Of a stretch of DNA of 64,000 nt, positions 1-64,000 are shown in pieces; within the stretch, counting starts at the first letter, position 1, and every line of letters starts with the position of its first letter. Source of the DNA: Natrinema marinum (GTDB taxonomy: Archaea > Halobacteriota > Halobacteria > Halobacteriales > Natrialbaceae); the NCBI RefSeq assembly GCF_024296685.1, contig NZ_CP100763.1:434001-498000 (forward strand), given 5' to 3'. The position numbers and the translations under genes are program-made. Below the pieces are notes generated by a model. The model was given only the letters and a program-made list of their open reading frames with translations. It was not told the origin of the DNA and made no database searches.

Positions 1-1140
1 GGCGTCTTCTCCGCGCTGGATTTCTTCCTCTGGTTCGTCTTCTGGGAGGCGGTCCTGATCCCGATGTACCTGTTGATCGGGATCTGGGGCGGCCCACGCC
101 GGAAGTACGCCGCGATCAAGTTCTTCGTCTACACGAACGTGGCGTCGCTGGTGATGTTCGGTTCGTTCATCGCGCTGGTCTACGGGCTCGACGTCTCGTC
201 GTTCGCGCTACCTGAGATCGCGACGGCGATGCTCGAGGGGGGTCCCGACGGCCTCTTCGGCCTCGGCGGGTCGGCGCTGGCCTCGATCGTCTTCGTTGGC
301 CTGTTCCTCGGCTTCGCGGTGAAGGTGCCCGTCGTCCCCTTCCACACGTGGTTGCCGGACGCTCACGTCGAGGCGCCGACACCGGCATCCGTGTTGCTGG
401 CCGGGGTCCTGCTGAAGATGGGGACCTACGCCCTGCTGCGGTTCAACTTCACGATGTTCCCCGAGCAGGTCGAGGCCTACGCGGTGCCGATCGCGGCAGT
501 CGCGGTGATCAGCGTCATCTACGGCGCGATGTTGGCGCTCGCTCAGACCGATCTGAAACGGATCGTCGCCTACTCCTCCGTGTCGTCGATGGGCTACGTC
601 ATCCTCGGACTGGTCGCGTACACCCAGTTCGGCGTCGGCGGCGCGACGTTCCAGATGGTCTCCCACGGCCTCATCTCGGGGCTGATGTTCATGGCCGTCG
701 GCGTCATCTACAACGCCACTCACACCCGGATGGTCACCGACATGTCCGGGCTGGCCGATCGGATGCCGATCGCGGTCGGGATCCTGATCGCCGGCGCGTT
801 CGGCTACATGGGGCTGCCGCTAATGAGCGGCTTTGCCGCCGAGTACTTCATCTTCTTCGGCGCCTTTGGCTCTGATCTGCTGGCGTACTCGCCGCTGTTC
901 ACCGCGCTCGCGATGTTCGGCATCGTCATCGTCGCGGGCTATCTGCTGTTCGCGCTCCAGCGGACGGTGTTCGGGCCGTATCGACTCGAGACCGACTACG
1001 AAGTGGGCCGTGCGCCCGTCCACGACGTGGCCTCGATGGTCGTCCTGCTGGGTCTGATCATCGCGCTGGGCGTGGCCCCTGACCTGATCTTCGACATGAT
1101 AACCGACGCAGTCGACCCGATCATCGGAGGTGAGCTCTGA
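1..1140 (+). CDS. nuoM: NADH-quinone oxidoreductase subunit M (5' partial)
   Basis: Antiporter-like membrane subunit of respiratory complex I (in haloarchaea probably F420H2- or ferredoxin-linked rather than a full NADH dehydrogenase). The reading frame is open from base 1, so the real start lies upstream of the window. Visible are many transmembrane helices, the family segment VPFHTWLPDAHVEAPTPASV, and the proton-channel lysine region LAQTDLKRIVAYSSVSSMG. The stop codon shares one base with the ATG of nuoN, so the two genes are translationally coupled at the 3' end of a nuo operon. The identity is secure; only the N-terminus is missing. Confidence 0.95.
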   Translation, partial: GVFSALDFFLWFVFWEAVLIPMYLLIGIWGGPRRKYAAIKFFVYTNVASLVMFGSFIALVYGLDVSSFALPEIATAMLEGGPDGLFGLGGSALASIVFVGLFLGFAVKVPVVPFHTWLPDAHVEAPTPASVLLAGVLLKMGTYALLRFNFTMFPEQVEAYAVPIAAVAVISVIYGAMLALAQTDLKRIVAYSSVSSMGYVILGLVAYTQFGVGGATFQMVSHGLISGLMFMAVGVIYNATHTRMVTDMSGLADRMPIAVGILIAGAFGYMGLPLMSGFAAEYFIFFGAFGSDLLAYSPLFTALAMFGIVIVAGYLLFALQRTVFGPYRLETDYEVGRAPVHDVASMVVLLGLIIALGVAPDLIFDMITDAVDPIIGGEL

Positions 1141-2666
1141 TGGCGGTCGTGCAACTCCCCGAGTGGGCGGCGCTCGCACCGGCGCTGATTCTCGCCGGGA
1201 CGGCGCTCGTCCTGTTCCTGCTAGATAGCATCGATCCGCGCTCGACGAACCGGCCACTGCTGGCCGGCACCGCCGTCCTCGGCTCGCTGGCCTCGCTGGT
1301 CGTCGCCGTCTGGTTTACCGCAGCCGGCGTCGGCGCGACCGGCATCGAGAACTACGGCGTCATCGATATCATGGACGGCCAGTTCGTCGTCGATCGGCTG
1401 GCGCTGTACTTCATGATCATCATCGCGACCGTCACCGCGCTCGTCGCGGTCGCGAGCTACGACTATCTGCGGGATCACACCTACCAGGCGGAGTACTACT
1501 CGCTGGTGATCCTCGCCGCCACCGGCATGTCGATGATGGCGGCCTCGAACAGTCTCGTGACGATCTTCATCGCCCTCGAGCTGACGAGCCTGCCGTCGTA
1601 CGCGCTGGTCGCAATCTTGAAGGACAACCGCGGCAGCGTCGAGGCGGGATTGAAGTACTTCCTGATCGGCGCGCTGTCGTCGGCGATCTTCGTCTACGGC
1701 GTCTCGCTGGTCTACGGCGCGACCGGCTCCCTGCAGCTCGAGGCCGTCGCGACCGGTCTCACCAACGCCGGCGAGATGGGCGGCCTGCTCGGGCTTGGCA
1801 TCCTGATGCTGATCGGCGGCATCGCGTTCAAGACCGCCAGCGTCCCCTTCCACTTCTGGGCGCCGGAGGCGTACGAGGGTGCGCCCGCGCCGATCTCCGC
1901 GTTCCTCTCGTCGGCCTCGAAGGCCGCCGGTTTCGTGCTCGCCTTCCGCGTGTTCACGACGGCGTTCCCGCTCGAGGCGACGACCGCGGTCATCGGCGTC
2001 GAGTGGACCTGGGCGTTCGTCATCCTCGCGCTCGTCACGATGACGGTCGGCAACTTCGCGGCCGCGACCCAGGAGAACGTCAAGCGGATGCTCGCGTACT
2101 CCTCGATCGGCCACGCCGGCTACGTGCTGATCGGGCTAGCGGGGATCACGGCCGACGGTGGCGAATTCGTCATGGGCGCGGCCATGATGCACCTGCTCGT
2201 CTACGGCTTCATGAACACCGGCGCGTTCCTGTTCGTCGGCCTCGCGGAGTACTGGGGCGTCGGCCCCCGCTTCGAGGACTACAACGGCCTCGCCGAGCGG
2301 GCACCCTTCGCCTGCGCCGCGATGGCCGTCTTCATGTTCAGCCTCGCGGGCGTCCCGCCCTTCGGCGGCTTCTGGAGCAAGTACCTGCTGTATACCGCGA
2401 CGCTCGAGGCGGCCGCGGACAACACGATCTTGCTCGTGCTCGCCGGCGCGCTCGTCGTCAACAGCGCGCTGTCGCTGTACTACTACTCGCGGCTGGTCAA
2501 GGCGCTCTGGATCGAGGAGCCGATCGTCGACCGGGACCGGCTCGCCCAGCCGACCGCGCTCTACGCCGCGGTCATCGCCGCGGCCGTGATGACGGTCGTC
2601 ATCCTGCCCGCGTTCGGTCCGATCGAAAACGCCGCGATCGAGGCGGCCGCCGCGGTCGTCGCCTGA
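1140..2666 (+). CDS. nuoN: NADH-quinone oxidoreductase subunit N
   Basis: Antiporter-like subunit of complex I, 508 aa, which is a normal length. It has about 14 hydrophobic helices, the segment KTASVPFHFWAPEAYEGAPA and the lysine motif TQENVKRMLAYSSIGHAGYV, all typical of NuoN. The ATG overlaps the nuoM stop by one base. It is the last gene of the nuo cluster: a new promoter-like element (AGCTTTTACC, about 2679-2688) follows and a differently functioning gene begins at 2713. Confidence 0.95.
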   Translation: MAVVQLPEWAALAPALILAGTALVLFLLDSIDPRSTNRPLLAGTAVLGSLASLVVAVWFTAAGVGATGIENYGVIDIMDGQFVVDRLALYFMIIIATVTALVAVASYDYLRDHTYQAEYYSLVILAATGMSMMAASNSLVTIFIALELTSLPSYALVAILKDNRGSVEAGLKYFLIGALSSAIFVYGVSLVYGATGSLQLEAVATGLTNAGEMGGLLGLGILMLIGGIAFKTASVPFHFWAPEAYEGAPAPISAFLSSASKAAGFVLAFRVFTTAFPLEATTAVIGVEWTWAFVILALVTMTVGNFAAATQENVKRMLAYSSIGHAGYVLIGLAGITADGGEFVMGAAMMHLLVYGFMNTGAFLFVGLAEYWGVGPRFEDYNGLAERAPFACAAMAVFMFSLAGVPPFGGFWSKYLLYTATLEAAADNTILLVLAGALVVNSALSLYYYSRLVKALWIEEPIVDRDRLAQPTALYAAVIAAAVMTVVILPAFGPIENAAIEAAAAVVA

Positions 2667-2712
2667 GAGGGACCCGGTAGCTTTTACCCGTCGCGGTCGC
2701 AAGCCGCGACAA

Positions 2713-4212
2713 ATGGTTTTCTGGCTCGTGCTCGGCTGCGGGACCATCTGTCGGCAGGTCACCGAGCGGCTCTCCGGGCGCGACGGTGGGCGCGTGCTCG
2801 CCATCACCGACGACGAGAGCGTCGTCGAGACACTGCGCGACGAGAGCGTTCCGGCCCGGAGCGCCGATCCGGCCGACCCGGAGTCTATCGCGAACGTCGA
2901 CACTCCTGACGTGATCTTCGTCGCCGGGGACCGCACCGACGTCAACCGGGCCGCGCTCGAGGCCGCCAGAGACCGGTTTCCCGACGCGTCGATCGTGGCC
3001 TATCTCGGTGGCAACGCGACTGCCGCGGATCGTGAGGCGTTCGACGCGCTCGCGGACCGCATCATCGATCCGTCGCTGGCCATCGCCGACCGGGTGCTCG
3101 CGGACGCGGCGAGCCCGTCGGCCGAAGCCGCCATCGAACTCCGCGAGTTGCTCTCGGGGATCGACGGCCGGCTGGCGGTCGTGGCCCACGACAACCCTGA
3201 CCCTGACGCCATCGCCAGCGCGGTGGCGCTGGTCGATATCGCGGCCGCCGTCGGCGTCGACGCCGACGCCTGCTACTTCGGCGACATCTCCCATCAGGAG
3301 AACCGAGCGATGGTCAACCTGCTCGATCTGAATCTGCGAAATCTGGATCCCGACGACTCGCTCGAGGAGTACGCGGCGTTCGCGCTCGTCGACCACTCGC
3401 GGCCCGGCGTCAACGACCAGTTGCCCGAGGACCTCCGCCCGGATATCGTCATCGACCACCACCCGCCTCGGGGGCCGGTCCCCGGCGAGTTCGTCGATCT
3501 GCGGCAGGGAGCGGGTGCGACCAGCACGGTCTTGACCGAGTACGTCGACCGGTTCGACCTCGCGTTCGACGCCGCGACGGCGACGGCGCTGTTGTACGGG
3601 ATCCGCGTCGATACGAACGACTTCACGCGGGAGGTCTCGCCCACCGACTTCCGGGCCGCCTCGCTGTTGCACCCTCACGTGGACGCGTCGGTCCTGCGCC
3701 AGATCGAACAGCCCTCGCTCGAGGGCGACACCTTGGAGACGATCGCGCGGGCGATCAAGAACCGCGACCAGCGCGACTCTGTCGCCGTCGCCAGCGTCGG
3801 CCGGATCGGCGACCGCGACGCGCTCCCGCAGGCGGCCGACCAGTTGCTCGCGATGGAGGGCGTCGAGACGACGCTCGTCTTCGGGTTCGACGGTGAGATG
3901 GTGTACCTGTCGGCCCGGTCGCGGGCGGCCGACATCGACTTAGGCGAGACGCTGCGGGACGCCTTCGACCGGATCGGCAGCGCCGGCGGCCACGCCGACA
4001 TGGCCGGCGCGCAACTCGAGATCGGGATCTTGGGCAGCGCCGACGACGAGGAGGAGATCGAGTCGATCGTCAGCGTCGTCGAGGAGGTCATCACCAACCG
4101 GTTCTACGAGGCCCTCGAGACGCGGCCGGGAGTCCCGGTCGGCGCCTACACCCAGACCAGCGAGTGGCTGTTCACGCAACGCGGCGAGGGCGAGGACGCC
4201 GAATCGGCGTAG
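2713..4212 (+). CDS. DHH-family phosphoesterase with N-terminal Rossmann (TrkA-N-like) domain
   Basis: A 499-aa protein. Residues 1-115 look like a TrkA-N Rossmann fold (VLGCGTICRQV). A DHH phosphoesterase domain follows, with motif I HDNPDPDAIAS (about 159-169) and motif III DHHPP (about 248). A DHHA1 domain has its signature GSAGGHADMAG near 420-430. The acidic and histidine ligands for two metal ions are intact, so it should be an active phosphodiesterase (RecJ/NrnA/c-di-AMP-phosphodiesterase superfamily); the substrate cannot be read from sequence. A T-rich element about 28 nt before the ATG supports leaderless expression. Haloarchaea have several such paralogues. Confidence 0.85.
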   Translation: MVFWLVLGCGTICRQVTERLSGRDGGRVLAITDDESVVETLRDESVPARSADPADPESIANVDTPDVIFVAGDRTDVNRAALEAARDRFPDASIVAYLGGNATAADREAFDALADRIIDPSLAIADRVLADAASPSAEAAIELRELLSGIDGRLAVVAHDNPDPDAIASAVALVDIAAAVGVDADACYFGDISHQENRAMVNLLDLNLRNLDPDDSLEEYAAFALVDHSRPGVNDQLPEDLRPDIVIDHHPPRGPVPGEFVDLRQGAGATSTVLTEYVDRFDLAFDAATATALLYGIRVDTNDFTREVSPTDFRAASLLHPHVDASVLRQIEQPSLEGDTLETIARAIKNRDQRDSVAVASVGRIGDRDALPQAADQLLAMEGVETTLVFGFDGEMVYLSARSRAADIDLGETLRDAFDRIGSAGGHADMAGAQLEIGILGSADDEEEIESIVSVVEEVITNRFYEALETRPGVPVGAYTQTSEWLFTQRGEGEDAESA

Positions 4213-4272
4213 CCGTCTCGAGAACGGACGCCAGTACCAGTACTTTTGCGCGCGGCTCCCGTTCGGTCGAGT

Positions 4273-5151
4273 ATGGAGGTCGTGTCGGACCGGACGAAGC
4301 CTCGAGTCAAAGAGTACATGACCCGCGACGTGGCGACGGTATCGCCCGACGAGACCGTCGGCGAGGTCGCGACGCGGATCGCCGAGAGCGAGGAGCACAG
4401 CGGCTTTCCCGTCTGCGATCGCCGCCGCGTCGAGGGATTCATCAGCGCCCGCGACCTGCTGCTCGCCGACGACGACGATCCGATCTTCAAGATCATGGCG
4501 ACCGATCTGCTGGTCGCCCACCCCGACATGAAAGTCAACGACGCCGCCCGGGTCATCCTCCGGTCGGGGATCCAGAAGCTCCCCGTCGTCGACGACGCGG
4601 GCAACCTCGTCGGGATCATCTCCAACGCCGACGTCATCCGGAGCCAGATCGAGCGCGCGACGCCGGAGAAGGTCGGCAAACTGATGCGCACCTTAGAACA
4701 GATCCACGAGATCGATCTGACCGAGGAACTGCGTACCGTCGCCCTCGAGGATCTCACGCCGACCCAGGGCCGAGTCTACGCCGACGAACTCGAGGGGCGG
4801 CGCTACGAACTCGAGCGCGGGCTGGCCGAGCCGCTGGTGGTCATCGACAACGACGGCACCCTGTTGCTGGCGGACGGCCACCACCGCGTGCTCGCGTCCG
4901 ACCGGCTCGGGATCGACGAGATGGACGCCTACGTCATCGTCGTCGACCACGAGATCGATCTGGGGATGGCGCGGACGGCCGAGAAAGAAGACCTCGAGCG
5001 GATCGACGACATCGATGTCGTCGACTACGCGCGTCATCCGCTCGTCCGGACGACGAAGCGGCTCCAGTCCGACAACGAAGGTGAAGACGACGGCGAGGAG
5101 GCCGACGGCGTGGGTGCGGATCACGGAGAGAGCGAAGACGGCGGCGAATGA
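4273..5151 (+). CDS. CBS-pair protein with C-terminal ParB-like (SerK-like) domain
   Basis: A 292-aa protein with two tandem CBS domains (about 12-125; YMTRDVATVSPDETVGEVA and LLVAHPDMKVNDAARVILR mark the repeats), which usually bind adenine nucleotides. A ParB/sulfiredoxin-like domain (about 150-250) contains LADGHHRVLA. ParB-fold domains of this kind include ADP-dependent free-serine kinases (SerK) in archaea, so a nucleotide-regulated kinase is possible but inferred. The TTG at 4246 was rejected as start: the ATG at 4273 lies 28 nt after the promoter element TACTTTTGCG (4241-4250). The C-terminal tail is acidic. Confidence 0.75.
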   Translation: MEVVSDRTKPRVKEYMTRDVATVSPDETVGEVATRIAESEEHSGFPVCDRRRVEGFISARDLLLADDDDPIFKIMATDLLVAHPDMKVNDAARVILRSGIQKLPVVDDAGNLVGIISNADVIRSQIERATPEKVGKLMRTLEQIHEIDLTEELRTVALEDLTPTQGRVYADELEGRRYELERGLAEPLVVIDNDGTLLLADGHHRVLASDRLGIDEMDAYVIVVDHEIDLGMARTAEKEDLERIDDIDVVDYARHPLVRTTKRLQSDNEGEDDGEEADGVGADHGESEDGGE

Positions 5152-5263
5152 CCGCGCCGTTTCGAGACCCGTTTGCGACGCTATCGCACGTTCTCCACGG
5201 ACGGACGGTCAGCGCGGTCGACCGCTGGTGAGGGTTTTCCGTGTCCGCGCAGTACCTCGCCCG

Positions 5264-6004
5264 ATGGCTAGTCAACACACATCCGAGCGCGTCCTTTTGG
5301 CCGGTGCCAGCGGCGCGACCGGACAGGAACTCCTCTCCGTCCTGCGACCGACCGATCTCACCGTTCGCGCGACGACCCGATCGTACGCGAACGTCGACAC
5401 GCTCGAGCGCCACGGCGCGGACGAAGTGCTGGTGGCCGACTTCTTCGAATCGGCCGACGCCGTCGCGGCGGTCGAGGACTGTGATATCGTCTACTGTGCC
5501 CTCGGCACGCCGCCGAGTTACCGACACGTGACCGGCGGGAAGCTGGTCGATCGGACCGGCGTCGTCAACCTCGTGACCGCCGCGCTGTCCGAGGGGGTCT
5601 CTCACTTCGTCTTCGAGAGCGCGATCGGCGTCGGGAACTCGAAGGCGGGGATGCCGTTCCCGGCTCGACTCGTGGTCCGTGGCTCGCTGTCGGCCAAGCG
5701 CGACGCCGAGACGGCGCTTCGCCGGGCGGGGATCGAGTACACGATCGTTCGACCGGGCAGACTCACGAACGAACCGCCGAGCGGTGAGGTGGTCGTCGGC
5801 GAGGGCGGCGATTCCGTCACGGGATCGATCTCGCGGGCCGATGTCGCTCGGGTGATGGCCGCCGCCCCGTTCACGCCCGACGCGCGCAATCGAACGTTCG
5901 AGGTCGTCAGCCGCGACGGGCTCTCCGGGACCCCGACGAACCTCGTCGAGGTCGACTGGGTGGACGACCGGCTCGCGGCCGCCCGGGAACGTCGTCACCT
6001 CTGA
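5264..6004 (+). CDS. NAD(P)-binding NmrA/SDR-like oxidoreductase
   Basis: A 246-aa atypical short-chain-dehydrogenase/NmrA-like protein. The N-terminal dinucleotide-binding motif is VLLAGASGATGQELL, of the GxxGxxG type. YTIVRPGRLTNEP is the usual C-terminal loop of this family, and SRADVARVMAAA is the helix found in NAD(P)-binding sugar epimerase-like proteins. It lacks a clear Tyr-x3-Lys catalytic pair, so it may be a redox sensor or non-classical reductase. The ATG at 5264 was chosen because GGGTTTTCC lies about 28 nt upstream and because upstream residues are not family-like. Confidence 0.75.
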   Translation: MASQHTSERVLLAGASGATGQELLSVLRPTDLTVRATTRSYANVDTLERHGADEVLVADFFESADAVAAVEDCDIVYCALGTPPSYRHVTGGKLVDRTGVVNLVTAALSEGVSHFVFESAIGVGNSKAGMPFPARLVVRGSLSAKRDAETALRRAGIEYTIVRPGRLTNEPPSGEVVVGEGGDSVTGSISRADVARVMAAAPFTPDARNRTFEVVSRDGLSGTPTNLVEVDWVDDRLAAARERRHL

Positions 6005-6086
6005 CCGACGTGTTCTCCGACGGCCGTTTCTCACACCGGCCCGCAGCCCCCGAACCTTCATTGCGTCGTCGGCAAATATTACACCC

Positions 6087-7787
6087 ATGTACGACGAGGA
6101 CGAGCTCGAGGAGATCCGCGAGGCGGGCGAGCGGTGGGAGGCGGAGACGCTCGAGCCGACTCTCGAGCGCCACGGCGAACGGCAAGACCGGTTCGCGACG
6201 GTGTCGAACCACGAGGTCGATCGCCTCTACACGCCGGCGGATGTCTCCGAGACGGACTACCTCGAGGACCTCGGCTTTCCGGGCGAAGAGCCCTACACCC
6301 GCGGTCCGTACCCGACGATGTACCGCGGGCGGACGTGGACGATGCGTCAGTTCGCGGGCTTTGGCACCGCCGAGGAGACCAACGAGCGCTTCCACTACCT
6401 GATCGAGGAGGGCCAGACCGGCCTCTCGGTGGCCTTCGACATGCCGTCGCTGATGGGGCTGGACTCGGACGACCCGATGAGTGAGGGCGAGATCGGCAAG
6501 GAAGGCGTCGCGGTCGACACCCTCCGGGACATGGAGATCCTCTTCGACGGGATCGATCTGGCGGAGATATCTACGTCCTTTACCATCAATCCCTCCGCGC
6601 CGGTGATCTACGCGATGTACGTCGCGCTGGCCGACCGGCGGGGCGTTCCCCGCGACCAGCTTCGGGGCACCCTCCAGAACGACATGTTCAAGGAGTTTAT
6701 CGCCCAGAAGGAGTGGGTCATCCCGCCCGAGCCCTCGCTGGATCTGGTCACCGACGTCCTCGCGTTCAGTACCGACGAGACTCCGAAGTTCCACCCCATC
6801 TCGGTCTCGGGCTACCACATCCGCGAGGCCGGTTCGACGGCGGTCCAGGAACTGGCTTTCACCCTCGCGGACGGCTTCGGCTACGTCGAGGACGCCGTCG
6901 ACCGCGGGCTCGCGGTCGACGAGTCCGCGCCGCGGCTCTCCTTTTTCTTCAACTGCCACAACTCTTTCTTCGAAGAGATCGCGAAATTCCGCGCGGCCCG
7001 ACGGATCTACGCGCGCGTCATGGACGACTGGTACGACGCCGAAGCCGACGAGTCAAAGCGCCTCAAGTTCCACACGCAGACGGCGGGGCAGTCGCTGACG
7101 GCCCAGCAGCCGCTGAACAACGTCGCTCGAGTGACGATCCAGGCGCTGGCCGGCGTCCTCGGGGGCACCCAGTCGCTGCACACCAACAGCTTCGACGAGG
7201 CGCTGGCCCTGCCCGGCGAAAAGGCCGTCCGCGTCGCCCTGCGCACCCAGCAGATCATCGCCGAGGAGTCCGGCGCGGCCGACATTGTCGACCCGATGGG
7301 CGGCTCCTTCGCTGTCGAGGCGCTCACCGACCAGATCGAGGAGCGGGCGATGCGCTACATCGAGGAGATCCGCGAGATGGGCGACGGCTCCGTCCGCGAC
7401 GGCATCCTCCGCGGGATCGAGGAGGGCTACTTCCTCCGGGAGATTCAGGAGGCCTCCTACGAGTATCAAGAGCGCGTCGAGCGCGGCGAGGAGGTCGTCG
7501 TCGGCGTCAACGAGTACACCCTAGCGGAGGACACCAGCCCCGACATCCTCCGGATCGACGAGACCACGGCCGAGCGCCAGCTCGAGCGCCTCGAGTCGGT
7601 GAAAGCAGAGCGTGAGGAGGCGACCGTAGAGGCGGCGCTCGAGGCGCTCGACGACGCCTGTGAGCGCGACGAGAATACGATGCCGTACATCGTCGACGCG
7701 GTGAAGGCCTACGCGACGATGGGCGAGATCATGGGCGTCTTCGAGGAGCGGTACGGGGCCTACAGCGAGGAGATCGGGCTGGCCTGA
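6087..7787 (+). CDS. Methylmalonyl-CoA mutase, large catalytic subunit
   Basis: A 566-aa catalytic (TIM-barrel) subunit that interconverts (R)-methylmalonyl-CoA and succinyl-CoA. The sequences YPTMYRGRTWTMRQFAGFGT, FHTQTAGQSLTAQQPLNN and GGTQSLHTNSFDEAL are diagnostic. There is no C-terminal cobalamin-binding domain (no DxHxxG), so it must pair with a separate small B12-binding subunit, as in many archaea; none is encoded nearby. In haloarchaea it acts in propionate/odd-chain metabolism and the methylaspartate cycle. It stands alone between a reductase and small membrane-protein genes. Confidence 0.92.
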   Translation: MYDEDELEEIREAGERWEAETLEPTLERHGERQDRFATVSNHEVDRLYTPADVSETDYLEDLGFPGEEPYTRGPYPTMYRGRTWTMRQFAGFGTAEETNERFHYLIEEGQTGLSVAFDMPSLMGLDSDDPMSEGEIGKEGVAVDTLRDMEILFDGIDLAEISTSFTINPSAPVIYAMYVALADRRGVPRDQLRGTLQNDMFKEFIAQKEWVIPPEPSLDLVTDVLAFSTDETPKFHPISVSGYHIREAGSTAVQELAFTLADGFGYVEDAVDRGLAVDESAPRLSFFFNCHNSFFEEIAKFRAARRIYARVMDDWYDAEADESKRLKFHTQTAGQSLTAQQPLNNVARVTIQALAGVLGGTQSLHTNSFDEALALPGEKAVRVALRTQQIIAEESGAADIVDPMGGSFAVEALTDQIEERAMRYIEEIREMGDGSVRDGILRGIEEGYFLREIQEASYEYQERVERGEEVVVGVNEYTLAEDTSPDILRIDETTAERQLERLESVKAEREEATVEAALEALDDACERDENTMPYIVDAVKAYATMGEIMGVFEERYGAYSEEIGLA

Positions 7788-7833
7788 CTTCAACTCGAGC
7801 GCGGCGAGCGGCGCAGCCGGGTACGAACTCCGG

Positions 7834-8112
7834 CTACGCGGCGCCCTCGTCGTGTCGGTCGACGCGCCGCGAGACGGCGTGGACGACGAGTCCGGCCGCC
7901 ACTAGCCCGGCCCCCATGGCAACGGCCCCGTAGATGGCCAACGTAAGTGGAGAGACGGGAACGGTGATCGCGAGGAGCGTGATCTCCGTCACGTCCATGT
8001 GGGTCGGAAGTGTCGCGCCGAGGATCGCGCCGAAGGCGGCCGTCGCGGCGACCAGCGCGAGGCCCAGGCTCGCGACGACCCCCCGACCGGTGAGCCGACG
8101 ATCGTCAGACAC
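7834..8112 (-). CDS. Small two- or three-helix membrane protein, haloarchaeal family
   Basis: A 92-aa hydrophobic protein with GTG start. Helices are visible at about 11-33 and 42-80 and the tail is positively and negatively charged (RRVDRHDEGAA). It resembles uncharacterised haloarchaeal proteins often found beside cytochrome oxidase genes, but no oxidase gene is in this window. It is divergent from the 28-aa ORF at 8172 and shares one promoter element with it. Function unknown. Confidence 0.65.
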   Translation of the reverse strand: MSDDRRLTGRGVVASLGLALVAATAAFGAILGATLPTHMDVTEITLLAITVPVSPLTLAIYGAVAMGAGLVAAGLVVHAVSRRVDRHDEGAA

Positions 8113-8140
8113 GGGTTCCGGTACGCCGTCGCGGACGTAG

Positions 8141-8148
8141 GTTTTTGC
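8141..8148. promoter_or_regulatory. Shared TATA-like element between divergent starts
   Basis: GTTTTTGC sits midway between the GTG at 8112 (minus strand) and the ATG at 8172 (plus strand), each 24-31 nt away. This is the expected spacing for a leaderless haloarchaeal start in both directions, so one AT-rich element could serve two promoters. Confidence 0.5.
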
Positions 8149-8171
8149 GCCCGGACGGTGAGCAGGCGCAC

Positions 8172-8258
8172 ATGAAGGAGAAGGAGCTGTTCTTGCTCTT
8201 GCTGGTCGGGATCGCGGTCCTGATGGCGGTGACCGGGTTCGTCCTCATCATCAACTGA
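8172..8258 (+). CDS. 28-aa single-helix membrane peptide
   Basis: A very short ORF encoding MKEKELFLLLLVGIAVLMAV followed by eight more residues. It has a charged N-terminus and one continuous hydrophobic helix, a typical small membrane subunit. Its ATG lies 24-31 nt after the T-rich element at 8141-8148, matching a leaderless promoter. The neighbours are small membrane proteins that in other haloarchaea accompany terminal oxidases, so it could be a tiny oxidase-associated subunit; this is inference only. Confidence 0.5.
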   Translation: MKEKELFLLLLVGIAVLMAVTGFVLIIN

Positions 8259-8286
8259 CTGATCGGTATCGGCACCCGGACGACGG

Positions 8287-8535
8287 TCAGCCCTCGGGCG
8301 AATCGCCTCGCGTGCGGTCGTCGGTTTCGATCACCCTGGCCGCGACGAGGGTCACGACCGCCAGCAACACCATCGTCGTCACGAGGATGGCGAACTGGAC
8401 CGTCGACTGGAGCGGATCGAACCCCCACGGGTTGAACAGCGCGAAGACGACGACGAAGAAGCCGACGATCAGGAACGGGATCGCGTTGACTGCGAGATCG
8501 AGCGCAATCTCGGCGTCGAAGGCGCGTCGGCTCAT
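8287..8535 (-). CDS. Small two-helix membrane protein, haloarchaeal family
   Basis: An 82-aa protein with two hydrophobic helices (about 16-35 and 47-67) joined by an FNPWGFDPLQ loop, and a charged C-terminus. It looks like an uncharacterised haloarchaeal family (I think DUF6684) found near heme-copper oxidase genes. Its ATG overlaps the stop of the gene at 8532-8963 in a TCAT/ATGA arrangement, so the pair is translationally coupled. The longer frame extending upstream on this strand was rejected as non-family sequence. Confidence 0.7.
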   Translation of the reverse strand: MSRRAFDAEIALDLAVNAIPFLIVGFFVVVFALFNPWGFDPLQSTVQFAILVTTMVLLAVVTLVAARVIETDDRTRGDSPEG

Positions 8536-8963
8536 GGCGATAATCTGCGGTCGCTGGCGTTTTCGGTTCCCTCCTCGCTTCGCCGTCTCCGCACGAGCCC
8601 GGCCCCGGTTATCGTCACGAGGCCGGCTCCGACGAGCGCGACGCCGCGGCTCGGCAGCCCCGAGAGGGGCTCGAGGAGGGCGATCGGAACCGTTCCCGTG
8701 CCGTGGGCGATCAGGGCCGCGCCGCCGAGCGCGAAAGCGACGCCGAGTCTGGCCGCGACGGCGACGGGGCGGTCGACGTAGTTGGCGTCCGCGAGGATCC
8801 CGGCGACGCTCGCGGCGAAGACGACGAGGCCGGCGACGGCGACGGGGAGAAGGCCCACGACGAGTCCGACCTCCGACCCGGCGAGTCCGAGAGCCACCAA
8901 GAGCGGCCACGGCCGCGCGGCGTCGGTCCGCTCGGTCCCGACCTGCCTCGAGTGATCGGACAT
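8532..8963 (-). CDS. Four-helix membrane protein, haloarchaeal family
   Basis: A 143-aa protein with four hydrophobic segments (about 20-37, 39-60, 71-88 and 102-120) and charged ends. It resembles an uncharacterised haloarchaeal family (possibly DUF7541) that co-occurs with the 82-aa protein encoded immediately downstream, with which it overlaps by four bases. The two probably form one membrane module. No catalytic or cofactor motif is visible. Confidence 0.7.
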   Translation of the reverse strand: MSDHSRQVGTERTDAARPWPLLVALGLAGSEVGLVVGLLPVAVAGLVVFAASVAGILADANYVDRPVAVAARLGVAFALGGAALIAHGTGTVPIALLEPLSGLPSRGVALVGAGLVTITGAGLVRRRRSEEGTENASDRRLSP

Positions 8964-9105
8964 AGTCGCCGTTCCACGTCGGGGGTGTAGTATCTGACCC
9001 TACCCGTCGGGTCCCGTGACGCTCACGCCCTCGTGACGGCGGGTCGGACCGCCAGCCGGTGGTCACCGGCGGAAGGGTCATCGTCACACCCGGACTACAC
9101 GTGAC

Positions 9106-9219
9106 ATGGGAGTGAAAGAACGACCACCCGCCGTCTTCGTCCCGCCTGCGGTCGGCGGCCCCTTCGCCAGCGTTACCGCGCGTCGACCGTCCCCCTCGAG
9201 CGCCGGAGGCGGTCGATGA
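9106..9219 (+). CDS. Possible 37-aa leader ORF coupled to the DUF2270 gene
   Basis: An ORF starting MGVKERPPAVFVPPAVGG and ending in TGA that overlaps the ATG of the next gene (CGATGACC). The stop-start overlap is what one expects of a translated leader. However, no good TATA element lies 27 nt upstream and composition is Pro/Arg-rich, so it may simply be a 5' untranslated leader containing the GGAGGCGG ribosome-binding sequence of the DUF2270 gene. Confidence 0.2.
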   Translation: MGVKERPPAVFVPPAVGGPFASVTARRPSPSSAGGGR

Positions 9220-9923
9220 CCGAGCCGAATCCGGAGGACTTCGATTCATCCGCGCCCGACGAGCGCAACGTCGCCACCATCGCGGCGACGGACCGCGAGG
9301 AGTTCCTCGCGCTGTTGCCACACTACTACCGCGGCGAGATGTCCCAATCGGGCAACCTCCTCTCGCGGCTCGATCTCACGACCGACTGGGCTATCGTCGC
9401 GGTCACGGCCGTCCTCGCGCTCGCCTTTCAGGGCGGCGATGTCTCCGCGTACCTGCTGTTGATCGGCATCGTCGGCGTCTCGTTGTTCCTCCTGTTCGAT
9501 GTCCGGCGCTACCGGGCGTACGACGCTAGCCGAGCCCGTATCCGTCTCATAGAGGAGAACCTGTTCGCGAACGCGCTCGACCCGAGCGATGCGGTCCTCG
9601 AGGCGTGGCGGGCCGAACTCGGCGACGACCTGCGGATGCCGACGTTCAAGGTCACCTACTGGGAAGCCATCTCGCGTCGGCTGCGGCGCATCTACTACCC
9701 GCTCTACCTGCTGTTAGGGATCGCGTGGCTCTTTCGGATCACGCTGTACACGCCGAACGAGGCGTGGACGCAGACCGCCTCCGTGCCCGGCGTTCCGGGC
9801 AAAGTCGTCGTCGCCGTCGTCGCCGCGTTCTTCCTCGCGGCGACGGTGGTCACCGCCTGGCCGCGCGGGCGAGAGGCGAAAGGAGAGTTCCACGGGGAAC
9901 AATCGGGGCGGTGGAAAGAGTGA
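9216..9923 (+). CDS. DUF2270 domain membrane protein
   Basis: A 235-aa protein. Residues 30-45 carry the family signature LALLPHYYRGEMSQSG, followed by the conserved LDLTTDWAIV stretch and transmembrane helices near 58-75, 80-95, 170-190 and 205-222. DUF2270 proteins are common in haloarchaea and cyanobacteria and have no established function. A GGAGGCGG sequence just before the ATG could be a ribosome-binding site. The gene is convergent with the prenyl synthase at 9945. Confidence 0.8.
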   Translation: MTEPNPEDFDSSAPDERNVATIAATDREEFLALLPHYYRGEMSQSGNLLSRLDLTTDWAIVAVTAVLALAFQGGDVSAYLLLIGIVGVSLFLLFDVRRYRAYDASRARIRLIEENLFANALDPSDAVLEAWRAELGDDLRMPTFKVTYWEAISRRLRRIYYPLYLLLGIAWLFRITLYTPNEAWTQTASVPGVPGKVVVAVVAAFFLAATVVTAWPRGREAKGEFHGEQSGRWKE

Positions 9924-9944
9924 GGCCGACCGGACACGGGCCCG

Positions 9945-11009
9945 CTACTCGTCGCGCTCGATGACGAACTCCGTGAACTCCTCGAGTTTCCGGGTCGTCT
10001 CGGCGTCGAACTCGAGGTCGGCGATCGCCACGCGCGCGTCGGCTGCCAACGCGAGTGCGCGTTCGCGGGCGTACTCGACGCTGCCGGCATCCGCGAGGAT
10101 CTCGAGGGCCTCGAGGATCTCGTCGTCGGTGTTCTCGTCGGCCTCGAGGATGTCCTGAAGTCGGGAGGCGCGGTCGGGGTCGCTCTCGTCTATCGCGTGG
10201 ATGACCATGAGGGTCTTCTTGCCCTCGCGAATGTCGTTGCCGAACTCCTTGCCGAACTCGCCGGCGCGGCCGAGAGAGTGTTCGACGTCCAGAATGTCGT
10301 CGCCGATCTGGAAGGCAACGGCGGTTAGCTCGGCATACGTTGCTACCGCTTGCTCGACCTCCGGAGGCTGGCCGGTGATGATCGCGGCCAGCCGGGCGAC
10401 GATCCGGCCGAGACAGCCGGTCTTGCAGGCGCACATCTCGAGGTACTCCTCGGTGCCGACCCGGACCTCGCGTTCGTTGTGCCAGCAGATATCCATCCCC
10501 TGGCCGAGGTGGGTTCGGTTGAGTTCGTCCATCAGCATCTCGTAGGTGGCGAGTTTCCGGTCCGCCGGGAGGTCTGCCGGGTCCCGCGTGATGACCTTCA
10601 GCGGCAGGAAGTACATCGCGTTGCCGACGTTGAGCGCGATATCGCGCCCGTAGACGTGGTGTAACGCCGGCTCGCCGCGCCGGATCGTCGCGCCGTCCTC
10701 GACGTCGTCGACGATGATCGTCCCGTTGTGGAGTATCTCCGGGATACAGGCGTAGGGCAAGTACTCGGCCGGGTCCTCGCCGAAGCCCTCGATAAAGACG
10801 AGGAAGAGTATCGCGCGCCACCGTTTGCCGCCACGGTCGAGCAACTCCCACAGCGGCGTCGACAGCGCGCGCTGGATGCCGTCGGGATCGTACTCGTAGG
10901 TGGGGGACCCGAAAAGTGACTCGAGGTAGTCGGCGTTGATCTCGCGTGGGACCAGGTCGGCGATCGCCTCGTCGACGGCCGGCCGCCAGTCGGCAAGCGT
11001 CTCCCGCAT
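9945..11009 (-). CDS. Trans-prenyl diphosphate synthase (geranylgeranyl/farnesyl type)
   Basis: A 354-aa polyprenyl synthetase that condenses isopentenyl diphosphate with allylic diphosphates to make precursors of archaeal lipids or carotenoids. Both Asp-rich magnesium motifs are present, DDVED (101-105) and DDILD (237-241), together with GGKRWR (60-65), which binds diphosphate. The family is normally 320-355 aa, so it is complete. Chain length cannot be set from sequence. It depends on IPP from the mevalonate route, one gene of which (phosphomevalonate decarboxylase) lies at 15262. It is divergent from the peptidase gene at 11149. Confidence 0.88.
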   Translation of the reverse strand: MRETLADWRPAVDEAIADLVPREINADYLESLFGSPTYEYDPDGIQRALSTPLWELLDRGGKRWRAILFLVFIEGFGEDPAEYLPYACIPEILHNGTIIVDDVEDGATIRRGEPALHHVYGRDIALNVGNAMYFLPLKVITRDPADLPADRKLATYEMLMDELNRTHLGQGMDICWHNEREVRVGTEEYLEMCACKTGCLGRIVARLAAIITGQPPEVEQAVATYAELTAVAFQIGDDILDVEHSLGRAGEFGKEFGNDIREGKKTLMVIHAIDESDPDRASRLQDILEADENTDDEILEALEILADAGSVEYARERALALAADARVAIADLEFDAETTRKLEEFTEFVIERDE

Positions 11010-11148
11010 ACCTGTGTCGAGTCGGAGCGGCGTGAAAAAGATTGGCAGTTGGACGTGTCAGCAACGACCAACAACCGTCGGCCAGTTCTTCGGCTCCCGG
11101 TCTCGAGCGAGCGATACAGTTACACGGCCGTGTCTCGACGCCTCATCC

Positions 11149-12459
11149 ATGTCCGACTGGATCGGTTCGATCTTCGAGAGCGACGCCGGCTGGGACCACC
11201 TCGAGACGCTGGTCGACGTGGGGAACCGGATGGCCGGCAGCGAGGGCGAACGCGAGGCCGCCGAACTGACCCGCGACGCGCTGGCCGCAGCCGGCGCGCG
11301 AGACGCCCGCCTCGAGTCCTTCGAGATACAGGGCTGGACGCGGGAAGACAGCACGATCTCGGCCGGCGACACGACCCAGGACTGTATCGCGCTGCCGCGC
11401 AGCCCCGACGAGCGCGTCGTCGCGCCGCTGGTCGATCTCGGCTACGGCCTGCCCGCGGATTTCGAGGAAACCGACGTGGAGGACGCGATCGTCATGGTCC
11501 GCAGCGACGTGCCCGGCTACTACGATCGGTACCTCCACCGCCGCGAGAAGTACCACCACGCCGTCGAGGGCGGCGCGGTGGGGTTCGTCTACCGCAACCA
11601 CGTCGAGGGCTGTCTTCCGCCGACCGGCAGCGTCGGCTGGCAGGACGAGCCGATCGGCCCGATTCCGGCCGTCGGCGTCTCGAGCGAGGTCGGCGCGCGT
11701 CTCGGACGCCGGTTCGACGGCGAGTCAATCACGCTCTCCGTCGAGGCCGATATCCACCCCGCCGAGAGCCAGAACGTCCGCGCCGAACTCGGGCCCGACA
11801 CGGACGAGCGCCTCCTCGTGACGAGCCACGTCGACGCCCACGACATCGCGGAGGGTGCGATGGACAACGGCGCAGGGACCGCGATGATCGTCGAGATCGC
11901 CAACGCGCTGGCCGACCGCGAAGACGACCTCGAGACGCGCGTCGAGTTCGTCGCCTTCGGCGCGGAGGAGGTCGGCCTCCTCGGCTCGACGACGTACGCC
12001 GAGCGGGCCGACCACGACGCGATCAAAGCGGTGGTCAACAGCGACGGCGTCGTCCGCGATCGAACGCTTTCGATCATCACCCACGGGTTCGACGCGCTCT
12101 CCGAGACGGCCAACGAGGTCGCAGACCGCTACGATCACCCGATCGGAACGGTGCCGAAACTCGGCCCCCACAGCGACCACTGGTCGTTCGTCGAGTCCGG
12201 CGTCCCCGGCTGTCACGTCAAGTCGATCTCCGAGGGCGCGGGCCGCGGCTGGGGCCACACCTTCGCCGATACGCTCGAGAAGCTCGAGCCCCGCAATCTG
12301 CGCGAACAGGCGATCCTGCTGACCGCCTACGTCGTCGCGCTCGCCCGCGAGGACGTGACGATCGAATCCCGGAAACCGGCCGACATCGCGGCCGACCTGG
12401 AGGACCAGGGCCTCGCAGAAGGGATGAAGGTCACCGGCGACTGGCCCTTCGACGAGTAG
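11149..12459 (+). CDS. M28 family zinc aminopeptidase with PA domain
   Basis: A 436-aa metallopeptidase. A PA-domain-like region (about 85-200) is inserted before the catalytic core. Zinc ligands can be assigned as H227 (SHVDAHD), D239 (AMDNGAG), E273/E274 (GAEEVGLLGS), D299 (NSDG) and H341 or H344 (GPHSDHW), the M28 pattern. There is no signal peptide, so it should act in the cytoplasm on N-termini of peptides. The start was set at ATG 11149 because upstream residues are not family-like. Confidence 0.85.
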   Translation: MSDWIGSIFESDAGWDHLETLVDVGNRMAGSEGEREAAELTRDALAAAGARDARLESFEIQGWTREDSTISAGDTTQDCIALPRSPDERVVAPLVDLGYGLPADFEETDVEDAIVMVRSDVPGYYDRYLHRREKYHHAVEGGAVGFVYRNHVEGCLPPTGSVGWQDEPIGPIPAVGVSSEVGARLGRRFDGESITLSVEADIHPAESQNVRAELGPDTDERLLVTSHVDAHDIAEGAMDNGAGTAMIVEIANALADREDDLETRVEFVAFGAEEVGLLGSTTYAERADHDAIKAVVNSDGVVRDRTLSIITHGFDALSETANEVADRYDHPIGTVPKLGPHSDHWSFVESGVPGCHVKSISEGAGRGWGHTFADTLEKLEPRNLREQAILLTAYVVALAREDVTIESRKPADIAADLEDQGLAEGMKVTGDWPFDE

Positions 12460-12568
12460 ATCGACGCGACGGCGCAAGGGGTGATCGGCCGGGCGCAGAT
12501 CGACCGCCGGCGCTCGATCGGCGACCGACAACCGTACGCTTTTGACCGGGCCGTGTGAACTGACGGCT

Positions 12569-13384
12569 ATGGATACCGGGTGGCACGCGGGCGAAGACCC
12601 CGTCGTCGGCGTCGTCGACCGCGAGGACGCGCCGAGCGACGCCGCGGAAGCCAGCGCTCGCCTCGAGACGGACGCCCTCGAGGGCGCGCTCGCCGGTGAT
12701 GTGACGGTCGTACGTGGCGGTCTCGAGGATGTCCTCGCGGCCGACCCCTCGGTGCTGGTCGCGGCCGGCGAGGGAACCCTGTCTGGGGCCGCCCGCGCCG
12801 GCGTCGACGCCCCCGTGCTTCCGGTCGGCTCGCTCGCCGGTATCGAGTCGGTCGATCGCGTGCAGCTGTCCGCCGCGCTCGCAGCGGCGCTCGAGGGCCA
12901 CGCCGTCCGCCACGCTCACCCCGTGTTGGCCGTCGCCCTCGAGTCCGAGACCGAAGCGGACGCGAGCGATCTCGAGGGGTGCGACCGGGCGCTGTTCGAC
13001 GTGACGCTGGTGACCGACGAGCCGGCCCGCATCTCGGAGTACGGCGTCCACAGCCGCGGGGAGACCGTCGCGACCTTTCGCGCCGACGGCGTCGTCGCCG
13101 CGACGCCGGCCGGCAGCCACGGCTACGCGAGCGCCGTCGACGCCCCGAACCTCTCGGCGGCCGTCGACGCGCTCGCGGTCGCGCCGATCGGCCCGTTCGT
13201 CACTCAGACCAGGCGATGGGTGCTGCCGGACGACGACCTCTCGATGACGGTCGAACGCGAGGAGGGCGACGTGGCGCTCGTCGTCGACGGTCGCTCGGTG
13301 GGGTCGGTCACCGTCGAGTCGCTGGTGAGCGTCTCAGTAGTCGACACGCTCGAGACGCTGTCCGTGCCGAGCGAGCGACTCTGA
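12569..13384 (+). CDS. Divergent NAD kinase-like protein
   Basis: A 271-aa protein with the architecture of ATP-NAD kinases, but the hallmark GGDGT is replaced by AGEGT (in VAAGEGTLSGAARAG). The second conserved block reads DGVVAATPAGSHGYASAV, where true kinases have DG(L/I)xxxTPTGSTAY. The changes at the catalytic Gly-Gly-Asp suggest altered activity or a regulatory paralogue. The ATG at 12569 lies about 28 nt after GTACGCTTTTGAC; the TTG within that element was rejected as start. Confidence 0.65.
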   Translation: MDTGWHAGEDPVVGVVDREDAPSDAAEASARLETDALEGALAGDVTVVRGGLEDVLAADPSVLVAAGEGTLSGAARAGVDAPVLPVGSLAGIESVDRVQLSAALAAALEGHAVRHAHPVLAVALESETEADASDLEGCDRALFDVTLVTDEPARISEYGVHSRGETVATFRADGVVAATPAGSHGYASAVDAPNLSAAVDALAVAPIGPFVTQTRRWVLPDDDLSMTVEREEGDVALVVDGRSVGSVTVESLVSVSVVDTLETLSVPSERL

Positions 13385-13423
13385 GCTGACGACGAGGAGA
13401 TGCGAACGACGGGTGACGGGTTC

Positions 13424-13681
13424 TCAGCTGTTGTACGGCTCCTCGTCCCGGTGGTCGTCCGGATTCGTGTTCTCGAGGGCCTCGTTCTCCCGGTCGTCGG
13501 ATTTGTGTTCGATGTCCTGGCGACGCTGTTCCTCGTCCTGTCGCTCGCGGGCCGCTTTCTCCTCCTCGGTGAGTTCCGCTTCGTCTTCGTCTTCCTTTGG
13601 ATCGGTCGCTTCGTGCTCGAGCTGGACGTCGCGCCCGTGTTCGTCCTTGGTGTTGTGGCGGTCGTCGATGTCGTCGGACAT
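13424..13681 (-). CDS. Short acidic hypothetical protein
   Basis: An 85-aa, highly charged protein rich in Asp, Glu, Arg and Gln (AELTEEEKAARERQDEEQRR), probably one long helix with disordered ends and no hydrophobic core. Its ATG is at 13681; the longer frame to 13711 adds only non-conserved residues. It lies between the NAD kinase-like gene and nth, convergent with the former. Function unknown; coding status rests on composition and haloarchaeal codon bias. Confidence 0.55.
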   Translation of the reverse strand: MSDDIDDRHNTKDEHGRDVQLEHEATDPKEDEDEAELTEEEKAARERQDEEQRRQDIEHKSDDRENEALENTNPDDHRDEEPYNS

Positions 13682-13766
13682 AGTGATCCACCGGAGATAC
13701 CCGTGACCCATGAAAAGGCGTTGGGCTTGCGAGGGTCGGCGGGCCGGAGACGACGGTCCCGGCCGT

Positions 13767-14450
13767 TTACCAGGGCTCTCCCGACGCGAGGTCGATCTCG
13801 GTGTCGCCTCGCTCGGAGGGACAGATGTCCGCCAGCACGCAGTCGTCGCAGTCCGGGTTCCGGGCCGTACAGACCGCTCGACCGTGATCGATACAGAGGT
13901 GGGTGAACTGCTGCCAGTGCGTTTCGGGGACGATCTCCATCAAGGCTTCTTCGATCCGCTCGGGTCGCTCCTCCTCGGTCAGGCCGAGCCGCCGCGAGAG
14001 CCGCTGGACGTGCGTGTCGACGACGATTCCCTCGACGATATCGTGGCCGTGCTGGAGGACGACGTTTGCCGTCTTGCGACCGACGCCGGAGAGTTCGGTC
14101 AACTCGTCCATCGTGTCCGGCACCTCGCCGTCGTGGTCCTCTCTGATCGTCTCACAGGAGTCGCGGATGTACTCCGCCTTGCTGTTGTAGTACGTGATCG
14201 AGTTCAGGTCCTCGGCGAGTTCCTCCTGGGGCGCGTTCGCGTAGTCTTCGGGACCGTCGTACTTCTCGAAGAGGGCGGCGGTCTCTTTGTTCACTCGCTC
14301 GTCCGTACACTGTGCCGAGAGGATCACCGCGATCAGCAACTCCAGTCGATTCGAGTATCGCAGCGAGATCGTCGAATCGGGATACTCCTCCTCGAGCCGG
14401 TCGACCACCGTCTCGGCCTGCTCGTGTGTGGTCTCGCGTGGCGTTCCCAT
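13767..14450 (-). CDS. nth: Endonuclease III (DNA glycosylase/AP lyase)
   Basis: A 227-aa base-excision-repair glycosylase for oxidised pyrimidines. The helix-hairpin-helix LSGVGRKTANVVL carries the catalytic lysine and VDTHVQRLSRRLG the catalytic aspartate. The C-terminal Cx6Cx2Cx5C iron-sulfur loop (CTARNPDCDDCVLADIC) is complete. The ATG at 14450 gives the standard N-terminus. It is divergent from the coiled-coil gene at 14580, with a short AT-rich promoter region between them. Confidence 0.95.
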   Translation of the reverse strand: MGTPRETTHEQAETVVDRLEEEYPDSTISLRYSNRLELLIAVILSAQCTDERVNKETAALFEKYDGPEDYANAPQEELAEDLNSITYYNSKAEYIRDSCETIREDHDGEVPDTMDELTELSGVGRKTANVVLQHGHDIVEGIVVDTHVQRLSRRLGLTEEERPERIEEALMEIVPETHWQQFTHLCIDHGRAVCTARNPDCDDCVLADICPSERGDTEIDLASGEPW

Positions 14451-14579
14451 GGAAACGAGGTGGGAGCCGCCCCGGTTTAGCGTTCGGGTTCGGTTCGGCC
14501 CCCGTTCGATCGGAGGGGCAATATTATTAGGCCACGCGCGCACCGTACGAAAAAGCGGTTGACGGGGGCTGTTCAGACA

Positions 14580-15221
14580 ATGACGGAGGACGACACGCAG
14601 ATGGCGGACGAGACGGGGACGCAGCGACAGCGCGGCGACATTCTCGACGCACTGGTGGCCGAACTCGAGGCCGACGACGGGACGCAAACGGCGACGCTCC
14701 GGCAAACCCTCGACCTCGAGCCCGAGCCGACGCCCACCGCGGAGCGACTCGAGGCGGTCGAAGACGAACTCGCGTCGCTCCGGGCCGCAGTCGACGATCT
14801 CGCCGCGGCCGACACGGAGCGACGGACGGCGATCGAAAACGACGTGCTCCCCCGACTCGACGCCCTCGAGCGACAACTGCGCGAACTCGACGACCAGGTC
14901 ACGAACGTCCGAGCCGAGGCGGGCGGGCTCCGAACGGAGGTCACCGGCGTGCGCGACTCGCTCGAGGCCGCGTCCGGGCCTGGATCCGAACCCGACAGCG
15001 AGACCGACCCGGACATCGAGGCCGTCGCGGACGATCTCACCGACCTCCAGCGAACGGTCGCCGAAGCGTTCCGGTCGGTCACGTCGGAGGTCGAGGGAGA
15101 TCTCGAGTCGCTGCAAGCGACGTTTCAGGCCGACATCGAGTCCCTCGAGCAACGACTGGCCGCGCTCGAGACGGCAGTCGGTGTCGACGCGGACGCCGGT
15201 TCCGACGACTCGTCAGCGTGA
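14580..15221 (+). CDS. Coiled-coil hypothetical protein
   Basis: A 213-aa acidic protein. Residues about 55-140 form a strong heptad coiled coil (LEAVEDELASLRAAVDDLAA) and a second coil covers about 150-200 (LESLQATFQADIESLEQRLA). A Pro/Glu/Asp-rich linker lies between. There is no membrane segment or enzyme motif. A promoter-like ACGAAAAAGC lies about 28 nt before the ATG. It could be a structural or partner-binding protein. Confidence 0.6.
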   Translation: MTEDDTQMADETGTQRQRGDILDALVAELEADDGTQTATLRQTLDLEPEPTPTAERLEAVEDELASLRAAVDDLAAADTERRTAIENDVLPRLDALERQLRELDDQVTNVRAEAGGLRTEVTGVRDSLEAASGPGSEPDSETDPDIEAVADDLTDLQRTVAEAFRSVTSEVEGDLESLQATFQADIESLEQRLAALETAVGVDADAGSDDSSA

Positions 15222-15261
15222 TGCCGTGAACTTTAAGCGGCCGTCATCCACCTATGAGGGT

Positions 15262-16245
15262 ATGAAAGCCACCGCCATGGCCCACCCCATTCAGGGGCTG
15301 GTCAAGTACCACGGGATGCGCGACGAGATCGAGCGGCTCCCCTATCACGACAGCATCAGCGTCTGTACGGCCCCCAGCCACACGCGGACGACTGTCGAGT
15401 TCTCGATGGACTACGAGGATGATACCTTCGTCGTCGACGGCGAGGAACTCGAGGGCCGGGCGTACGAACGGGTCGAGGCCGTCGTCGAGAAGGCCCGCTC
15501 GATGTCCGACGCCGCCCACACGGTGTACCCGGTACGCCTCGAGAGCGAGAACAGCTTCCCCACGAACGTCGGACTGGGCTCGTCCTCGTCGGGATTCGCG
15601 GCCGCGGCGATGGCGCTGGCCGAGGCGGCCGAGCTCGACGTCTCGAAACAGGAAATCTCGACGATCGCCCGCGTCGGATCGGCCTCGGCTGCGCGAGCGG
15701 TCACCGGCGCGTTCTCGCATCTCCGGACCGGCATGAACGACGAGGACTGCCGCTCCGAGCGGATCCCCTCGAACCTCCACGAGGATCTCAAGATCATCGT
15801 CGGCCTCGTCCCCTACCACAAGGACACCGACGACGCCCACCGCGAGGCCGCCGACAGCCACATGTTCCAGGCTCGCAACGCCCACATCCACGAGCAGATC
15901 GCGAAGATGCGCGACGGTCTGCGAAACGACGACTTCGAGGGCGTGTTTGAACTCGCCGAGCACGACTCGCTCTCCCTCGCGGCGACCACCATGACCGGCC
16001 CCTCGGGCTGGGTCTACTGGCAACCGGCCACCCTCGCGATTTTCAACAAAGTGCGCGAACTGCGCGAGGAAGAGGACATCCCGGTCTACTTCTCGACCGA
16101 CACCGGCGCCAGCGTCTACGTCAACACCACCGAGGAGTACGCCGAGGAAGTCGAGGAAGCGGTTTCGGACTGCGGCGTCTCGACGACGACCTGGAACGTC
16201 GGTGGCCCCGCGAAACTCCTCGACGAAGAGAAACAACTCTTCTAA
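15262..16245 (+). CDS. Phosphomevalonate decarboxylase
   Basis: A 327-aa GHMP-superfamily enzyme matching the haloarchaeal phosphomevalonate decarboxylase group (characterised in Haloferax volcanii). It converts mevalonate 5-phosphate to isopentenyl phosphate in the alternative archaeal mevalonate pathway, before isopentenyl phosphate kinase. The nucleotide-binding loop PTNVGLGSSSSGFAAAAM is clear, as is STDTGASVYVN near the C-terminus. The ATG at 15262 lies 28 nt downstream of ACTTTAAG, so a leaderless message is likely. It feeds prenyl synthases such as the one at 9945. Confidence 0.88.
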   Translation: MKATAMAHPIQGLVKYHGMRDEIERLPYHDSISVCTAPSHTRTTVEFSMDYEDDTFVVDGEELEGRAYERVEAVVEKARSMSDAAHTVYPVRLESENSFPTNVGLGSSSSGFAAAAMALAEAAELDVSKQEISTIARVGSASAARAVTGAFSHLRTGMNDEDCRSERIPSNLHEDLKIIVGLVPYHKDTDDAHREAADSHMFQARNAHIHEQIAKMRDGLRNDDFEGVFELAEHDSLSLAATTMTGPSGWVYWQPATLAIFNKVRELREEEDIPVYFSTDTGASVYVNTTEEYAEEVEEAVSDCGVSTTTWNVGGPAKLLDEEKQLF

Positions 16246-16611
16246 ACCGAAGTTTTGCGCTGCGGGTACGCCGAAGCGAACCTTCGGCAATAATTCGATT
16301 AAACCACTCCTCCCTCCGTTCCGGCCCGACAGGGCATTCACATCGGTCGTCGGCCCGCTCGCCCCCTTCGGTCGCTCACGGGCACGTTGGACAACATCCT
16401 GCCCTCTCCCGAGTCGCGCGATCGGACGGAGTGCGCAGACGATCGCCGCTCCTGGCCACTGTCTGGGACAGAGAAGTGCGTACAAGCGAGGTGTTTGTTT
16501 TGGAGACGTGAAATCGAGTTCGAACGAACCGTTACCTGCCGAACCACCAGCTCAATACGAGACCACGTCGACGCCGTCGGCATCGATAGTCGTCTCGACC
16601 GCGGTGCGGAA
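16246..16611. other. Non-coding stretch after mvaD
   Basis: No convincing gene on either strand. It holds a short hairpin near its start (listed separately) and otherwise lower-GC, non-codon-structured sequence leading up to the promoter of the broken NADH dehydrogenase gene. Confidence 0.5.
16270..16288 (+). terminator. Hairpin downstream of phosphomevalonate decarboxylase
   Basis: GCCGAAG and CTTCGGC form a 7-bp perfect stem around a CGAAC loop, 25 nt after the stop codon, followed by AATAATTCG. It is well placed for a terminator or 3'-end stabiliser but lacks a long T-tract. Confidence 0.35.
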
Positions 16612-16618
16612 CCTATAC
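16612..16618 (+). promoter_or_regulatory. TATA element of the decayed NDH gene
   Basis: CCTATAC is centred 28 nt before the ATG at 16643, the normal leaderless spacing, so the promoter seems to have survived although the gene is broken. Confidence 0.5.
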
Positions 16619-16642
16619 CGCTCGAGGTCCCGACGCGGACCC

Positions 16643-16966
16643 ATGCACGTCGTCGTCCTCGGCGCGGGCTAGGCCGGGCTGGTTCTGACGCGCTCGCTCG
16701 AGCGATCGCTCCCCGACGATATCGACCTCACGCTGGTCGACGAGTCGCCGGACCACCTCGTTCAGCACGAACTCCATCGGGTGAGTCGCCGGCCGGAACT
16801 GGCCGCGGCGATCACGGTTTCGCTGCCGCGGGTCGTCACCGGCCACGCGGCGGCGCTGAAGGCGACGATCGGTGCGGGATACCGCTCCGCGGTCGGCGAC
16901 GCCCGGAGCGTGACCGGATTCGCGTATCGTGAGTTCGTCTCGGAGCGGCTCCAGCGCGACGGATGA
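16643..16966 (+). pseudogene. Remnant of type II NADH dehydrogenase (NAD(P)/FAD oxidoreductase)
   Basis: From the ATG the frame reads MHVVVLGAG, then TAG, then AGLVLTRSLERSLPDDIDLT. The amber codon replaces a residue inside the FAD-binding GxGxxG motif. The same frame continues through LVDESPDHLVQHELHRVSRR, typical of haloarchaeal NDH-2-like flavoproteins. It then jumps to a C-terminal-like piece (KATIGAGYRSAVGDARSV). About 250-300 residues holding the NAD-binding domain appear deleted in frame near 16820. The two lesions make a functional enzyme very unlikely. Confidence 0.75.
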
Positions 16967-17013
16967 GGGGCGCTCGGTGGGGGCGGGTCGAAACCGAACC
17001 GCGACGGCGTCGA

Positions 17014-18039
17014 CTACCGCTGTGAGTCGCGGAGGATGAGCGGTTCGATCGCGAGCGTCCGCTTGGCGATCGTGACGATTCGAAGGACGTAGGCCGTAAA
17101 CAGCAGAAACGGCAGGAGCGTGACGGTGAACGCCACCCCGATCGCCAGTGTCATGTTCGTCACCCCGAGCGTACGCCCCGGAAACGTGCCCGCGTCCACG
17201 ACCGTGAGCATGATGCCGGCGACGACCAGCGCCGGCACGGCGACGTAGAGGATCATCTGCGACAGCGAGACGAGCGCCCACTCGAAGTACAGCGTCTTGA
17301 CGTGCTCGCGGGCCGGGCCGAACAGGCTGAGCGCTGTCTTCAGGTCGTCTAACATCCCCATTTCTTCGTCGGAAAGGTCGTCCTCGAATTCGTTGGCGAG
17401 CCGTTCGACCTGAAAGATTTTCCAACCGTAGTTGAAGTTGAGCGCAGCGAACAGCACGTCGAAGCTTCCGAACGAGGCGTCCTCGAGCTGATCGCGAACC
17501 AGTTCGGCGTTGCCGACGAAACTGTCGGCGAACTCGTCGACCTCCTCGCACAGCCGGTCGTTATCGTTGCCGGTGATCTCCGAGCGGACTGTTTCGACTC
17601 GCTGCTGGGCGAGGCCGATGATCTCCTGCAGGAACGTCGACGGATCGGCCGGACTGGGGGAGCCGATCAGTTCCTCGGTGAAGTCCCGGAAGTCCATCGC
17701 GTTCTCCATGCGGGCGCGCTGCTCGCCGAGCGGTCCGTTCTCCTGTGAGAGGACGAGTTGGCCGATCGTGACGACGAGCGTGGTCCCGGTGATGATCGCG
17801 CCGATCATCGTCGAAAACATCGTCTCGATCGTGTCGCCGGATCGAAGCTGTGGCATCAGCGGTTCCGGGAGGAGGGTAACGGCCGCGACGAACGTCGTGA
17901 ATACGACCAGTGCCATGGCAGCGGTTACGTGTAACCGATTCGCGGCGAGGAGGAGCCAGATCTTGAGCCGGCTCTCGCCGGCCCGTTCCCGCATGGTGTT
18001 GGCCGTACTGATCTCGTTCGAATTGGAAGACTCCCTCAC
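17014..18039 (-). CDS. Membrane protein of unknown function
   Basis: A 341-aa protein with two N-terminal transmembrane helices (about 36-58 and 75-98), a soluble middle of about 150 residues with acidic helices, and two C-terminal helices (about 255-280 and 295-322). This resembles a group of haloarchaeal membrane proteins without known role. The GTG start at 18039 lies only 6 nt after the stop of the DUF4177 gene, suggesting one transcript; a downstream ATG at 17994 is an alternative start. Confidence 0.65.
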   Translation of the reverse strand: MRESSNSNEISTANTMRERAGESRLKIWLLLAANRLHVTAAMALVVFTTFVAAVTLLPEPLMPQLRSGDTIETMFSTMIGAIITGTTLVVTIGQLVLSQENGPLGEQRARMENAMDFRDFTEELIGSPSPADPSTFLQEIIGLAQQRVETVRSEITGNDNDRLCEEVDEFADSFVGNAELVRDQLEDASFGSFDVLFAALNFNYGWKIFQVERLANEFEDDLSDEEMGMLDDLKTALSLFGPAREHVKTLYFEWALVSLSQMILYVAVPALVVAGIMLTVVDAGTFPGRTLGVTNMTLAIGVAFTVTLLPFLLFTAYVLRIVTIAKRTLAIEPLILRDSQR

Positions 18040-18045
18040 GCGTCG

Positions 18046-18261
18046 TCACTCCTCGTCGCTCTCCTCGCCGGCCTCAACCGGCCGTTTGAACACGAGATAC
18101 TTCGTTCCGCCGCCGGTGTATTCGATCGTCTCGACGAGTTCCCAGCCGTCGTCGCCGTACTCGTTCAGGGCGTCCTGAGGGTTCTGCGCTTCCTTTTTGG
18201 TCTCGTCTCGAGGCGGCCGAAGCGTCTTGTACTCCCATCGACGGATCGGGGCTCTACTCAC
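18046..18261 (-). CDS. DUF4177-like small protein
   Basis: A 71-aa protein with a GTG start. IRRWEYKTLRPPRDET and LNEYGDDGWELVETIEY match the DUF4177 pattern (an aromatic-rich beta-strand followed by LNxxGxxGWELV). Role unknown; these proteins are often near membrane proteins. It ends 6 nt before the GTG of the membrane protein gene and probably forms an operon with it. No ATG exists in the upstream frame, which supports the GTG. Confidence 0.65.
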   Translation of the reverse strand: MSRAPIRRWEYKTLRPPRDETKKEAQNPQDALNEYGDDGWELVETIEYTGGGTKYLVFKRPVEAGEESDEE

Positions 18262-18391
18262 CGTTGTCAGTACGCGGTCGACGCCAGTAAGACTGGCGCC
18301 ATTCCCACCGATTCTGACCGAACCGCCGATATACGCCCCAGACCGGTGACGTTCACGAACCGGCCTCCGTCTGGGTCCTGAGCGGTCGCGC

Positions 18392-19369
18392 CTACGTCCA
18401 GCGGTCGAGCCCCGTCTGCGTGACGCTCTCTTCGATGCGCTCGAAGCCGCGTTCGACCTCGCCCGCGTCGACTCCCCACTCCTCGGTGACGTACTCCCGA
18501 GCAGCCTCGAGGTCCGGCTCGAGCGCCGTCTCAAACTCGTAGTCGTCGGTCACGTTCGGGTCGCGGAACAGCTGTCGGACGCGGTCGCCGTACTCGATGT
18601 GCGCCCCGCGGGCCTCGAGGACGCTCCAGAGGTCGCCGTGTTCTGTGATCGCCGAAATCGCCGTCTTCGGACCGATTCCTGACACGCCTTCGTTGAAGTC
18701 CGTCCCGATGAGGATCGCCGCGTCGATCAACTGCTCGAGGGTGAGGTCGTGGTGCTCCAAGGTCGCCTCGAGGTCCATCAGCTCGGGATCGCCCTTGCTC
18801 GTTAGCTGGCGCAGCGTCAGCGGCGCGCCGAACAGCAGGGCGTCGTAGTCCTCGGAGCCGACGTAGTCGGCGTCGCTGCGTTTGACCATGTGGGCCGCCT
18901 GCGCCTCGCCCTCCGCGGGCGCTTCGACGACCGGTACGTCGAGCAGTCGAAGTAGTTCCCGGCTGGTCTCCTGGATCGTCGGCGTCAGCCGCTGGGTGCG
19001 GGACTCGAGTTGCGCGATAGCGACCTCGTCGCCCTCCTCGCGGGCGGTCTCGAGTTGCTCCTCGTAGCTGCGCCGTTGCTCGCGGCGGGACTCGATCTCG
19101 TCGGTTTTGAGCTCCGAGGGGCCGCCGTCGAAGACCATCACCGGCGTCACGTCGTTCTCGAAGAACTTGGGCAGCCCCTGAACGATGCCGACGAGGTTGG
19201 CGACCTCGGTGCCGTCCGCGGTCGTGTATTTCCCGCTGTCAGTCCACTTGACCGTCGTCGTCAGATAGCGGTAGAGCCAGTTGTGGGCGTCGACGGCGAC
19301 CACGCCCTCGATCTCATCGAAGGGGATCTCCTCGATGACGGCGATGTCCCGGAGTGCAGCGTTTCCCAT
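18392..19369 (-). CDS. fen: Flap endonuclease 1
   Basis: A 325-aa structure-specific nuclease that removes 5' flaps during Okazaki-fragment maturation and repair. The N-terminal and internal nuclease regions contain the metal-binding acids ([66 protein letters not shown]). The helix-hairpin-helix [10 protein letters not shown] is present. The C-terminus, QTGLDRWT, is a PCNA-interacting (PIP-box-like) peptide. The ATG at 19369 lies about 28 nt after a TTCAAAT promoter element. Confidence 0.95.
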
Positions 19370-19749
19370 TACCGACCTCTTGGCACGACTGGGATTTGAA
19401 TCGTTGGCTTCCGCTCGTCGCCATCGGGCGTGGTGGCCGATCGCTGGTTATACAGGTGATCGCACTAGGAGCCACGCCGACCGATCGACGGCCGTGCGGT
19501 GGCGCGCGCTGTCGGCTGCCTGAGCGTGAGCGAAGGCAGTCGACGACCCCGTGTGAGGGATGAGCGAGTGACCGGACGGAACGAGCGAATCGGCTGGGGA
19601 GGACGTGGAAACGTCTCGCCGCCACGATAGCAGAGCGTTCCCGTTTAATTTCTTCTCGCTCGAGGAGCCCATCCCAGTCACGCACTTCCCGAATACCACG
19701 TTCCGATTTCAGAGCTGTCACGAACTCGGGACGCTCCGCCACCGACTAC
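19370..19749. other. Intergenic region without a gene
   Basis: Contains the fen promoter element (GGATTTGAA on the plus strand, about 19391-19399). The rest is mixed-composition sequence with AT-rich patches near 19641-19660. I see no ORF with haloarchaeal codon bias and no RNA gene. Confidence 0.5.
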
Positions 19750-20511
19750 TTATCCGAACGAACCCAGTGACGACTGGAGACTCCGCTCCGCCGCTCCCTC
19801 CGTAACGTCGTAGCCGACCAGATCGCGCATGTCGACGGCGTAGGTCGTCCCGCCGTTCTCGAGGACCAGCAGTCGCCCCTTGACCCCCACGACGGTCCCC
19901 GAGGCGATGGTCTCGCGGACCGGACGCGCCGCGAGGTCGAACCCGTAGTCGAAGTCGAACCGGTCGATGGCGTCGAACTCCGTGAGAGCCGCTTCCCACG
20001 CGTCCTCGTCGACGGCAGCCGCGAGCGCGGCGACCTTCGGGCCGGTTCGAACGCGGTCGGTGAGTCGGGTCGCGATCTCGGCCTCGAGTTCGCGGGCGAT
20101 CCGGCCGTTCGAGACGGTGTGGACGTGGGCCGCGCGGTCGGCCCCCTGTTCTCGGAGGCGGGTCTCGAGGCGCCACTCGCGGGTGACGCCGACCTTGAAC
20201 GTGTCCGGGGCGAACGCGGCGACGTAGACGGCGTGGGCCTCGTAGCAGTCCATCTCGTCTTTGAGGCAGGTGCCGGTACAGCGAGCGCAGACCCAGGTGC
20301 TCGTGTGGTACTCGCAGTAGGGAGCCGACGGCCGGTCGCAGGCGATGTGTGCACCGTCGTCGTCGATCGCGCCGGCGCAGTGGCGCTCGCCGAGGGCAAA
20401 GGTGAGGTCGTCGCCGGACTCGAGGGAGTGGCGCTCGATGTCGGCTCCGTCGCCGTCGCTCACCAGCAGCGCGGAGCCGGTCCCGCTCGGTTCGTAGCCC
20501 ACCAGTTGCAC
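19750..20511 (-). CDS. DUF2797 domain protein (zinc/GIY-YIG-like)
   Basis: A 253-aa protein with a Cys/His-rich N-terminal half (RHCAGAIDDDGAHIACDRPS, CEYHTSTWVCARCTGTCLKD), which should bind zinc. A GIY-YIG-like segment follows (VYVAAFAPDTFKVGVTRE). The DUF2797 family is conserved in archaea; its function is unknown, though the fold suggests nucleic acid binding. I moved the start from a TTG at 20625 to a GTG at 20511, because a TATA element (AATATA, 20536-20541) lies about 28 nt upstream and the extra residues are not conserved-looking. Confidence 0.75.
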   Translation of the reverse strand: MQLVGYEPSGTGSALLVSDGDGADIERHSLESGDDLTFALGERHCAGAIDDDGAHIACDRPSAPYCEYHTSTWVCARCTGTCLKDEMDCYEAHAVYVAAFAPDTFKVGVTREWRLETRLREQGADRAAHVHTVSNGRIARELEAEIATRLTDRVRTGPKVAALAAAVDEDAWEAALTEFDAIDRFDFDYGFDLAARPVRETIASGTVVGVKGRLLVLENGGTTYAVDMRDLVGYDVTEGAAERSLQSSLGSFG

Positions 20512-20535
20512 GGCTTCGGGTTGGAGTCGACCGCC

Positions 20536-20612
20536 AATATACCCCTCGCTGTCGCCGAGCCGCGTCGCTCCGACGCCGTTCACCGCGGTCCGCGCGGACG
20601 AACACCTATACG
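20536..20612. promoter_or_regulatory. Divergent promoter pair
   Basis: Two TATA-like elements: AATATA at 20536-20541 for the minus-strand DUF2797 gene (GTG at 20511) and CCTATACG at 20605-20612 for the plus-strand BsuPI-like gene (ATG at 20635). Each lies about 27-28 nt from its start codon. Confidence 0.55.
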
Positions 20613-20634
20613 CGACGCCGGCCAACGCCGAGCC

Positions 20635-20979
20635 ATGACACTCGAGGGATCGCTCGAGACGGCGGGCGACGACGCCGGCGACGCCGTGCTGTTCGCGTTC
20701 ACCGTCACCAACGCGGGAGGCGAGCCGGTCGAGCTTCGGTTTTCGGACGCGTGCAAGGCGGAGTTCGTCGTGATCGACGACGGGGAAGAGATTTGGCGGT
20801 TCTCGGAGGGTCGCATGTTCGCGCAGGTGCTCGAGTCGGAGACGCTCGGACCCGGAGCGTCCGCGAGCTACGAGGCGGAGTGGGCCGATCCCGAACGGGG
20901 GACTTACGAGGCCGTCGCCGAACTGCGAGCGCAGGACGAAGACTGCGAGGCCCGAACCACCCTGTCGGTACGGTCGTGA
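20635..20979 (+). CDS. BsuPI-related domain protein
   Basis: A 114-aa protein matching the BsuPI (intracellular proteinase inhibitor) fold. LFAFTVTNAGGEPVELRFSD, EFVVIDDGEEIWRFSEGRMF and LGPGASASYEAEWAD are the typical beta-sandwich landmarks. In archaea the role is not shown; it may bind a partner rather than inhibit a protease. A leaderless promoter lies 27 nt upstream. It is divergent from the DUF2797 gene. Confidence 0.75.
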   Translation: MTLEGSLETAGDDAGDAVLFAFTVTNAGGEPVELRFSDACKAEFVVIDDGEEIWRFSEGRMFAQVLESETLGPGASASYEAEWADPERGTYEAVAELRAQDEDCEARTTLSVRS

Positions 20980-21083
20980 CGCTCGTCACGTAACGGAACG
21001 AACCGGCCACAGCGACGCGGGTGGACCCGGCGACGTGGTCCGCCAGCGAAGTCCATATACCGTCTGCATCCCAAGCCGCCCCC

Positions 21084-21983
21084 ATGCAAGCGCTGGTCGT
21101 CGCGGCACACGGATCGCACCTGAATCCGGACGCCTCGGACCCCACCTACGCCCACGCGGACACCGTCCGCGAGACGGGCGCGTTCGACGAGGTCCGCGAG
21201 GCCTTCTGGAAGGAGGAACCGCACTTCCGCGAGGTGATCCGCACCCTCGAGGCAGACGAGGTGTTCGTCGTTCCGCTCTTCATCAGCGAGGGCTACTTCA
21301 CCGAGCAGGTCATTCCTCGAGAGCTACGTCTCGAGGACTGGGATCCCGAGCGATGGAATTCCGATGGCACCGACGCCTCGCAGGCCACGCTCGAGGCGAC
21401 GGACGTGGGGAAGACGATCCACTACTGTGGCCCGGTGGGGACCCACGACGCGATGACCGACGTGATCGTCCAGCGAGCCGAGACCGCGATGGCGGACCCC
21501 GACGTGGGCGAGGGTGTCGGCCTCGCGGTCGTCGGTCACGGCACCGAGCGCAACGAGAACTCCGCGAAGGCCATCGAGTACCACACCGAGCGCATCCGCC
21601 AGCGTGACCGCTTCGACGAGGCCGAGGCGCTGTTCATGGACGAGGAGCCCGAAGTCGACGACGTGACCGACTACTTCGAGAGCGAGGATATCGTCGTCGT
21701 TCCCCTCTTTATCGCCGACGGCTACCACACCCAGGAGGACATCCCCGAGGACATGGGCCTGACAGAGGACTACCGGCTGGGCTGGGACGTGCCCGCCGAA
21801 GTCGACGGCCACCGCATCTGGTACACCGGCGCGGTCGGCACCGAGGACCTCATGGCCGACGTGCTCTTAGAGCGCGCAGCCGACGCGGGAGCCGACATCG
21901 GCGACGCCCGCGAGGCGGTGCGCGAACTGGCCGCGTCGGTCGCCGGCACCGAACCGAGCGCGGGAGCGGGCGCGGGGGACTGA
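21084..21983 (+). CDS. cbiX: CbiX-type sirohydrochlorin (cobalto)chelatase
   Basis: A 299-aa chelatase with two CbiX/SirB repeats (about 1-115 and 150-270). Metal-binding histidines are in VVAAHGSHL (about 8-12) and AVVGHGTERNENS. Matching segments VFVVPLFISEGYF and IVVVPLFIADGYH sit in each half. The role is insertion of Co2+ (or Fe2+) into sirohydrochlorin for cobalamin or siroheme. A TATA element (CATATAC, 21054-21060) lies 27 nt before the ATG. The next gene, a DR2241-like protein, starts 3 nt after the stop, so both are one operon. B12 made by this route would serve the mutase at 6087. Confidence 0.88.
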   Translation: MQALVVAAHGSHLNPDASDPTYAHADTVRETGAFDEVREAFWKEEPHFREVIRTLEADEVFVVPLFISEGYFTEQVIPRELRLEDWDPERWNSDGTDASQATLEATDVGKTIHYCGPVGTHDAMTDVIVQRAETAMADPDVGEGVGLAVVGHGTERNENSAKAIEYHTERIRQRDRFDEAEALFMDEEPEVDDVTDYFESEDIVVVPLFIADGYHTQEDIPEDMGLTEDYRLGWDVPAEVDGHRIWYTGAVGTEDLMADVLLERAADAGADIGDAREAVRELAASVAGTEPSAGAGAGD

Positions 21984-21986
21984 CGC

Positions 21987-23150
21987 GTGACGGTGGCGAC
22001 CGAGGACTGCGAGCGACTGGCCGACCGCGCATCGTCGGGCGTCGCGTTCGACGGGCTCCGCGTCGAGGAGACGGACGGCGAGTTCACGCTCGAGACGCCC
22101 GACAACGAGTGGACTGGGCTCGATGAGGACGATCTCGAGGACGCGCTCGCCGCCTGCGAGGAGTACGTCACGAACTGGCGCTACTGGCAGGAGACGGTCG
22201 GCGGCGAGGGGACCGCCCGCCGCGCGTTCCTCCGGTGGTGCGAGCACGCGCCAATTGCGGACGCCGACCTGGGGGCGGCCCCATCCGGGCCGCGGAACGA
22301 CCTCGGCGAGGCGGCGGACCCCAATCCTCTCGCGGTCCCCGAGCGCTACGACGCGCTGCGCGACGGCATCGATCGCCGGTGGGGCCAACTGTGTATCACG
22401 ACTCGCTTCGTCGATGTGGCAAACCCCGACGGCGAGCGTGTCTACGATCTCTGGCACGTCGACGACGCCGAGAGCGACCTCGCCGACCTCGCGGTCCACG
22501 ACGACCCCCGCGACGCCCGCGAGCTCGCGACCTACGACGCGGACGGCCGCTACCGGCCGTTGAAGACGGCTCCAACGCTTCCCGGCGGCTGGGCCTTCAC
22601 GGGCCTCTCGGGCGACGAACTCGTCGAGACGGTCGAGTTCTTCTACCCGGCGACGGTCGCCAACTGGCACCGCGAACTGCGTGGGAACTTGGACGTCGAC
22701 CACTGGCTCGAGACCGCCGAGCGACAGACCGGCATCTACGACGTGATCGACGAACTCCCCCGTGAGGCCGTCGACTGGATGGCCGACGCCTGCTGTGTCG
22801 ACTCGCAGTGTCTGCGCCGCCGCGAGTGGCAGTACGAAGAGGGCGACGACCTCGACACCGACGGCGGCGACGGCCCCTTCCCCTGTCGCGAACCCTGCTC
22901 GCTCGTGGTCGCTGCCGCCCGAAAGTGGGCCATCCTCGAATCCGAAGACGAACACACCTACGAACTCGAGTTGACGACGAGTGAACTCAATCAGCTCGAG
23001 GAGCTGATCGACGCCGTCGCGGAGGGCCGGGTCGACGAGATCCGCGAAGCCGACGTCAACGACGGCGCGAACCGCTACCGGGCGCGGTACCTCCGGGCCA
23101 AGCGGTTCGACGAGGACGGCGAGCTCGAGGCGACGCGGGTCGACGACTGA
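21987..23150 (+). CDS. DR2241-family protein, putative iron-sulfur partner of CbiX
   Basis: A 387-aa protein with a GTG start, 3 nt after cbiX. It resembles the DR2241 family, whose Deinococcus member is linked to a CbiX-like chelatase and a 4Fe-4S-binding domain. Near residues 270-310 there is a Cys cluster (ACCVDSQCLRR ... FPCREPCS) suited to an iron-sulfur site. The remainder is acidic, with a C-terminal region YELELTTSELNQLEELIDAV. It probably assists the chelatase or oxidises its product; exact activity unknown. Confidence 0.75.
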   Translation: MTVATEDCERLADRASSGVAFDGLRVEETDGEFTLETPDNEWTGLDEDDLEDALAACEEYVTNWRYWQETVGGEGTARRAFLRWCEHAPIADADLGAAPSGPRNDLGEAADPNPLAVPERYDALRDGIDRRWGQLCITTRFVDVANPDGERVYDLWHVDDAESDLADLAVHDDPRDARELATYDADGRYRPLKTAPTLPGGWAFTGLSGDELVETVEFFYPATVANWHRELRGNLDVDHWLETAERQTGIYDVIDELPREAVDWMADACCVDSQCLRRREWQYEEGDDLDTDGGDGPFPCREPCSLVVAAARKWAILESEDEHTYELELTTSELNQLEELIDAVAEGRVDEIREADVNDGANRYRARYLRAKRFDEDGELEATRVDD

Positions 23151-23237
23151 GCTCCCGCCGCGATCGGCAGCGGCTTACCGGTCCCCATCGCGCGGACGGC
23201 CGCAACATTCGTATCTCGGGCGTCGAAACCGCCGTTC

Positions 23238-23654
23238 GTGAACCGTCGCACGTGTCTCACTACCGCGATAGCGACCGCGTCTCTCGCGGCGATCGCCGGC
23301 TGCTCGCGGAGTGATTCGAACGAGACTGGCCGGACGTATACGCTCTCGGTCGCCGACGATAGCGACGACGCGGCGGGCGATGTCCTCGACTTCGATGCGA
23401 CGGGGCTGGCCTCCGGCCAGTCCGCCGTCCTCGAGGAGGCGATCCGAACCGGGTCCTACAGCGAAGCGGGGGTCAACTGGAGTTCGTTTCCGGGCCGAAC
23501 GGGGATCACGATGGAGTTCCGGACGGTGATCCAGCTGATCGCCCGCCACGTCGGTCGTGACCCGGAGATCAACCGCACGGCGTCGTTTGCCACGCCGTGT
23601 CGGTACGACGGGCAACGCTATCGGGCGGCTGTCGACGTAACGAGCGAACGGTAG
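23238..23654 (+). CDS. Small lipoprotein
   Basis: A 138-aa exported protein with a GTG start. The N-terminus MNRRTCLTTAIATASLAAIA ends at a lipobox cysteine (AAIAGCSRS); the Arg-Arg pair suggests Tat export, as most haloarchaeal lipoproteins use. The mature part has no recognised domain. A CGTATCTCG element lies about 27 nt before the GTG, fitting leaderless initiation. It is convergent with the gene at 23661, whose 3' end is 6 nt away. Confidence 0.65.
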   Translation: MNRRTCLTTAIATASLAAIAGCSRSDSNETGRTYTLSVADDSDDAAGDVLDFDATGLASGQSAVLEEAIRTGSYSEAGVNWSSFPGRTGITMEFRTVIQLIARHVGRDPEINRTASFATPCRYDGQRYRAAVDVTSER

Positions 23655-23660
23655 CGGGCG

Positions 23661-24245
23661 CTACCAGACGAGCAAGAGCACCGCGACGACGACCCCGACG
23701 ACGACGATGCCGAGTCCGGCCGTCGCCACCGGGCTGGCGATCGTCGCCGCCGTCGCCGCGGCGACCGCGACGGCGACCAGTCCGAGTCCCAGCACCGCGA
23801 GCGTCGCCGGCTCGAGTCCGCTGACGTCGGTGACGCGGTCGATCGTCCGCTCGAGGGCCGTCGGCTCGGGCTCCCGGCGTGCCGGTTCGGCGAGCGTCTC
23901 GTCGACATCGACGTCGGGCGGTCCAGGCGCGACGGTGACGGCGATCGAGACCGACTCCGAGCCGTAGCCGGTCAGTACCTCGAGGGTCCCGTCGACGGGC
24001 CGTTCGACGGGCTCAACGGCGATCGGGACCGTCGTGACGGCGTCGGGCTCGACGTAATAGTTGGATCCCTCGATCGATGCGATCCGTTCGAGGCCACCGT
24101 CGAGGCGGCAGTGGACGTGCGCGGGCGACTCGTGGCCCTGCAAACGGAGGGCGAACGACTCGTGGCACTCGAGCGTCGCGCTCGACGCCTCGAGTTGGTC
24201 TGTGGAACCGCGATTGACGTGGACGGTGACCTCGGACCCGGACAT
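23661..24245 (-). CDS. Membrane-anchored beta-domain protein, haloarchaeal
   Basis: A 194-aa protein. Residues 1-105 look like a beta-rich domain (TVPIAVEPVERPVDGTLEV, SVSIAVTVAP). An acidic linker precedes two C-terminal transmembrane helices (about 144-166 and 170-193). I think this is the uncharacterised haloarchaeal family DUF7524. It starts 15 nt downstream of the Trm112 gene on the same strand, so the two are probably co-transcribed. Confidence 0.65.
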   Translation of the reverse strand: MSGSEVTVHVNRGSTDQLEASSATLECHESFALRLQGHESPAHVHCRLDGGLERIASIEGSNYYVEPDAVTTVPIAVEPVERPVDGTLEVLTGYGSESVSIAVTVAPGPPDVDVDETLAEPARREPEPTALERTIDRVTDVSGLEPATLAVLGLGLVAVAVAAATAATIASPVATAGLGIVVVGVVVAVLLLVW

Positions 24246-24260
24246 CGTGTACGTGGCCGA

Positions 24261-24455
24261 TCAGGCCGGCGTCTCCTCACGCATGTCCGGCGGGAGCAGG
24301 TTCGGAATCCCGTCCTCGATCGGGTACCGCTCGCCGCACTCGGTGCAGACGAGATCGCCAGCGACGACTTCCCCCTCCTCGTAGGCAGCGTCTTCGAGCT
24401 CGAGGTCGTGTTTGTCGAGCGGACAGCAGAGAATGTCCAGTAACGACTCCTTCAT
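24261..24455 (-). CDS. Trm112-family methyltransferase activator
   Basis: A 64-aa zinc-finger-like protein, MKESLLDILCCPLDKHDLEL followed by LVCTECGERYPIEDGIPNLL, the standard Trm112 sequence. It binds and stabilises several S-adenosylmethionine methyltransferases that act on tRNA, rRNA and release factor. The Cys-Pro at 11-12 and C38/C41 are present. A TATA-like AACCTTTTGC lies about 28 nt upstream of the ATG at 24455. It is followed by the gene at 24245. Confidence 0.88.
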   Translation of the reverse strand: MKESLLDILCCPLDKHDLELEDAAYEEGEVVAGDLVCTECGERYPIEDGIPNLLPPDMREETPA

Positions 24456-24577
24456 ACTACGTAGGCTCGTCGCCTCCAGCAAAAGGTTTCGGGAACGTCG
24501 CTCGTGAGCGACGGTCGCGACGCCGTTCAGACGGCGGTATCCGGTCCGAAAATCGGTCGTCGAAACCGGCTCGAGCG

Positions 24578-25957
24578 CTATTCGTAGGGGTTCTCGACCA
24601 CGACGGTCTCGCCCCGTCCGGGGCCGACGCCGACTGCGTAGATCGGCGCGTCGAGTTCGTCGCTGACGTACTCGAGGTAGGTCCGCGCGTTCTCGGGGAT
24701 CGCCTCGTAGCCCTCCTCGGCGACCTCGCTCCAGTCGACTTCGGGCCAGCCGTCGAAGGCCTTGAACTTGGCCTCGCACCGGCCCCACTCCTCGGTCGTC
24801 GAGGGGATCGTTCGGACTTCCTCGCCGTCAAGTTCGTAGGCGTGGCCAACCTTCACCTCGTCGAGCCCCGCGAGCACGTCGATGTGATTGACTGCGAGGC
24901 CAGTGAAGCCGTTCGCGCGAGAGGCGTGGCGAAGCATCGGGAGGTCGAGCCAGCCGACGCGGCGGGGACGACCGGTGACGGTCCCGTACTCCCCACCCTC
25001 GTCGCGGATGTACGTGGCGAGTTCCTCGTTCCGCCCCTCGGTCTCCTCGTCGTAGCCGGGGGTGTCGCCGGCGACGCCGCCGAGTTCGGTTGGTAGCGGA
25101 CCGCTTCCGACCCGCGTGAGGTAGGCCTTGACGATCCCGATGATCTCCCCGTCGCCGACGACGCCGGGACTGAGTCCCGTCCCCGTCGCGGCGCCGCCCG
25201 CCGTCGGGTTTGACGACGTGACGTACGGGTAGTTGCCGTGATCGATGTCGATGAGGGTCCCCTGTGCGCCCTCGAACATGACGTTCTGTCCGTCGTCGAT
25301 GGCCTTGGAGAGGAATGAACCGGCGTTGACGGTCATGTTCTCTGCTTCGAGGCGCTCGCCGAACTCGCGGAACTCCTCGAAGAGCGCTTCCACGTCAAAC
25401 GCGTCGGGATCGTCGAGATCGTCGACGTCGATGCCGTACACCTCCTCAACGAGCGCGCGTTTTTGCGGGACGACGTACTCGAGGCGGTCGCGGAGGACGT
25501 CGGGATCAAGCAGGTCCCCGATCCGAACGCCGCGGCGTCCGGCCTTGTCCTCGTAGGTCGGTCCGATGCCGCGACCAGTGGTCCCGACCTCCTGGTCGGA
25601 TTCGCTCTTCACGTCCTCCTCGATGCCGTCCAGGACGCGGTGGAACGGCAGAATGGCGTGGGCGCGCTCCGCGACCCGGACGTCCGGATCGAGTCCCTTC
25701 TCTCGGAGCGTGTTCAGTTCGTCGAACAGCGTCCGCAGGTTGACGACGCAGCCGTTGCCGAGGACACCCACCTTGCCCCGGACGGCGCCGGACGGCACGA
25801 GCGACAGCTTGTACTTCGTACCGTCGTGAACGACGGTGTGGCCAGCGTTGTCGCCGCCCTGATAGCGGGCGACGACATCGGCAGCGTCGCCGTACAGGTC
25901 GACGACCCCACCTTTGCCTTCGTCGCCGAGTTGCGACCCGACGATAGTGACGGTCAT
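24578..25957 (-). CDS. purA: Adenylosuccinate synthetase
   Basis: A 459-aa GTP-dependent enzyme joining IMP and aspartate, the first step from IMP to AMP. The N-terminal P-loop-like MTVTIVGSQLGDEGKGGVVD, the IMP-binding GGDNAGHTVV and the aspartate loop are present. The start was placed at ATG 25957 rather than the long upstream extension, since GDEGKGK-type motifs begin at residue 10 and TGTTTATCGG sits about 28 nt upstream. Length is normal for haloarchaea. It lies 122 bp upstream of the Trm112 gene on the same strand. Confidence 0.95.
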   Translation of the reverse strand: MTVTIVGSQLGDEGKGGVVDLYGDAADVVARYQGGDNAGHTVVHDGTKYKLSLVPSGAVRGKVGVLGNGCVVNLRTLFDELNTLREKGLDPDVRVAERAHAILPFHRVLDGIEEDVKSESDQEVGTTGRGIGPTYEDKAGRRGVRIGDLLDPDVLRDRLEYVVPQKRALVEEVYGIDVDDLDDPDAFDVEALFEEFREFGERLEAENMTVNAGSFLSKAIDDGQNVMFEGAQGTLIDIDHGNYPYVTSSNPTAGGAATGTGLSPGVVGDGEIIGIVKAYLTRVGSGPLPTELGGVAGDTPGYDEETEGRNEELATYIRDEGGEYGTVTGRPRRVGWLDLPMLRHASRANGFTGLAVNHIDVLAGLDEVKVGHAYELDGEEVRTIPSTTEEWGRCEAKFKAFDGWPEVDWSEVAEEGYEAIPENARTYLEYVSDELDAPIYAVGVGPGRGETVVVENPYE

Positions 25958-26315
25958 AACAGCGGCGGGTTCTTGCCGGGCCGATAAACAGATTACGGTA
26001 TGGACGGGGGCAGACCGTCCCGCCACCGGTGTCAGCACTGCCGGCGAACGCAAGCCGTATCGCCGATCGATCGAAATGCCCGACCGACGGCTCGACCGCC
26101 CCGAGGAGCGGTCTCCGTCGCCCGAGGCGCTTCCGGACCCGCGGTCGTTCGCACGAGGGCCGTCGATCGGGGGTATCGACGGCGCCAAGTTCCTGCAAGA
26201 AATGGCCGTGATCGGAAACGTTAACTACTGACAGGAACGAGCACGCAGTTGAGAGTGGTCCTTTCACTCGGCGAGAGTAACTTTTAAAAGGTCCAAAGAC
26301 AAGTTAACAAATGCC
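25958..26315. other. Intergenic region between purA and a winged-helix gene
   Basis: Holds the purA promoter (CGATAAACAG, about 25980-25990) and, just before the next gene, the palindrome CTTTTAAAAG (26281-26290), likely its TATA/BRE. The middle contains only a weak 51-codon ORF (listed separately). Confidence 0.5.
26076..26231 (+). CDS. Possible small ORF
   Basis: A 51-aa frame starting MPDRRLDRPEERSPSPEALP and ending KFLQEMAVIGNVNY. A CCGTATCGC element lies about 26 nt upstream. Composition is half low-complexity and half plausible protein; no family was recognised. It may be spurious. Confidence 0.2.
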   Translation: MPDRRLDRPEERSPSPEALPDPRSFARGPSIGGIDGAKFLQEMAVIGNVNY

Positions 26316-26621
26316 ATGATAGACCGACTTGAGAAGGAAGTCGATATGTTGGAACGCCATCTGCAGGTCCTGAAGATGGTGATCGAGAACGAACCGATCG
26401 GGATCGTCAAGATGTCGAACGAAACCGGTTACCCGCATCACAAGGTCCGCTACTCCCTGCGCGTCCTCGAGGAGGAGAACCTCATCGAGCCCTCGAGCCA
26501 GGGTGCGATCAAGACCGAGCGCACCGCCGAGTTCGTCGACGAACTCGACGGTAAAATCGACGACATCGTCGACAAACTCGACGGGATGAAGATCGAAGAC
26601 GTCGCCGAGATCGAAGGGTAA
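26316..26621 (+). CDS. Small winged-helix DNA-binding protein
   Basis: A 101-aa protein. Residues 1-25 form a short helix, 28-75 a winged helix-turn-helix (IGIVKMSNETGYPHHKVRYSLRVLEEENLIEPS), and the C-terminal 30 residues an acidic helix (DDIVDKLDGMKIEDVAEIEG). Such compact regulators are widespread in haloarchaea; its target is unknown. The ATG at 26316 was chosen over the ATG at 26311, which runs into a stop after two codons. The palindromic TTTTAAAA box lies about 31 nt upstream. Confidence 0.75.
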   Translation: MIDRLEKEVDMLERHLQVLKMVIENEPIGIVKMSNETGYPHHKVRYSLRVLEEENLIEPSSQGAIKTERTAEFVDELDGKIDDIVDKLDGMKIEDVAEIEG

Positions 26622-26817
26622 TCTCTCGCCCGGTTCGGTCGCTGCCGCCCGTCCTCGCTACCGCCCTCGGCGCGGCTGGACAGGCTTTTCGTTCGTTCTC
26701 GTTCCGTCGAGCGCCCGCACTGGCGGGCACGCGAGAGTGATATCGCCTCCGCTATCGACACGACGCCGCAGTGACGAGTCACCTCGAGACGGCGAGCGAA
26801 AAAACCGAGCCCGCCGG

Positions 26818-29361
26818 CTACAGCTCGGGAACGTTCATATGGAAGCCTTCAGAGCGCGATTCGACCAGACAGAGGTGATACCCCTCTTTACGCGAGAGGT
26901 TCACGTAGCTCAGCTTCGAGCCACGACTGAGCAAGCCGCCGCTGGTGGCCTGTTCGGCCACCTCGAGCGCGCCGGGTTCGAAGTAACTCGAGGTGACGGC
27001 GATGGCCCCAGCGAGCGACGGGTAGTTGGCCTTCACCGCGGAGGCAGCCTCCTCGAGTTCCTCGAGTAAGGCCTTCGACGCCGGCTCGCGCGAATCGTTG
27101 AGCGTGGCCAGCACGAGCGGGTTCCCCATCTTGTCGAAGGCGACGATGTCGAAGGTGACCTGATCGGGCACGTCCTCGGTGTCGTCGTCTTCCAACGAGA
27201 TGGTCGCGCCGAGCTCGGCCCGGTCGATCCGCGGGATCGCGTCGTAGAGGTCGCCAAGCCCGTCGGCGTTGCCGGTATCGCGGATCTCGTAGAGGACCAT
27301 CTCGGTGAGCCAGTCGACGAATCGGTACTCCATCGTCGAGGCGAGGAAGTCGTCGTACGGCTCGCCGTCGACGACGGCGTCGGCCGAGTCGAACTGCGTG
27401 TGATGTTCCAGACGCAGGTTCGAGGCGACCTCGCTGCGGTCGGCGGCGCCGTCGTGGGCGGTCTCGAGGGTCGGCTGGCTCTTCGACGCGTAGCGGACGA
27501 AGAGATTCGTCCCCGAGAGGGCCTGCTGGGGCGAGAGTCGCGTACCCCGTCCCGCGGTCGCGTCGGCAGCCGCGGCGCCGGCACCCGCTTCCTGTGCGCG
27601 AGCCTGTTCCAGTTCCGTCTCGAGGCTTTCGATCCGGTTCTGGAGCCGGTCGACCGTCGCGGAGAGATCCTCGTTTTCGGAGCGCAGTCGGTCGCGCTCG
27701 CCCTCGAGTTCTTCGGCTTTCGCGACCAGCGCGTCGCGTTGCTCCTGTAGGGTCTCGACCTTCTCGGTGAGCGCTGCGGTCCGTTCTTGACTCCCCTGTC
27801 CGGCCGTTTCCGACCGGGAGTCGGTCGTCTCGCGCTGGCGGCTCTGGGGCTGTGACTGCCCGCTGTGACCGCCGGACGACGCCGTCGAGGACGCGTCCGA
27901 CCCAGTGCCGGTCGACGCCCCGCCGCCGGCCGTGCCGGCGCTCGTCGCCGTCGACGACCGCGTCGCGCTCGAGCGCGTGCTCTCACCGCTCGAGTCCGAC
28001 TGTGACTCGCTGCTGTCCGGATCGATCGACGGGATACGCCGCGTCTCGCGCCACTGCTCTTCGCGTTCGAACTGCTCCTCGAGATCGTCCTCGTCGGGGT
28101 CAGTTTCGGCCGTCGATCCGGCGGTCGGCTCGCTGGCGGTGTCCTGGAGCGTCGTCTCGGCCGCGTCCGAGTCGTCGTCTTCCTCGACCCAGGAGATGTT
28201 CCGGTCCAGTTCCTCGGCCGCCGCCTCGACCTCCGCGAGATCCGGATCCGTCGGCCGCTCGGGTTCTTCGTCGTCGGGTTCGCCATCGGCCACCGCGGAA
28301 TCGATCGCCGACGCGTCGCCAGCGGGGGCGTCCGTCGCGGCGTCGACCTCCGAGAACTCGGTTTCGACGCCGGTCGACGACGGGGACTCCGTCTCGCTCG
28401 CCCCCTCGAGTGCCTCGCCGCTGTTCTCCTCCGCCGATTCGGAGCCCTCGTCCGACGTTGTCGAGTCGGACGCTGGGCCGGGATCGGCGGACGGTTCGGC
28501 CTCGGTGATGCCGGCCGACATCGGCTCCGATTCGACCTCGGTCTCGTCGGTCGCGGTGATTCCAGACGGATCGCCCGTGAGGTCGATCTCGCCCGTCAAC
28601 GACGACTCAGCGTCGGCGGTCACGTCCTCGATCGGGTCGGCGGCCGCGTCGTCGGTCGCGGTCGGCTCCGTACTCGAGACGTCGATCGGATCGATCGCCG
28701 AGGTCGTCGGATCGGTCGTCGGCTCGGCGTCCTCGACTGTGGACGTTCCGCTAGCGCCGGCATCAGCGTCCTCGGTCGTCGTCCGACCGGTGTCCGACGA
28801 CGAGGCGGCGTCGACACCGCCCGTCCCCGGTACGTCGGTGACATCGATCTCGACGTCGACGACCTCGTAGATCCCGACCTCGTCGGCCGCCCGATCGAAC
28901 GCCTCGTCGCCGGTGAGCAGGCGTTCGGCGTTACCGATGTAGGCGGCTGCCATCCGACGACCGCCGTAGTAGACGGCGTAGTAGTCGCCACTGAGAACGT
29001 TCTCGCTCAGTTCGACGTAGCCGGTGAACGACCCGCTCTGGAGGGTGTTGTCGACCTCTCGGAGCGGCGTCTCGTTGGTATAATAGTTCGCCCGTGTCTC
29101 GCCGCCGCGTTCCTCCATCGTACAGAGCAACGGCAGCGACGGGTGGGGTGCCTCGTACTGCGTTCCCGAGGCCGTCTCGAAGTCCTCTATGTCGCCGTCG
29201 AAGACGCCGACGATCCGGCCGTTGAGCATGAAGAGCCACGTACCGGCCGCGGAGACGGCACCCGAGAAATCAGCAGCAGCGAGATCGGAGAGGCCATCGA
29301 AACCGCCGTTGAACGGGCGGGCGTCCCACTCCTCGACGCGCTCTTGCGTGCGCGGGTCCAT
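26818..29361 (-). CDS. Large modular protein: globular ends, acidic low-complexity middle, coiled coil
   Basis: An 847-aa haloarchaeal protein without assigned function. Residues 1-175 form a globular domain (AAGTWLFMLNGRIVGVFDGD; GDYYAVYYGGRRMAAAYIGN). About 176-420 is Asp/Glu/Ser/Thr-rich and probably disordered, and 430-525 is Ser/Gly/Gln-rich. Residues 529-590 form a coiled coil (LQEQRDALVAKAEELEGERD). About 615-847 is a second globular domain with FDIVAFDKMGNPLVLATLND, which recalls PD-(D/E)xK nuclease-like folds; that is a guess. There is no signal peptide or membrane segment. A CGTATTTGG element lies about 28 nt before the ATG. It could tether DNA or another polymer. Confidence 0.7.
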   Translation of the reverse strand: MDPRTQERVEEWDARPFNGGFDGLSDLAAADFSGAVSAAGTWLFMLNGRIVGVFDGDIEDFETASGTQYEAPHPSLPLLCTMEERGGETRANYYTNETPLREVDNTLQSGSFTGYVELSENVLSGDYYAVYYGGRRMAAAYIGNAERLLTGDEAFDRAADEVGIYEVVDVEIDVTDVPGTGGVDAASSSDTGRTTTEDADAGASGTSTVEDAEPTTDPTTSAIDPIDVSSTEPTATDDAAADPIEDVTADAESSLTGEIDLTGDPSGITATDETEVESEPMSAGITEAEPSADPGPASDSTTSDEGSESAEENSGEALEGASETESPSSTGVETEFSEVDAATDAPAGDASAIDSAVADGEPDDEEPERPTDPDLAEVEAAAEELDRNISWVEEDDDSDAAETTLQDTASEPTAGSTAETDPDEDDLEEQFEREEQWRETRRIPSIDPDSSESQSDSSGESTRSSATRSSTATSAGTAGGGASTGTGSDASSTASSGGHSGQSQPQSRQRETTDSRSETAGQGSQERTAALTEKVETLQEQRDALVAKAEELEGERDRLRSENEDLSATVDRLQNRIESLETELEQARAQEAGAGAAAADATAGRGTRLSPQQALSGTNLFVRYASKSQPTLETAHDGAADRSEVASNLRLEHHTQFDSADAVVDGEPYDDFLASTMEYRFVDWLTEMVLYEIRDTGNADGLGDLYDAIPRIDRAELGATISLEDDDTEDVPDQVTFDIVAFDKMGNPLVLATLNDSREPASKALLEELEEAASAVKANYPSLAGAIAVTSSYFEPGALEVAEQATSGGLLSRGSKLSYVNLSRKEGYHLCLVESRSEGFHMNVPEL

Positions 29362-29418
29362 ACGTCAACAAGCGGGAACCGCACCAAATACGTTTCGCCT
29401 AGAATAGGTCGCTATTTT

Positions 29419-29697
29419 CTATATCTTCGATTCCGCATCCTCGGCGAGTTCCTTCATGCGCTTGCCGATCCGACCGGCGCTCGAGAACTCGTCTTCGCTC
29501 ATCGCGCTCGCCAGCGCGTTGCCGAGGACGAAGACCGCATGTTTGTGTTCGCTCTTCGACTTGTGGACGTGCGAGGGGTCGACGTCGAGCTGGCGGTAGG
29601 GATCGAACAGCGTTTCGTCGACCTCCTCGCGCTCCGAGAAGTACTCCATGATGACGACGAGTTCTTCGTGGAGCTCGAGGAGTTCGTCCTTATGCAT
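29419..29697 (-). CDS. UPF0058 family protein
   Basis: A 92-aa all-helical protein, MHKDELLELHEELVVIMEYF, with the His/Lys-rich HVHKSKSEHKHAVFVLG in the middle, matching UPF0058, a small archaeal family of unknown function that may bind metal through its histidines. A TTAAAT promoter element lies about 28 nt upstream of the ATG at 29697. It stands alone between the modular protein and the DUF998 gene, both on the same strand. Confidence 0.8.
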   Translation of the reverse strand: MHKDELLELHEELVVIMEYFSEREEVDETLFDPYRQLDVDPSHVHKSKSEHKHAVFVLGNALASAMSEDEFSSAGRIGKRMKELAEDAESKI

Positions 29698-29766
29698 ACG
29701 CGCCTGTACGAACGGTTTCGATTTAAGCGTTGTGTGGCCCAGCGTCGCAAAATATGCCGTAACCGG

Positions 29767-30411
29767 TCAGCGACTCGGACCGTCCGGATCTTCGTCGGTC
29801 CGGCGGTAGACGACGACCGCAAGCACGAGGACCCAGCTGCCGAAGGCGAGGGCGGCGACGAACTCGGGGACGGCAAACCACGTCCCGGTGTCGACGCGCC
29901 CGCCGAGCGAGAGGACCCAGACCAGCCAGGCCACCGGATGGACGTTGCCACACCAGAACGACACGATCGCGAGCCGGCCATCGCCAGCCAGCGCCGCTCC
30001 GGTCCCGTAGACCCAGCTCGCCAACGGCGCGACGCCGAACACGGCCAGCGCCGCGAGCCCGTGGAGACTCGTCTCGAGGTAGACGGCTGTGTGCTCGAGA
30101 AAGAAGATTCCGACGCCGATCTGTCCGACGACGGCGACCGCGAGCAGGACGATGCCGAGGCGCTCGAGAGCGTTCCGACTCTCGACCCATAGCCGCCAGG
30201 CGAAGGGAAGTCCGACGAGCCCACCCAGAATCAGGCCGCCGTTGAATATCGGAAACGTCGGGGCACCGTACCGGCCCATGTCCGAGAGCGCCCGGTCGGA
30301 CCAGGTGAACGTCTCCGGCGGCGCCAGGAGGGTCGCGAGGAGGATCGCCCCGAGCGAGAGGATCGCTCCGGTAGCGCCGCAGTACGTCGCGATCCGTTTC
30401 CGATCGGTCAT
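29767..30411 (-). CDS. DUF998 family membrane protein
   Basis: A 214-aa integral membrane protein with six hydrophobic segments and the DUF998 landmarks WSDRALSDMGRYG near residue 37 and FNGGLILGGL shortly after. The family is widespread and of unknown function. ATG 30411 was selected because TTGATATGG lies about 28 nt upstream; the frame extends to 30441 without family similarity. Confidence 0.8.
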   Translation of the reverse strand: MTDRKRIATYCGATGAILSLGAILLATLLAPPETFTWSDRALSDMGRYGAPTFPIFNGGLILGGLVGLPFAWRLWVESRNALERLGIVLLAVAVVGQIGVGIFFLEHTAVYLETSLHGLAALAVFGVAPLASWVYGTGAALAGDGRLAIVSFWCGNVHPVAWLVWVLSLGGRVDTGTWFAVPEFVAALAFGSWVLVLAVVVYRRTDEDPDGPSR

Positions 30412-30544
30412 GCGGTGGCCTGGGAAGCGATGCCATATCAAGGTGGCTCTTCGGATCGTCGATGCTATCAGTAATCAATATCGTCGGTAACGGAAACGAG
30501 AGGCTGCGGTGGGGACAGCGGTAGGGAGACCGCGGACGAGCCGA

Positions 30545-31711
30545 TCAGTCGGCGCCGGCGGGGGCCGCGTCCGCGTCGGCTTCCTCGCGATGGTCCACGG
30601 GGAACCACGCGAGCTCGTGGTCGGCGGTGACGCGGACGCGGACGCGCTCGTCCAGATCGATCCGGTCAGAGTGGTTGTGCATGCACTCGATCGTCTCGCC
30701 GCCGTCGAGTTCCACGCGATAGAGGACGGTCGGGCCCAGATAGCGCCGGTAGACGACGCGGCCGTCGGCCGCAGCCTCGTCGGCAGGGTAGGCCGTCACG
30801 TCGTCCGGGCGGACGAGCAGGTCGACGGCGGAGCCGTCGTACTGGTGGGCCAGTCCGTGCACGTCGTCCCGGAGGACGCGACCCAGCGCGGTGTCGACGC
30901 TGTCGCCGCGGACCTCGCCAGAGAGGAAACTCGCGTGGCCGAGGAAGCCGGCGACGAACCGCGACTCGGGCTGCTGGAAGACCCGCTGGGGCCGATCGAT
31001 CTGCTCGATGTCGCCGTCGTTCATCACGGCGACGCGGTCGGAGATCGACAGCGCCTCCTCCTGATCGTGTGTGACGGAGATGGCCGTGACGCCCGTCTCC
31101 TTGATAATTCGGCGGACCTCCTCGCGCATCTCGACGCGCAGATCCACGTCGAGGCTCGAGAAGGGTTCGTCGAGCAATAGCATCTCGGGTTCGGGGGCTA
31201 GCGAGCGCGCGAGCGCGATCCGTTGGCGCTGCCCGCCGGAGAGTTCGTCGGGGTAGTGGTCGCCGTGGGCCTCGAGGCCGACGAGTTCGAGGAGGTCGTC
31301 GACGCGGGCCTCGCGGTCGGCGTCGTCCCAGTCCTGCAGGCCGAAGGCGACGTTTTCGCGGGCGCTCAGGTGGGGAAACAGCGCGAAGTCCTGAAAGACG
31401 ACGCCGATATCGCGGTTCTCGGGCGGGACGAAGCGTCCGTCGCCGGAGACGGTCTCGTCCTCGAGGCGGACCTGGCCGGCGGTCGGCCGCTCGAGGCCGG
31501 CGATCAGCCGGAGCGTCGTGGTCTTGCCACACCCCGACGGCCCGAGGAGGGTCAGGATCTCGCCCTCGCGGACGGACAGCGAGAGGTCGCCGATGACGTC
31601 CTGTTTGCCGTACCGTTTCGCGATGCCGTCGAGTTCGAGTACCGGTTCCTCGGTCGTCGACTCCGGTGTCGGTTCTTCGACCGCCGTCGTAAGCAGTTCT
31701 CCGTTCCCCAT
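30545..31711 (-). CDS. ABC transporter ATP-binding protein (FbpC/PotA class), probable iron uptake
   Basis: A 388-aa ATPase. Walker A GPSGCGKTT is at about 57-65, then the Q-loop FQDFALFPHLSARENVAFGL, the signature LSGGQRQRIALARSLAPEP, Walker B MLLLDEPFSSLD and the H-loop VTHD. A C-terminal TOBE region (about 245-375) is typical of importers for ferric iron, polyamine or sugar. No permease or binding protein adjoins it. I prefer ATG 31711 over ATG 31756, because the TATA element (TATAAG on the minus strand, 31766-31771) implies transcription begins near 31742, downstream of 31756, and CGGAGAG precedes 31711. The promoter carries a metal-regulator-like palindrome, which supports an iron role. 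Confidence 0.85.
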   Translation of the reverse strand: MGNGELLTTAVEEPTPESTTEEPVLELDGIAKRYGKQDVIGDLSLSVREGEILTLLGPSGCGKTTTLRLIAGLERPTAGQVRLEDETVSGDGRFVPPENRDIGVVFQDFALFPHLSARENVAFGLQDWDDADREARVDDLLELVGLEAHGDHYPDELSGGQRQRIALARSLAPEPEMLLLDEPFSSLDVDLRVEMREEVRRIIKETGVTAISVTHDQEEALSISDRVAVMNDGDIEQIDRPQRVFQQPESRFVAGFLGHASFLSGEVRGDSVDTALGRVLRDDVHGLAHQYDGSAVDLLVRPDDVTAYPADEAAADGRVVYRRYLGPTVLYRVELDGGETIECMHNHSDRIDLDERVRVRVTADHELAWFPVDHREEADADAAPAGAD

Positions 31712-31747
31712 AAATCGACTCTCCGGCGCGAGCCGGCGTTCGTCCTC

Positions 31748-31763
31748 TTTAGGCATGCCTAAA
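31748..31763. promoter_or_regulatory. Perfect 16-bp palindrome, candidate DtxR/SirR-family operator
   Basis: TTTAGGCATGCCTAAA lies between the TATA element and the predicted transcription start of the ABC ATPase gene. TTAGGC-type half sites are characteristic of iron- and manganese-dependent DtxR/IdeR/MntR regulators, and a DtxR-family gene is in the same window (50137). Binding here would block transcription when metal is plentiful. Confidence 0.6.
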
Positions 31764-31817
31764 CGCTTATAGCTGCCGGTCCGTACCGCCTGCCGGGAAC
31801 CGAAGAAGGTGGAGACG

Positions 31818-32288
31818 CTAGAGTTCGACGCCGCTGGGGATCAAACTGTGCTGTCGGAGCAGGCTCCCTTCGTCGTCGTAGACGAGAAACGTCCGCTTGT
31901 CGTAGGTAACGAACGGCTCGCCGTCGAGCGTGATTTCGACCTCGTATCGACCCTCGTCGTCGGCGGCGGTCTCGCCGTAGCCCCGCGCCGCGCGGATGAA
32001 CTGGAGGACGTCGTCGGCGTCCTCGTTGAGTTCGAGGATGAACTCGCCGGTGACGCGGTTGGTCACGCTCACCACTCCCGCGCTGTCGTCCCCGAGTGGT
32101 CCCTGCAGTCGGAGGGCCGCGTCCGTTTCGCTCGCCTCGAGAACGTCGCCGTCGGGACCAGTCAGGCGCTCGCGAAGCATCGTCGCCGGGCCGGTAAAGT
32201 CGATCGATACCGCGGGCTTTTCGGGTTCCCCGTCGGTTTCGACCCAGTCGATATTGTTGACGTCTAATGTGAAGTGCTCGCGCCTCAT
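31818..32288 (-). CDS. DUF5793-like hypothetical protein
   Basis: A 156-aa soluble acidic protein beginning MRREHFTLDVNNIDWVE, a beta-rich N-terminus that I associate with the haloarchaeal family DUF5793. The rest alternates short strands and acidic loops (YEVEITLDGEPFVTYDKRTF). There is no membrane segment or catalytic motif. ATG 32288 was chosen over an upstream frame to 32342. Function unknown. Confidence 0.65.
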   Translation of the reverse strand: MRREHFTLDVNNIDWVETDGEPEKPAVSIDFTGPATMLRERLTGPDGDVLEASETDAALRLQGPLGDDSAGVVSVTNRVTGEFILELNEDADDVLQFIRAARGYGETAADDEGRYEVEITLDGEPFVTYDKRTFLVYDDEGSLLRQHSLIPSGVEL

Positions 32289-32457
32289 TCCGTACCTGTC
32301 GCTTCGACCTCTGGCAGTATGAACGTAACGCACGACGGACACGCCGGCGACGCGGTTCGGGCGGCGCGGGGTCGAGGAGCGAACGACGACCCGAAGCGCC
32401 GATCGGCCATCTCACTTATCAGGGTTGCGCCCGGACGTGTCACGAACCCTGCGTTCA

Positions 32458-34272
32458 ATGGCACCTCCAGATCACACCGACGCGGCCGTGGACGCGCCCG
32501 TCGATAGCGCGGGCGGCGCGCCCCGAACCGACGCGCCGGCCGAGAGCGGCGACCGCGACCCGGTGCGGGACGACGAGCGCCCGGCGTCGACGCTCGAGGC
32601 CGCCCGGCGGTCGATCCGGCGTGTCGTCGAAACGCTGCGCGGATCGACCGTCGACGTGGGCGAGTACGAGCCCGACGCTCACGGCCCGCTGGTTACCTTC
32701 GACGACCCCGACGGCGTAGCGGAGGTCGACCGCTACTGGGTCGACGCGCCGTTCTCGTTCGTCTCGATCGGCTACGACCGCGAGGCGAACGAACACCGGT
32801 ATCGGGCGGTCGAGCCCTCGTTGCGGGAAGACGAGGCGGTCCTGCTCGAGACGCTGTTATCTGACGTGCGCGATCCGTTGCTCTACCGCGAGGCCGACGG
32901 CGACGATATCGACGGGTTGCTGCGCGAGACGGTTCGGGAGTACCTCGAGCGTTACGGGGCCGAGGTCGACGCGGCGACGTTTTACCGGTTGTTTTACTAC
33001 ATTCACCGGGACTTCCGCGGGTACGGTCGTCTGGATCCGATCATGCACGACCCGCACGTCGAGGACGTCTCCTGTGACGGCTACGGGCTCCCGATCTTCG
33101 TCTACCACGACGAGTACACCGATATCGAGACGAACGTCTCGTTCGAGAAAGCCTCCCTCGACCAGTTCGTCGTCCGGCTGGCCCAACACTCCGGCCGGCA
33201 CATCTCCATCGGCGATCCGATGGTCGAGACGACCCTCCCCGACGGCTCCCGCGCGGAACTCGCACTCGGCGAGGAAGTGACGCCGCGCGGGTCCGCGTTC
33301 ACGATCCGGAAGTACGCCGAGGACCCGTTCACGCCGATCGATCTGCTCGAGTATGGCACGTTCAGCGTCGAGCAACTGGCTTACCTCTGGCTTGCGATCG
33401 AACACAACAAGAGCCTCATATTCGCCGGCGGCACCGCGTCGGGAAAGACGACGAGCATGAACGCCATCTCGATGTTCATCCCGCCGCGCTCGAAGGTGGT
33501 GACCATCGAGGACACCAGCGAACTCCAGCTCTCCCACGGCAACTGGCTGTCATCGGTCACGCGCGAGCGCATCCACGAGGGGACCGACGTGACGATGTAC
33601 GATCTGCTGCGCTCGGCCCTGCGCCACCGACCCGAGTACATCGTCGTCGGCGAGGTCCGCGGGGAAGAAGCCATGACCCTCTTTCAGGCGATGAATACCG
33701 GCCACACGACCTACTCGACGATGCACGCCGACTCGGTCCAGACGGCGATCAACCGGCTCGAGAACGAGCCGATCAACGTCCCCCGGTCGATGGTCCGCAG
33801 CCTCGACATCCTCTCCGTGCAGACGCTCACTCGGTCGGGCGATCAGCGGGTCCGGCGGAACAAGGTGCTCGCCGAGATCGAAGGGATCGACCAGCGCACC
33901 GGCGAACTCGACTACTCGACGGCCTACACCTGGGAGAGCGAGACCGACAGCTTCCGGAGCAGTTCGAGCCACGTCCTCTCGGAGATTCGGGACGAACGCG
34001 GCTGGAGCCAGAAGGAACTGCTGAGCGAACTCGAGCACCGCGAGCAATTTCTCACCTATCTCCGGGACAACGGCATCTCGGACTACCGGCGGTTCACCGC
34101 GCTGGTCAACGAGTACTACGGCGATCCCGACCGCGTCCTCGAGCGGATCGCCGAGGAGCACGACGGTGACCTCGCGCGCGTTCGCGAGCAGGAGTCCCAC
34201 GGGCGGGACGAGACCGAGCGGCAAGCAGAGAGCGAACCAGCACCCGGAGGGGAGACGCCGACGGACCGATGA
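32458..34272 (+). CDS. Type IV pilus/secretion ATPase (PilB/TadA/ArlI superfamily)
   Basis: A 604-aa VirB11/PilB-type ATPase that powers assembly of pili or a type II/IV-like secretion machine at the membrane. A 45-residue acidic disordered N-terminus precedes the core. Walker A is GGTASGKTT (324-332), with Walker B/Asp-box VTIEDTSELQL and the His box ATPase region YIVVGEVRGEEAMTLFQAMN, GHTTYSTMHADS. Its stop overlaps the ATG of the TadC-like gene by 4 nt, so the two products are made together. The acidic C-terminal tail is unusual. No pilin or prepilin peptidase gene is adjacent. Confidence 0.9.
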   Translation: MAPPDHTDAAVDAPVDSAGGAPRTDAPAESGDRDPVRDDERPASTLEAARRSIRRVVETLRGSTVDVGEYEPDAHGPLVTFDDPDGVAEVDRYWVDAPFSFVSIGYDREANEHRYRAVEPSLREDEAVLLETLLSDVRDPLLYREADGDDIDGLLRETVREYLERYGAEVDAATFYRLFYYIHRDFRGYGRLDPIMHDPHVEDVSCDGYGLPIFVYHDEYTDIETNVSFEKASLDQFVVRLAQHSGRHISIGDPMVETTLPDGSRAELALGEEVTPRGSAFTIRKYAEDPFTPIDLLEYGTFSVEQLAYLWLAIEHNKSLIFAGGTASGKTTSMNAISMFIPPRSKVVTIEDTSELQLSHGNWLSSVTRERIHEGTDVTMYDLLRSALRHRPEYIVVGEVRGEEAMTLFQAMNTGHTTYSTMHADSVQTAINRLENEPINVPRSMVRSLDILSVQTLTRSGDQRVRRNKVLAEIEGIDQRTGELDYSTAYTWESETDSFRSSSSHVLSEIRDERGWSQKELLSELEHREQFLTYLRDNGISDYRRFTALVNEYYGDPDRVLERIAEEHDGDLARVREQESHGRDETERQAESEPAPGGETPTDR

Positions 34273-36347
34273 CCCTCGGTAGCCTCGTCCCGCTGGCGAT
34301 CGCCGCGCTCCTCTGCTCGCCGATCGCCCTCGCCAGGTACTCCGACCGCGTCGACCGCGCGCTGACTCGGATCGCGATCCGTGCGTTCGGCGCCCACGCC
34401 GACGTCTTCGGTAGCGTGCACCCGGACAGGCGGGCGGCCTTGCGCGGCGCACACGTCCCCACGACCGACCGCGAGTACGGCTCGAGAACGATGCTGTCGG
34501 CCGCGGTCGCCGCGCTCGTCGGGTCGATCCTCGGGGTCTACGCCGTCTGGGGGCTCTTGACGGTTCTCTCGGTCAGCCCCGAAACCATGCGCGCGGCGTT
34601 GCCCGGCTCCCTGGGGTTCCTCGCGACCCTCGGCGGGCTTCCGTCGCTGTCGGCCGGCGAACTGATCGCCCTGTTCTCGGTCTCGGCGCTCACGGTAGGG
34701 GCCGTCGCCGGAGCCGGCACCTACTGGTTCCGGTGGTGGTATCCCGGCTACGTCGCCGACGGTCGCTCCCGCCGGATCGAGGCGGGGCTCCCGGCGACGG
34801 TTGCGTTCATCTACGCGCTCTCGAAGAGCGGGATGGCGTTCCCGAACGTGGTTCGAGTCGTCGCGGCACAGGAGGACACCTACGGTGAGACCGCCGCGGA
34901 GTTCGCCGTCGCAGTCCGGCAGATGGACACGTTCGGCACCGATGTCGTCACCGCCCTCCAGACGATGGGCCGGCGCTCGCCGAGCCCGCAGTTCCGCGAG
35001 TTCACCGAGAACCTCGTCAGCGTCCTCCAGAGCGGGCAGGGGCTCTCGGGCTTCCTCGAGCGCCAGTATCAGGAGTACCGCGAGGAGGCCGAATCCCAGC
35101 AGGAGGGGATCCTCGAACTGCTCGCCACGCTGGCGGAGGCCTACGTCACGGTGCTGGTCGCGGGCCCGCTGTTCCTGATCACGATCCTCGTCGTCATCGG
35201 GATTGCCGCCGGCGACACGTTCGGGGAGCTACAGGCGCTGGTCTACCTGCTCTTGCCGCTGGCCAACCTCGGCTTCGTGGTGTACCTGAGCATGGTGACC
35301 GACAAGCTCGATCCCAGCGACGGGGTCGACGGGGAGCCGGCCGCCCTCGAGGCGCCGACCGTCGAGAGAGCCCGAACGGTGCGAGCCGACGGCGACGGCG
35401 CGGCGGCCGTTCCGACCACCCACCCCAACGTCGAACGAGTGCGGTACTACCGCCGGTTGGCGGGTCTGCGCGAGCGGTTCGGCAATCCGCTCCGAACCCT
35501 CGTCGCGCGGCCGTCGCTCACGCTCGCAATCACCGTCCCGATCGCCCTCGCGGCGATCGGAGCGCGGCTTCCGGCGGCACTCGAGGACGGCCTCACCGTT
35601 ACGGCGATCGACGACGCCGTCGCCGTCGGAACCCTCGGCATCGTAGCCGTCTTCGCGGTCGCCTACGAGATCCACCGCCGTCGTCTGAAGGCTATCGAGA
35701 CCGCGGTGCCGGACCTGCTCGATCGTCTCGCGAGCGTCAACGAAGCCGGCCTCTCGATCGTCTCGTCGATCGACCGAGTGCGAGGATCGGACCTCGGGCC
35801 GCTCAGCGACGAACTCGACCGGGTCTGGGCCGACGTGCAGTGGGGCGCCGACCTCCAGACCGCCTTGCACCGGTTCGAGGCCCGCGTCGGGACGCGCTCC
35901 GTTTCGCGCGTCGTCACGCTGCTGACCGAATCGATGAACGCCAGCGGGAACCTCGCGACCACGCTCCGGATCGCCGCGCGCGGAGCGGCGGCCGATCGCC
36001 GGCTCGAGCGCGAACGCAGACAGGCGATGCTCGAGTACATGGTCGTCGTCTACGTCTCGTTTCTGGTCTTCCTCTTCATCATCGCCGTGTTGGCGGGCTA
36101 TCTGCTGCCGAATCTCCCGTCCGACGGCGCGGAGCTGGGGTCGGGTGCGGCCGCGTCCCAACTCGGCGGGTTCTCCGGAGCCGATACCGACGCCTACGCC
36201 ACGCTGTTTTACCACGCGGCGCTCGTCCAGGGGCTGTGTTCGGGGCTGATCGCCGGCCAGTTGAGCACCGGCGACGTTCGAGCAGGTGCGAAACACGCCG
36301 CGATCATGCTCGCGCTTTCTGTGGGACTGTTCGCGCTCGTCCTCTGA
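34269..36347 (+). CDS. Type II secretion F/TadC-type membrane platform protein
   Basis: A 692-aa polytopic protein with two T2SSF domains (about 170-300 and 470-600), each followed by paired transmembrane helices. These are the pilus-assembly platform on which the ATPase acts. Landmarks are AFIYALSKSGMAFPNVVRVV (first domain) and VPDLLDRLASVNEAGLSIVS (second). Hydrophobic helices also occur at the N-terminus and at the C-terminus. The ATG overlaps the upstream ATPase stop. Confidence 0.9.
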   Translation: MTLGSLVPLAIAALLCSPIALARYSDRVDRALTRIAIRAFGAHADVFGSVHPDRRAALRGAHVPTTDREYGSRTMLSAAVAALVGSILGVYAVWGLLTVLSVSPETMRAALPGSLGFLATLGGLPSLSAGELIALFSVSALTVGAVAGAGTYWFRWWYPGYVADGRSRRIEAGLPATVAFIYALSKSGMAFPNVVRVVAAQEDTYGETAAEFAVAVRQMDTFGTDVVTALQTMGRRSPSPQFREFTENLVSVLQSGQGLSGFLERQYQEYREEAESQQEGILELLATLAEAYVTVLVAGPLFLITILVVIGIAAGDTFGELQALVYLLLPLANLGFVVYLSMVTDKLDPSDGVDGEPAALEAPTVERARTVRADGDGAAAVPTTHPNVERVRYYRRLAGLRERFGNPLRTLVARPSLTLAITVPIALAAIGARLPAALEDGLTVTAIDDAVAVGTLGIVAVFAVAYEIHRRRLKAIETAVPDLLDRLASVNEAGLSIVSSIDRVRGSDLGPLSDELDRVWADVQWGADLQTALHRFEARVGTRSVSRVVTLLTESMNASGNLATTLRIAARGAAADRRLERERRQAMLEYMVVVYVSFLVFLFIIAVLAGYLLPNLPSDGAELGSGAAASQLGGFSGADTDAYATLFYHAALVQGLCSGLIAGQLSTGDVRAGAKHAAIMLALSVGLFALVL

Positions 36348-36461
36348 ACGGTCGTCGCAATACGACTTCCCCCTCTCTGGCGGCGCGCTACAGCATCGAT
36401 TCTGGCTCGAGAACTGTCACGGCGGCCGAAAATCCTTGTAGTATCGCGACCAACTGGTGGT

Positions 36462-36944
36462 ATGGGCGAGTACGAACTCGACGATATCGATCGAGAAATT
36501 ATCTACGCACTACAGGCGGACGCCCGTAATCTCTCGTCCGCCGAGATAGCCGACCGAACCGAGGCGTCATCGAGTACCGTTCGCAAGCGCATCCAGCGAC
36601 TGGAATCGGAAGGCGTCATCAAAGGCTACAGTGCCGACGTCGACTATCAGCAATCCGGATACCCGCTCCGAATGCTCTTGTTCTGTACGGCGTCGATCCC
36701 GGAACGCGGCACGCTGATCGACGATATCCTCGAGATCCCGGGAGTCGTTTCAGTCCAAGAACTGGTCACCGGCGAGAAGAACTTGCTCGTGACGGCCGTC
36801 GGTGAAACCGACGACGACATCACGCCGGTCGCCCAAGCGCTCCTCGACATGGACCTAACCGTCGCTGACGAAGTACTCGTCCGAAGTCACGAGACGGCTC
36901 CCTTCGATGATTTTTCGTCTCGATCGAATCCAAGCGACGAGTGA
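36462..36944 (+). CDS. Lrp/AsnC family transcriptional regulator
   Basis: A 160-aa regulator. The winged helix-turn-helix is at 5-55 (ELDDIDREIIYALQADARNL, IADRTEASSSTVRKRIQRLE). A RAM/ACT-like effector and oligomerisation domain follows (VVSVQELVTGEKNLLVTAVG). Typical members bind amino acids or other small ligands and act at divergent or downstream promoters. It is the first gene of a block running to the dab transporter, so it is the natural candidate to regulate that block; no direct evidence. Confidence 0.85.
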   Translation: MGEYELDDIDREIIYALQADARNLSSAEIADRTEASSSTVRKRIQRLESEGVIKGYSADVDYQQSGYPLRMLLFCTASIPERGTLIDDILEIPGVVSVQELVTGEKNLLVTAVGETDDDITPVAQALLDMDLTVADEVLVRSHETAPFDDFSSRSNPSDE

Positions 36945-37416
36945 GTGCAGTTCGGAACTATCGCGCCTGTCTTCTCTGTGCGGTTATCGGTCTCCACATC
37001 GCTGTAATCGGTGCTCTCCGTGAGACAGCCGCCAAGCGGCAGCGTCTTCGACTGCCGCCGGTACGATGGACGCCCTCGAAATCGGACGATCGAACCATCA
37101 TAACGACTGAAACGCCCAGTGTGTCCATCGTAACGGGGTCCGGATGGGGGTGGTGTGTGAGTCCTCGAGTTTGCTGCAACCGTCCGGCCCTGTCGTCGCT
37201 CGAGTTGTCACGACCACGAAACCGCTCTAGACGATCACTCGTCGTCGCCGTCTGCCTGACCACCACGACGACAGCACGCTGGCACAGCGGGACGGAGGAT
37301 CGAACACTTCGTTCGATATATCCACTCTAATAACCGGGTCGGCCTCTATGGAGGGAGTTATCTTCGCTCTGCTCTAACTGAGCGGATACGAACGATCGTC
37401 CACGTCGAGGAATCTT
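36945..37416. other. Long intergenic region upstream of the carbonic-anhydrase-like gene
   Basis: 472 bp without a convincing gene; base composition is lower in GC than the flanks. It contains the inverted repeat at 37299-37317 overlapping a GATATAT box, and AATAACC/GGAGTTAT nearby. No RNA gene recognised. Confidence 0.5.
37299..37317. promoter_or_regulatory. Inverted repeat overlapping a TATA-like box
   Basis: ATCGAAC, five bases, then GTTCGAT: a perfect 7-bp inverted repeat whose right arm runs into GATATATCC. It lies about 100 bp before the carbonic-anhydrase-like gene and downstream of the Lrp gene. It could be an operator or a transcript hairpin. Confidence 0.35.
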
Positions 37417-38097
37417 ATGAAGGATAACGTGTTAGTGCGGCTCCTCGAGGGAGAGAGGGACTTCGCCACCCCCGCAGACAGCGGCCGTGGATCATGTGGC
37501 GAAGCGGCTGTCGGTCTCGCCGTCTGTTGTCCGATGGTACGAGGAACGTCGAGACGGCTGTGGCCGCTCGGCCCGATCGATACGGTGCTAAACGTGACTC
37601 GACTCGGGAGTCAAACGTGGGAATTCGTCGAAGACGACCGCGTACTCGCACCCGATCTGGTTCATATCACGCGCACACACGAGTTGGAGACGATACTCGT
37701 AATCGGTCACTCCGGCTGTGACGTCGTTGCGGATGCATACGACGAGTACGTCGCCCCCGACCGGTCACTGTCCGCAGGTGTCGAAACGCGAATCGACCCC
37801 CTCGTCGCGACGGTACGCGAGGCGCTCGAGTCGGACCGTGTCGGAGTCGATTGTCCCCGTCAAACGCTTCTCGCCCGTCTCGTCGAGTATACCATCGCCA
37901 GACAAGTCGAGTTTCTTCTCGAGAACGAAGCGGTCACGGCACCGGTCGCAGGGTACGTTCACGATGATGACGGAATCTACGGCGGATTTCCCGAGACGCC
38001 GTACCTCGTCAGTTTGAACGGTGAACAGCGTGTCAGGAGACTCAAATCACGCGTTCCCGATAGCCGCGATATCGCCGTAGACAGCGTCCGAAACTGA
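37417..38097 (+). CDS. Beta-carbonic-anhydrase-like protein with an altered catalytic dyad
   Basis: A 226-aa protein aligned by eye with beta-carbonic anhydrases. The zinc ligands are Cys38 (AVCCPMVRG), His98 and Cys101 (VIGHSGCDVV), all present. In true enzymes the first motif is CxDxR; here it is C38-P-M40-V-R42, so the Asp of the Asp-Arg dyad is Met. Reduced or absent hydration activity, or use as a bicarbonate sensor, is possible. It is separated by 187 bp from dabB and lies in a lower-GC stretch. The ATG at 37417 is the first ATG after an in-frame stop at 37375. Confidence 0.7.
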   Translation: MKDNVLVRLLEGERDFATPADSGRGSCGEAAVGLAVCCPMVRGTSRRLWPLGPIDTVLNVTRLGSQTWEFVEDDRVLAPDLVHITRTHELETILVIGHSGCDVVADAYDEYVAPDRSLSAGVETRIDPLVATVREALESDRVGVDCPRQTLLARLVEYTIARQVEFLLENEAVTAPVAGYVHDDDGIYGGFPETPYLVSLNGEQRVRRLKSRVPDSRDIAVDSVRN

Positions 38098-38153
38098 TTC
38101 GCTTTCCGGACGCGCCGAAACCGCGACTCACGTCAATCCCCGCGTCACGCTTT

Positions 38154-38195
38154 ACCATACCGTTCTATATTAGGACCTTAGTCGAACAGTATGGT
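38154..38195 (+). promoter_or_regulatory. dabB promoter region with flanking inverted repeat
   Basis: A TATA-like CTATATTAGG (about 38165-38174) sits between ACCATAC (38154-38160) and GTATGGT (38189-38195), a 7-bp inverted repeat. A second TATA-like GCTATAATAAC lies at about 38207-38217. dabBA may therefore have its own regulated promoter separate from the upstream gene. A 7-bp repeat at this spacing can occur by chance. Confidence 0.4.
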
Positions 38196-38284
38196 CGCAT
38201 CGAAGGCTATAATAACCAGTGTGTTCGAGTAATGTCGTAGAAACGGCCAGGCCGGTCGTGACTGGTCCCAGAGAGAAAGAGAAC

Positions 38285-39769
38285 ATGACTGGACAATCGC
38301 AATCGACCGATCACGTACAACTCCCTGAGACGACGCCGTCTTCCGCAGTAGTGCCGCGAGCGGCGACTGTCGGCGTCTGGGCGCTCTTCGTGCTCAGCGC
38401 GGTAGCGCTCGTGGTCTCGGTCTGGGGCGGATACGAGTGGTCGATCCCGGGCTACGTCGTCGTGGACGGGCTAGCGATGGTCATGTGGGTCGTCGCCACG
38501 TTTTTCAGCGGTATCGTCCACTCCTACTCTCGCCGCTATATGGCCGGTGATGGCCGCATCGACCAGTTCTTCGGTCGGATCTTCGCCTTCACGCTCATCG
38601 TCATGGCCGTGACCGCGGCCGACCACGTGGCGCTGTTCGCAGCGGCGTGGCTGGGTATGGGACTCACGATGGCGTCTCTCATCGGCCACGTTCGCGGCTG
38701 GGAGCAGGCGCAGGCCGCTGCCGCGATCGCCCGTCGATACTTCGTCGCGGGCAGCGCCGTGCTCGCGGGAAGTCTGGCGCTGCTGGCCTGGACGACGGGA
38801 ACGACCTCGATCTCCCGCATCGTCGACCAGGCGGGGAGTCTCCCGCCCGAACTTACCATGCTCGCTCTCGGGGGACTCTTCCTCGCGGCGATGCTCCAGT
38901 CGGCGCTGCTCCCGTTTCAGGGCTGGTTGCTGTCGTCGATGACGGCACCGACCCCGGCCTCCGCCCTGATGCACGCCGGGTTCGTCAACGCGGGCGGCAT
39001 CCTGCTTACCCGCTTCGCACCGCTGTTCGCCGATGTGCCGACGGCCATGTCGCTGCTCGTCGTCGTCGGCGCGACGAGCGCTCTGTTCGGACAGGCGCTG
39101 TTGCTCGTCCAGTCCGACATCAAACGCAAGCTCGGCGCCTCCACCGTCGCTCAGATGGGATTCATGATCCTCCAATGTGGGCTCGGTTTCTTCGCCGCCG
39201 CCATCACCCACCTCATCCTCCACGGCTTCTACAAGGCGTATCTGTTCCTCTCCGCCGGCGCCACGGTCGAACAGACGGCCCCGAAAAAAACCGCCAGTAC
39301 CGATCTGGGACTGCCGGGTCTGATCGTCAGCCTCGGCGCTGCCGCCGGCGGTGGCGCGCTCTTCGTCGCCATCACCGGCAAAGGAGCGCACCTCGATTCC
39401 GGCGCGTTCCTGGCGTTCATCGTGGTCCTGACGACGCTGCACGCGACGCGAGATCTGCTCGAGCGGTCGACGCTTCCCTCGAGGATCAAACTCGTCGGTA
39501 TCCCGTTCATCGTCGTCGTTCCCATCGCCGTCTACGGGTTCCTGTTCGAGACCATCTCGGCGCTGTTGGCGACGGTTCCGATGACCAACGCGCCGACCGA
39601 ACTCTCGGTCGTTCACCTCGCTGTCGGTGCCCTCTTCGTGGGCTCGTACATCGCGGTGGAACTCGGCTGGCATCGCTCCAGCAAGCGTCTCTACGTCGCG
39701 TTGCTGAACCACTCGCAACCGGCCCCGAAGACCGTGCTGACCACGAAGGAGGACTACAATGACGCTTGA
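38285..39769 (+). CDS. dabB: DabB: membrane subunit of the DAB inorganic-carbon accumulation complex
   Basis: A 494-aa NuoL/MrpA-like protein with about 13 hydrophobic helices. GWLLSSMTAPTPASALMHAG and SDIKRKLGASTVAQMGFMIL are the conserved antiporter-like segments, with HGFYKAYLFLSAG near residue 320. Without the other nuo genes, and directly followed by dabA, it is the cation-coupled partner that energises bicarbonate accumulation in the DAB complex. ATG 38285 was preferred over an upstream GTG. Its last codons overlap the dabA start by 11 nt. Confidence 0.85.
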   Translation: MTGQSQSTDHVQLPETTPSSAVVPRAATVGVWALFVLSAVALVVSVWGGYEWSIPGYVVVDGLAMVMWVVATFFSGIVHSYSRRYMAGDGRIDQFFGRIFAFTLIVMAVTAADHVALFAAAWLGMGLTMASLIGHVRGWEQAQAAAAIARRYFVAGSAVLAGSLALLAWTTGTTSISRIVDQAGSLPPELTMLALGGLFLAAMLQSALLPFQGWLLSSMTAPTPASALMHAGFVNAGGILLTRFAPLFADVPTAMSLLVVVGATSALFGQALLLVQSDIKRKLGASTVAQMGFMILQCGLGFFAAAITHLILHGFYKAYLFLSAGATVEQTAPKKTASTDLGLPGLIVSLGAAAGGGALFVAITGKGAHLDSGAFLAFIVVLTTLHATRDLLERSTLPSRIKLVGIPFIVVVPIAVYGFLFETISALLATVPMTNAPTELSVVHLAVGALFVGSYIAVELGWHRSSKRLYVALLNHSQPAPKTVLTTKEDYNDA

Positions 39770-42173
39770 AGAAAACTACCTCGAGAACAGTATCGATCGC
39801 GCAGCAGCGAACATCGGCGAGGTCTGGCCGCTCCACTCGTTCGTCACGGCCAACCCGCTGTCCGGATTCGAAGACCAGCCGTTCCATCAGGCGGTCGCCG
39901 AGGCCGAACAGCTGTTCGGCGGCCGCGGCTATCCACATCCCTCCGTCTTCCGCCAGGCCTGGGAGAGCGGCCAGATCGACCCGGACGTGCTCTCCAGCGA
40001 GCTGGACGCCCACGGCTTCGACGAGGATCCGGAGCCGTCGCTAGACGAGATGGCGGCGTCCGAATCCGCCGCTTCCGCCGAGAGCGAGTCCGCCACCGAC
40101 GAGGTCGATCGCGTTCTCTCGAAGTGGCTCGCCGCGTTCCTGGACCACGGGAGCGCCAAGTGGTCGATGCCCGATCGCGAGCAGGGGTTCTACGCCGCCT
40201 GGCGCGGGGTGGCTCCCTACGACGGTGAGCTCCCCAACTGCACCAGCCCGTCCGACCTCCCGGACACACCTGTCGGGGCGCTGGAAGCCGTCCTGTCGGA
40301 CTATCCGCAGGGAGAGTGGGAGACGATCTTCGAGCAACACCTCGCCGCGCTCCCCGGCTGGACCGGCTTCATCAAACAGCGCGCCAGCGACGACGCCGAT
40401 CCGTGGCAGTCGAGGTACCCCATCTCGCTGACCGACTATCTCGCCGTCCGCCTGCTCATCGCGGACTTCCTCGAGGCGCCCCTCGAGCCGGACGAGCACT
40501 CCACCGACCCGGTCGAGACCGACGAGGTGCCGCTCCCGGAGGTCTGGCTGACGGCGTGGGAGAAGAGCCACCGGAGCCGCCTGCTGGAGCAGGTGTCAGA
40601 GCCGGCCGAGGAGCCCGTTCCCTCGGACGAGACCGATCGCCCGGCCGCACAGCTCGTGTTCTGTATCGACACGCGCTCGGAGATCATCCGTCGCCACATC
40701 GAATCGGTCGGGCCGTACGAAACGCACGGCTATGCGGGCTTCTTTGGGATTCCGATGCGCTACCGGGGGTACGACGCGGACGTGGCTGTCGACGCCTGTC
40801 CGCCGATCCTCGAGGCCCAGCATCGGATCACGGACCGCCCTACCGGGGACGCGGACGCTAAACACGACCGACACGACCGCTGGCAGGGCGTTCTGGATGC
40901 GGGGAAGCAGCTATTCAAGACGCTCAAGTCCAACACCGCGACGGCGTTTAGCTTCGTCGAGAACGTCGGGCCGGGGTACGGCGCCGCGCTCACCGCCCGC
41001 ACGCTGCTTCCCGGCCGAGTCTACGACGCTGCCCACGACGCAGACCACGCGCCCGCTCACCACGAGTTCTGTGAGCCGTCGATCGATTACAACCCCGACT
41101 CCGTCCACGACCTCCGAGAAGGACTCATGCTCGAGGAGAAAGTCGAGTACGCCCAGACCGCCTTCGAGCTGATGGGCTGGGAGGAGTTCGCCCGACTCGT
41201 CGTCTTCACAGGCCACACGAGCGAGACGACGAACAATCCGTTCGACTCGAGTCTGGACTGTGGTGCCTGCGCCGGGAATCCCGGCGGCCCGAACGCCCGC
41301 GTGCTGGCAGCGATCTGTAACGACGAGGAGGTCAGGGACGAACTGCGCGACCATGGGATCGACATCCCTGCCGACACCGTATTCCTCGCCGCCGAACACA
41401 ACACGACGACGGACGAAATCACCCTGTTCGACGACGAGGTGCCCGAGGGCCATCAGGCGGACGTGGCGCAGTTACGCGACGACCTCGCGCAGGCTCAGGA
41501 TCGCGCGACTGCGGAACGAACCGAGTCGATGACCGACGGTACCGACGATAGCGTTCGCGAGACCCAGCGTCGGGCCGCCGACTGGGCCGAGACCCGCCCC
41601 GAGTGGGGGCTGGCCGGGAACGCCTCGTTCGTCATCGGGCCACGCGAGTTGACCGCGGGCGATTCCCTCGACGGTCGCACGTTCCTCCACTCCTACGATT
41701 GGCAGACCGATCCGGAGGGCGAGGCGCTCGAGGCGATCATGGCCGGGCCGCTCGTGGTCACCCAGTGGATCAACAATCAGTACTACTTCGCCACGGTCGA
41801 CAACGCCGTCTACGGCAGCGGGTCGAAAGTGACGCAGAACCCGGTCGGCAACGTCGGTGTCTTCCAGGGCAACGGAGGCGACCTGATGACCGGGCTCCCG
41901 CTTCAGTCGCTCTACGCCGACGCCGAGCAGCCACACCACCAGCCGTTGCGCTTGACGGCGGTGATCCACGCACCGGTCGATCAGGTCACCGAGATTCTCC
42001 GTGAGCACGACCAGCTCGTCCAGTTGCTCGACAACGGCTGGATACAGCTGACGGTCGTCGATCCCGAGCAAGACGACGCGCCGTTTCACTATCAGGCGGA
42101 CCTCGAGTGGGAGTCGACGGGCTCCGAACGGACTCCGGCCGAACCCCCCGTCCAAGCGGCTTCGGACGATTAA
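39759..42173 (+). CDS. dabA: DabA: carbonic-anhydrase-like subunit of the DAB complex (DUF2309)
   Basis: An 804-aa DUF2309 protein. Catalytic zinc residues known for the bacterial protein map to C302 and D304 in FCIDTRSE (with R306), and H486 and C501 (VVFTGHTSE, SSLDCGACAG), with the H-to-C spacing of 15 as in the Halothiobacillus enzyme. With DabB it takes up CO2 as bicarbonate. An AAGGAGG ribosome-binding sequence lies 6-8 nt before the ATG, an unusually clear Shine-Dalgarno in this genome, consistent with coupling to dabB. The acidic insertion around residues 85-118 is a halophile feature. Confidence 0.9.
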   Translation: MTLEENYLENSIDRAAANIGEVWPLHSFVTANPLSGFEDQPFHQAVAEAEQLFGGRGYPHPSVFRQAWESGQIDPDVLSSELDAHGFDEDPEPSLDEMAASESAASAESESATDEVDRVLSKWLAAFLDHGSAKWSMPDREQGFYAAWRGVAPYDGELPNCTSPSDLPDTPVGALEAVLSDYPQGEWETIFEQHLAALPGWTGFIKQRASDDADPWQSRYPISLTDYLAVRLLIADFLEAPLEPDEHSTDPVETDEVPLPEVWLTAWEKSHRSRLLEQVSEPAEEPVPSDETDRPAAQLVFCIDTRSEIIRRHIESVGPYETHGYAGFFGIPMRYRGYDADVAVDACPPILEAQHRITDRPTGDADAKHDRHDRWQGVLDAGKQLFKTLKSNTATAFSFVENVGPGYGAALTARTLLPGRVYDAAHDADHAPAHHEFCEPSIDYNPDSVHDLREGLMLEEKVEYAQTAFELMGWEEFARLVVFTGHTSETTNNPFDSSLDCGACAGNPGGPNARVLAAICNDEEVRDELRDHGIDIPADTVFLAAEHNTTTDEITLFDDEVPEGHQADVAQLRDDLAQAQDRATAERTESMTDGTDDSVRETQRRAADWAETRPEWGLAGNASFVIGPRELTAGDSLDGRTFLHSYDWQTDPEGEALEAIMAGPLVVTQWINNQYYFATVDNAVYGSGSKVTQNPVGNVGVFQGNGGDLMTGLPLQSLYADAEQPHHQPLRLTAVIHAPVDQVTEILREHDQLVQLLDNGWIQLTVVDPEQDDAPFHYQADLEWESTGSERTPAEPPVQAASDD

Positions 42174-42261
42174 CTCGCTGAGCGCTGACGACGGCAATCA
42201 CGATCGCAACGACGACGGTCGGGCGCCGGACGTGAGCGCTCGACCGGTGTCGATGTAGAAA

Positions 42262-42269
42262 CCCTTTAG
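42262..42269 (+). promoter_or_regulatory. TATA-like element before the structured region
   Basis: CCCTTTAG, about 27-30 nt upstream of the first base of the folded region at about 42292. It suggests transcription starts there. Confidence 0.35.
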
Positions 42270-42291
42270 TCACCCACGACGGAATCTCCAG

Positions 42292-42376
42292 TGGGAAACG
42301 CACGGCCGCAAATCCGACTCTGCCGCCCGCTCTTTCGGGCGGCTTGGGATTGCGGAAGTGCACGGCGAGAGCCGTA
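42292..42376 (+). ncRNA. Candidate structured RNA or structured leader upstream of rps15
   Basis: Nested arms CCGCAAATCC (42306-42315) and GGGATTGCGG (42346-42355), with one bulge, enclose a perfect 8-bp inner stem, GCCGCCCG (42322-42329) and CGGGCGGC (42336-42343). Seven nt on, ACGGC-GAGA-GCCGT (42362-42375) forms a GNRA-like tetraloop hairpin. Such a long leader is unusual in a mostly leaderless genome. It may be a small RNA gene, a terminator for dabA or an S15 autoregulatory leader. Confidence 0.35.
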
Positions 42377-42411
42377 TTTACGCGCGGTCAGTGCGGTTCC
42401 TATCCTCAACA

Positions 42412-42885
42412 ATGGCACGAATGCACACCCGCCGTCGCGGCTCGTCCGGTTCGGACAAGCCGTCGGCAGACGAACCGCCGGAGTGGAGCGACGTCGACCC
42501 CGAAGACATCGAAGACCGGGTCGTCGAACTGGCAGAGCAGGGCTACGATCCCAGTCAGATCGGGATGACGCTGCGTGACGAAGGCGTCACCGGCACGCCC
42601 GTCCCGGACGTCAAGCTGGCGACCGGGAAGAAGATCAGCGAGATCCTCGAGGAGAACGACGCCACGGCAGAGGTCCCCGAGGACCTCCGGAACCTGATGG
42701 AGCGTGCGGTGCGACTGCGCGAGCACGTCCGTCAGAACCCTCAGGACGCCCAGAACAAGCGCGCCCTGCAGAACACCGAAGCGAAGGTTCGCCGCCTGGT
42801 CGACTACTACCGCGGCGACGAACTCGAGCCCGACTTCACGTACACGCCCGACTTCGCGGCAGAACTGCTCGAGGACCTCGAGTAA
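42412..42885 (+). CDS. rps15: 30S ribosomal protein S15
   Basis: A 157-aa archaeal/eukaryotic-type S15 (S13e). The N-terminal extension MARMHTRRRGSSGSDKPS contacts rRNA, and the C-terminal core carries LVDYYRGDELEPDFTYTP-type sequence. The ATG at 42412 is set by the conserved MARMH start. It opens a four-gene operon with recJ-like, pcc1 and rps3ae, spaced 6 nt or overlapping. Upstream sequence is strongly structured (see the RNA entry), which could reflect autoregulation. Confidence 0.95.
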   Translation: MARMHTRRRGSSGSDKPSADEPPEWSDVDPEDIEDRVVELAEQGYDPSQIGMTLRDEGVTGTPVPDVKLATGKKISEILEENDATAEVPEDLRNLMERAVRLREHVRQNPQDAQNKRALQNTEAKVRRLVDYYRGDELEPDFTYTPDFAAELLEDLE

Positions 42886-42891
42886 CGTCGT

Positions 42892-44106
42892 ATGTCCACC
42901 GAGGGTCGATCCGCCGAGTCGATGGTCGCCACCGGCGCACTCGAGAGCGCCGGCTTCGTTCGGCTGGTTGCCCGCGCCGACGGCGACGCGCTCGCGGCGA
43001 GCGGACTCGTCGCGGGCGCCCTCGCCGCCGCCGAGACGCCGTTTCAGGTGACCGTCGGCCGGACGGTCGGGGAGCGATCCGAACGCCTCCGCGCGCCGAC
43101 GGCTGACGGCGACGTGACGGTCGTCGTCGGCGCCGCCGACGGGACCGCCGACGCGGACGACGTGGTCCGACTGGCCGCGACCGATCGACCCGCCGCGCTC
43201 GAGGCCGTCGATCTCGTCCGCGACCTCGGCGCGACGCCCGATCCAGTGCTCGCGCTGGCCGGCGTCGTCGCTGCAGGCGGTGAACCCGGCGCGGGCGAAA
43301 GCGAGTGGCTCGCCGAGACTGCGTCCGAACGTGGTCTCCTCGAGCGGCGACCCGGCGTCGCGGTGCCCACCGCGGACCCGATCGATGGACTCGCGTACTC
43401 GACGCGCGTTCGCGCGCCGTGGTCGGGCGATCCAGCGGCGACCCGCGAAGCGCTCGCGGACGCCGTGGGTGATTCTAACTCCCTCGAGGCGGACGATCAC
43501 CGCGCGATCGGCTCGCTGGTCGCGCTCGACGCCGTCGGTGCCGACGAGGCGACCGACGCCGCTGCAGCGTCGATCGCTCGGCTACTACGGCCGTACGCGA
43601 CGCCCGAGGCCCCATTCGCGACGCTGGGCGGCTTCGCCGACGTGCTCGAGGCGACGGCCCGAACGGAGCCCGGCACGGGAACGGCGCTCGCGATGGGCCA
43701 CGACGCTCGCGAGCCCGCACTCGAGGCCTGGCGCGAACGCGGTCGACGCGCGCACACGACGCTCGCGGACGCGTCGACCGGCCGCTACGACGGGTTGTTC
43801 GTCGTCGGCATCGACGGCGGTCCCGTCGAGGCAGTCGCACGGCTCGCGGCGGCCTACCTGTCGCCGGAGCCGGTCGTTCTCGCCGTCGGTGACGGTGAGG
43901 CCGCGATCGCGACCCGCGAGGCCGGCTCCCTTGGCGCGATCGTCGAGGGCGTCGCTCGCGAACTCGAGGGCGCGGCGTCGGAACCACCGGCGGACTCGGC
44001 GTCCGTCGGTGTCGACTACGACGTCGGCCACCGGCGCGGCTACCTGGGATACGACCCCGAAACGGACGAATCGACGATCATCGCGGCAGTGAGGGACCTG
44101 CTATGA
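42892..44106 (+). CDS. RecJ/DHH-like protein lacking the DHH catalytic motif
   Basis: A 404-aa protein occupying the place in the ribosomal operon where archaea often carry a recJ gene. The first motif region reads LVARADGDALAASGLVAGAL; active relatives have H-x-D-x-D-G. No DHH triplet is present; the only similar spot is EADDHRAIGS. The C-terminal part (VDYDVGHRRGYLGYDPE) also departs from DHHA1 GGH. It is likely a non-catalytic paralogue, perhaps a replisome or GINS-type partner. The TGA overlaps the pcc1 ATG. Confidence 0.7.
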   Translation: MSTEGRSAESMVATGALESAGFVRLVARADGDALAASGLVAGALAAAETPFQVTVGRTVGERSERLRAPTADGDVTVVVGAADGTADADDVVRLAATDRPAALEAVDLVRDLGATPDPVLALAGVVAAGGEPGAGESEWLAETASERGLLERRPGVAVPTADPIDGLAYSTRVRAPWSGDPAATREALADAVGDSNSLEADDHRAIGSLVALDAVGADEATDAAAASIARLLRPYATPEAPFATLGGFADVLEATARTEPGTGTALAMGHDAREPALEAWRERGRRAHTTLADASTGRYDGLFVVGIDGGPVEAVARLAAAYLSPEPVVLAVGDGEAAIATREAGSLGAIVEGVARELEGAASEPPADSASVGVDYDVGHRRGYLGYDPETDESTIIAAVRDLL

Positions 44107-44408
44107 GCCGGCGAGCGACGATCCGAACGGACTGCGACGACCCCGACCTCGTCGCGCGCTCGCTCGCCCCGGACAACACCGACGAGATGGAGACGACCGT
44201 CGAGCGTAACGCCGACGGCTCGTCTGGCGGCACGGTCGTCACGCGGATCGACCGCGAGACGACCAGCGGCCTTCGCTCGACCGTCGACGACTACGTCGTC
44301 AACCTCGCGGTCGCGATCGACGTCGCGACGAACGCACAGCACGCACGACCGACGGACGCGGGACCTGCGTCCGACAGCGATACCGACTCAACACACGATA
44401 CACAATGA
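44103..44408 (+). CDS. pcc1: KEOPS complex subunit Pcc1
   Basis: A 101-aa CTAG/Pcc1-family protein; the core TRIDRETTSGLRSTVDDYVV, NLAVAIDVA is the dimerisation helix region. KEOPS makes the universal t6A37 tRNA modification. The acidic tail is a halophile addition. The ATG overlaps the upstream stop and its own TGA overlaps the rps3ae ATG, so translation is coupled throughout the operon. Confidence 0.85.
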   Translation: MSRRATIRTDCDDPDLVARSLAPDNTDEMETTVERNADGSSGGTVVTRIDRETTSGLRSTVDDYVVNLAVAIDVATNAQHARPTDAGPASDSDTDSTHDTQ

Positions 44409-45046
44409 GCGAACGATCAGTTTCACGCGCGAAACAGGAGAAGCGGTGGTACACCGTCCTGGCACCCGAGCAGTTCGACCGCCAGGAACTCGGCGAGACC
44501 CCCGCTGACGAACCGGAGAAAGTCTACGACCGAACCATCGAAACGACGCTCGGCGAACTGACCAACAACGCCAGCGAGAACAACACGAAGCTCACCTTCA
44601 AGGTGACCGACGTGGGCAGCGACAGCGCCTACACGGAGTTCGTCGAACACGCGCTGACCCGCGACTACCTGCGCTCGCTGGTCCGCCGCGGTGCCTCCAA
44701 GATCGAGGCCTACGTCACCGTCCTCACGACGGACGACTACCGCGTCCAGATCCAGCCAGTCGCCTTCACGACCAAGAAGGCCGACGCGAGCCAGGAGAAA
44801 GCCATCCGCGAGACGATGGTCGAGATGATTGAGGAGGCCGCCGAGGAGCGCTCCTTCGAGGAACTCATCGACAGCGTCGTCGAAGGTCGCCTCTCCTCTG
44901 GCATCTACGGCGAGGCCAAGACGATCTACCCGCTGCGCCGCGTCGAGATCCAGAAGTCCACCCTCGAGGCCCACCCCGAGGAAGTCGCCGAAGAGGAAGC
45001 GACCTCGGTCGACGTCGACGACGAAGACGTCGCCGCCGACGACTGA
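44405..45046 (+). CDS. rps3ae: 30S ribosomal protein S3Ae (S1e)
   Basis: A 213-aa ribosomal protein with RWYTVLAPEQFDRQELGETP, followed by TIETTLGELTNNASENNTKL and HALTRDYLRSLVRRGASKIE, which are diagnostic. It is complete, with an acidic C-terminal tail. Last gene of the operon: the stop is followed at once by TTTCGC-GG-GCGAAA, a small hairpin (45047-45060) that may mark the transcript end. Confidence 0.95.
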   Translation: MSERSVSRAKQEKRWYTVLAPEQFDRQELGETPADEPEKVYDRTIETTLGELTNNASENNTKLTFKVTDVGSDSAYTEFVEHALTRDYLRSLVRRGASKIEAYVTVLTTDDYRVQIQPVAFTTKKADASQEKAIRETMVEMIEEAAEERSFEELIDSVVEGRLSSGIYGEAKTIYPLRRVEIQKSTLEAHPEEVAEEEATSVDVDDEDVAADD

Positions 45047-45169
45047 TTTCGCGGGCGAAAACGTTCGATTTCGCCGGCAGCTATTTTCGGTGCCGCTTCG
45101 AGACGCTCGACTCGAGTCTGGAGCCGCGGCTCCACATGTGGGCACCGGAAAGTCGGCGCGAGCGGCCGC

Positions 45170-45475
45170 TCAGAGGTCGACGTCTTCGGCCGACTCCACG
45201 TCGAACCTGGTGACCTCCGGCTCGCCGGCGAGCAGGTCGGGCAGCGCCGCCGAAAACTCTCGGAAGTGGTCCGACTGACTGTGCGCACCGAGCGCCGCCT
45301 CGTCCTCGTAGCGCTCGAAGAACCGGACGACGTTCGGATCGGAGACATCGGTCGCGGCGCGGTAGTCGATCATGCCGTCTTCCTGTTGCGATTCGGTCAC
45401 GAGGTCGGCGATGAGGTCGAGCGCTTCCTCGCGGCTGTCGGGATCGATCGGGAAACTCGCGTGAACGACGATCAT
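45170..45475 (-). CDS. Putative quinol monooxygenase (antibiotic biosynthesis monooxygenase domain)
   Basis: A 101-aa ABM-fold protein, MIVVHASFPIDPDSREEALD, with the dimeric ferredoxin-like pattern of the family: EDGMIDYRAATDVSDPNVV and FFERYEDEAALGAHSQSDHF. Related proteins oxidise quinols or degrade heme, but the fold alone does not identify a substrate. ATG 45475. It stands alone, convergent with rps3ae. Confidence 0.75.
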   Translation of the reverse strand: MIVVHASFPIDPDSREEALDLIADLVTESQQEDGMIDYRAATDVSDPNVVRFFERYEDEAALGAHSQSDHFREFSAALPDLLAGEPEVTRFDVESAEDVDL

Positions 45476-45559
45476 GCGACAGTGATGTCCGCCCGTCGGG
45501 GGATAAAGCTCCGCCTCCCGGGAACCCGTGCCGGCACAGGGGTCGGTAGCCGTCGGTCG

Positions 45560-45997
45560 TCACTCGGTGACGACGATCTCGCCGGTCATGTTCGCGCGTT
45601 CGTGAGGGATACAGAAGTACTCGTACGTACCGGGGACTTCGAACGTGTGTTCGTACGTCTCGCGCGATCCGAGACCGCCGCCGCGCTCGCCGTGCCACGC
45701 GTTGTACGCGTCTTCCTGATTTTCGAAGCCGCCGGAGGCGAAGTACGCCGCCTCGTCGGGGATGAGTTCGTCGTAGGCCGTGACGGTGTGGTCGGCCTCG
45801 CTCGTGTTCTTCCAGACGACGGTGTCGCCGACGGAGACCTCGTAGCTATCGGGGAGGAACTCGGTGCGGTTCATCCCGATGTGACAGTCCCCGCCGCTAC
45901 AGGGGTCGCTCTCGATGACGCTGAGGGCGGACGAACACCCCGCGAGGCCCGCCGACGCGGCGGTGCCGACGGCGGCGAGATAGACACGCCGGTTCAT
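45560..45997 (-). CDS. Halocyanin-like cupredoxin lipoprotein
   Basis: A 145-aa exported blue-copper protein. The Tat signal MNRRVYLAAVGTAASAGLAG ends at a lipobox cysteine (LAGCSS). The type-1 copper site is visible as His in ADHTVTAY and Cys-His-Met in YFCIPHERANMTG. It should be a membrane-anchored electron carrier on the outer surface. A TATA element (GGTTATACC on the minus strand, about 46020-46028) lies about 28 nt before the ATG; upstream frame residues were rejected. Divergent from pssA. Confidence 0.88.
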   Translation of the reverse strand: MNRRVYLAAVGTAASAGLAGCSSALSVIESDPCSGGDCHIGMNRTEFLPDSYEVSVGDTVVWKNTSEADHTVTAYDELIPDEAAYFASGGFENQEDAYNAWHGERGGGLGSRETYEHTFEVPGTYEYFCIPHERANMTGEIVVTE

Positions 45998-46106
45998 ACC
46001 GGATCGTTGGGAGAGTCGCGGTATAACCGTCTTGGTTCGCTCCCCGAAACTGGGAACGCCTCGGAAACAAAAACACGTAAGGTAGCTCCCCGTCGAATCC
46101 GGGCAT

Positions 46107-46832
46107 ATGCTCCCCCGGTTCGTCGGTCGGCTGGGCGTCGCCGACGCGGTGACGATCGCCAACGCCGCCCTGGGGTTCGTCGCCGTCGTCGTCGCTACTA
46201 TCGATATCGCTCTGGCCGCCCGAATTATTCTGCTGGCGGCGATCGCGGACGGTCTCGACGGCATCCTCGCGCGCCGGTATGGCGGCACCGACGCCGGTCC
46301 CTACCTCGATTCGCTCGCCGACGTGGCCTCCTTCGCGGTCGCTCCCGCCGTTCTCACCTTCGTCGTCGTCACGGGCGGCCTCGAGATCGAATTCGACGCG
46401 GTCACCGCCGAACTGCTACTCGTGACGGGGATCTGCGCGTTGTTCGTCGCGATGGCCGTCACTCGGCTGGGGATGTACACCGCCTACGATATCTCGGGCA
46501 GCTACACCGAGGGCGTCCAGACCACGCTGGCCGCGACGGTGCTGGGCGCGGCGATCCTCGCCGGCGAGACCCACCCCTGGCTCGTCCTCGCGGTCACCGG
46601 CGCGTTCTGTTACCTGATGGTCTCGCGGATCCGGTATCCGGACCTGCTGGCCCGCGACGCCGCGATCATGGGCGTCGTTCACGCGCTCGCGATCCTCGTC
46701 CCCGACTTCGCCGGGCGAACGTTCCCCTACGCACTCCTGACGCTCGGGTTGGCCTACATGACGCTCAGTCCGTGGCTCTACTGGGGCCAGACGGAGCGTT
46801 CCTCGGAGGTCGACGTGCATGGAAACGCTTAG
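46107..46832 (+). CDS. pssA: Archaetidylserine synthase of the protein-sorting type (CDP-alcohol phosphatidyltransferase)
   Basis: A 241-aa integral membrane enzyme transferring CDP-archaeol to serine. The CDP-alcohol motif is intact as ADGLDGILARR ... GPYLDSLADVA. About eight helices are visible. In haloarchaea the PssA/PssD pathway is required for archaeosortase-dependent lipid anchoring of S-layer proteins. ATG 46107 is the first start after the promoter region shared with the cupredoxin gene. Confidence 0.85.
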   Translation: MLPRFVGRLGVADAVTIANAALGFVAVVVATIDIALAARIILLAAIADGLDGILARRYGGTDAGPYLDSLADVASFAVAPAVLTFVVVTGGLEIEFDAVTAELLLVTGICALFVAMAVTRLGMYTAYDISGSYTEGVQTTLAATVLGAAILAGETHPWLVLAVTGAFCYLMVSRIRYPDLLARDAAIMGVVHALAILVPDFAGRTFPYALLTLGLAYMTLSPWLYWGQTERSSEVDVHGNA

Positions 46833-46857
46833 GGCCGTGCTGACACGACCGTAGCGT

Positions 46858-46902
46858 ATGAGCACTGTCACGCGTCGGCGTCGTCTCGAGGTGGGACGAT
46901 GA
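46858..46902 (+). CDS. Possible 14-aa leader peptide of the HEAT-repeat gene
   Basis: ATG at 46858 encodes MSTVTRRRRLEVGR and ends in a TGA overlapping the ATG of the next gene (ACGATGAGC). An ACGCTTAGG element lies about 30 nt upstream. The overlap could couple translation, or the stretch may be only a 5' leader with GAGGTGGG as ribosome-binding sequence. Confidence 0.25.
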   Translation: MSTVTRRRRLEVGR

Positions 46903-48239
46903 GCGAAGACGAAGCGAACGGTGACGACGCGGCCAACGCAGAGGGCGCAGACGAGGCGGAGTCCACCGATCTCGAGGAAATCGGCGAGCGACTCGACGCG
47001 TTGGCCGTCGGACTCGAGGAGCACGACTCGGACCTCGAGGCGGCCGAGACCGAGGACGACCTCGACGCCGTCGAGGCGGACCTCGAGTCGTTCCGCGATG
47101 ACCTAGAGAGCGTCGAGATTCCGGAGCCGCCCGAGACCGACGAGGACGAAGACGACGACGAACCCGCCCCCGAAGAGGAGCTACAGGACCAGTACGACGA
47201 GATCGAGAGCGATCTCTCGGATCTGGAGTCCGACCTCGAGGACCAGCGCGGTCCCTACGGCGAGGACGTGATCAGCGAAATCGAGAGCGCGAGCGGAACG
47301 ATCACCGGTACCCGCTGGACCGAGGAGGGCAACGCCGAACTGATCGAAGCGGTCGACGACTTCCTCGACGACCTGAACGACCTGCTCGGGAGTTCGGTCA
47401 CGCTGGTCAACCAGGGCGAAACCGTCCCCGATCAGCTCGACGCGACCCTCGACGACGCCGCCGAAGCCGTCGAGCGCGCCGACCTCGACGCGGACGACGA
47501 CGCCGAGACGATCGCCGACTTGCTCTCCGCGACCGACGACCTCCAGAACGATGTCGACGATGCCACGGCATGGGCCGACCTCGAGATCCGCGAACAGCTC
47601 CGTCGCGAGGGCTATTACGACGTGCTCGACCACGTCAAGGACTTCCCGCCGGAGTGGCACGCGCTGAAGGTCCACGAGAAGCGGGGCAACGTCGACATGA
47701 TCCTGCTCGCCCTCGAGACGTTCGATTCGGACTTCATGGAGGAACACTGCATGGAGGCCCTAGAGCGGATGGGCCCCGAGGAAGCCATCGAGCCGATGCT
47801 CCAGAAGGCCAACCGCCGCGATCAGGCGGCGATGCGAATCCTGGGCAAGATCGGCGTCGACGACGAGGAGATCGTCGAGACGCTGCTCGACTACGTCGAC
47901 TCCAACCCGAACCTCCAGCAGCCAGCCTTCCGCGCGCTCGGCGAAATCGGCGCCGAAGCAGCCGTCGAACCGATCGCCCAGCAGCTCGTCGCCGACGAAG
48001 CCGATGTCCGAAGCTGGGCCGCCCGTGCCCTCGGGTTAATCGGCGACACTCGCGCCATCGAGCCGCTCGCGGACGTCCTCGAAGACGACGAGGCCGATCG
48101 CGTCCGGGCCAGCGCCGCCTGGGCGCTCCAGCGGGTCGGCACCCAGGACGCCCTCGAGATCGTCGCCGACTACGACGACGATCGCGCCTACCTCGTGCAG
48201 GCCGAAGCCGAGCGCGTCGACCTCGAGCCGGCGGCCTGA
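46899..48239 (+). CDS. HEAT-repeat protein with acidic coiled-coil N-terminus
   Basis: A 446-aa protein. Residues 1-125 are extremely acidic with coiled-coil potential (LEEIGERLDALAVGLEEHDS). The middle is helical. Residues about 265-430 contain five or six HEAT repeats (EEAIEPMLQKANRRDQAAMR; AAVEPIAQQLVADEADVRSW; RAIEPLADVLEDDEADRVRA). HEAT domains bind proteins, so it is a scaffold candidate. A GAGGTGGGAC just before the ATG is the ribosome-binding site. Confidence 0.8.
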   Translation: MSEDEANGDDAANAEGADEAESTDLEEIGERLDALAVGLEEHDSDLEAAETEDDLDAVEADLESFRDDLESVEIPEPPETDEDEDDDEPAPEEELQDQYDEIESDLSDLESDLEDQRGPYGEDVISEIESASGTITGTRWTEEGNAELIEAVDDFLDDLNDLLGSSVTLVNQGETVPDQLDATLDDAAEAVERADLDADDDAETIADLLSATDDLQNDVDDATAWADLEIREQLRREGYYDVLDHVKDFPPEWHALKVHEKRGNVDMILLALETFDSDFMEEHCMEALERMGPEEAIEPMLQKANRRDQAAMRILGKIGVDDEEIVETLLDYVDSNPNLQQPAFRALGEIGAEAAVEPIAQQLVADEADVRSWAARALGLIGDTRAIEPLADVLEDDEADRVRASAAWALQRVGTQDALEIVADYDDDRAYLVQAEAERVDLEPAA

Positions 48240-48306
48240 CGACTGTGACTTCCTCTTCGCTGTTGACTCCGCTACTTTAAGTACGAAACCGCGGCCAACC
48301 GCGGTG

Positions 48307-50112
48307 ATGGACGCTCGTCGGGCCACCCTCGTTGCCGTTTTCGGCTGCTGTCTCGTCACCGGTACCGCACTGTGCTCGGGACTCGCGACCGTCGACGGGA
48401 CGGCTGTGGACGGATCGGCTGCTGCTCGAGCAACCGAAGCGACGCCCCCGGCTTCGTCCGCTCTCTCCTGCCCAACTCGAGCCGCAACGACCGATACCGG
48501 CACCGAGCTACCAGCGCACCCGACCATCGTCGGCCTCTACCCGAACCCGACCACCGACGACGACGTCGGCGAGTTCGTCGTCCTCGAGACGCCACCCGAC
48601 ACCCGTCTCCAGACCGTAACGCTGACCGACGGTCACACGACGGCACGGCTCCCGAACGCAACGGTTTCCGGGCGGGTCGCGTTGAGTACCGCTCCGAACG
48701 TCACCGAGCGACTGACCGACGCGCCGGTCCTCGGCCTCGAGGGGCACCTCCAACTCGCGGACGACGGCGACGACCTTCGCCTGCGAAACGCGACGGCGAC
48801 CCTCGATTCAGCATCGTACGACAGTGCGCCAGCGGCAGAACGGTGGTATCGGACGGTGCCGACCTCCAGCGACGACTCCACGACGCACGAGGCCGGGAGC
48901 GACCGCGTCAGCGGCCAGTGGTGGCCACGGGACGCGACCTGCCTTCCGGTCTCGAGCGCCGCCGTCGACGAGGCCACGGCGTTCGTCCTCCCCGACGCAC
49001 CGGGCGTACCGCGCGAGACGATCCGAACTGCCGACGATCGGCTCCTGCTGGCGGGCTACACCGTCACCTCCGACGCGATCGCCGACGAACTCGTCGCCGC
49101 CACGGAGCGTGGCGTCGACGTGTCTGTCCTCCTCGAGGCGAGTCCGGTCGGCGGAACGCCCGCGGCGACCGACGGCCTCATCCGGCGGCTCGAGGCAGGT
49201 GACGTCGACGTACGAGTCATCGGCGGCGAGGATGCGCGCTATCGGTACCATCATCCCAAGTACGCTGTCGCTGACGACAGCGTCCTAGTTACGACCGAGA
49301 ACTGGAAACCAGCGGGTGTCGGCGGCGAAAGCAGCCGCGGCTGGGGTGTCCGGCTCGAGGACGCGGACCTCGCAGCCGACCTCGCGAGGGTATTTCAGGC
49401 CGACTTCGGGGGCTGGGATACGGTCTCCGGGGCAGCCTATCGCGCGAACGCCTCGTTCGTCGAGGACGAGACCTCGGTTTTCGCCTCGTCCGCTCCAGAC
49501 TTTCCGACGACACACGAACCCGAAACGATCCCGATCGAATCGGCCGAACTGCTGGTCGCCCCCGACAACGCCGACCGCCGAATGCGAGACCTGATCGCTG
49601 CGGCCGACGACGAGCTTCTCGTCGTTCAGCCCAGCATCGCTGCCGACGTCTCGCTCCTCGAGGCGACCGTCGAGGCGGCCCGCCGCGGCGTCGAGGTCCG
49701 CATCCTGCTCGGCTCGACGTGGTACAACGCCGAGGAAAACGAGCGCTTCGTCGCCGACCTCGAGCGCCTCGCGACGACCGACGACCTTCCGCTCGAGGTG
49801 CGACTGGTCGAGGACACCGATCGATTCGAGAAGATCCACGCGAAGGGCGTGGTCATCGACCGGGATATGGCGATCGTCGGCAGCGCCAACTGGAACGCGA
49901 ACTCGCTCGAGAACAACCGCGAGGTGCTGGTCGCCCTCCACGGCGAGGCGGCCGCGGACTACTACGCCGAGGTCTTCGAAGCCGACTGGTCGGGCGACTC
50001 GCGACGGTTCCCGGTCGGTCTCGTCGTCCCAGTGATCGTGGCACTCGCGGTTGCAGCCCTCGTCGGCCGACGCTATCTCAGATTCGGCGAGCTGCCGTCA
50101 GAACACACCTGA
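48307..50112 (+). CDS. Secreted phospholipase D-like protein with lamin-tail-like domain
   Basis: A 601-aa exported protein. A signal-like N-terminus MDARRATLVAVFGCCLVTGT precedes a Thr/Ala-rich region. A lamin-tail-like domain (about 80-165; VGEFVVLETPPDTRLQTVTL) and two PLD domains follow. The HKD motifs are both present: HHPKYAVADDS and IHAKGVVIDRD, the second followed by IVGSANWNANS. A C-terminal membrane helix (LVVPVIVALAVAALV) anchors it. PLD proteins of this kind may be nucleases or phospholipases. ATG 48307 lies 29 nt after ACTTTAAG; GTG 48304 is an alternative. Confidence 0.85.
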   Translation: MDARRATLVAVFGCCLVTGTALCSGLATVDGTAVDGSAAARATEATPPASSALSCPTRAATTDTGTELPAHPTIVGLYPNPTTDDDVGEFVVLETPPDTRLQTVTLTDGHTTARLPNATVSGRVALSTAPNVTERLTDAPVLGLEGHLQLADDGDDLRLRNATATLDSASYDSAPAAERWYRTVPTSSDDSTTHEAGSDRVSGQWWPRDATCLPVSSAAVDEATAFVLPDAPGVPRETIRTADDRLLLAGYTVTSDAIADELVAATERGVDVSVLLEASPVGGTPAATDGLIRRLEAGDVDVRVIGGEDARYRYHHPKYAVADDSVLVTTENWKPAGVGGESSRGWGVRLEDADLAADLARVFQADFGGWDTVSGAAYRANASFVEDETSVFASSAPDFPTTHEPETIPIESAELLVAPDNADRRMRDLIAAADDELLVVQPSIAADVSLLEATVEAARRGVEVRILLGSTWYNAEENERFVADLERLATTDDLPLEVRLVEDTDRFEKIHAKGVVIDRDMAIVGSANWNANSLENNREVLVALHGEAAADYYAEVFEADWSGDSRRFPVGLVVPVIVALAVAALVGRRYLRFGELPSEHT

Positions 50113-50136
50113 GCAAAACGGGACTCGAGAACAGGC

Positions 50137-50565
50137 TCAGTCCGCGCGACCGCCGACCTCGAGCAGCTCACAGCAGTCTGCGTCAGGGTCGAAACAGTCA
50201 GGACACTGGTCGGGGCGGTCGATGATCGTATCGAGCCGTTCGGCGACGGTGCCGTCGATAACGCTTTCGAGCGCGCGGGCCTCGTCACGAAACTCCTCGA
50301 CCTCGAGGACGTTCGCGAGGAACCGCTCGATGATACAGTAGGTCTGCAACGCGTTGTGGGCGCGCTCGAGGCCCTCGTCGGTCAGGCTGGCTCCCTTGTA
50401 CTTCTCGTGGTCGACGAGGTCTCGATCCTCGAGTTTGCCGATCATTTCGTTGACACTGGCCGGACTCACCTCGAGTAGGTCGGCGAGGGTGCCGGTCGAT
50501 GCGGGGCCATCTTCGATGCGCTGAGCCAAGTAGATCGCTTTGAGATATTGGTCGGCAGTGTTCAT
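50137..50565 (-). CDS. DtxR/SirR-family metal-dependent transcriptional regulator
   Basis: A 142-aa regulator. The N-terminal winged helix (MNTADQYLKAIYLAQRIEDG, GTLADLLEVSPASVNEMIGKL) and the dimerisation/metal region (ERFLANVLEVEEFRDEARAL) follow the DtxR pattern. The Cys-rich end, CPDCFDPDADCCELL, is common in archaeal members and may contribute to metal binding. The SH3 domain is absent. The ATG at 50565 has GGAGGGTGG just upstream, so it is probably read from the transcript of the ferritin-like gene. It would be expected to recognise TTTAGG-type palindromes such as 31748-31763. Confidence 0.88.
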   Translation of the reverse strand: MNTADQYLKAIYLAQRIEDGPASTGTLADLLEVSPASVNEMIGKLEDRDLVDHEKYKGASLTDEGLERAHNALQTYCIIERFLANVLEVEEFRDEARALESVIDGTVAERLDTIIDRPDQCPDCFDPDADCCELLEVGGRAD

Positions 50566-50689
50566 AGCCACCCTCCGGAAGTGTCGCTGCGCGCCGCGTT
50601 GGTTACTCGCCGGGATAATCGACTCCGGGACTCGATGCGCGCGTCGGACGGCGTCGGAACGGTCGCGACCGCCGCGGTGGCCGTTCCGA

Positions 50690-51184
50690 TCATGCTCTGT
50701 GTTCCATGATCTCGGTCACTTCCTCGACGCCCTCTTTTTCCTCCTCCCGAATCGCGTACAGCGTTTCGAGCAGGCGGTCGCGATCGACCGCGAATTCGGC
50801 GTCGGATGCCTCGATCGCTTGAATCAGGTCGTCGTAGAACTTGTACGCCGTCTCCTCGTTCGCTAACTGGTCGTAGAGGACGCCGTCCGTGTCCTCCGGT
50901 GGCCCGTACTGGGCGTCGACCAGCGCATTGATCTCCTCGTAACCGACCGTTTCGGCCTCGAGATCGTCGATCAGCGCCTCGAGTCGCTCGCGGTGGTCGG
51001 CCGACTCGGCGGCGGCCTCGGCGAGCAACTCCTCCACCTCCTCGTCGAACTCCGCCCGCTCTTCGGGGGGCAGGGACTCGATGTGGTGGGCGGCGCGTGA
51101 CTCGACGAGTTCCTCCAGCACGACGCCGATCTGGAGCAATCGGGTCAGCTGGTGGTCGCTCGAGACGCGCTGTCCCAGACTCAT
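50690..51184 (-). CDS. Ferritin-like domain protein
   Basis: A 164-aa four-helix protein with the diiron pattern of rubrerythrin/ferritin-like proteins: GVVLEELVESRAAHHIESL, then AAESADHRERLEALI, LANEETAYKFYDDLIQAIEA. Likely iron storage or peroxide handling. It precedes the DtxR-family gene on the same strand by 124 bp and probably shares its transcript. ATG 51184 was chosen over 51193, because the ACATAAGTA element (about 51210-51216) is 28 nt away from it. Confidence 0.75.
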   Translation of the reverse strand: MSLGQRVSSDHQLTRLLQIGVVLEELVESRAAHHIESLPPEERAEFDEEVEELLAEAAAESADHRERLEALIDDLEAETVGYEEINALVDAQYGPPEDTDGVLYDQLANEETAYKFYDDLIQAIEASDAEFAVDRDRLLETLYAIREEEKEGVEEVTEIMEHRA

Positions 51185-51315
51185 GGATGACATACTGGAC
51201 CGTCGGTACTTATGTTTCCCTATTGCCGAGACGGGGCGGCCGACGGTCTCCGGGTCCGGTGATGTCGCCGTCGGTCGTCGAAAGCGGGAGAAACGGATCG
51301 AACGAAAGCGGCCGA

Positions 51316-52536
51316 CTATTCGCGCTGGCGCAGCCGAGCGCCGATCAGTTCTTGCAGGTCGTCGCGGAGTTCGTCGACGTCGATCTCCTCTAAGACCGGC
51401 ACGAAGAAGCCCTCGACGAGCATGTTACGCGCGGCACGCGGGTTGACGCCGCGGGAGGTCATATAGAGCAGGTCCTCCTGGTCGATCTGGCCGACCGTCG
51501 CGGAGTGGCTCGCCTCGGTGTCGTGGTTGTTGATGATCAGCTTCGGGGAGGCGTCGGCCTCGCTCTCGTCGGAGAGCATCAGCGTGTTTTCACGCTGGTA
51601 GGAGCTGGTGTCCCAGGCGTCCTTTCCGACGTCCTGAACGCCCTCGTAGACCGAGCGGGCCACGTCGTCGGTGACGCCGCGGGTGACGAGGTCGGCCGTC
51701 GTGTGCTCTGCCCGGTGCCAGACCTTCGCGTCGAGGTCGAAGTGCTGGTCGTTGTGGCCGTAGAAGGCCCCGACGATCTGCGTTTCCGACGAGTCGCCGC
51801 TGAGCGTCGTCGAGACTTCGGTCTTCGTCAGCTGGGTGCCGAGGTTGCCCTCGATCCAGTCGATAGTGGCGTAGGTGTCGGCGACGCCGCGCTTGACGGT
51901 GAAGTTGTAGGCCTCCTCCGAGAGGTTCTGGAGGCTACCGTACTGGACGTAGCTGTTCTCACCGGCGGCGACCTCGACGATGCCGCTGTAGTACTGCTCG
52001 TCCTGTTCGGCGCCGGTCGACTGGCGCTCGAGGATCGTGACCGAGGACGACTCCTCGGTGACGACGAGCGTGTAGTTGAACAGCGAGCGGGAGTTCTGCT
52101 CGGTGCGGACGGTGACGTCTTCGGCGTCGACGCCCTCGGGGACGTAGATGACCGTCCCGGTGCTGAAGAGTGCGGTCGACAGCGCCGTCAGGTAGTTCTC
52201 CTGCGGATCGACGATGGAGCCGAAGTGCTCCTTGAGGAGCTCCTCGTGCTCTTGGACCGCCTCGGCCCACGGGAGGACCTCCGCGTCCTCGGGGCCGACC
52301 TGGTCTTTGTCCTCGGCCGCGTTCAGCGGGTCCACGAGCGACTCGAAGTCCAGTTCGTGGAGGTTCGTCCAGTCTCGGCCCGGCGTCCGGATCACGTCCG
52401 GCATGTCGAGGTCCTCGAGCGCCGCGAGCGCCTCGAGACGCGTTTCCGTGAGCCAGTCGGGCTCGTCGAGTCCCTCGCTGATCTCGCGTACCTGTGCTTC
52501 CGTCAGATTGGCGTGTACCTGTGTTCCGGCGCTCAT
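51316..52536 (-). CDS. sufD: Fe-S cluster assembly protein SufD
   Basis: A 406-aa SufBD-family protein. The C-terminal beta-helix core (EVSTTLSGDSSETQIVGAFY; HAEHTTADLVTRGVTDDVA) and the closing TVGQIDQEDLLYMTSRGVNP are typical. It assembles with SufB and the ATPase SufC into the cluster scaffold. It starts one base after the SufB stop, so it is translated from the suf operon. Shorter than SufB, which is normal. Confidence 0.92.
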   Translation of the reverse strand: MSAGTQVHANLTEAQVREISEGLDEPDWLTETRLEALAALEDLDMPDVIRTPGRDWTNLHELDFESLVDPLNAAEDKDQVGPEDAEVLPWAEAVQEHEELLKEHFGSIVDPQENYLTALSTALFSTGTVIYVPEGVDAEDVTVRTEQNSRSLFNYTLVVTEESSSVTILERQSTGAEQDEQYYSGIVEVAAGENSYVQYGSLQNLSEEAYNFTVKRGVADTYATIDWIEGNLGTQLTKTEVSTTLSGDSSETQIVGAFYGHNDQHFDLDAKVWHRAEHTTADLVTRGVTDDVARSVYEGVQDVGKDAWDTSSYQRENTLMLSDESEADASPKLIINNHDTEASHSATVGQIDQEDLLYMTSRGVNPRAARNMLVEGFFVPVLEEIDVDELRDDLQELIGARLRQRE

Positions 52537-52537
52537 A

Positions 52538-53968
52538 TTATCCGAGGCTTCCCTCCATCTCGAGTTCGATGAGACGGTTGAGTTCGACGGCGTACTCGAT
52601 CGGCAGTTCCTCCGTGATCGGCTCGATGAAGCCGGCGACGATCATCTTCTTGGCGTCGTCGTCGTCCAGACCGCGGCTCTGGAGGTAGAAGATGTCCTCG
52701 TCGCCGATCTTGCCGACGGTCGCCTCGTGTGCGACGTCGACCTTCGACTCCTCGATCTCCATGTACGGCATGGTGTCCGAGGTGGATTCGTTGTCGAACA
52801 TCAGCGCGTCACACTCGACGGCGGTCGAGGAGTTCTCGGCGCCGTCGGCGATGTGGACGAGGCCGCGGTAGTTGGTGCGGCCGCCGTCTTTGGAGATCGA
52901 TTTGGACTCGATGGTCGAACTCGTGTCGGGCGCGTTGTGGTAGACCTTCGCGCCGGTGTCGATGTCCTGACCCTCGCCCGCGAAGGCGATGGTGATGTGG
53001 GTGTCGGTCGCACCGCGCCCTTTGAGGATCGTACACGGGTAGAGCATGGTGGCCTTCGAGCCCATGCTGCCCGAGACCCACTCCATCGTACCGTTCTCCT
53101 CGCAGATGGCGCGCTTGGTGTTCAGGTTGAAGGTGTTTTTCGACCAGTTCTGCACGGTCGAGTACTGGACGTGTGCGTCTTCGCCGACGAAGACTTCGAC
53201 GCCACCCGAGTGCAGGTTGTGGGTGCCGTACTTGGGCGCGGAACAGCCCTCGATGTAGTGGACTTCGGAGCCCTCCTCAGCGATGATGAGAGTGTGCTCG
53301 AACTGGCCCATCCCCTCGGAGTTCATCCGGAAGTAGGCCTGCACGGGCATCTCGACGGTGACGCCCTCGGGGACGTAGACGAACGACCCGCCGGACCAGA
53401 CGGCTCCGTGCAGCGCGGCGAACTTGTTGTCGCTCGGCGGCACGCAGGTCGTCATGAAGTGCTCTTTGACGAGTTCGGGGTGCTCCTGGACCGCGCGGTC
53501 CATGTTCATGAAGATGACCCCCTTCTCCTCCCACTGTTCTTGCATGTTCTGGTAGACGACCTCGGACTCGTACTGGGCGCCGACGCCGGAGAGCGCGTTC
53601 TTCTCGGCCTCCGGAATGCCCAGTTTGTCGAAGGTGTCTTTGATTTCGTCGGGCAGCTCCGTCCAGTCGTCGACGCCTTCGCGCTTGTCGACGTCCGGAC
53701 GGATGTAGGGGATGATCTCCTCGACGTCCAGTTGGGAGAGGTCGGGCATGCCGGGCCAGTCCGACGGCATCGGCATGTTGTGGTACTGCTTGAGCGCGCG
53801 CAGGCGGCGCTCTAACATCCACTCGGGCTCGTCTTTGTCCTCGGAGATCATGCGGATGACCTCCTCGGTCAGGCCCTTGTCGGATTTGACCGCGGCGTTT
53901 TGCTCTTTCTTGAACTCGAACCGGGCCTCGGTGTCGGTCTCTTTGAGATGGTCTTGATCGGAACTCAT
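52538..53968 (-). CDS. sufB: Fe-S cluster assembly scaffold SufB
   Basis: A 476-aa scaffold protein. RMISEDKDEPEWMLERRLRA at the N-terminus, then MQVYFRMNSEGMGQFEHTL-like and IEGCSAPKYGTHNLHSGGVE are SufB signatures. It lies between sufC and sufD; the ATG is 61 bp downstream of the sufC stop. Highly conserved and complete. Confidence 0.95.
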   Translation of the reverse strand: MSSDQDHLKETDTEARFEFKKEQNAAVKSDKGLTEEVIRMISEDKDEPEWMLERRLRALKQYHNMPMPSDWPGMPDLSQLDVEEIIPYIRPDVDKREGVDDWTELPDEIKDTFDKLGIPEAEKNALSGVGAQYESEVVYQNMQEQWEEKGVIFMNMDRAVQEHPELVKEHFMTTCVPPSDNKFAALHGAVWSGGSFVYVPEGVTVEMPVQAYFRMNSEGMGQFEHTLIIAEEGSEVHYIEGCSAPKYGTHNLHSGGVEVFVGEDAHVQYSTVQNWSKNTFNLNTKRAICEENGTMEWVSGSMGSKATMLYPCTILKGRGATDTHITIAFAGEGQDIDTGAKVYHNAPDTSSTIESKSISKDGGRTNYRGLVHIADGAENSSTAVECDALMFDNESTSDTMPYMEIEESKVDVAHEATVGKIGDEDIFYLQSRGLDDDDAKKMIVAGFIEPITEELPIEYAVELNRLIELEMEGSLG

Positions 53969-54029
53969 TGGTTGATGTGGTTAGTGGTTACGGCTGTAGC
54001 GTTATTACGGTTGTTCTAGTCGAATCCGG

Positions 54030-54938
54030 TTACGCGGTGCCGTAGACTTCCTCGCGGACCCAGTCGTACCCCTTGTCCTCGAGCTCTTCTGCGAGCTCCG
54101 GACCGCCGCTCTTGGCGATCTGGCCGTCGAGCATCACGTGGACGTGATCGGGCTCGACGTAATCGAGGATGCGCTGGTAGTGGGTGATCTGCAGGATGCC
54201 GGTGCCCTGCTCGTCGCGAAGCGCGTTGATACCGGCGGAGACGTCCTGCAGCCGGTCGATGTCGAGCCCGGAGTCGATCTCGTCGAGCACGGCGATCGAC
54301 GGCTCAAGGATGGCTGCCTGCAGCACTTCGTTCTGTTTCTTCTCGCCGCCGGAGAAGCCGGCGTTGAGGTAGCGCTGGGCGAACTTTTCGTCCATGTCCA
54401 GTTGCTCCATCTTCTCTTGCAGGATCTTCTGGAACTCGGCGACGCCGACCTCGCCCTCGTCGGCGGGGCCTTCCATCGGCGAGGTCTCGAAGCCGTCGTC
54501 CTCGGCCTCTGCTTCTTCGCTTTCCTCGTCCTCGAAGAGCTCCTCGCGCTCCTCGATCTTGGCGTTCAGCGCCGTGCGGAGGAAGTTCGTCATCGTGACG
54601 CCCTCGATCTCGGCGGGATACTGGAAGCCGAGGAAGATGCCGAGCGCGGCGCGCTCGTTGGGCTCGAGATCGAGCAGGTCCCACGTGCGCTGGTCCTCGT
54701 CGATCTCGATCTCGTCGCCGAACTCGCCCTCCTCGAGGTGGAGCAGGACCTCGCCGTCGGTGACCTCGTAGGCCGGGTGGCCGGCGATGACCTTCGCGGT
54801 CGTGGACTTCCCGGAGCCGTTCGGCCCCATCAGGGCGTGGATCTCGCCGGATTTGACCTCGAGATCGACGCCCTCGAGAATTTTCTCGTCGCCCTCCGCT
54901 ACTTCCGCGTGCAGGTTGCGTAGTTCGAGACGTGCCAT
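54030..54938 (-). CDS. sufC: Fe-S cluster assembly ATPase SufC
   Basis: A 302-aa ABC ATPase that drives SufB/SufD. Walker A GPNGSGKST (38-46), signature GFSGGEKKQNEV (about 194-205) and Walker B IAVLDEIDSGLD are intact. It is about 50 residues longer than bacterial SufC, owing to an acidic insert at about 130-165 (EEREELFEDEESEEAEAEDD), a halophile feature. First gene of the suf operon. Its promoter contains an 18-bp palindrome at the expected transcription start. Confidence 0.95.
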   Translation of the reverse strand: MARLELRNLHAEVAEGDEKILEGVDLEVKSGEIHALMGPNGSGKSTTAKVIAGHPAYEVTDGEVLLHLEEGEFGDEIEIDEDQRTWDLLDLEPNERAALGIFLGFQYPAEIEGVTMTNFLRTALNAKIEEREELFEDEESEEAEAEDDGFETSPMEGPADEGEVGVAEFQKILQEKMEQLDMDEKFAQRYLNAGFSGGEKKQNEVLQAAILEPSIAVLDEIDSGLDIDRLQDVSAGINALRDEQGTGILQITHYQRILDYVEPDHVHVMLDGQIAKSGGPELAEELEDKGYDWVREEVYGTA

Positions 54939-54984
54939 AGTACTCTGTCACTTGAATGGTGGGTCGTATGACTGATAACGGTTT

Positions 54985-55002
54985 CGTATCCAATTGGATA
55001 CG
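54985..55002. promoter_or_regulatory. 18-bp perfect palindrome in the suf promoter
   Basis: CGTATCCAATTGGATACG lies 47-64 nt before the sufC ATG, just downstream of an AT-rich TATA region (about 55011-55028; AAATTATTTTTG on the minus strand). Its position, over the expected transcription start, is typical of a repressor operator. It differs from the TTTAGG palindrome of the ABC gene, so a different regulator is likely. Confidence 0.6.
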
Positions 55003-55173
55003 GTTCCGCTTAACAAAAATAATTTTCCGAAATAGAAATCCAGGTCGCGGCCGGGCCGCGACCGAGAGCGACGATTTCCGGCCGCACGTCGGAGACGGTC
55101 GTCGTCTCGAAACGGACGTAATCGAGTCGATACAACCCCTGAACGAGGAGTTTCGGCGAGGTGCTTCGGAAGA

Positions 55174-57912
55174 TCACATGAAGCTGTCCAGCCCTTTCTG
55201 CTCCTGGCCGCTTTTCACTTCGTTCCAGGAGACGTCCAGCGCCTCGAGAATGCGCTCGATCGGACCCTTTAGCGTCTTCTCGAGCATCGTGTCGTAGTCG
55301 ACCTCGAACTCGTCGGGGATCTGATCCTCGTACTCGAAGCAGATCACGTCCGGGTCGCGCTTGAACGCGCCGTAGAGCGGGTCGGTGCGGGCGTCGAACC
55401 CCTCTTCGTCCTCGAGTCGTTCGAAGAAGGTCGGATCGACCCGATCGAGGTAGAGGCGCTTGGGCTTGCTCCCGCGCTGGAAGTTGGTCCCCAGCAGGAG
55501 GTTGGCGTACTTCGCGCCGCGGACTTGGGCCGTGTCGGTGTCGTAGTTGTCGAGTCGCTTGCCGATCCCGCCTGGAATGGCGATCTCCTCGAGGGAGATG
55601 TCGCCCGTCCGGACGTCTTCGATGACGCCGTTGACGTACTCCTTTGCCCCTTCGATGTCGCCTTCGCGGACGATCATCTCGATGACTCGGTGTTGAACCT
55701 CCTTGGTGATCGAGGCGATATCGGAGCGCTGGTACTCGAAGCCGACGATGTCGATGTCGTCGACGTCTTTCCCCTCCTTCCAGACGATGTGGCCGGCGTA
55801 GCGTTTCTTCTTGCCCGCCTGGAAGAACCGTCGGTAGAGCTTCTCGAACTCGATCTGGAAGCGGTGTGAATCCGCGTTCAGGTCTTCGCGCGCGAAATCG
55901 TTATATCGGCCGTTGATGTGCTCCTCGATGGCGAAGGACTGCTCGATGGCGTCCTCCGTCGAGACGTCGGGGCCGAGCTCGAGCATGACGCTGTCCGTAT
56001 CTCCATACGTTACTTGATAGTTGAGTTCGGTTGCAGCTGTTTCCGTAAATTCGATTACTTCGCGCCCGGTAGCCGTGATTGCGGATGCTGCCTCTTTGTC
56101 ATATAGGCGGAATTGTTCCCAACCCGACACTCCGTATAGCGAATTCATGATAACCTTTACCGCACCCTGCTGGCGGTCGTACTGCTCGTACTCGAGGCTT
56201 CCGGGCTCGTGCTCGTTGCGCAACTCCTTCTTTTCCTCGCGCTCGGCGAGCAGTTCCGTGATCATCTCGCGCATGACGCCGTCGGGCTCCTTCCGGAAGT
56301 GGATCGGCTCCGGTTCCGTGGGCGCGACGTAGGTCTCACCGTCGTACTCGTCGGGGTCTACTTTTGTCTCTGGCGAGGCGTTGATCGTCGTCATACACAT
56401 GGGGTACAGCGACTTCAGGTCGAGCACGGTGACGTTCTCCTTGACGCCCGTGATCGGCTCGAAGACGGCGCCGCCCTCGTACTCCTCGCCGGCCTCCTGT
56501 TGGCCCTTCGAGGGGAGCGCGAAGCGGCCGTGGGCCTCGTGGAGGACGTACATGTCGACCGCGTCGCCGGGCGTGGGGGCGTCCTCTAACTTGCAGCCGA
56601 CGAACGAGCGCACCTCGCCCCAGAACGGGATGATCTCCTGCTGGCGGTCGAGTTCGACGCAGAGTTCCACGTCCCGCAGGTTGTACGCGAGCAGTTGGGT
56701 CGGATCGCCCTCCCAGAGGTCGCCGATGTCGCCGGCGTACCGTTCCTTGCCGACGCCGAGCTCGGCCTCGCCGACGGCGTCGAGCCGGTAGGAGTCGAGT
56801 TCGGAGAAAACCATCCGCTGGTAGCCATAGAGGAGGTCGAAGACGACCCGACCCTTGATGTCGGGGCCGCCCCAGTTGCTCCGCCAGACCTCGTCGACAC
56901 GCGAGAGCCGGTCGATCGAGAGGTCGTACTCGTGGTGTGGCCCGCCGAGTTCCTCGAGTCGATCGAGGAAGTACGGCGCGTCGAAGTCTTCGAAGTTCCA
57001 GCCCGTGAGGATGTCGGGGTCGGTCTCGTCGACGTACTCGATGAACGCCTCGAGCATCGCCTCTTCCTCCTCGAAGGTCCGCACCTCGTGGTCGATCTCG
57101 CCCTCGATCGGATCGTAGTCTGTGATCTCGGTCGGGATCTCGCCGTCGCCGATCGGGGCTTCGTAGAGCCACATGATGTACTCGTCGTCGTACGAATCGT
57201 GGCTGGTCAGACAGACGATCGGCTCCTCGCCGTCCTCCGGGAAGCCCTGGCGGTCGTCGACCTCGATGTCGAACGTGTTGATGCGCGGTTCGGCGTCGAC
57301 CGGCGTCGCCTCGACCTCGTCGTGGGGGACGACCAGCGAGTCGTCGTCCGCGCGGCGCTCTGGCACGCGGAAGCCGCTGCGGATGTCCTTGTCGATCAGG
57401 AACCGGTTCGGAAACAGGATGTCGGCCTCGTAGTGTTCGAACTCGTCGCGGACCTGCCCGACATCGCGGGGCGTCTGGCCGAAGATCTTGGTCAACTTCT
57501 CGCCCCGGATGCTCTCGTAGGGCTCGCCGTCCTCGCCGACCTCACGGCTGCCGGTTAGCCGGTCGTACTGTTCTTCTGGCGTCCGCTCGAGCGTTTCCGT
57601 CGGCGCGTAGAAGTACGGCCGGAAGCCGACGACCTGCACGTGCTCGAGGGTGCCGTCGGGCGTGCGCCCGAAGACGTGCATGATCGGTCGCTCCTCGTCG
57701 CCGTAGCCGGCGATGGTGTAGTCGACCTGCATCACGGCGAGTTCGAGTTCGCCCTGGGCCTCGGGGAGTGTCTCCTCGAGGACGTCGATCACCTCCGCGG
57801 CGTCGGAGCCGCCGTTGCCGGCGATGGCGACGGCCTCCTCGTCCGGCCGGTCGTCGGCATCGTCGGGCTCGCCGCCGAAGTCCGCAAGTCCGGTCTGGCC
57901 CGCCTCAGTCAT
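55174..57912 (-). CDS. polB: Replicative DNA polymerase B, intein-free
   Basis: A 912-aa family B polymerase. The exonuclease domain has NTFDIEVDD (D215, E217). Polymerase motifs are A DLKSLYPMCM (from D498), B KVIMNSLYGV (about 586-595) and C YGDTDS (636-641). The C-terminus QKGLDSFM is a PCNA-binding peptide. Many haloarchaea carry inteins at these motifs; here each motif is uninterrupted. The segment between motifs B and C has lower GC and different codon choice than its surroundings (separate entry). A TTTTTATCC promoter element lies about 30 nt before the ATG. Confidence 0.95.
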   Translation of the reverse strand: MTEAGQTGLADFGGEPDDADDRPDEEAVAIAGNGGSDAAEVIDVLEETLPEAQGELELAVMQVDYTIAGYGDEERPIMHVFGRTPDGTLEHVQVVGFRPYFYAPTETLERTPEEQYDRLTGSREVGEDGEPYESIRGEKLTKIFGQTPRDVGQVRDEFEHYEADILFPNRFLIDKDIRSGFRVPERRADDDSLVVPHDEVEATPVDAEPRINTFDIEVDDRQGFPEDGEEPIVCLTSHDSYDDEYIMWLYEAPIGDGEIPTEITDYDPIEGEIDHEVRTFEEEEAMLEAFIEYVDETDPDILTGWNFEDFDAPYFLDRLEELGGPHHEYDLSIDRLSRVDEVWRSNWGGPDIKGRVVFDLLYGYQRMVFSELDSYRLDAVGEAELGVGKERYAGDIGDLWEGDPTQLLAYNLRDVELCVELDRQQEIIPFWGEVRSFVGCKLEDAPTPGDAVDMYVLHEAHGRFALPSKGQQEAGEEYEGGAVFEPITGVKENVTVLDLKSLYPMCMTTINASPETKVDPDEYDGETYVAPTEPEPIHFRKEPDGVMREMITELLAEREEKKELRNEHEPGSLEYEQYDRQQGAVKVIMNSLYGVSGWEQFRLYDKEAASAITATGREVIEFTETAATELNYQVTYGDTDSVMLELGPDVSTEDAIEQSFAIEEHINGRYNDFAREDLNADSHRFQIEFEKLYRRFFQAGKKKRYAGHIVWKEGKDVDDIDIVGFEYQRSDIASITKEVQHRVIEMIVREGDIEGAKEYVNGVIEDVRTGDISLEEIAIPGGIGKRLDNYDTDTAQVRGAKYANLLLGTNFQRGSKPKRLYLDRVDPTFFERLEDEEGFDARTDPLYGAFKRDPDVICFEYEDQIPDEFEVDYDTMLEKTLKGPIERILEALDVSWNEVKSGQEQKGLDSFM
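55999..56142 (-). other. Low-GC tract of polB bounded by the two intein insertion sites
   Basis: From the N590/S591 junction (motif B) to the D638/T639 junction (motif C), codons are unusually A/T-rich (CTA, TAT, GAA, CAA, GTA, AAA). By my count the 180 bp at 55981-56160 is about 48% GC, against about 68% in the preceding 60 bp. The shift spills only about 5-15 bp past the two junctions. Confidence 0.65.
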
Positions 57913-57987
57913 GGTGCTGGGGTTGGCAGGCGGCGGATAAAAACCCCTGCAATCCCCGTCCGCGTTCGAGGCGCCGACCGCGGCCGA

Positions 57988-59601
<1,614 letters not shown>

Positions 59602-59718
59602 TATCGTACTTCGAGACATAATACTTTACCATATAATATTAATACATTGCCTCTAATACTGTGTTATTTATGTGCGGGCTCCGGTCCTAAGCGTTGCGGG
59701 AGCAAGAAGACATTTAAC

Positions 59719-59735
59719 GTGGTAACACATACCAC
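59719..59735. promoter_or_regulatory. Inverted repeat between TATA element and start
   Basis: GTGGTA, five bases, TACCAC: an interrupted palindrome just after the TATA-like ATTTAAC (about 59712-59718) and before the small gene at 59744. It could be an operator for that gene. Confidence 0.35.
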
Positions 59736-59743
59736 AGAAACAG

Positions 59744-59929
59744 GTGATCGATGTGTCCACCCACGTGAACGACGACGCGACGGACCAGCCCGAACCGACC
59801 AGCGTGCCCGAGGGTACCGCAACCATCGAATCCTACGAGACCGAGGACGGCGTCGTCTTCTACGACGCCCAGAATCCGCTCGCGTGGGTCGAGGCCACCC
59901 GGCCCCTCACCCTCGAGGAACTCGCCTGA
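59744..59929 (+). CDS. Small conserved haloarchaeal protein
   Basis: A 61-aa acidic protein. The end, TATIESYETEDGVVFYDAQN followed by PLAWVEATRPLTLEELA, resembles a haloarchaeal family annotated, I believe, as DUF7331. GTG 59744 lies about 29 nt after ATTTAAC; GTG 59753 would give a shorter protein beginning with STHVNDD. Unknown function. Confidence 0.6.
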   Translation: MIDVSTHVNDDATDQPEPTSVPEGTATIESYETEDGVVFYDAQNPLAWVEATRPLTLEELA

Positions 59930-59980
59930 GCGGCAATCCAAACGCGAACGTTTTTCCTGTCGTTTCACCTTGGGTCGGAC

Positions 59981-60412
59981 GTGGTATTCGACCCGTCCGA
60001 CGACGAGTCCGCGGATCACGAGCCGGACCCGGAAGCGCAGTTTCGGGATCCGGACCACGATTCGCTCACGATTCCCAGCATCGAGCCGCCGGATTCCAAG
60101 CCGGAGACGGACGACGAACCGTACGCGGACTCGGTCAGGATCCCGACCGTCACCACCGACGAACTCGACGCACCGGAGGACCTCCTCGAGGCGTTCTGGG
60201 TCGTCGTGCTCGTCATCAACGGCGCGATCCTCGCCGCCTCGCTGGGGGCGCTCTATATCATCTTCGAGGGGAATACGAACAGAGGCGGCTTGCTGCTCGC
60301 GATCGGGCTCGTTCTCGGCGGATTCGCCGCACGCCGCTACCGAGAGTACGAGCGCGTTGCGGCCGAATCGACGGGGACCACCGACGCCGACGAAACGGAC
60401 GACGCAAACTGA
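59981..60412 (+). CDS. Membrane protein with acidic N-terminal tail
   Basis: A 143-aa protein. The first 65 residues are acidic and probably disordered, followed by two hydrophobic helices (about 70-93 and 99-115), then RRYREYERV and an acidic tail. GTG start at 59981; the T-rich CGTTTTTCC lies about 28 nt upstream, supporting it. Unknown function. Confidence 0.6.
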   Translation: MVFDPSDDESADHEPDPEAQFRDPDHDSLTIPSIEPPDSKPETDDEPYADSVRIPTVTTDELDAPEDLLEAFWVVVLVINGAILAASLGALYIIFEGNTNRGGLLLAIGLVLGGFAARRYREYERVAAESTGTTDADETDDAN

Positions 60413-60517
60413 CGGCAGAGACGGCCGACGCGGCCACCACGGACGAACGGGCGAAACGCTGAATACCGACGCTTCCGACACAGCTCATACGCGATCGACC
60501 GACGATTCAGGCTCATC

Positions 60518-60967
60518 ATGAAATCCGTCCAGGACGACACCGGCAAGCGCTATCTCCTTCTCAAACACTCCACCGAGGCGAGTCTCGTTCGCGACCCCGA
60601 AACCGGCAACGAGTGTTACATCCAGAACGACCGCCTCGAGAGCGTCGACGGCGAGTCGCCCCTCGAGACGGCTGCCCGAAGCGTCGACGGCCCGATACTG
60701 ACGCTGCTGACCAACGTCCACGACGAGGAGACGCTCGGCCTCTTGATCGAACTCGGAGAGCGGGGACCGCTCGACGTTCGCACGCTGCTCGACGCCTACG
60801 ATTTCTGCGAGAGCGACCTCCACGGCCGGCTCACCGTCCTCTCGGCGGCCGGCTTGCTCGAGGAAACCGAGATCGCTGGCGAGCGCGGCTACCGACTCTC
60901 CGAGGACTGTGAAACCGCGCTCGCGGTGCTTCGATCGAACCTCGAGCAGCCCGCTGACTCGACGTAG
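60518..60967 (+). CDS. Winged-helix-like regulator, haloarchaeal
   Basis: A 149-aa protein. The N-terminus MKSVQDDTGKRYLLLKHSTE is a beta-rich segment. The C-terminal half (LIELGERGPLDVRTLLDAYD, LHGRLTVLSAAGLLEETEIA) looks like a winged helix. It lies next to rad50/mre11, convergent with it, and may be a DNA-binding regulator. The first part resembles a family found only in haloarchaea. Confidence 0.65.
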   Translation: MKSVQDDTGKRYLLLKHSTEASLVRDPETGNECYIQNDRLESVDGESPLETAARSVDGPILTLLTNVHDEETLGLLIELGERGPLDVRTLLDAYDFCESDLHGRLTVLSAAGLLEETEIAGERGYRLSEDCETALAVLRSNLEQPADST

Positions 60968-60988
60968 CGTCGATCGCCGCCGCGGGGC

Positions 60989-63673
60989 TCAATCGGACGT
61001 GAGCAGTGCCGTCTCCGGCGGCTGGCCCCGCTCGAGGCGCGAGCGGTTCGAGGTGGCGTCTTTCTCGACGCGGACGAGCGAGTCCGCCGCGCCGACGAGT
61101 TCCTCGTCGTGGCTGACGACGACGATCTGTTCGACGCCGAGATCCCGCATCGACTCGACCAGCGAGACGAGTTGCGTGACGTGGCCCGAATCGAGGAAGA
61201 CGGTCGGCTCGTCGAGGATGAGCGGCGGCATCGGCGCGGTCCCCTCGACGCCTTCGGCGAGCAGCCGGTAGATCGCACACCGCAGGCTGAGGTTGAACAG
61301 CGCCCGCTCGCCGCCCGAGAGCTGTTCGGGCTCTAGAGCCTCGCCGTCTTTCTGATAGACCGTCAGCCGGTAGTCCCCGTCGAGATCGATCGCCGCGTAG
61401 GAGTCGTTCTGATAGACCAGATCGAACGTCTCGTTCAGGAGCCGCTCGAGGGTCTCGACGTTTCGCTGGCGCAGTTCCGCCCGCAGTTCGCCGTAGGTCG
61501 TCTGTAACGTCTCGGCCTCGTCGTACAGCGACTCGAGGCGCTCGCAGCGCTGTTCGACCGTTTCGAGGCGCTCGCGGAGCCGCTCGAGTTCGTCGAGTTC
61601 GTTCTCGACGGCTCCGATGGCGTTTTGAATCTCGTTGCGCCGTTCCTCGAGTTCCTCGAGCTTCGCGTCGACCTGTCCGATGTAGCTTTCGGCGTTTTCC
61701 TTGTCCGCACGGGCGGTCTCGACTCGCTCTTCGTCGAACTTGGACTCGAGCTCTCGCTTGCGCTCGCGCTTTGCCGAAAGCGTCTCGCGGCGCTCGTCGT
61801 TCATCGTCTCCCAGTCTCGGCGGCGCTCGCGGAGGGTCTCGATCTCGCTCTCGAGGCTGTCGCGCTCGTCGGTGATCTCCGAGACGCGACGAAGCCCCTC
61901 CAGAGATTCCTTGATCTCCCCGCGTTCGGTGTTGATCTCGCCCAGTTCGGCTCGCGCGTCGGCCACCTCGTCTTCGCGTTCCGCGGCCGCGGATCGCTTC
62001 TCCGACGCCTCTGACTCGTACTCCTCGGCGTCGGCCCGAAGCTGCCCGCGCTGGTCGCGCCGGTCGTCGATGGCCTCGCGTTTCTCCGCGAGTAGCTGCT
62101 TCAGGTTGTCGCGGTTCTCCTCGAGCCGGTCGACCCGCCGCTCTGCCTCTCGCAGCCCTTCGGCGCGTTCGATCCGCTCGTCGAGTCCGTCGCGTTCGGC
62201 TTCGAGTTCCTCGCGGCGCGCCTCGAGGTCGGCCAGTTCCTCGCGGCGGTCGTCCAGTACGTCGACGTGGGGCGAGTCCGCGACCGGCTGGCCACACTCG
62301 GGGCACTTCCCCTCCTCTAGTAACCGTTCGCCCTCCTCGATGGCGTTCTCCGCGGCCCGGATGTCGGCCGTCACGTCGTTGAGGTCCGCGACGATATCCT
62401 CGCGTTCGGCCTCGAGTTCCTCGAGATGGGAGTCCGCCTCGCCGAAGGCGACCAGCGCGTCGTCGAACGCCGCACGCGCGTTTTCGATCTGCTCGTCGAA
62501 GTCTTCCAGTTTCGCCTCGCGCTCCGCGATGGCCTCCTCGTCGGCCTCGATCCGCTCGTCGAGATCGTCCGCATCGTCGCGAGCCGCCTCGGCTTGAACT
62601 TCGAGGTCGTCGGCCTCCTCACGGAGCCGCTCTGCCTCGTTGTTCCCCTCGGTGATCGTCACCCGAACGTCCTCGAGGTCGTCGCGGAGTTCCTCGTCGC
62701 GGGCCTCGAGGTCCGCGATGCGATCCGCGACCGTCTCTTCGTCCGGGCTGGTCCCCTCGAGATTAGTCTCGGCGAGCAACTCGGCGCGTTCGTCGGCGAG
62801 TTCCTCGCGCCGTTCTCGCAGATCGCGGATCTCCTCGGACGCGTCCTCGCGCTCGCGTTCGGTCTCGGAGATCTTCGAGCGGAGGTCGTCGATCTCCCCC
62901 TCGAGTTCTGCGATTTCCTCGCGGGTCTCTTCGTGGCGCTCGAGGACGTCTTCGGCGGTCTCGAGCGTCTCCTCGGCCTGATCCCGTTGGGTCTCGTAAC
63001 GGTCGATCTCCTCGCCGACCTCGGCCCGGCGCGACTCGAGGCCGTTGAGCCGCTCGTGGAGGTCTTTGTCCGCTTTCTGCTCGACCTGTTTGCGAACGTT
63101 CTCGAGAACCTCGCGTTGCCCGTCGAGGACGGTCTTGACGCCCAGCCGGGCCTCACTGCCGCGCTCGCGGTACTCCTCGAGGGCCCCGAGCTGGAGGAGG
63201 TCGTCGATCATGTCCTGTCGGTCGCTCGGCGAGGCGTGGATGAGCTTGTTGACCTCGCCCTGGCGGACGTACGCGCAGTTGACGAACGCCTCGGCATCCA
63301 TCCGCAGGAGTTCGGTTACCTCGCGGCGCACGTCGCGAGCCCCCTCGATCGCCCCGTCGGGCGTCTCGAGGACGCACTTCGTCGTGGTCGCGCGGTCGCC
63401 GCGCAGCTTCAGTCGGCGCTCGGCGCGGTACTCACGATTGTCGTGGGTGAACCAGAGTTCGACCTCGGCTTCCTCCTCGCCGGTCGTGATCACGTCGTCT
63501 AGGGTGCGATCGTCCAGCGCTTTCGAGCCATAGAGCGCGAAGAAGACCGCCTCGAGCAGCGTCGACTTCCCGCTGCCGTTGACGCCGTGGACGACGGTGA
63601 CGCCGCGCTCGAGCGAGAGGTCGGCGTCGCCGTAGCACTTGAAGTTCAGCAGGCGAACGCGGTCGACCCTCAC
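60989..63673 (-). CDS. rad50: DNA double-strand break repair ATPase Rad50
   Basis: An 894-aa SMC-like protein. Walker A is GVNGSGKST (30-38). Long coiled coils flank the zinc hook CPECGQP (C457, C460). The C-terminal signature LSGGERALFNLSLRCAIYRL and Walker B PLILDEPTVFLD complete the ATPase. With Mre11 it processes DNA ends and organises chromosomes. The ATG overlaps the mre11 stop by 4 nt. Length is normal for haloarchaea. Confidence 0.96.
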   Translation of the reverse strand: MRVDRVRLLNFKCYGDADLSLERGVTVVHGVNGSGKSTLLEAVFFALYGSKALDDRTLDDVITTGEEEAEVELWFTHDNREYRAERRLKLRGDRATTTKCVLETPDGAIEGARDVRREVTELLRMDAEAFVNCAYVRQGEVNKLIHASPSDRQDMIDDLLQLGALEEYRERGSEARLGVKTVLDGQREVLENVRKQVEQKADKDLHERLNGLESRRAEVGEEIDRYETQRDQAEETLETAEDVLERHEETREEIAELEGEIDDLRSKISETEREREDASEEIRDLRERREELADERAELLAETNLEGTSPDEETVADRIADLEARDEELRDDLEDVRVTITEGNNEAERLREEADDLEVQAEAARDDADDLDERIEADEEAIAEREAKLEDFDEQIENARAAFDDALVAFGEADSHLEELEAEREDIVADLNDVTADIRAAENAIEEGERLLEEGKCPECGQPVADSPHVDVLDDRREELADLEARREELEAERDGLDERIERAEGLREAERRVDRLEENRDNLKQLLAEKREAIDDRRDQRGQLRADAEEYESEASEKRSAAAEREDEVADARAELGEINTERGEIKESLEGLRRVSEITDERDSLESEIETLRERRRDWETMNDERRETLSAKRERKRELESKFDEERVETARADKENAESYIGQVDAKLEELEERRNEIQNAIGAVENELDELERLRERLETVEQRCERLESLYDEAETLQTTYGELRAELRQRNVETLERLLNETFDLVYQNDSYAAIDLDGDYRLTVYQKDGEALEPEQLSGGERALFNLSLRCAIYRLLAEGVEGTAPMPPLILDEPTVFLDSGHVTQLVSLVESMRDLGVEQIVVVSHDEELVGAADSLVRVEKDATSNRSRLERGQPPETALLTSD

Positions 63674-64000
63674 GCGAAATCACCCAGCGATGCGGTGTCG
63701 GCCCCGCCGTCTGCGTCTCCGGTGTCGGTCCCGTCGTCCTCTGGTTCGGCCTCGGCGGCCGTCTCGCCCTCACCGTCACTACCCGCGGACTCGCTCGGCT
63801 CCGCGAGCTGATCGGCGACCGTCGTCACGTCCGCGTCGCCCGGTTCGCGCTCCGGGGCGGGTTCGAACGCCGACTCGTCGTCCTCGAGCAGTTCCCGGAC
63901 CCGGCGTTCGACGGACTCGCGGACGTTCGAATCGGCCACGTCGTCGTTCCGGACGGTCTCGTCGATGCCGAGGGCGGCGTCGCTGAGCCCGAGTTCACGC
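63670..64000 (-). CDS. mre11: DNA repair nuclease Mre11, C-terminal part
   Basis: The frame is open to the window edge, so only the C-terminus is seen (about 110 residues). It ends in an acidic, low-complexity tail (ADTASLGDFA) preceded by RRVRELLEDDESAFEPAPER. The nuclease domain lies beyond the window. Its stop overlaps the rad50 start, which identifies it. Confidence 0.85.
   Translation of the reverse strand, partial: RELGLSDAALGIDETVRNDDVADSNVRESVERRVRELLEDDESAFEPAPEREPGDADVTTVADQLAEPSESAGSDGEGETAAEAEPEDDGTDTGDADGGADTASLGDFA

Follow-up and report, generated by a model that had tools for sequence, protein, structure and literature searches.

What does an exact palindrome do in the promoter of a solitary ABC-transporter ATPase gene, which protein reads it, and which importer does the ATPase serve? 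These questions arise from the window analysed here, a 64-kb stretch (C1:434001-498000) of the 3.77 Mb genome of Natrinema marinum. An earlier note on this DNA had proposed that the palindrome is a DtxR-type operator imposing iron-dependent repression on an FbpC-like gene. Our analysis makes it quite probable that the palindrome serves as operator for an iron-dependent repressor of the DtxR family (most likely TroR), and that the ATPase is the FbpC of a split FbpABC importer under shared control. Both a DtxR-family iron regulon and a detached importer ATPase are already known kinds; what makes this case useful is how clearly a dispersed importer appears to be tied together by a single operator, and that a natural loss serves as control.

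The palindrome in the ATPase promoter

The ATPase gene and its control region comprise the following features.

30545-31711, minus strand: FbpC-like ATPase of a ferric-iron ABC importer, away from its permease (Pfam ABC_tran and TOBE_2; best PDB match 9j4r_B; operonic with FbpA-FbpB in relatives)
31723-31736, minus strand: CCGGC-N4-GCCGG, an inverted repeat of the presumed 5' UTR that nearly every genus promoter has
31748-31763, no strand assigned: candidate DtxR-type operator TTTAGGCATGCCTAAA, with a variable centre between half-sites that 28 of 29 orthologous promoters share
31766-31771, minus strand: TATAAG, the TATA element as read from the sequence, in nearly all aligned promoters
31774-31780, minus strand: ACCGGCA block upstream of TATA, kept in genus promoters and possibly the BRE region

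TTTAGGCATGCCTAAA forms an exact 16-base palindrome, so both the position and the perfect symmetry reported earlier are correct. On the minus strand, TATAAG (31771-31766) is followed after two bases by the operator (31763-31748) and, about 36 bases further, by the ATG at 31711, which is the conserved start codon. We infer that transcription starts near 31743, about 26 bp from the TATA centre and just 3' of the palindrome. The palindrome thus lies between TATA and start site as the earlier note had it, the start itself being placed by its distance from TATA. In the 64-kb window no second copy of TTTAGGCATGCCTAAA was found with up to three mismatches, where shuffles predict 0.03.

When 29 promoters of ATPase orthologues were fetched, the TTAGG...CCTAA half-sites were present in 28 of them, directly after TATA, whereas the four central bases varied (CATG, CGTG, CCCG, CACG, CTTG, CTCG, GCCG and others). 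The claim of a perfect palindrome therefore holds in this genome but its CATG centre is not conserved, being CGTG, CACG, CTCG or GCCG in relatives, and this variation rules out CATG as part of the operator. At the level of sequence, invariant half-sites around a free centre have the look of a protein-binding inverted repeat. Since an ATG lies within the CATG centre, gene calls may carry a false 15-residue upstream extension. The half-sites are like those of bacterial DtxR/IdeR operators, and we take TTAGG-Y-NN-R-CCTAA to resemble the core of the DtxR/IdeR consensus; unlike the bacterial systems, the promoter here is an archaeal TATA/TFB one, and the candidate regulator described below is without the SH3-like third domain and has most metal ligands changed.

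In the presumed 5' UTR, the CCGGC-N4-GCCGG repeat touches a GGAG Shine-Dalgarno-like element (31724-31721). Its register is shifted in some species with pairing still kept, and the folding energy of the 5' UTR is weakly below that of shuffles (mean z -1.4).

Sites across the genome and the candidate regulon

TTAGG-N4-CCTAA occurs 15 times genome-wide against once for the reversed control. All 15 sites read TTAGGYNNRCCTAA, 14 of them lie outside called genes, and most come directly behind an A/T-rich, TATA-like stretch, with a start codon 19-51 bases further 3'. The earlier note had called for such a search, and the motif proved not to be scattered through coding DNA, the coding and intergenic densities being judged from these 15 sites and the reversed-pattern control. 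The pattern extends to relatives (the GenBank records found by name come mostly from Natrinema or other members of the Natrialbaceae): TTTAGGYNNRCCTAAA has 6-20 sites per genome in 29/29 genus genomes, compared to 0-1 for the control, and TTAGGYNNRCCTAA was found in 58 of 61 genomes across the order.

The sites occur above chance at promoters of iron-uptake genes, which are the ATPase, FbpA-FbpB, a FecCD permease operon and three genes for Peripla_BP_2-type binding proteins (two assigned by Pfam and the third by position). Among the other genes bearing sites are a truncated aminotransferase, a GMC-oxidoreductase pair, sugar-related genes and several DUF genes; the glycosyltransferases and DUF proteins in this set are not obvious iron genes. 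Together with the footprint across 28 orthologues, this regulon content argues for the proposed DtxR-type operator. It also provides a list of candidate iron-regulated Natrinema genes. Compared with the haloarchaeal DtxR-family regulons (TroR, Idr and SirR of Haloferax volcanii; Idr1, Idr2 and SirR of Halobacterium salinarum), the set is alike in its orthologous regulator, its iron-uptake targets and its palindromic promoter sites; what sets it apart is the placement of the sites, close to the start codon in most cases and between TATA and the inferred start at the ATPase.

The truncated aminotransferase, a 150-residue piece, is preceded by two sites 36 bp apart, the gene piece and double site together covering 7078-7530 and 7602-7652 of locus L064 (C1:2837 kb). 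In the relative G001 (locus L325), a complete siderophore cluster stands behind the same double site; it comprises an aminotransferase, a decarboxylase, two synthetases of the IucA/IucC type and a Lys/Orn monooxygenase. By this comparison, Natrinema marinum seems to have lost the siderophore cluster and kept its control region.

Some further sites accompany genes of other kinds. Around FbpA-FbpB (L061 5443-16091), operators are found on the GMC-oxidoreductase pair, a GT2 glycosyltransferase and an RGP-like gene, and a one-mismatch site lies ahead of an LPG-synthase-like gene nearby. The DUF7551/DUF7552 and DUF7090 genes (L010 1538-2467 and L011 1578-2273) carry one or two operators.

The ATPase and its probable FbpA-FbpB partner

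The ATPase has intact Walker A, LSGGQ and Walker B motifs, and its best PDB match is chain B of 9j4r, the ATPase of an iron ABC transporter (1.8e-86). FbpB, a fused two-domain permease, finds its best solved match in chain A of the same complex (7.6e-75). The best solved relatives of FbpA are ferric-binding proteins (7w3w, 9.6e-46), and the Tyr-Tyr dyad of FbpA, which binds iron, is kept in 37/38 homologues. The FbpA-FbpB operon is located at 2.26 Mb, 1.8 Mb from the ATPase, under its own operator of the same kind; no ATPase gene was found at that locus. In 15 relatives, FbpB and an ATPase homologue downstream of it share an operon, whose first gene is preceded by a full or one-letter-off operator in 13 cases. 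Because FbpA-FbpB is without an ATPase, because ATPase and FbpB share the 9j4r match and because the genes form a joint operon in relatives, the ATPase is almost certainly, on this comparative evidence, the detached FbpC of a ferric importer with FbpA and FbpB.

The separation of the ATPase from its permease, proposed earlier, is thus borne out. The label FbpC-like was also right, though the protein stays below the NCBIfam equivalog cut-offs for FbpC: the ATPase scored 292.9 bits against the 496 required by the ferric ATPase model NF008513, and no family exceeded its cut-off among the 25 matches listed. This miss denies the narrow equivalog name only, the ferric role resting on context and structure matches. 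Regulon content, the operonic arrangement in relatives and the solved-structure matches likewise favour the link to iron that the earlier note had suggested.

The system resembles FbpABC/HitABC importers in the Tyr dyad of FbpA, the fused two-domain FbpB and the TOBE-type ATPase, but differs from them in that, in this genus, the ATPase gene lies elsewhere and has an operator to itself. In having the ATPase gene apart from permease genes it is like FhuC of Staphylococcus aureus, MsmX and MsiK. MsmX serves sugar importers and FhuC serves iron importers of S. aureus, whereas here one clear client is evident.

Of the 61 genomes, 56 have ATPase and FbpB together, four have neither (three of these four are incomplete drafts) and one, G027, has the ATPase without FbpB. 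In its ATPase promoter the operator is gone, with TTTTACGCCCCCGTTCGA in its place, while 14 sites are kept elsewhere in the genome and the ATPase motifs are intact. This genome, with its permease absent, its operator gone and its ATPase kept, provides a built-in natural control. We know of no earlier description of a detached ATPase as a target of a haloarchaeal DtxR regulon, nor of an operator loss of this type. As a side observation, the G027 ATPase sits on a longer branch of the tree than the ATPases of the rest of the genus.

In the ATPase tree, operonic and separate forms are intermixed, and well-supported branches force at least 5-6 changes between them. An operator of their own accompanies separate ATPases at 40 of 45 loci, compared to 1 of 15 for operonic ones (p 9e-9), and the difference persists after thinning the genus (20/24 versus 1/15, p 5e-6); phylogenetically independent pairs gave two to three cases for the association and none against, a trend short of significance. 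In certain members of the genus, FbpB too lies apart from FbpA, under an operator of its own. Sister species can combine the same ATPase with quite different versions of FbpB. The case illustrates how a membrane machine can survive the break-up of its operon, shared control probably taking the place of shared transcription.

The candidate regulator and the reading of the operator

About 19 kb from the palindrome lies a cluster with the following genes.

50137-50565, minus strand: DtxR-family regulator (Pfam Fe_dep_repress and Fe_dep_repr_C), orthologue of TroR (HVO_0863) by synteny and primer match
50690-51184, minus strand: ferritin/Dps-fold protein (AlphaFold model, VIA-align), adjoining TroR in 90 of 92 loci
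51316-54938, minus strand: sufD, sufB and sufC, in a gene order kept in Haloferax (ABC_tran match for 54030-54938)

The suf names are our reading of the sequences, except for the gene at 54030-54938 with its ABC_tran match. Both neighbours announced by the earlier note are in place: Pfam identifies the DtxR-family gene, and the ferritin-like protein had no family-model match, but its predicted structure is a four-helix bundle of the ferritin/Dps type (Z up to 16.8). Beside the DtxR gene, sufD, sufB and sufC were found in 73, 73 and 64 of the 92 loci, respectively, and the order sufC-sufB-sufD-ferritin-like-DtxR was found in three Haloferax species. A primer flanking HVO_0863 has been published (PMC6801745), and it lies 559 bp upstream of the Haloferax DtxR start, with no mismatches in two species and one in the third; the reverse primer matched poorly. 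TroR (HVO_0863) is listed among iron-homeostasis regulators (PMC11349517). Since HVO_0863 is TroR, the gene order is shared and the primer matches, synteny and sequence mark the gene at 50137-50565 as orthologous to TroR of Haloferax volcanii. TroR is reported to be the primary iron regulator of H. volcanii (Martinez Pastor et al. 2024). The TroR orthologue is the likeliest candidate to bind the operator.

Our computations show the conservation of the operator, its regulon membership and the pairing of the ATPase with FbpA-FbpB; we infer that TroR binds the site, that the effect is repression and that iron is the signal. When iron is plentiful, a metal-bound repressor dimer would sit between TATA and start site and block transcription, and when iron is scarce the repressor would leave the operator. 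Through the same kind of operator at both loci, ATPase, FbpA and FbpB would be made together despite their distant genes.

The metal chemistry of TroR is less clear-cut. The orthologue has the winged-helix and dimerisation fold of DtxR/MntR proteins. The classical metal ligands, which we take to be D7, H76, E80, H95, E99, E102 and H103 of SloR and their equivalents in DtxR and MntR, are mostly absent from 124 TroR orthologues aligned with SloR: the replaced positions hold Q8, Y78, mostly R95, R99 and S103, and only the two glutamates E82 and E102 are kept. C79, C123 and C126 are invariant in the 124 orthologues, and C134 is present in 121 of them. A distant homologue (locus L182) has both the classical ligands and a CPxC motif. 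Metal-activated binding of the usual kind is thus not assured for TroR, and the ligand loss weakens the plain label of an iron-activated DtxR and raises the question of how this protein senses metal. It is possible that TroR senses iron via a cysteine-based site (C79, C123, C126, C134). A wider idea, which we put forward tentatively and think more doubtful than not, is that haloarchaeal ferric importers are assembled by regulon, with FbpA, FbpB and FbpC repeatedly moved apart and each keeping or regaining an operator, and that TroR senses iron at a cysteine site rather than the classical one, perhaps as Fe(Cys)4 or an iron-sulphur cluster from the adjoining suf genes.

The genome encodes two further DtxR paralogues (C1:1309874-1310554, and C1:2344552-2345316 beside a putative metal ABC importer), and one of them could be the main reader of the operator, perhaps with manganese as a co-signal, leaving TroR another role. 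Both have retained the classical metal ligands together with the DNA-binding domain, and several relatives possess a fourth DtxR-like gene that itself bears the operator, which points to a regulatory network of several members. We nonetheless hold this reading unlikely, as it is TroR that has been named as iron regulator for Haloferax (PMC11349517) and the targets are ferric and siderophore systems, not manganese transporters.

Doubt could also fall on the client of the ATPase, which might be a shared enzyme with FbpAB as one client among several, like MsmX or FhuC. Detached importer ATPase genes of this shared type exist (PMC10147376, PMC7658222), and the FbpB versions served by the same ATPase in sister species are 55% or 85% identical. 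However, in a survey of FbpB relatives in this genome, five of the permeases that have a close ATPase paralogue have it within a few kb, and FbpB is the clear unpaired permease among them; where FbpB is missing either the ATPase or its operator has been lost (G027, G028). A shared ATPase is thus improbable, more so than another reader of the operator. Least credible by far is a chance or structural palindrome without regulatory role. A lone palindrome in one promoter would be weak evidence, but this one recurs in 28 orthologous promoters, outnumbers its control by 15 to 1 genome-wide and was lost in a lineage without the permease; control counts and conservation rule out chance. The preferred reading thus remains an iron-responsive DtxR-family operator, probably TroR's, and it names FbpA-FbpB as the likely partner of the ATPase.

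Some relatives add a layer to this control. G001 and G004 have an extra small DtxR-like gene with an operator, beside a dps-type gene (L328 2488-2865 and L329 2888-3265). In Haloferax volcanii TroR represses Idr, and the operator-bearing extra gene fits a hierarchy of this TroR-over-Idr type. No close extra DtxR gene of that kind was found in the genome of the window. In that genome, a 56-residue gene with an operator lies near a dps gene (locus L068).
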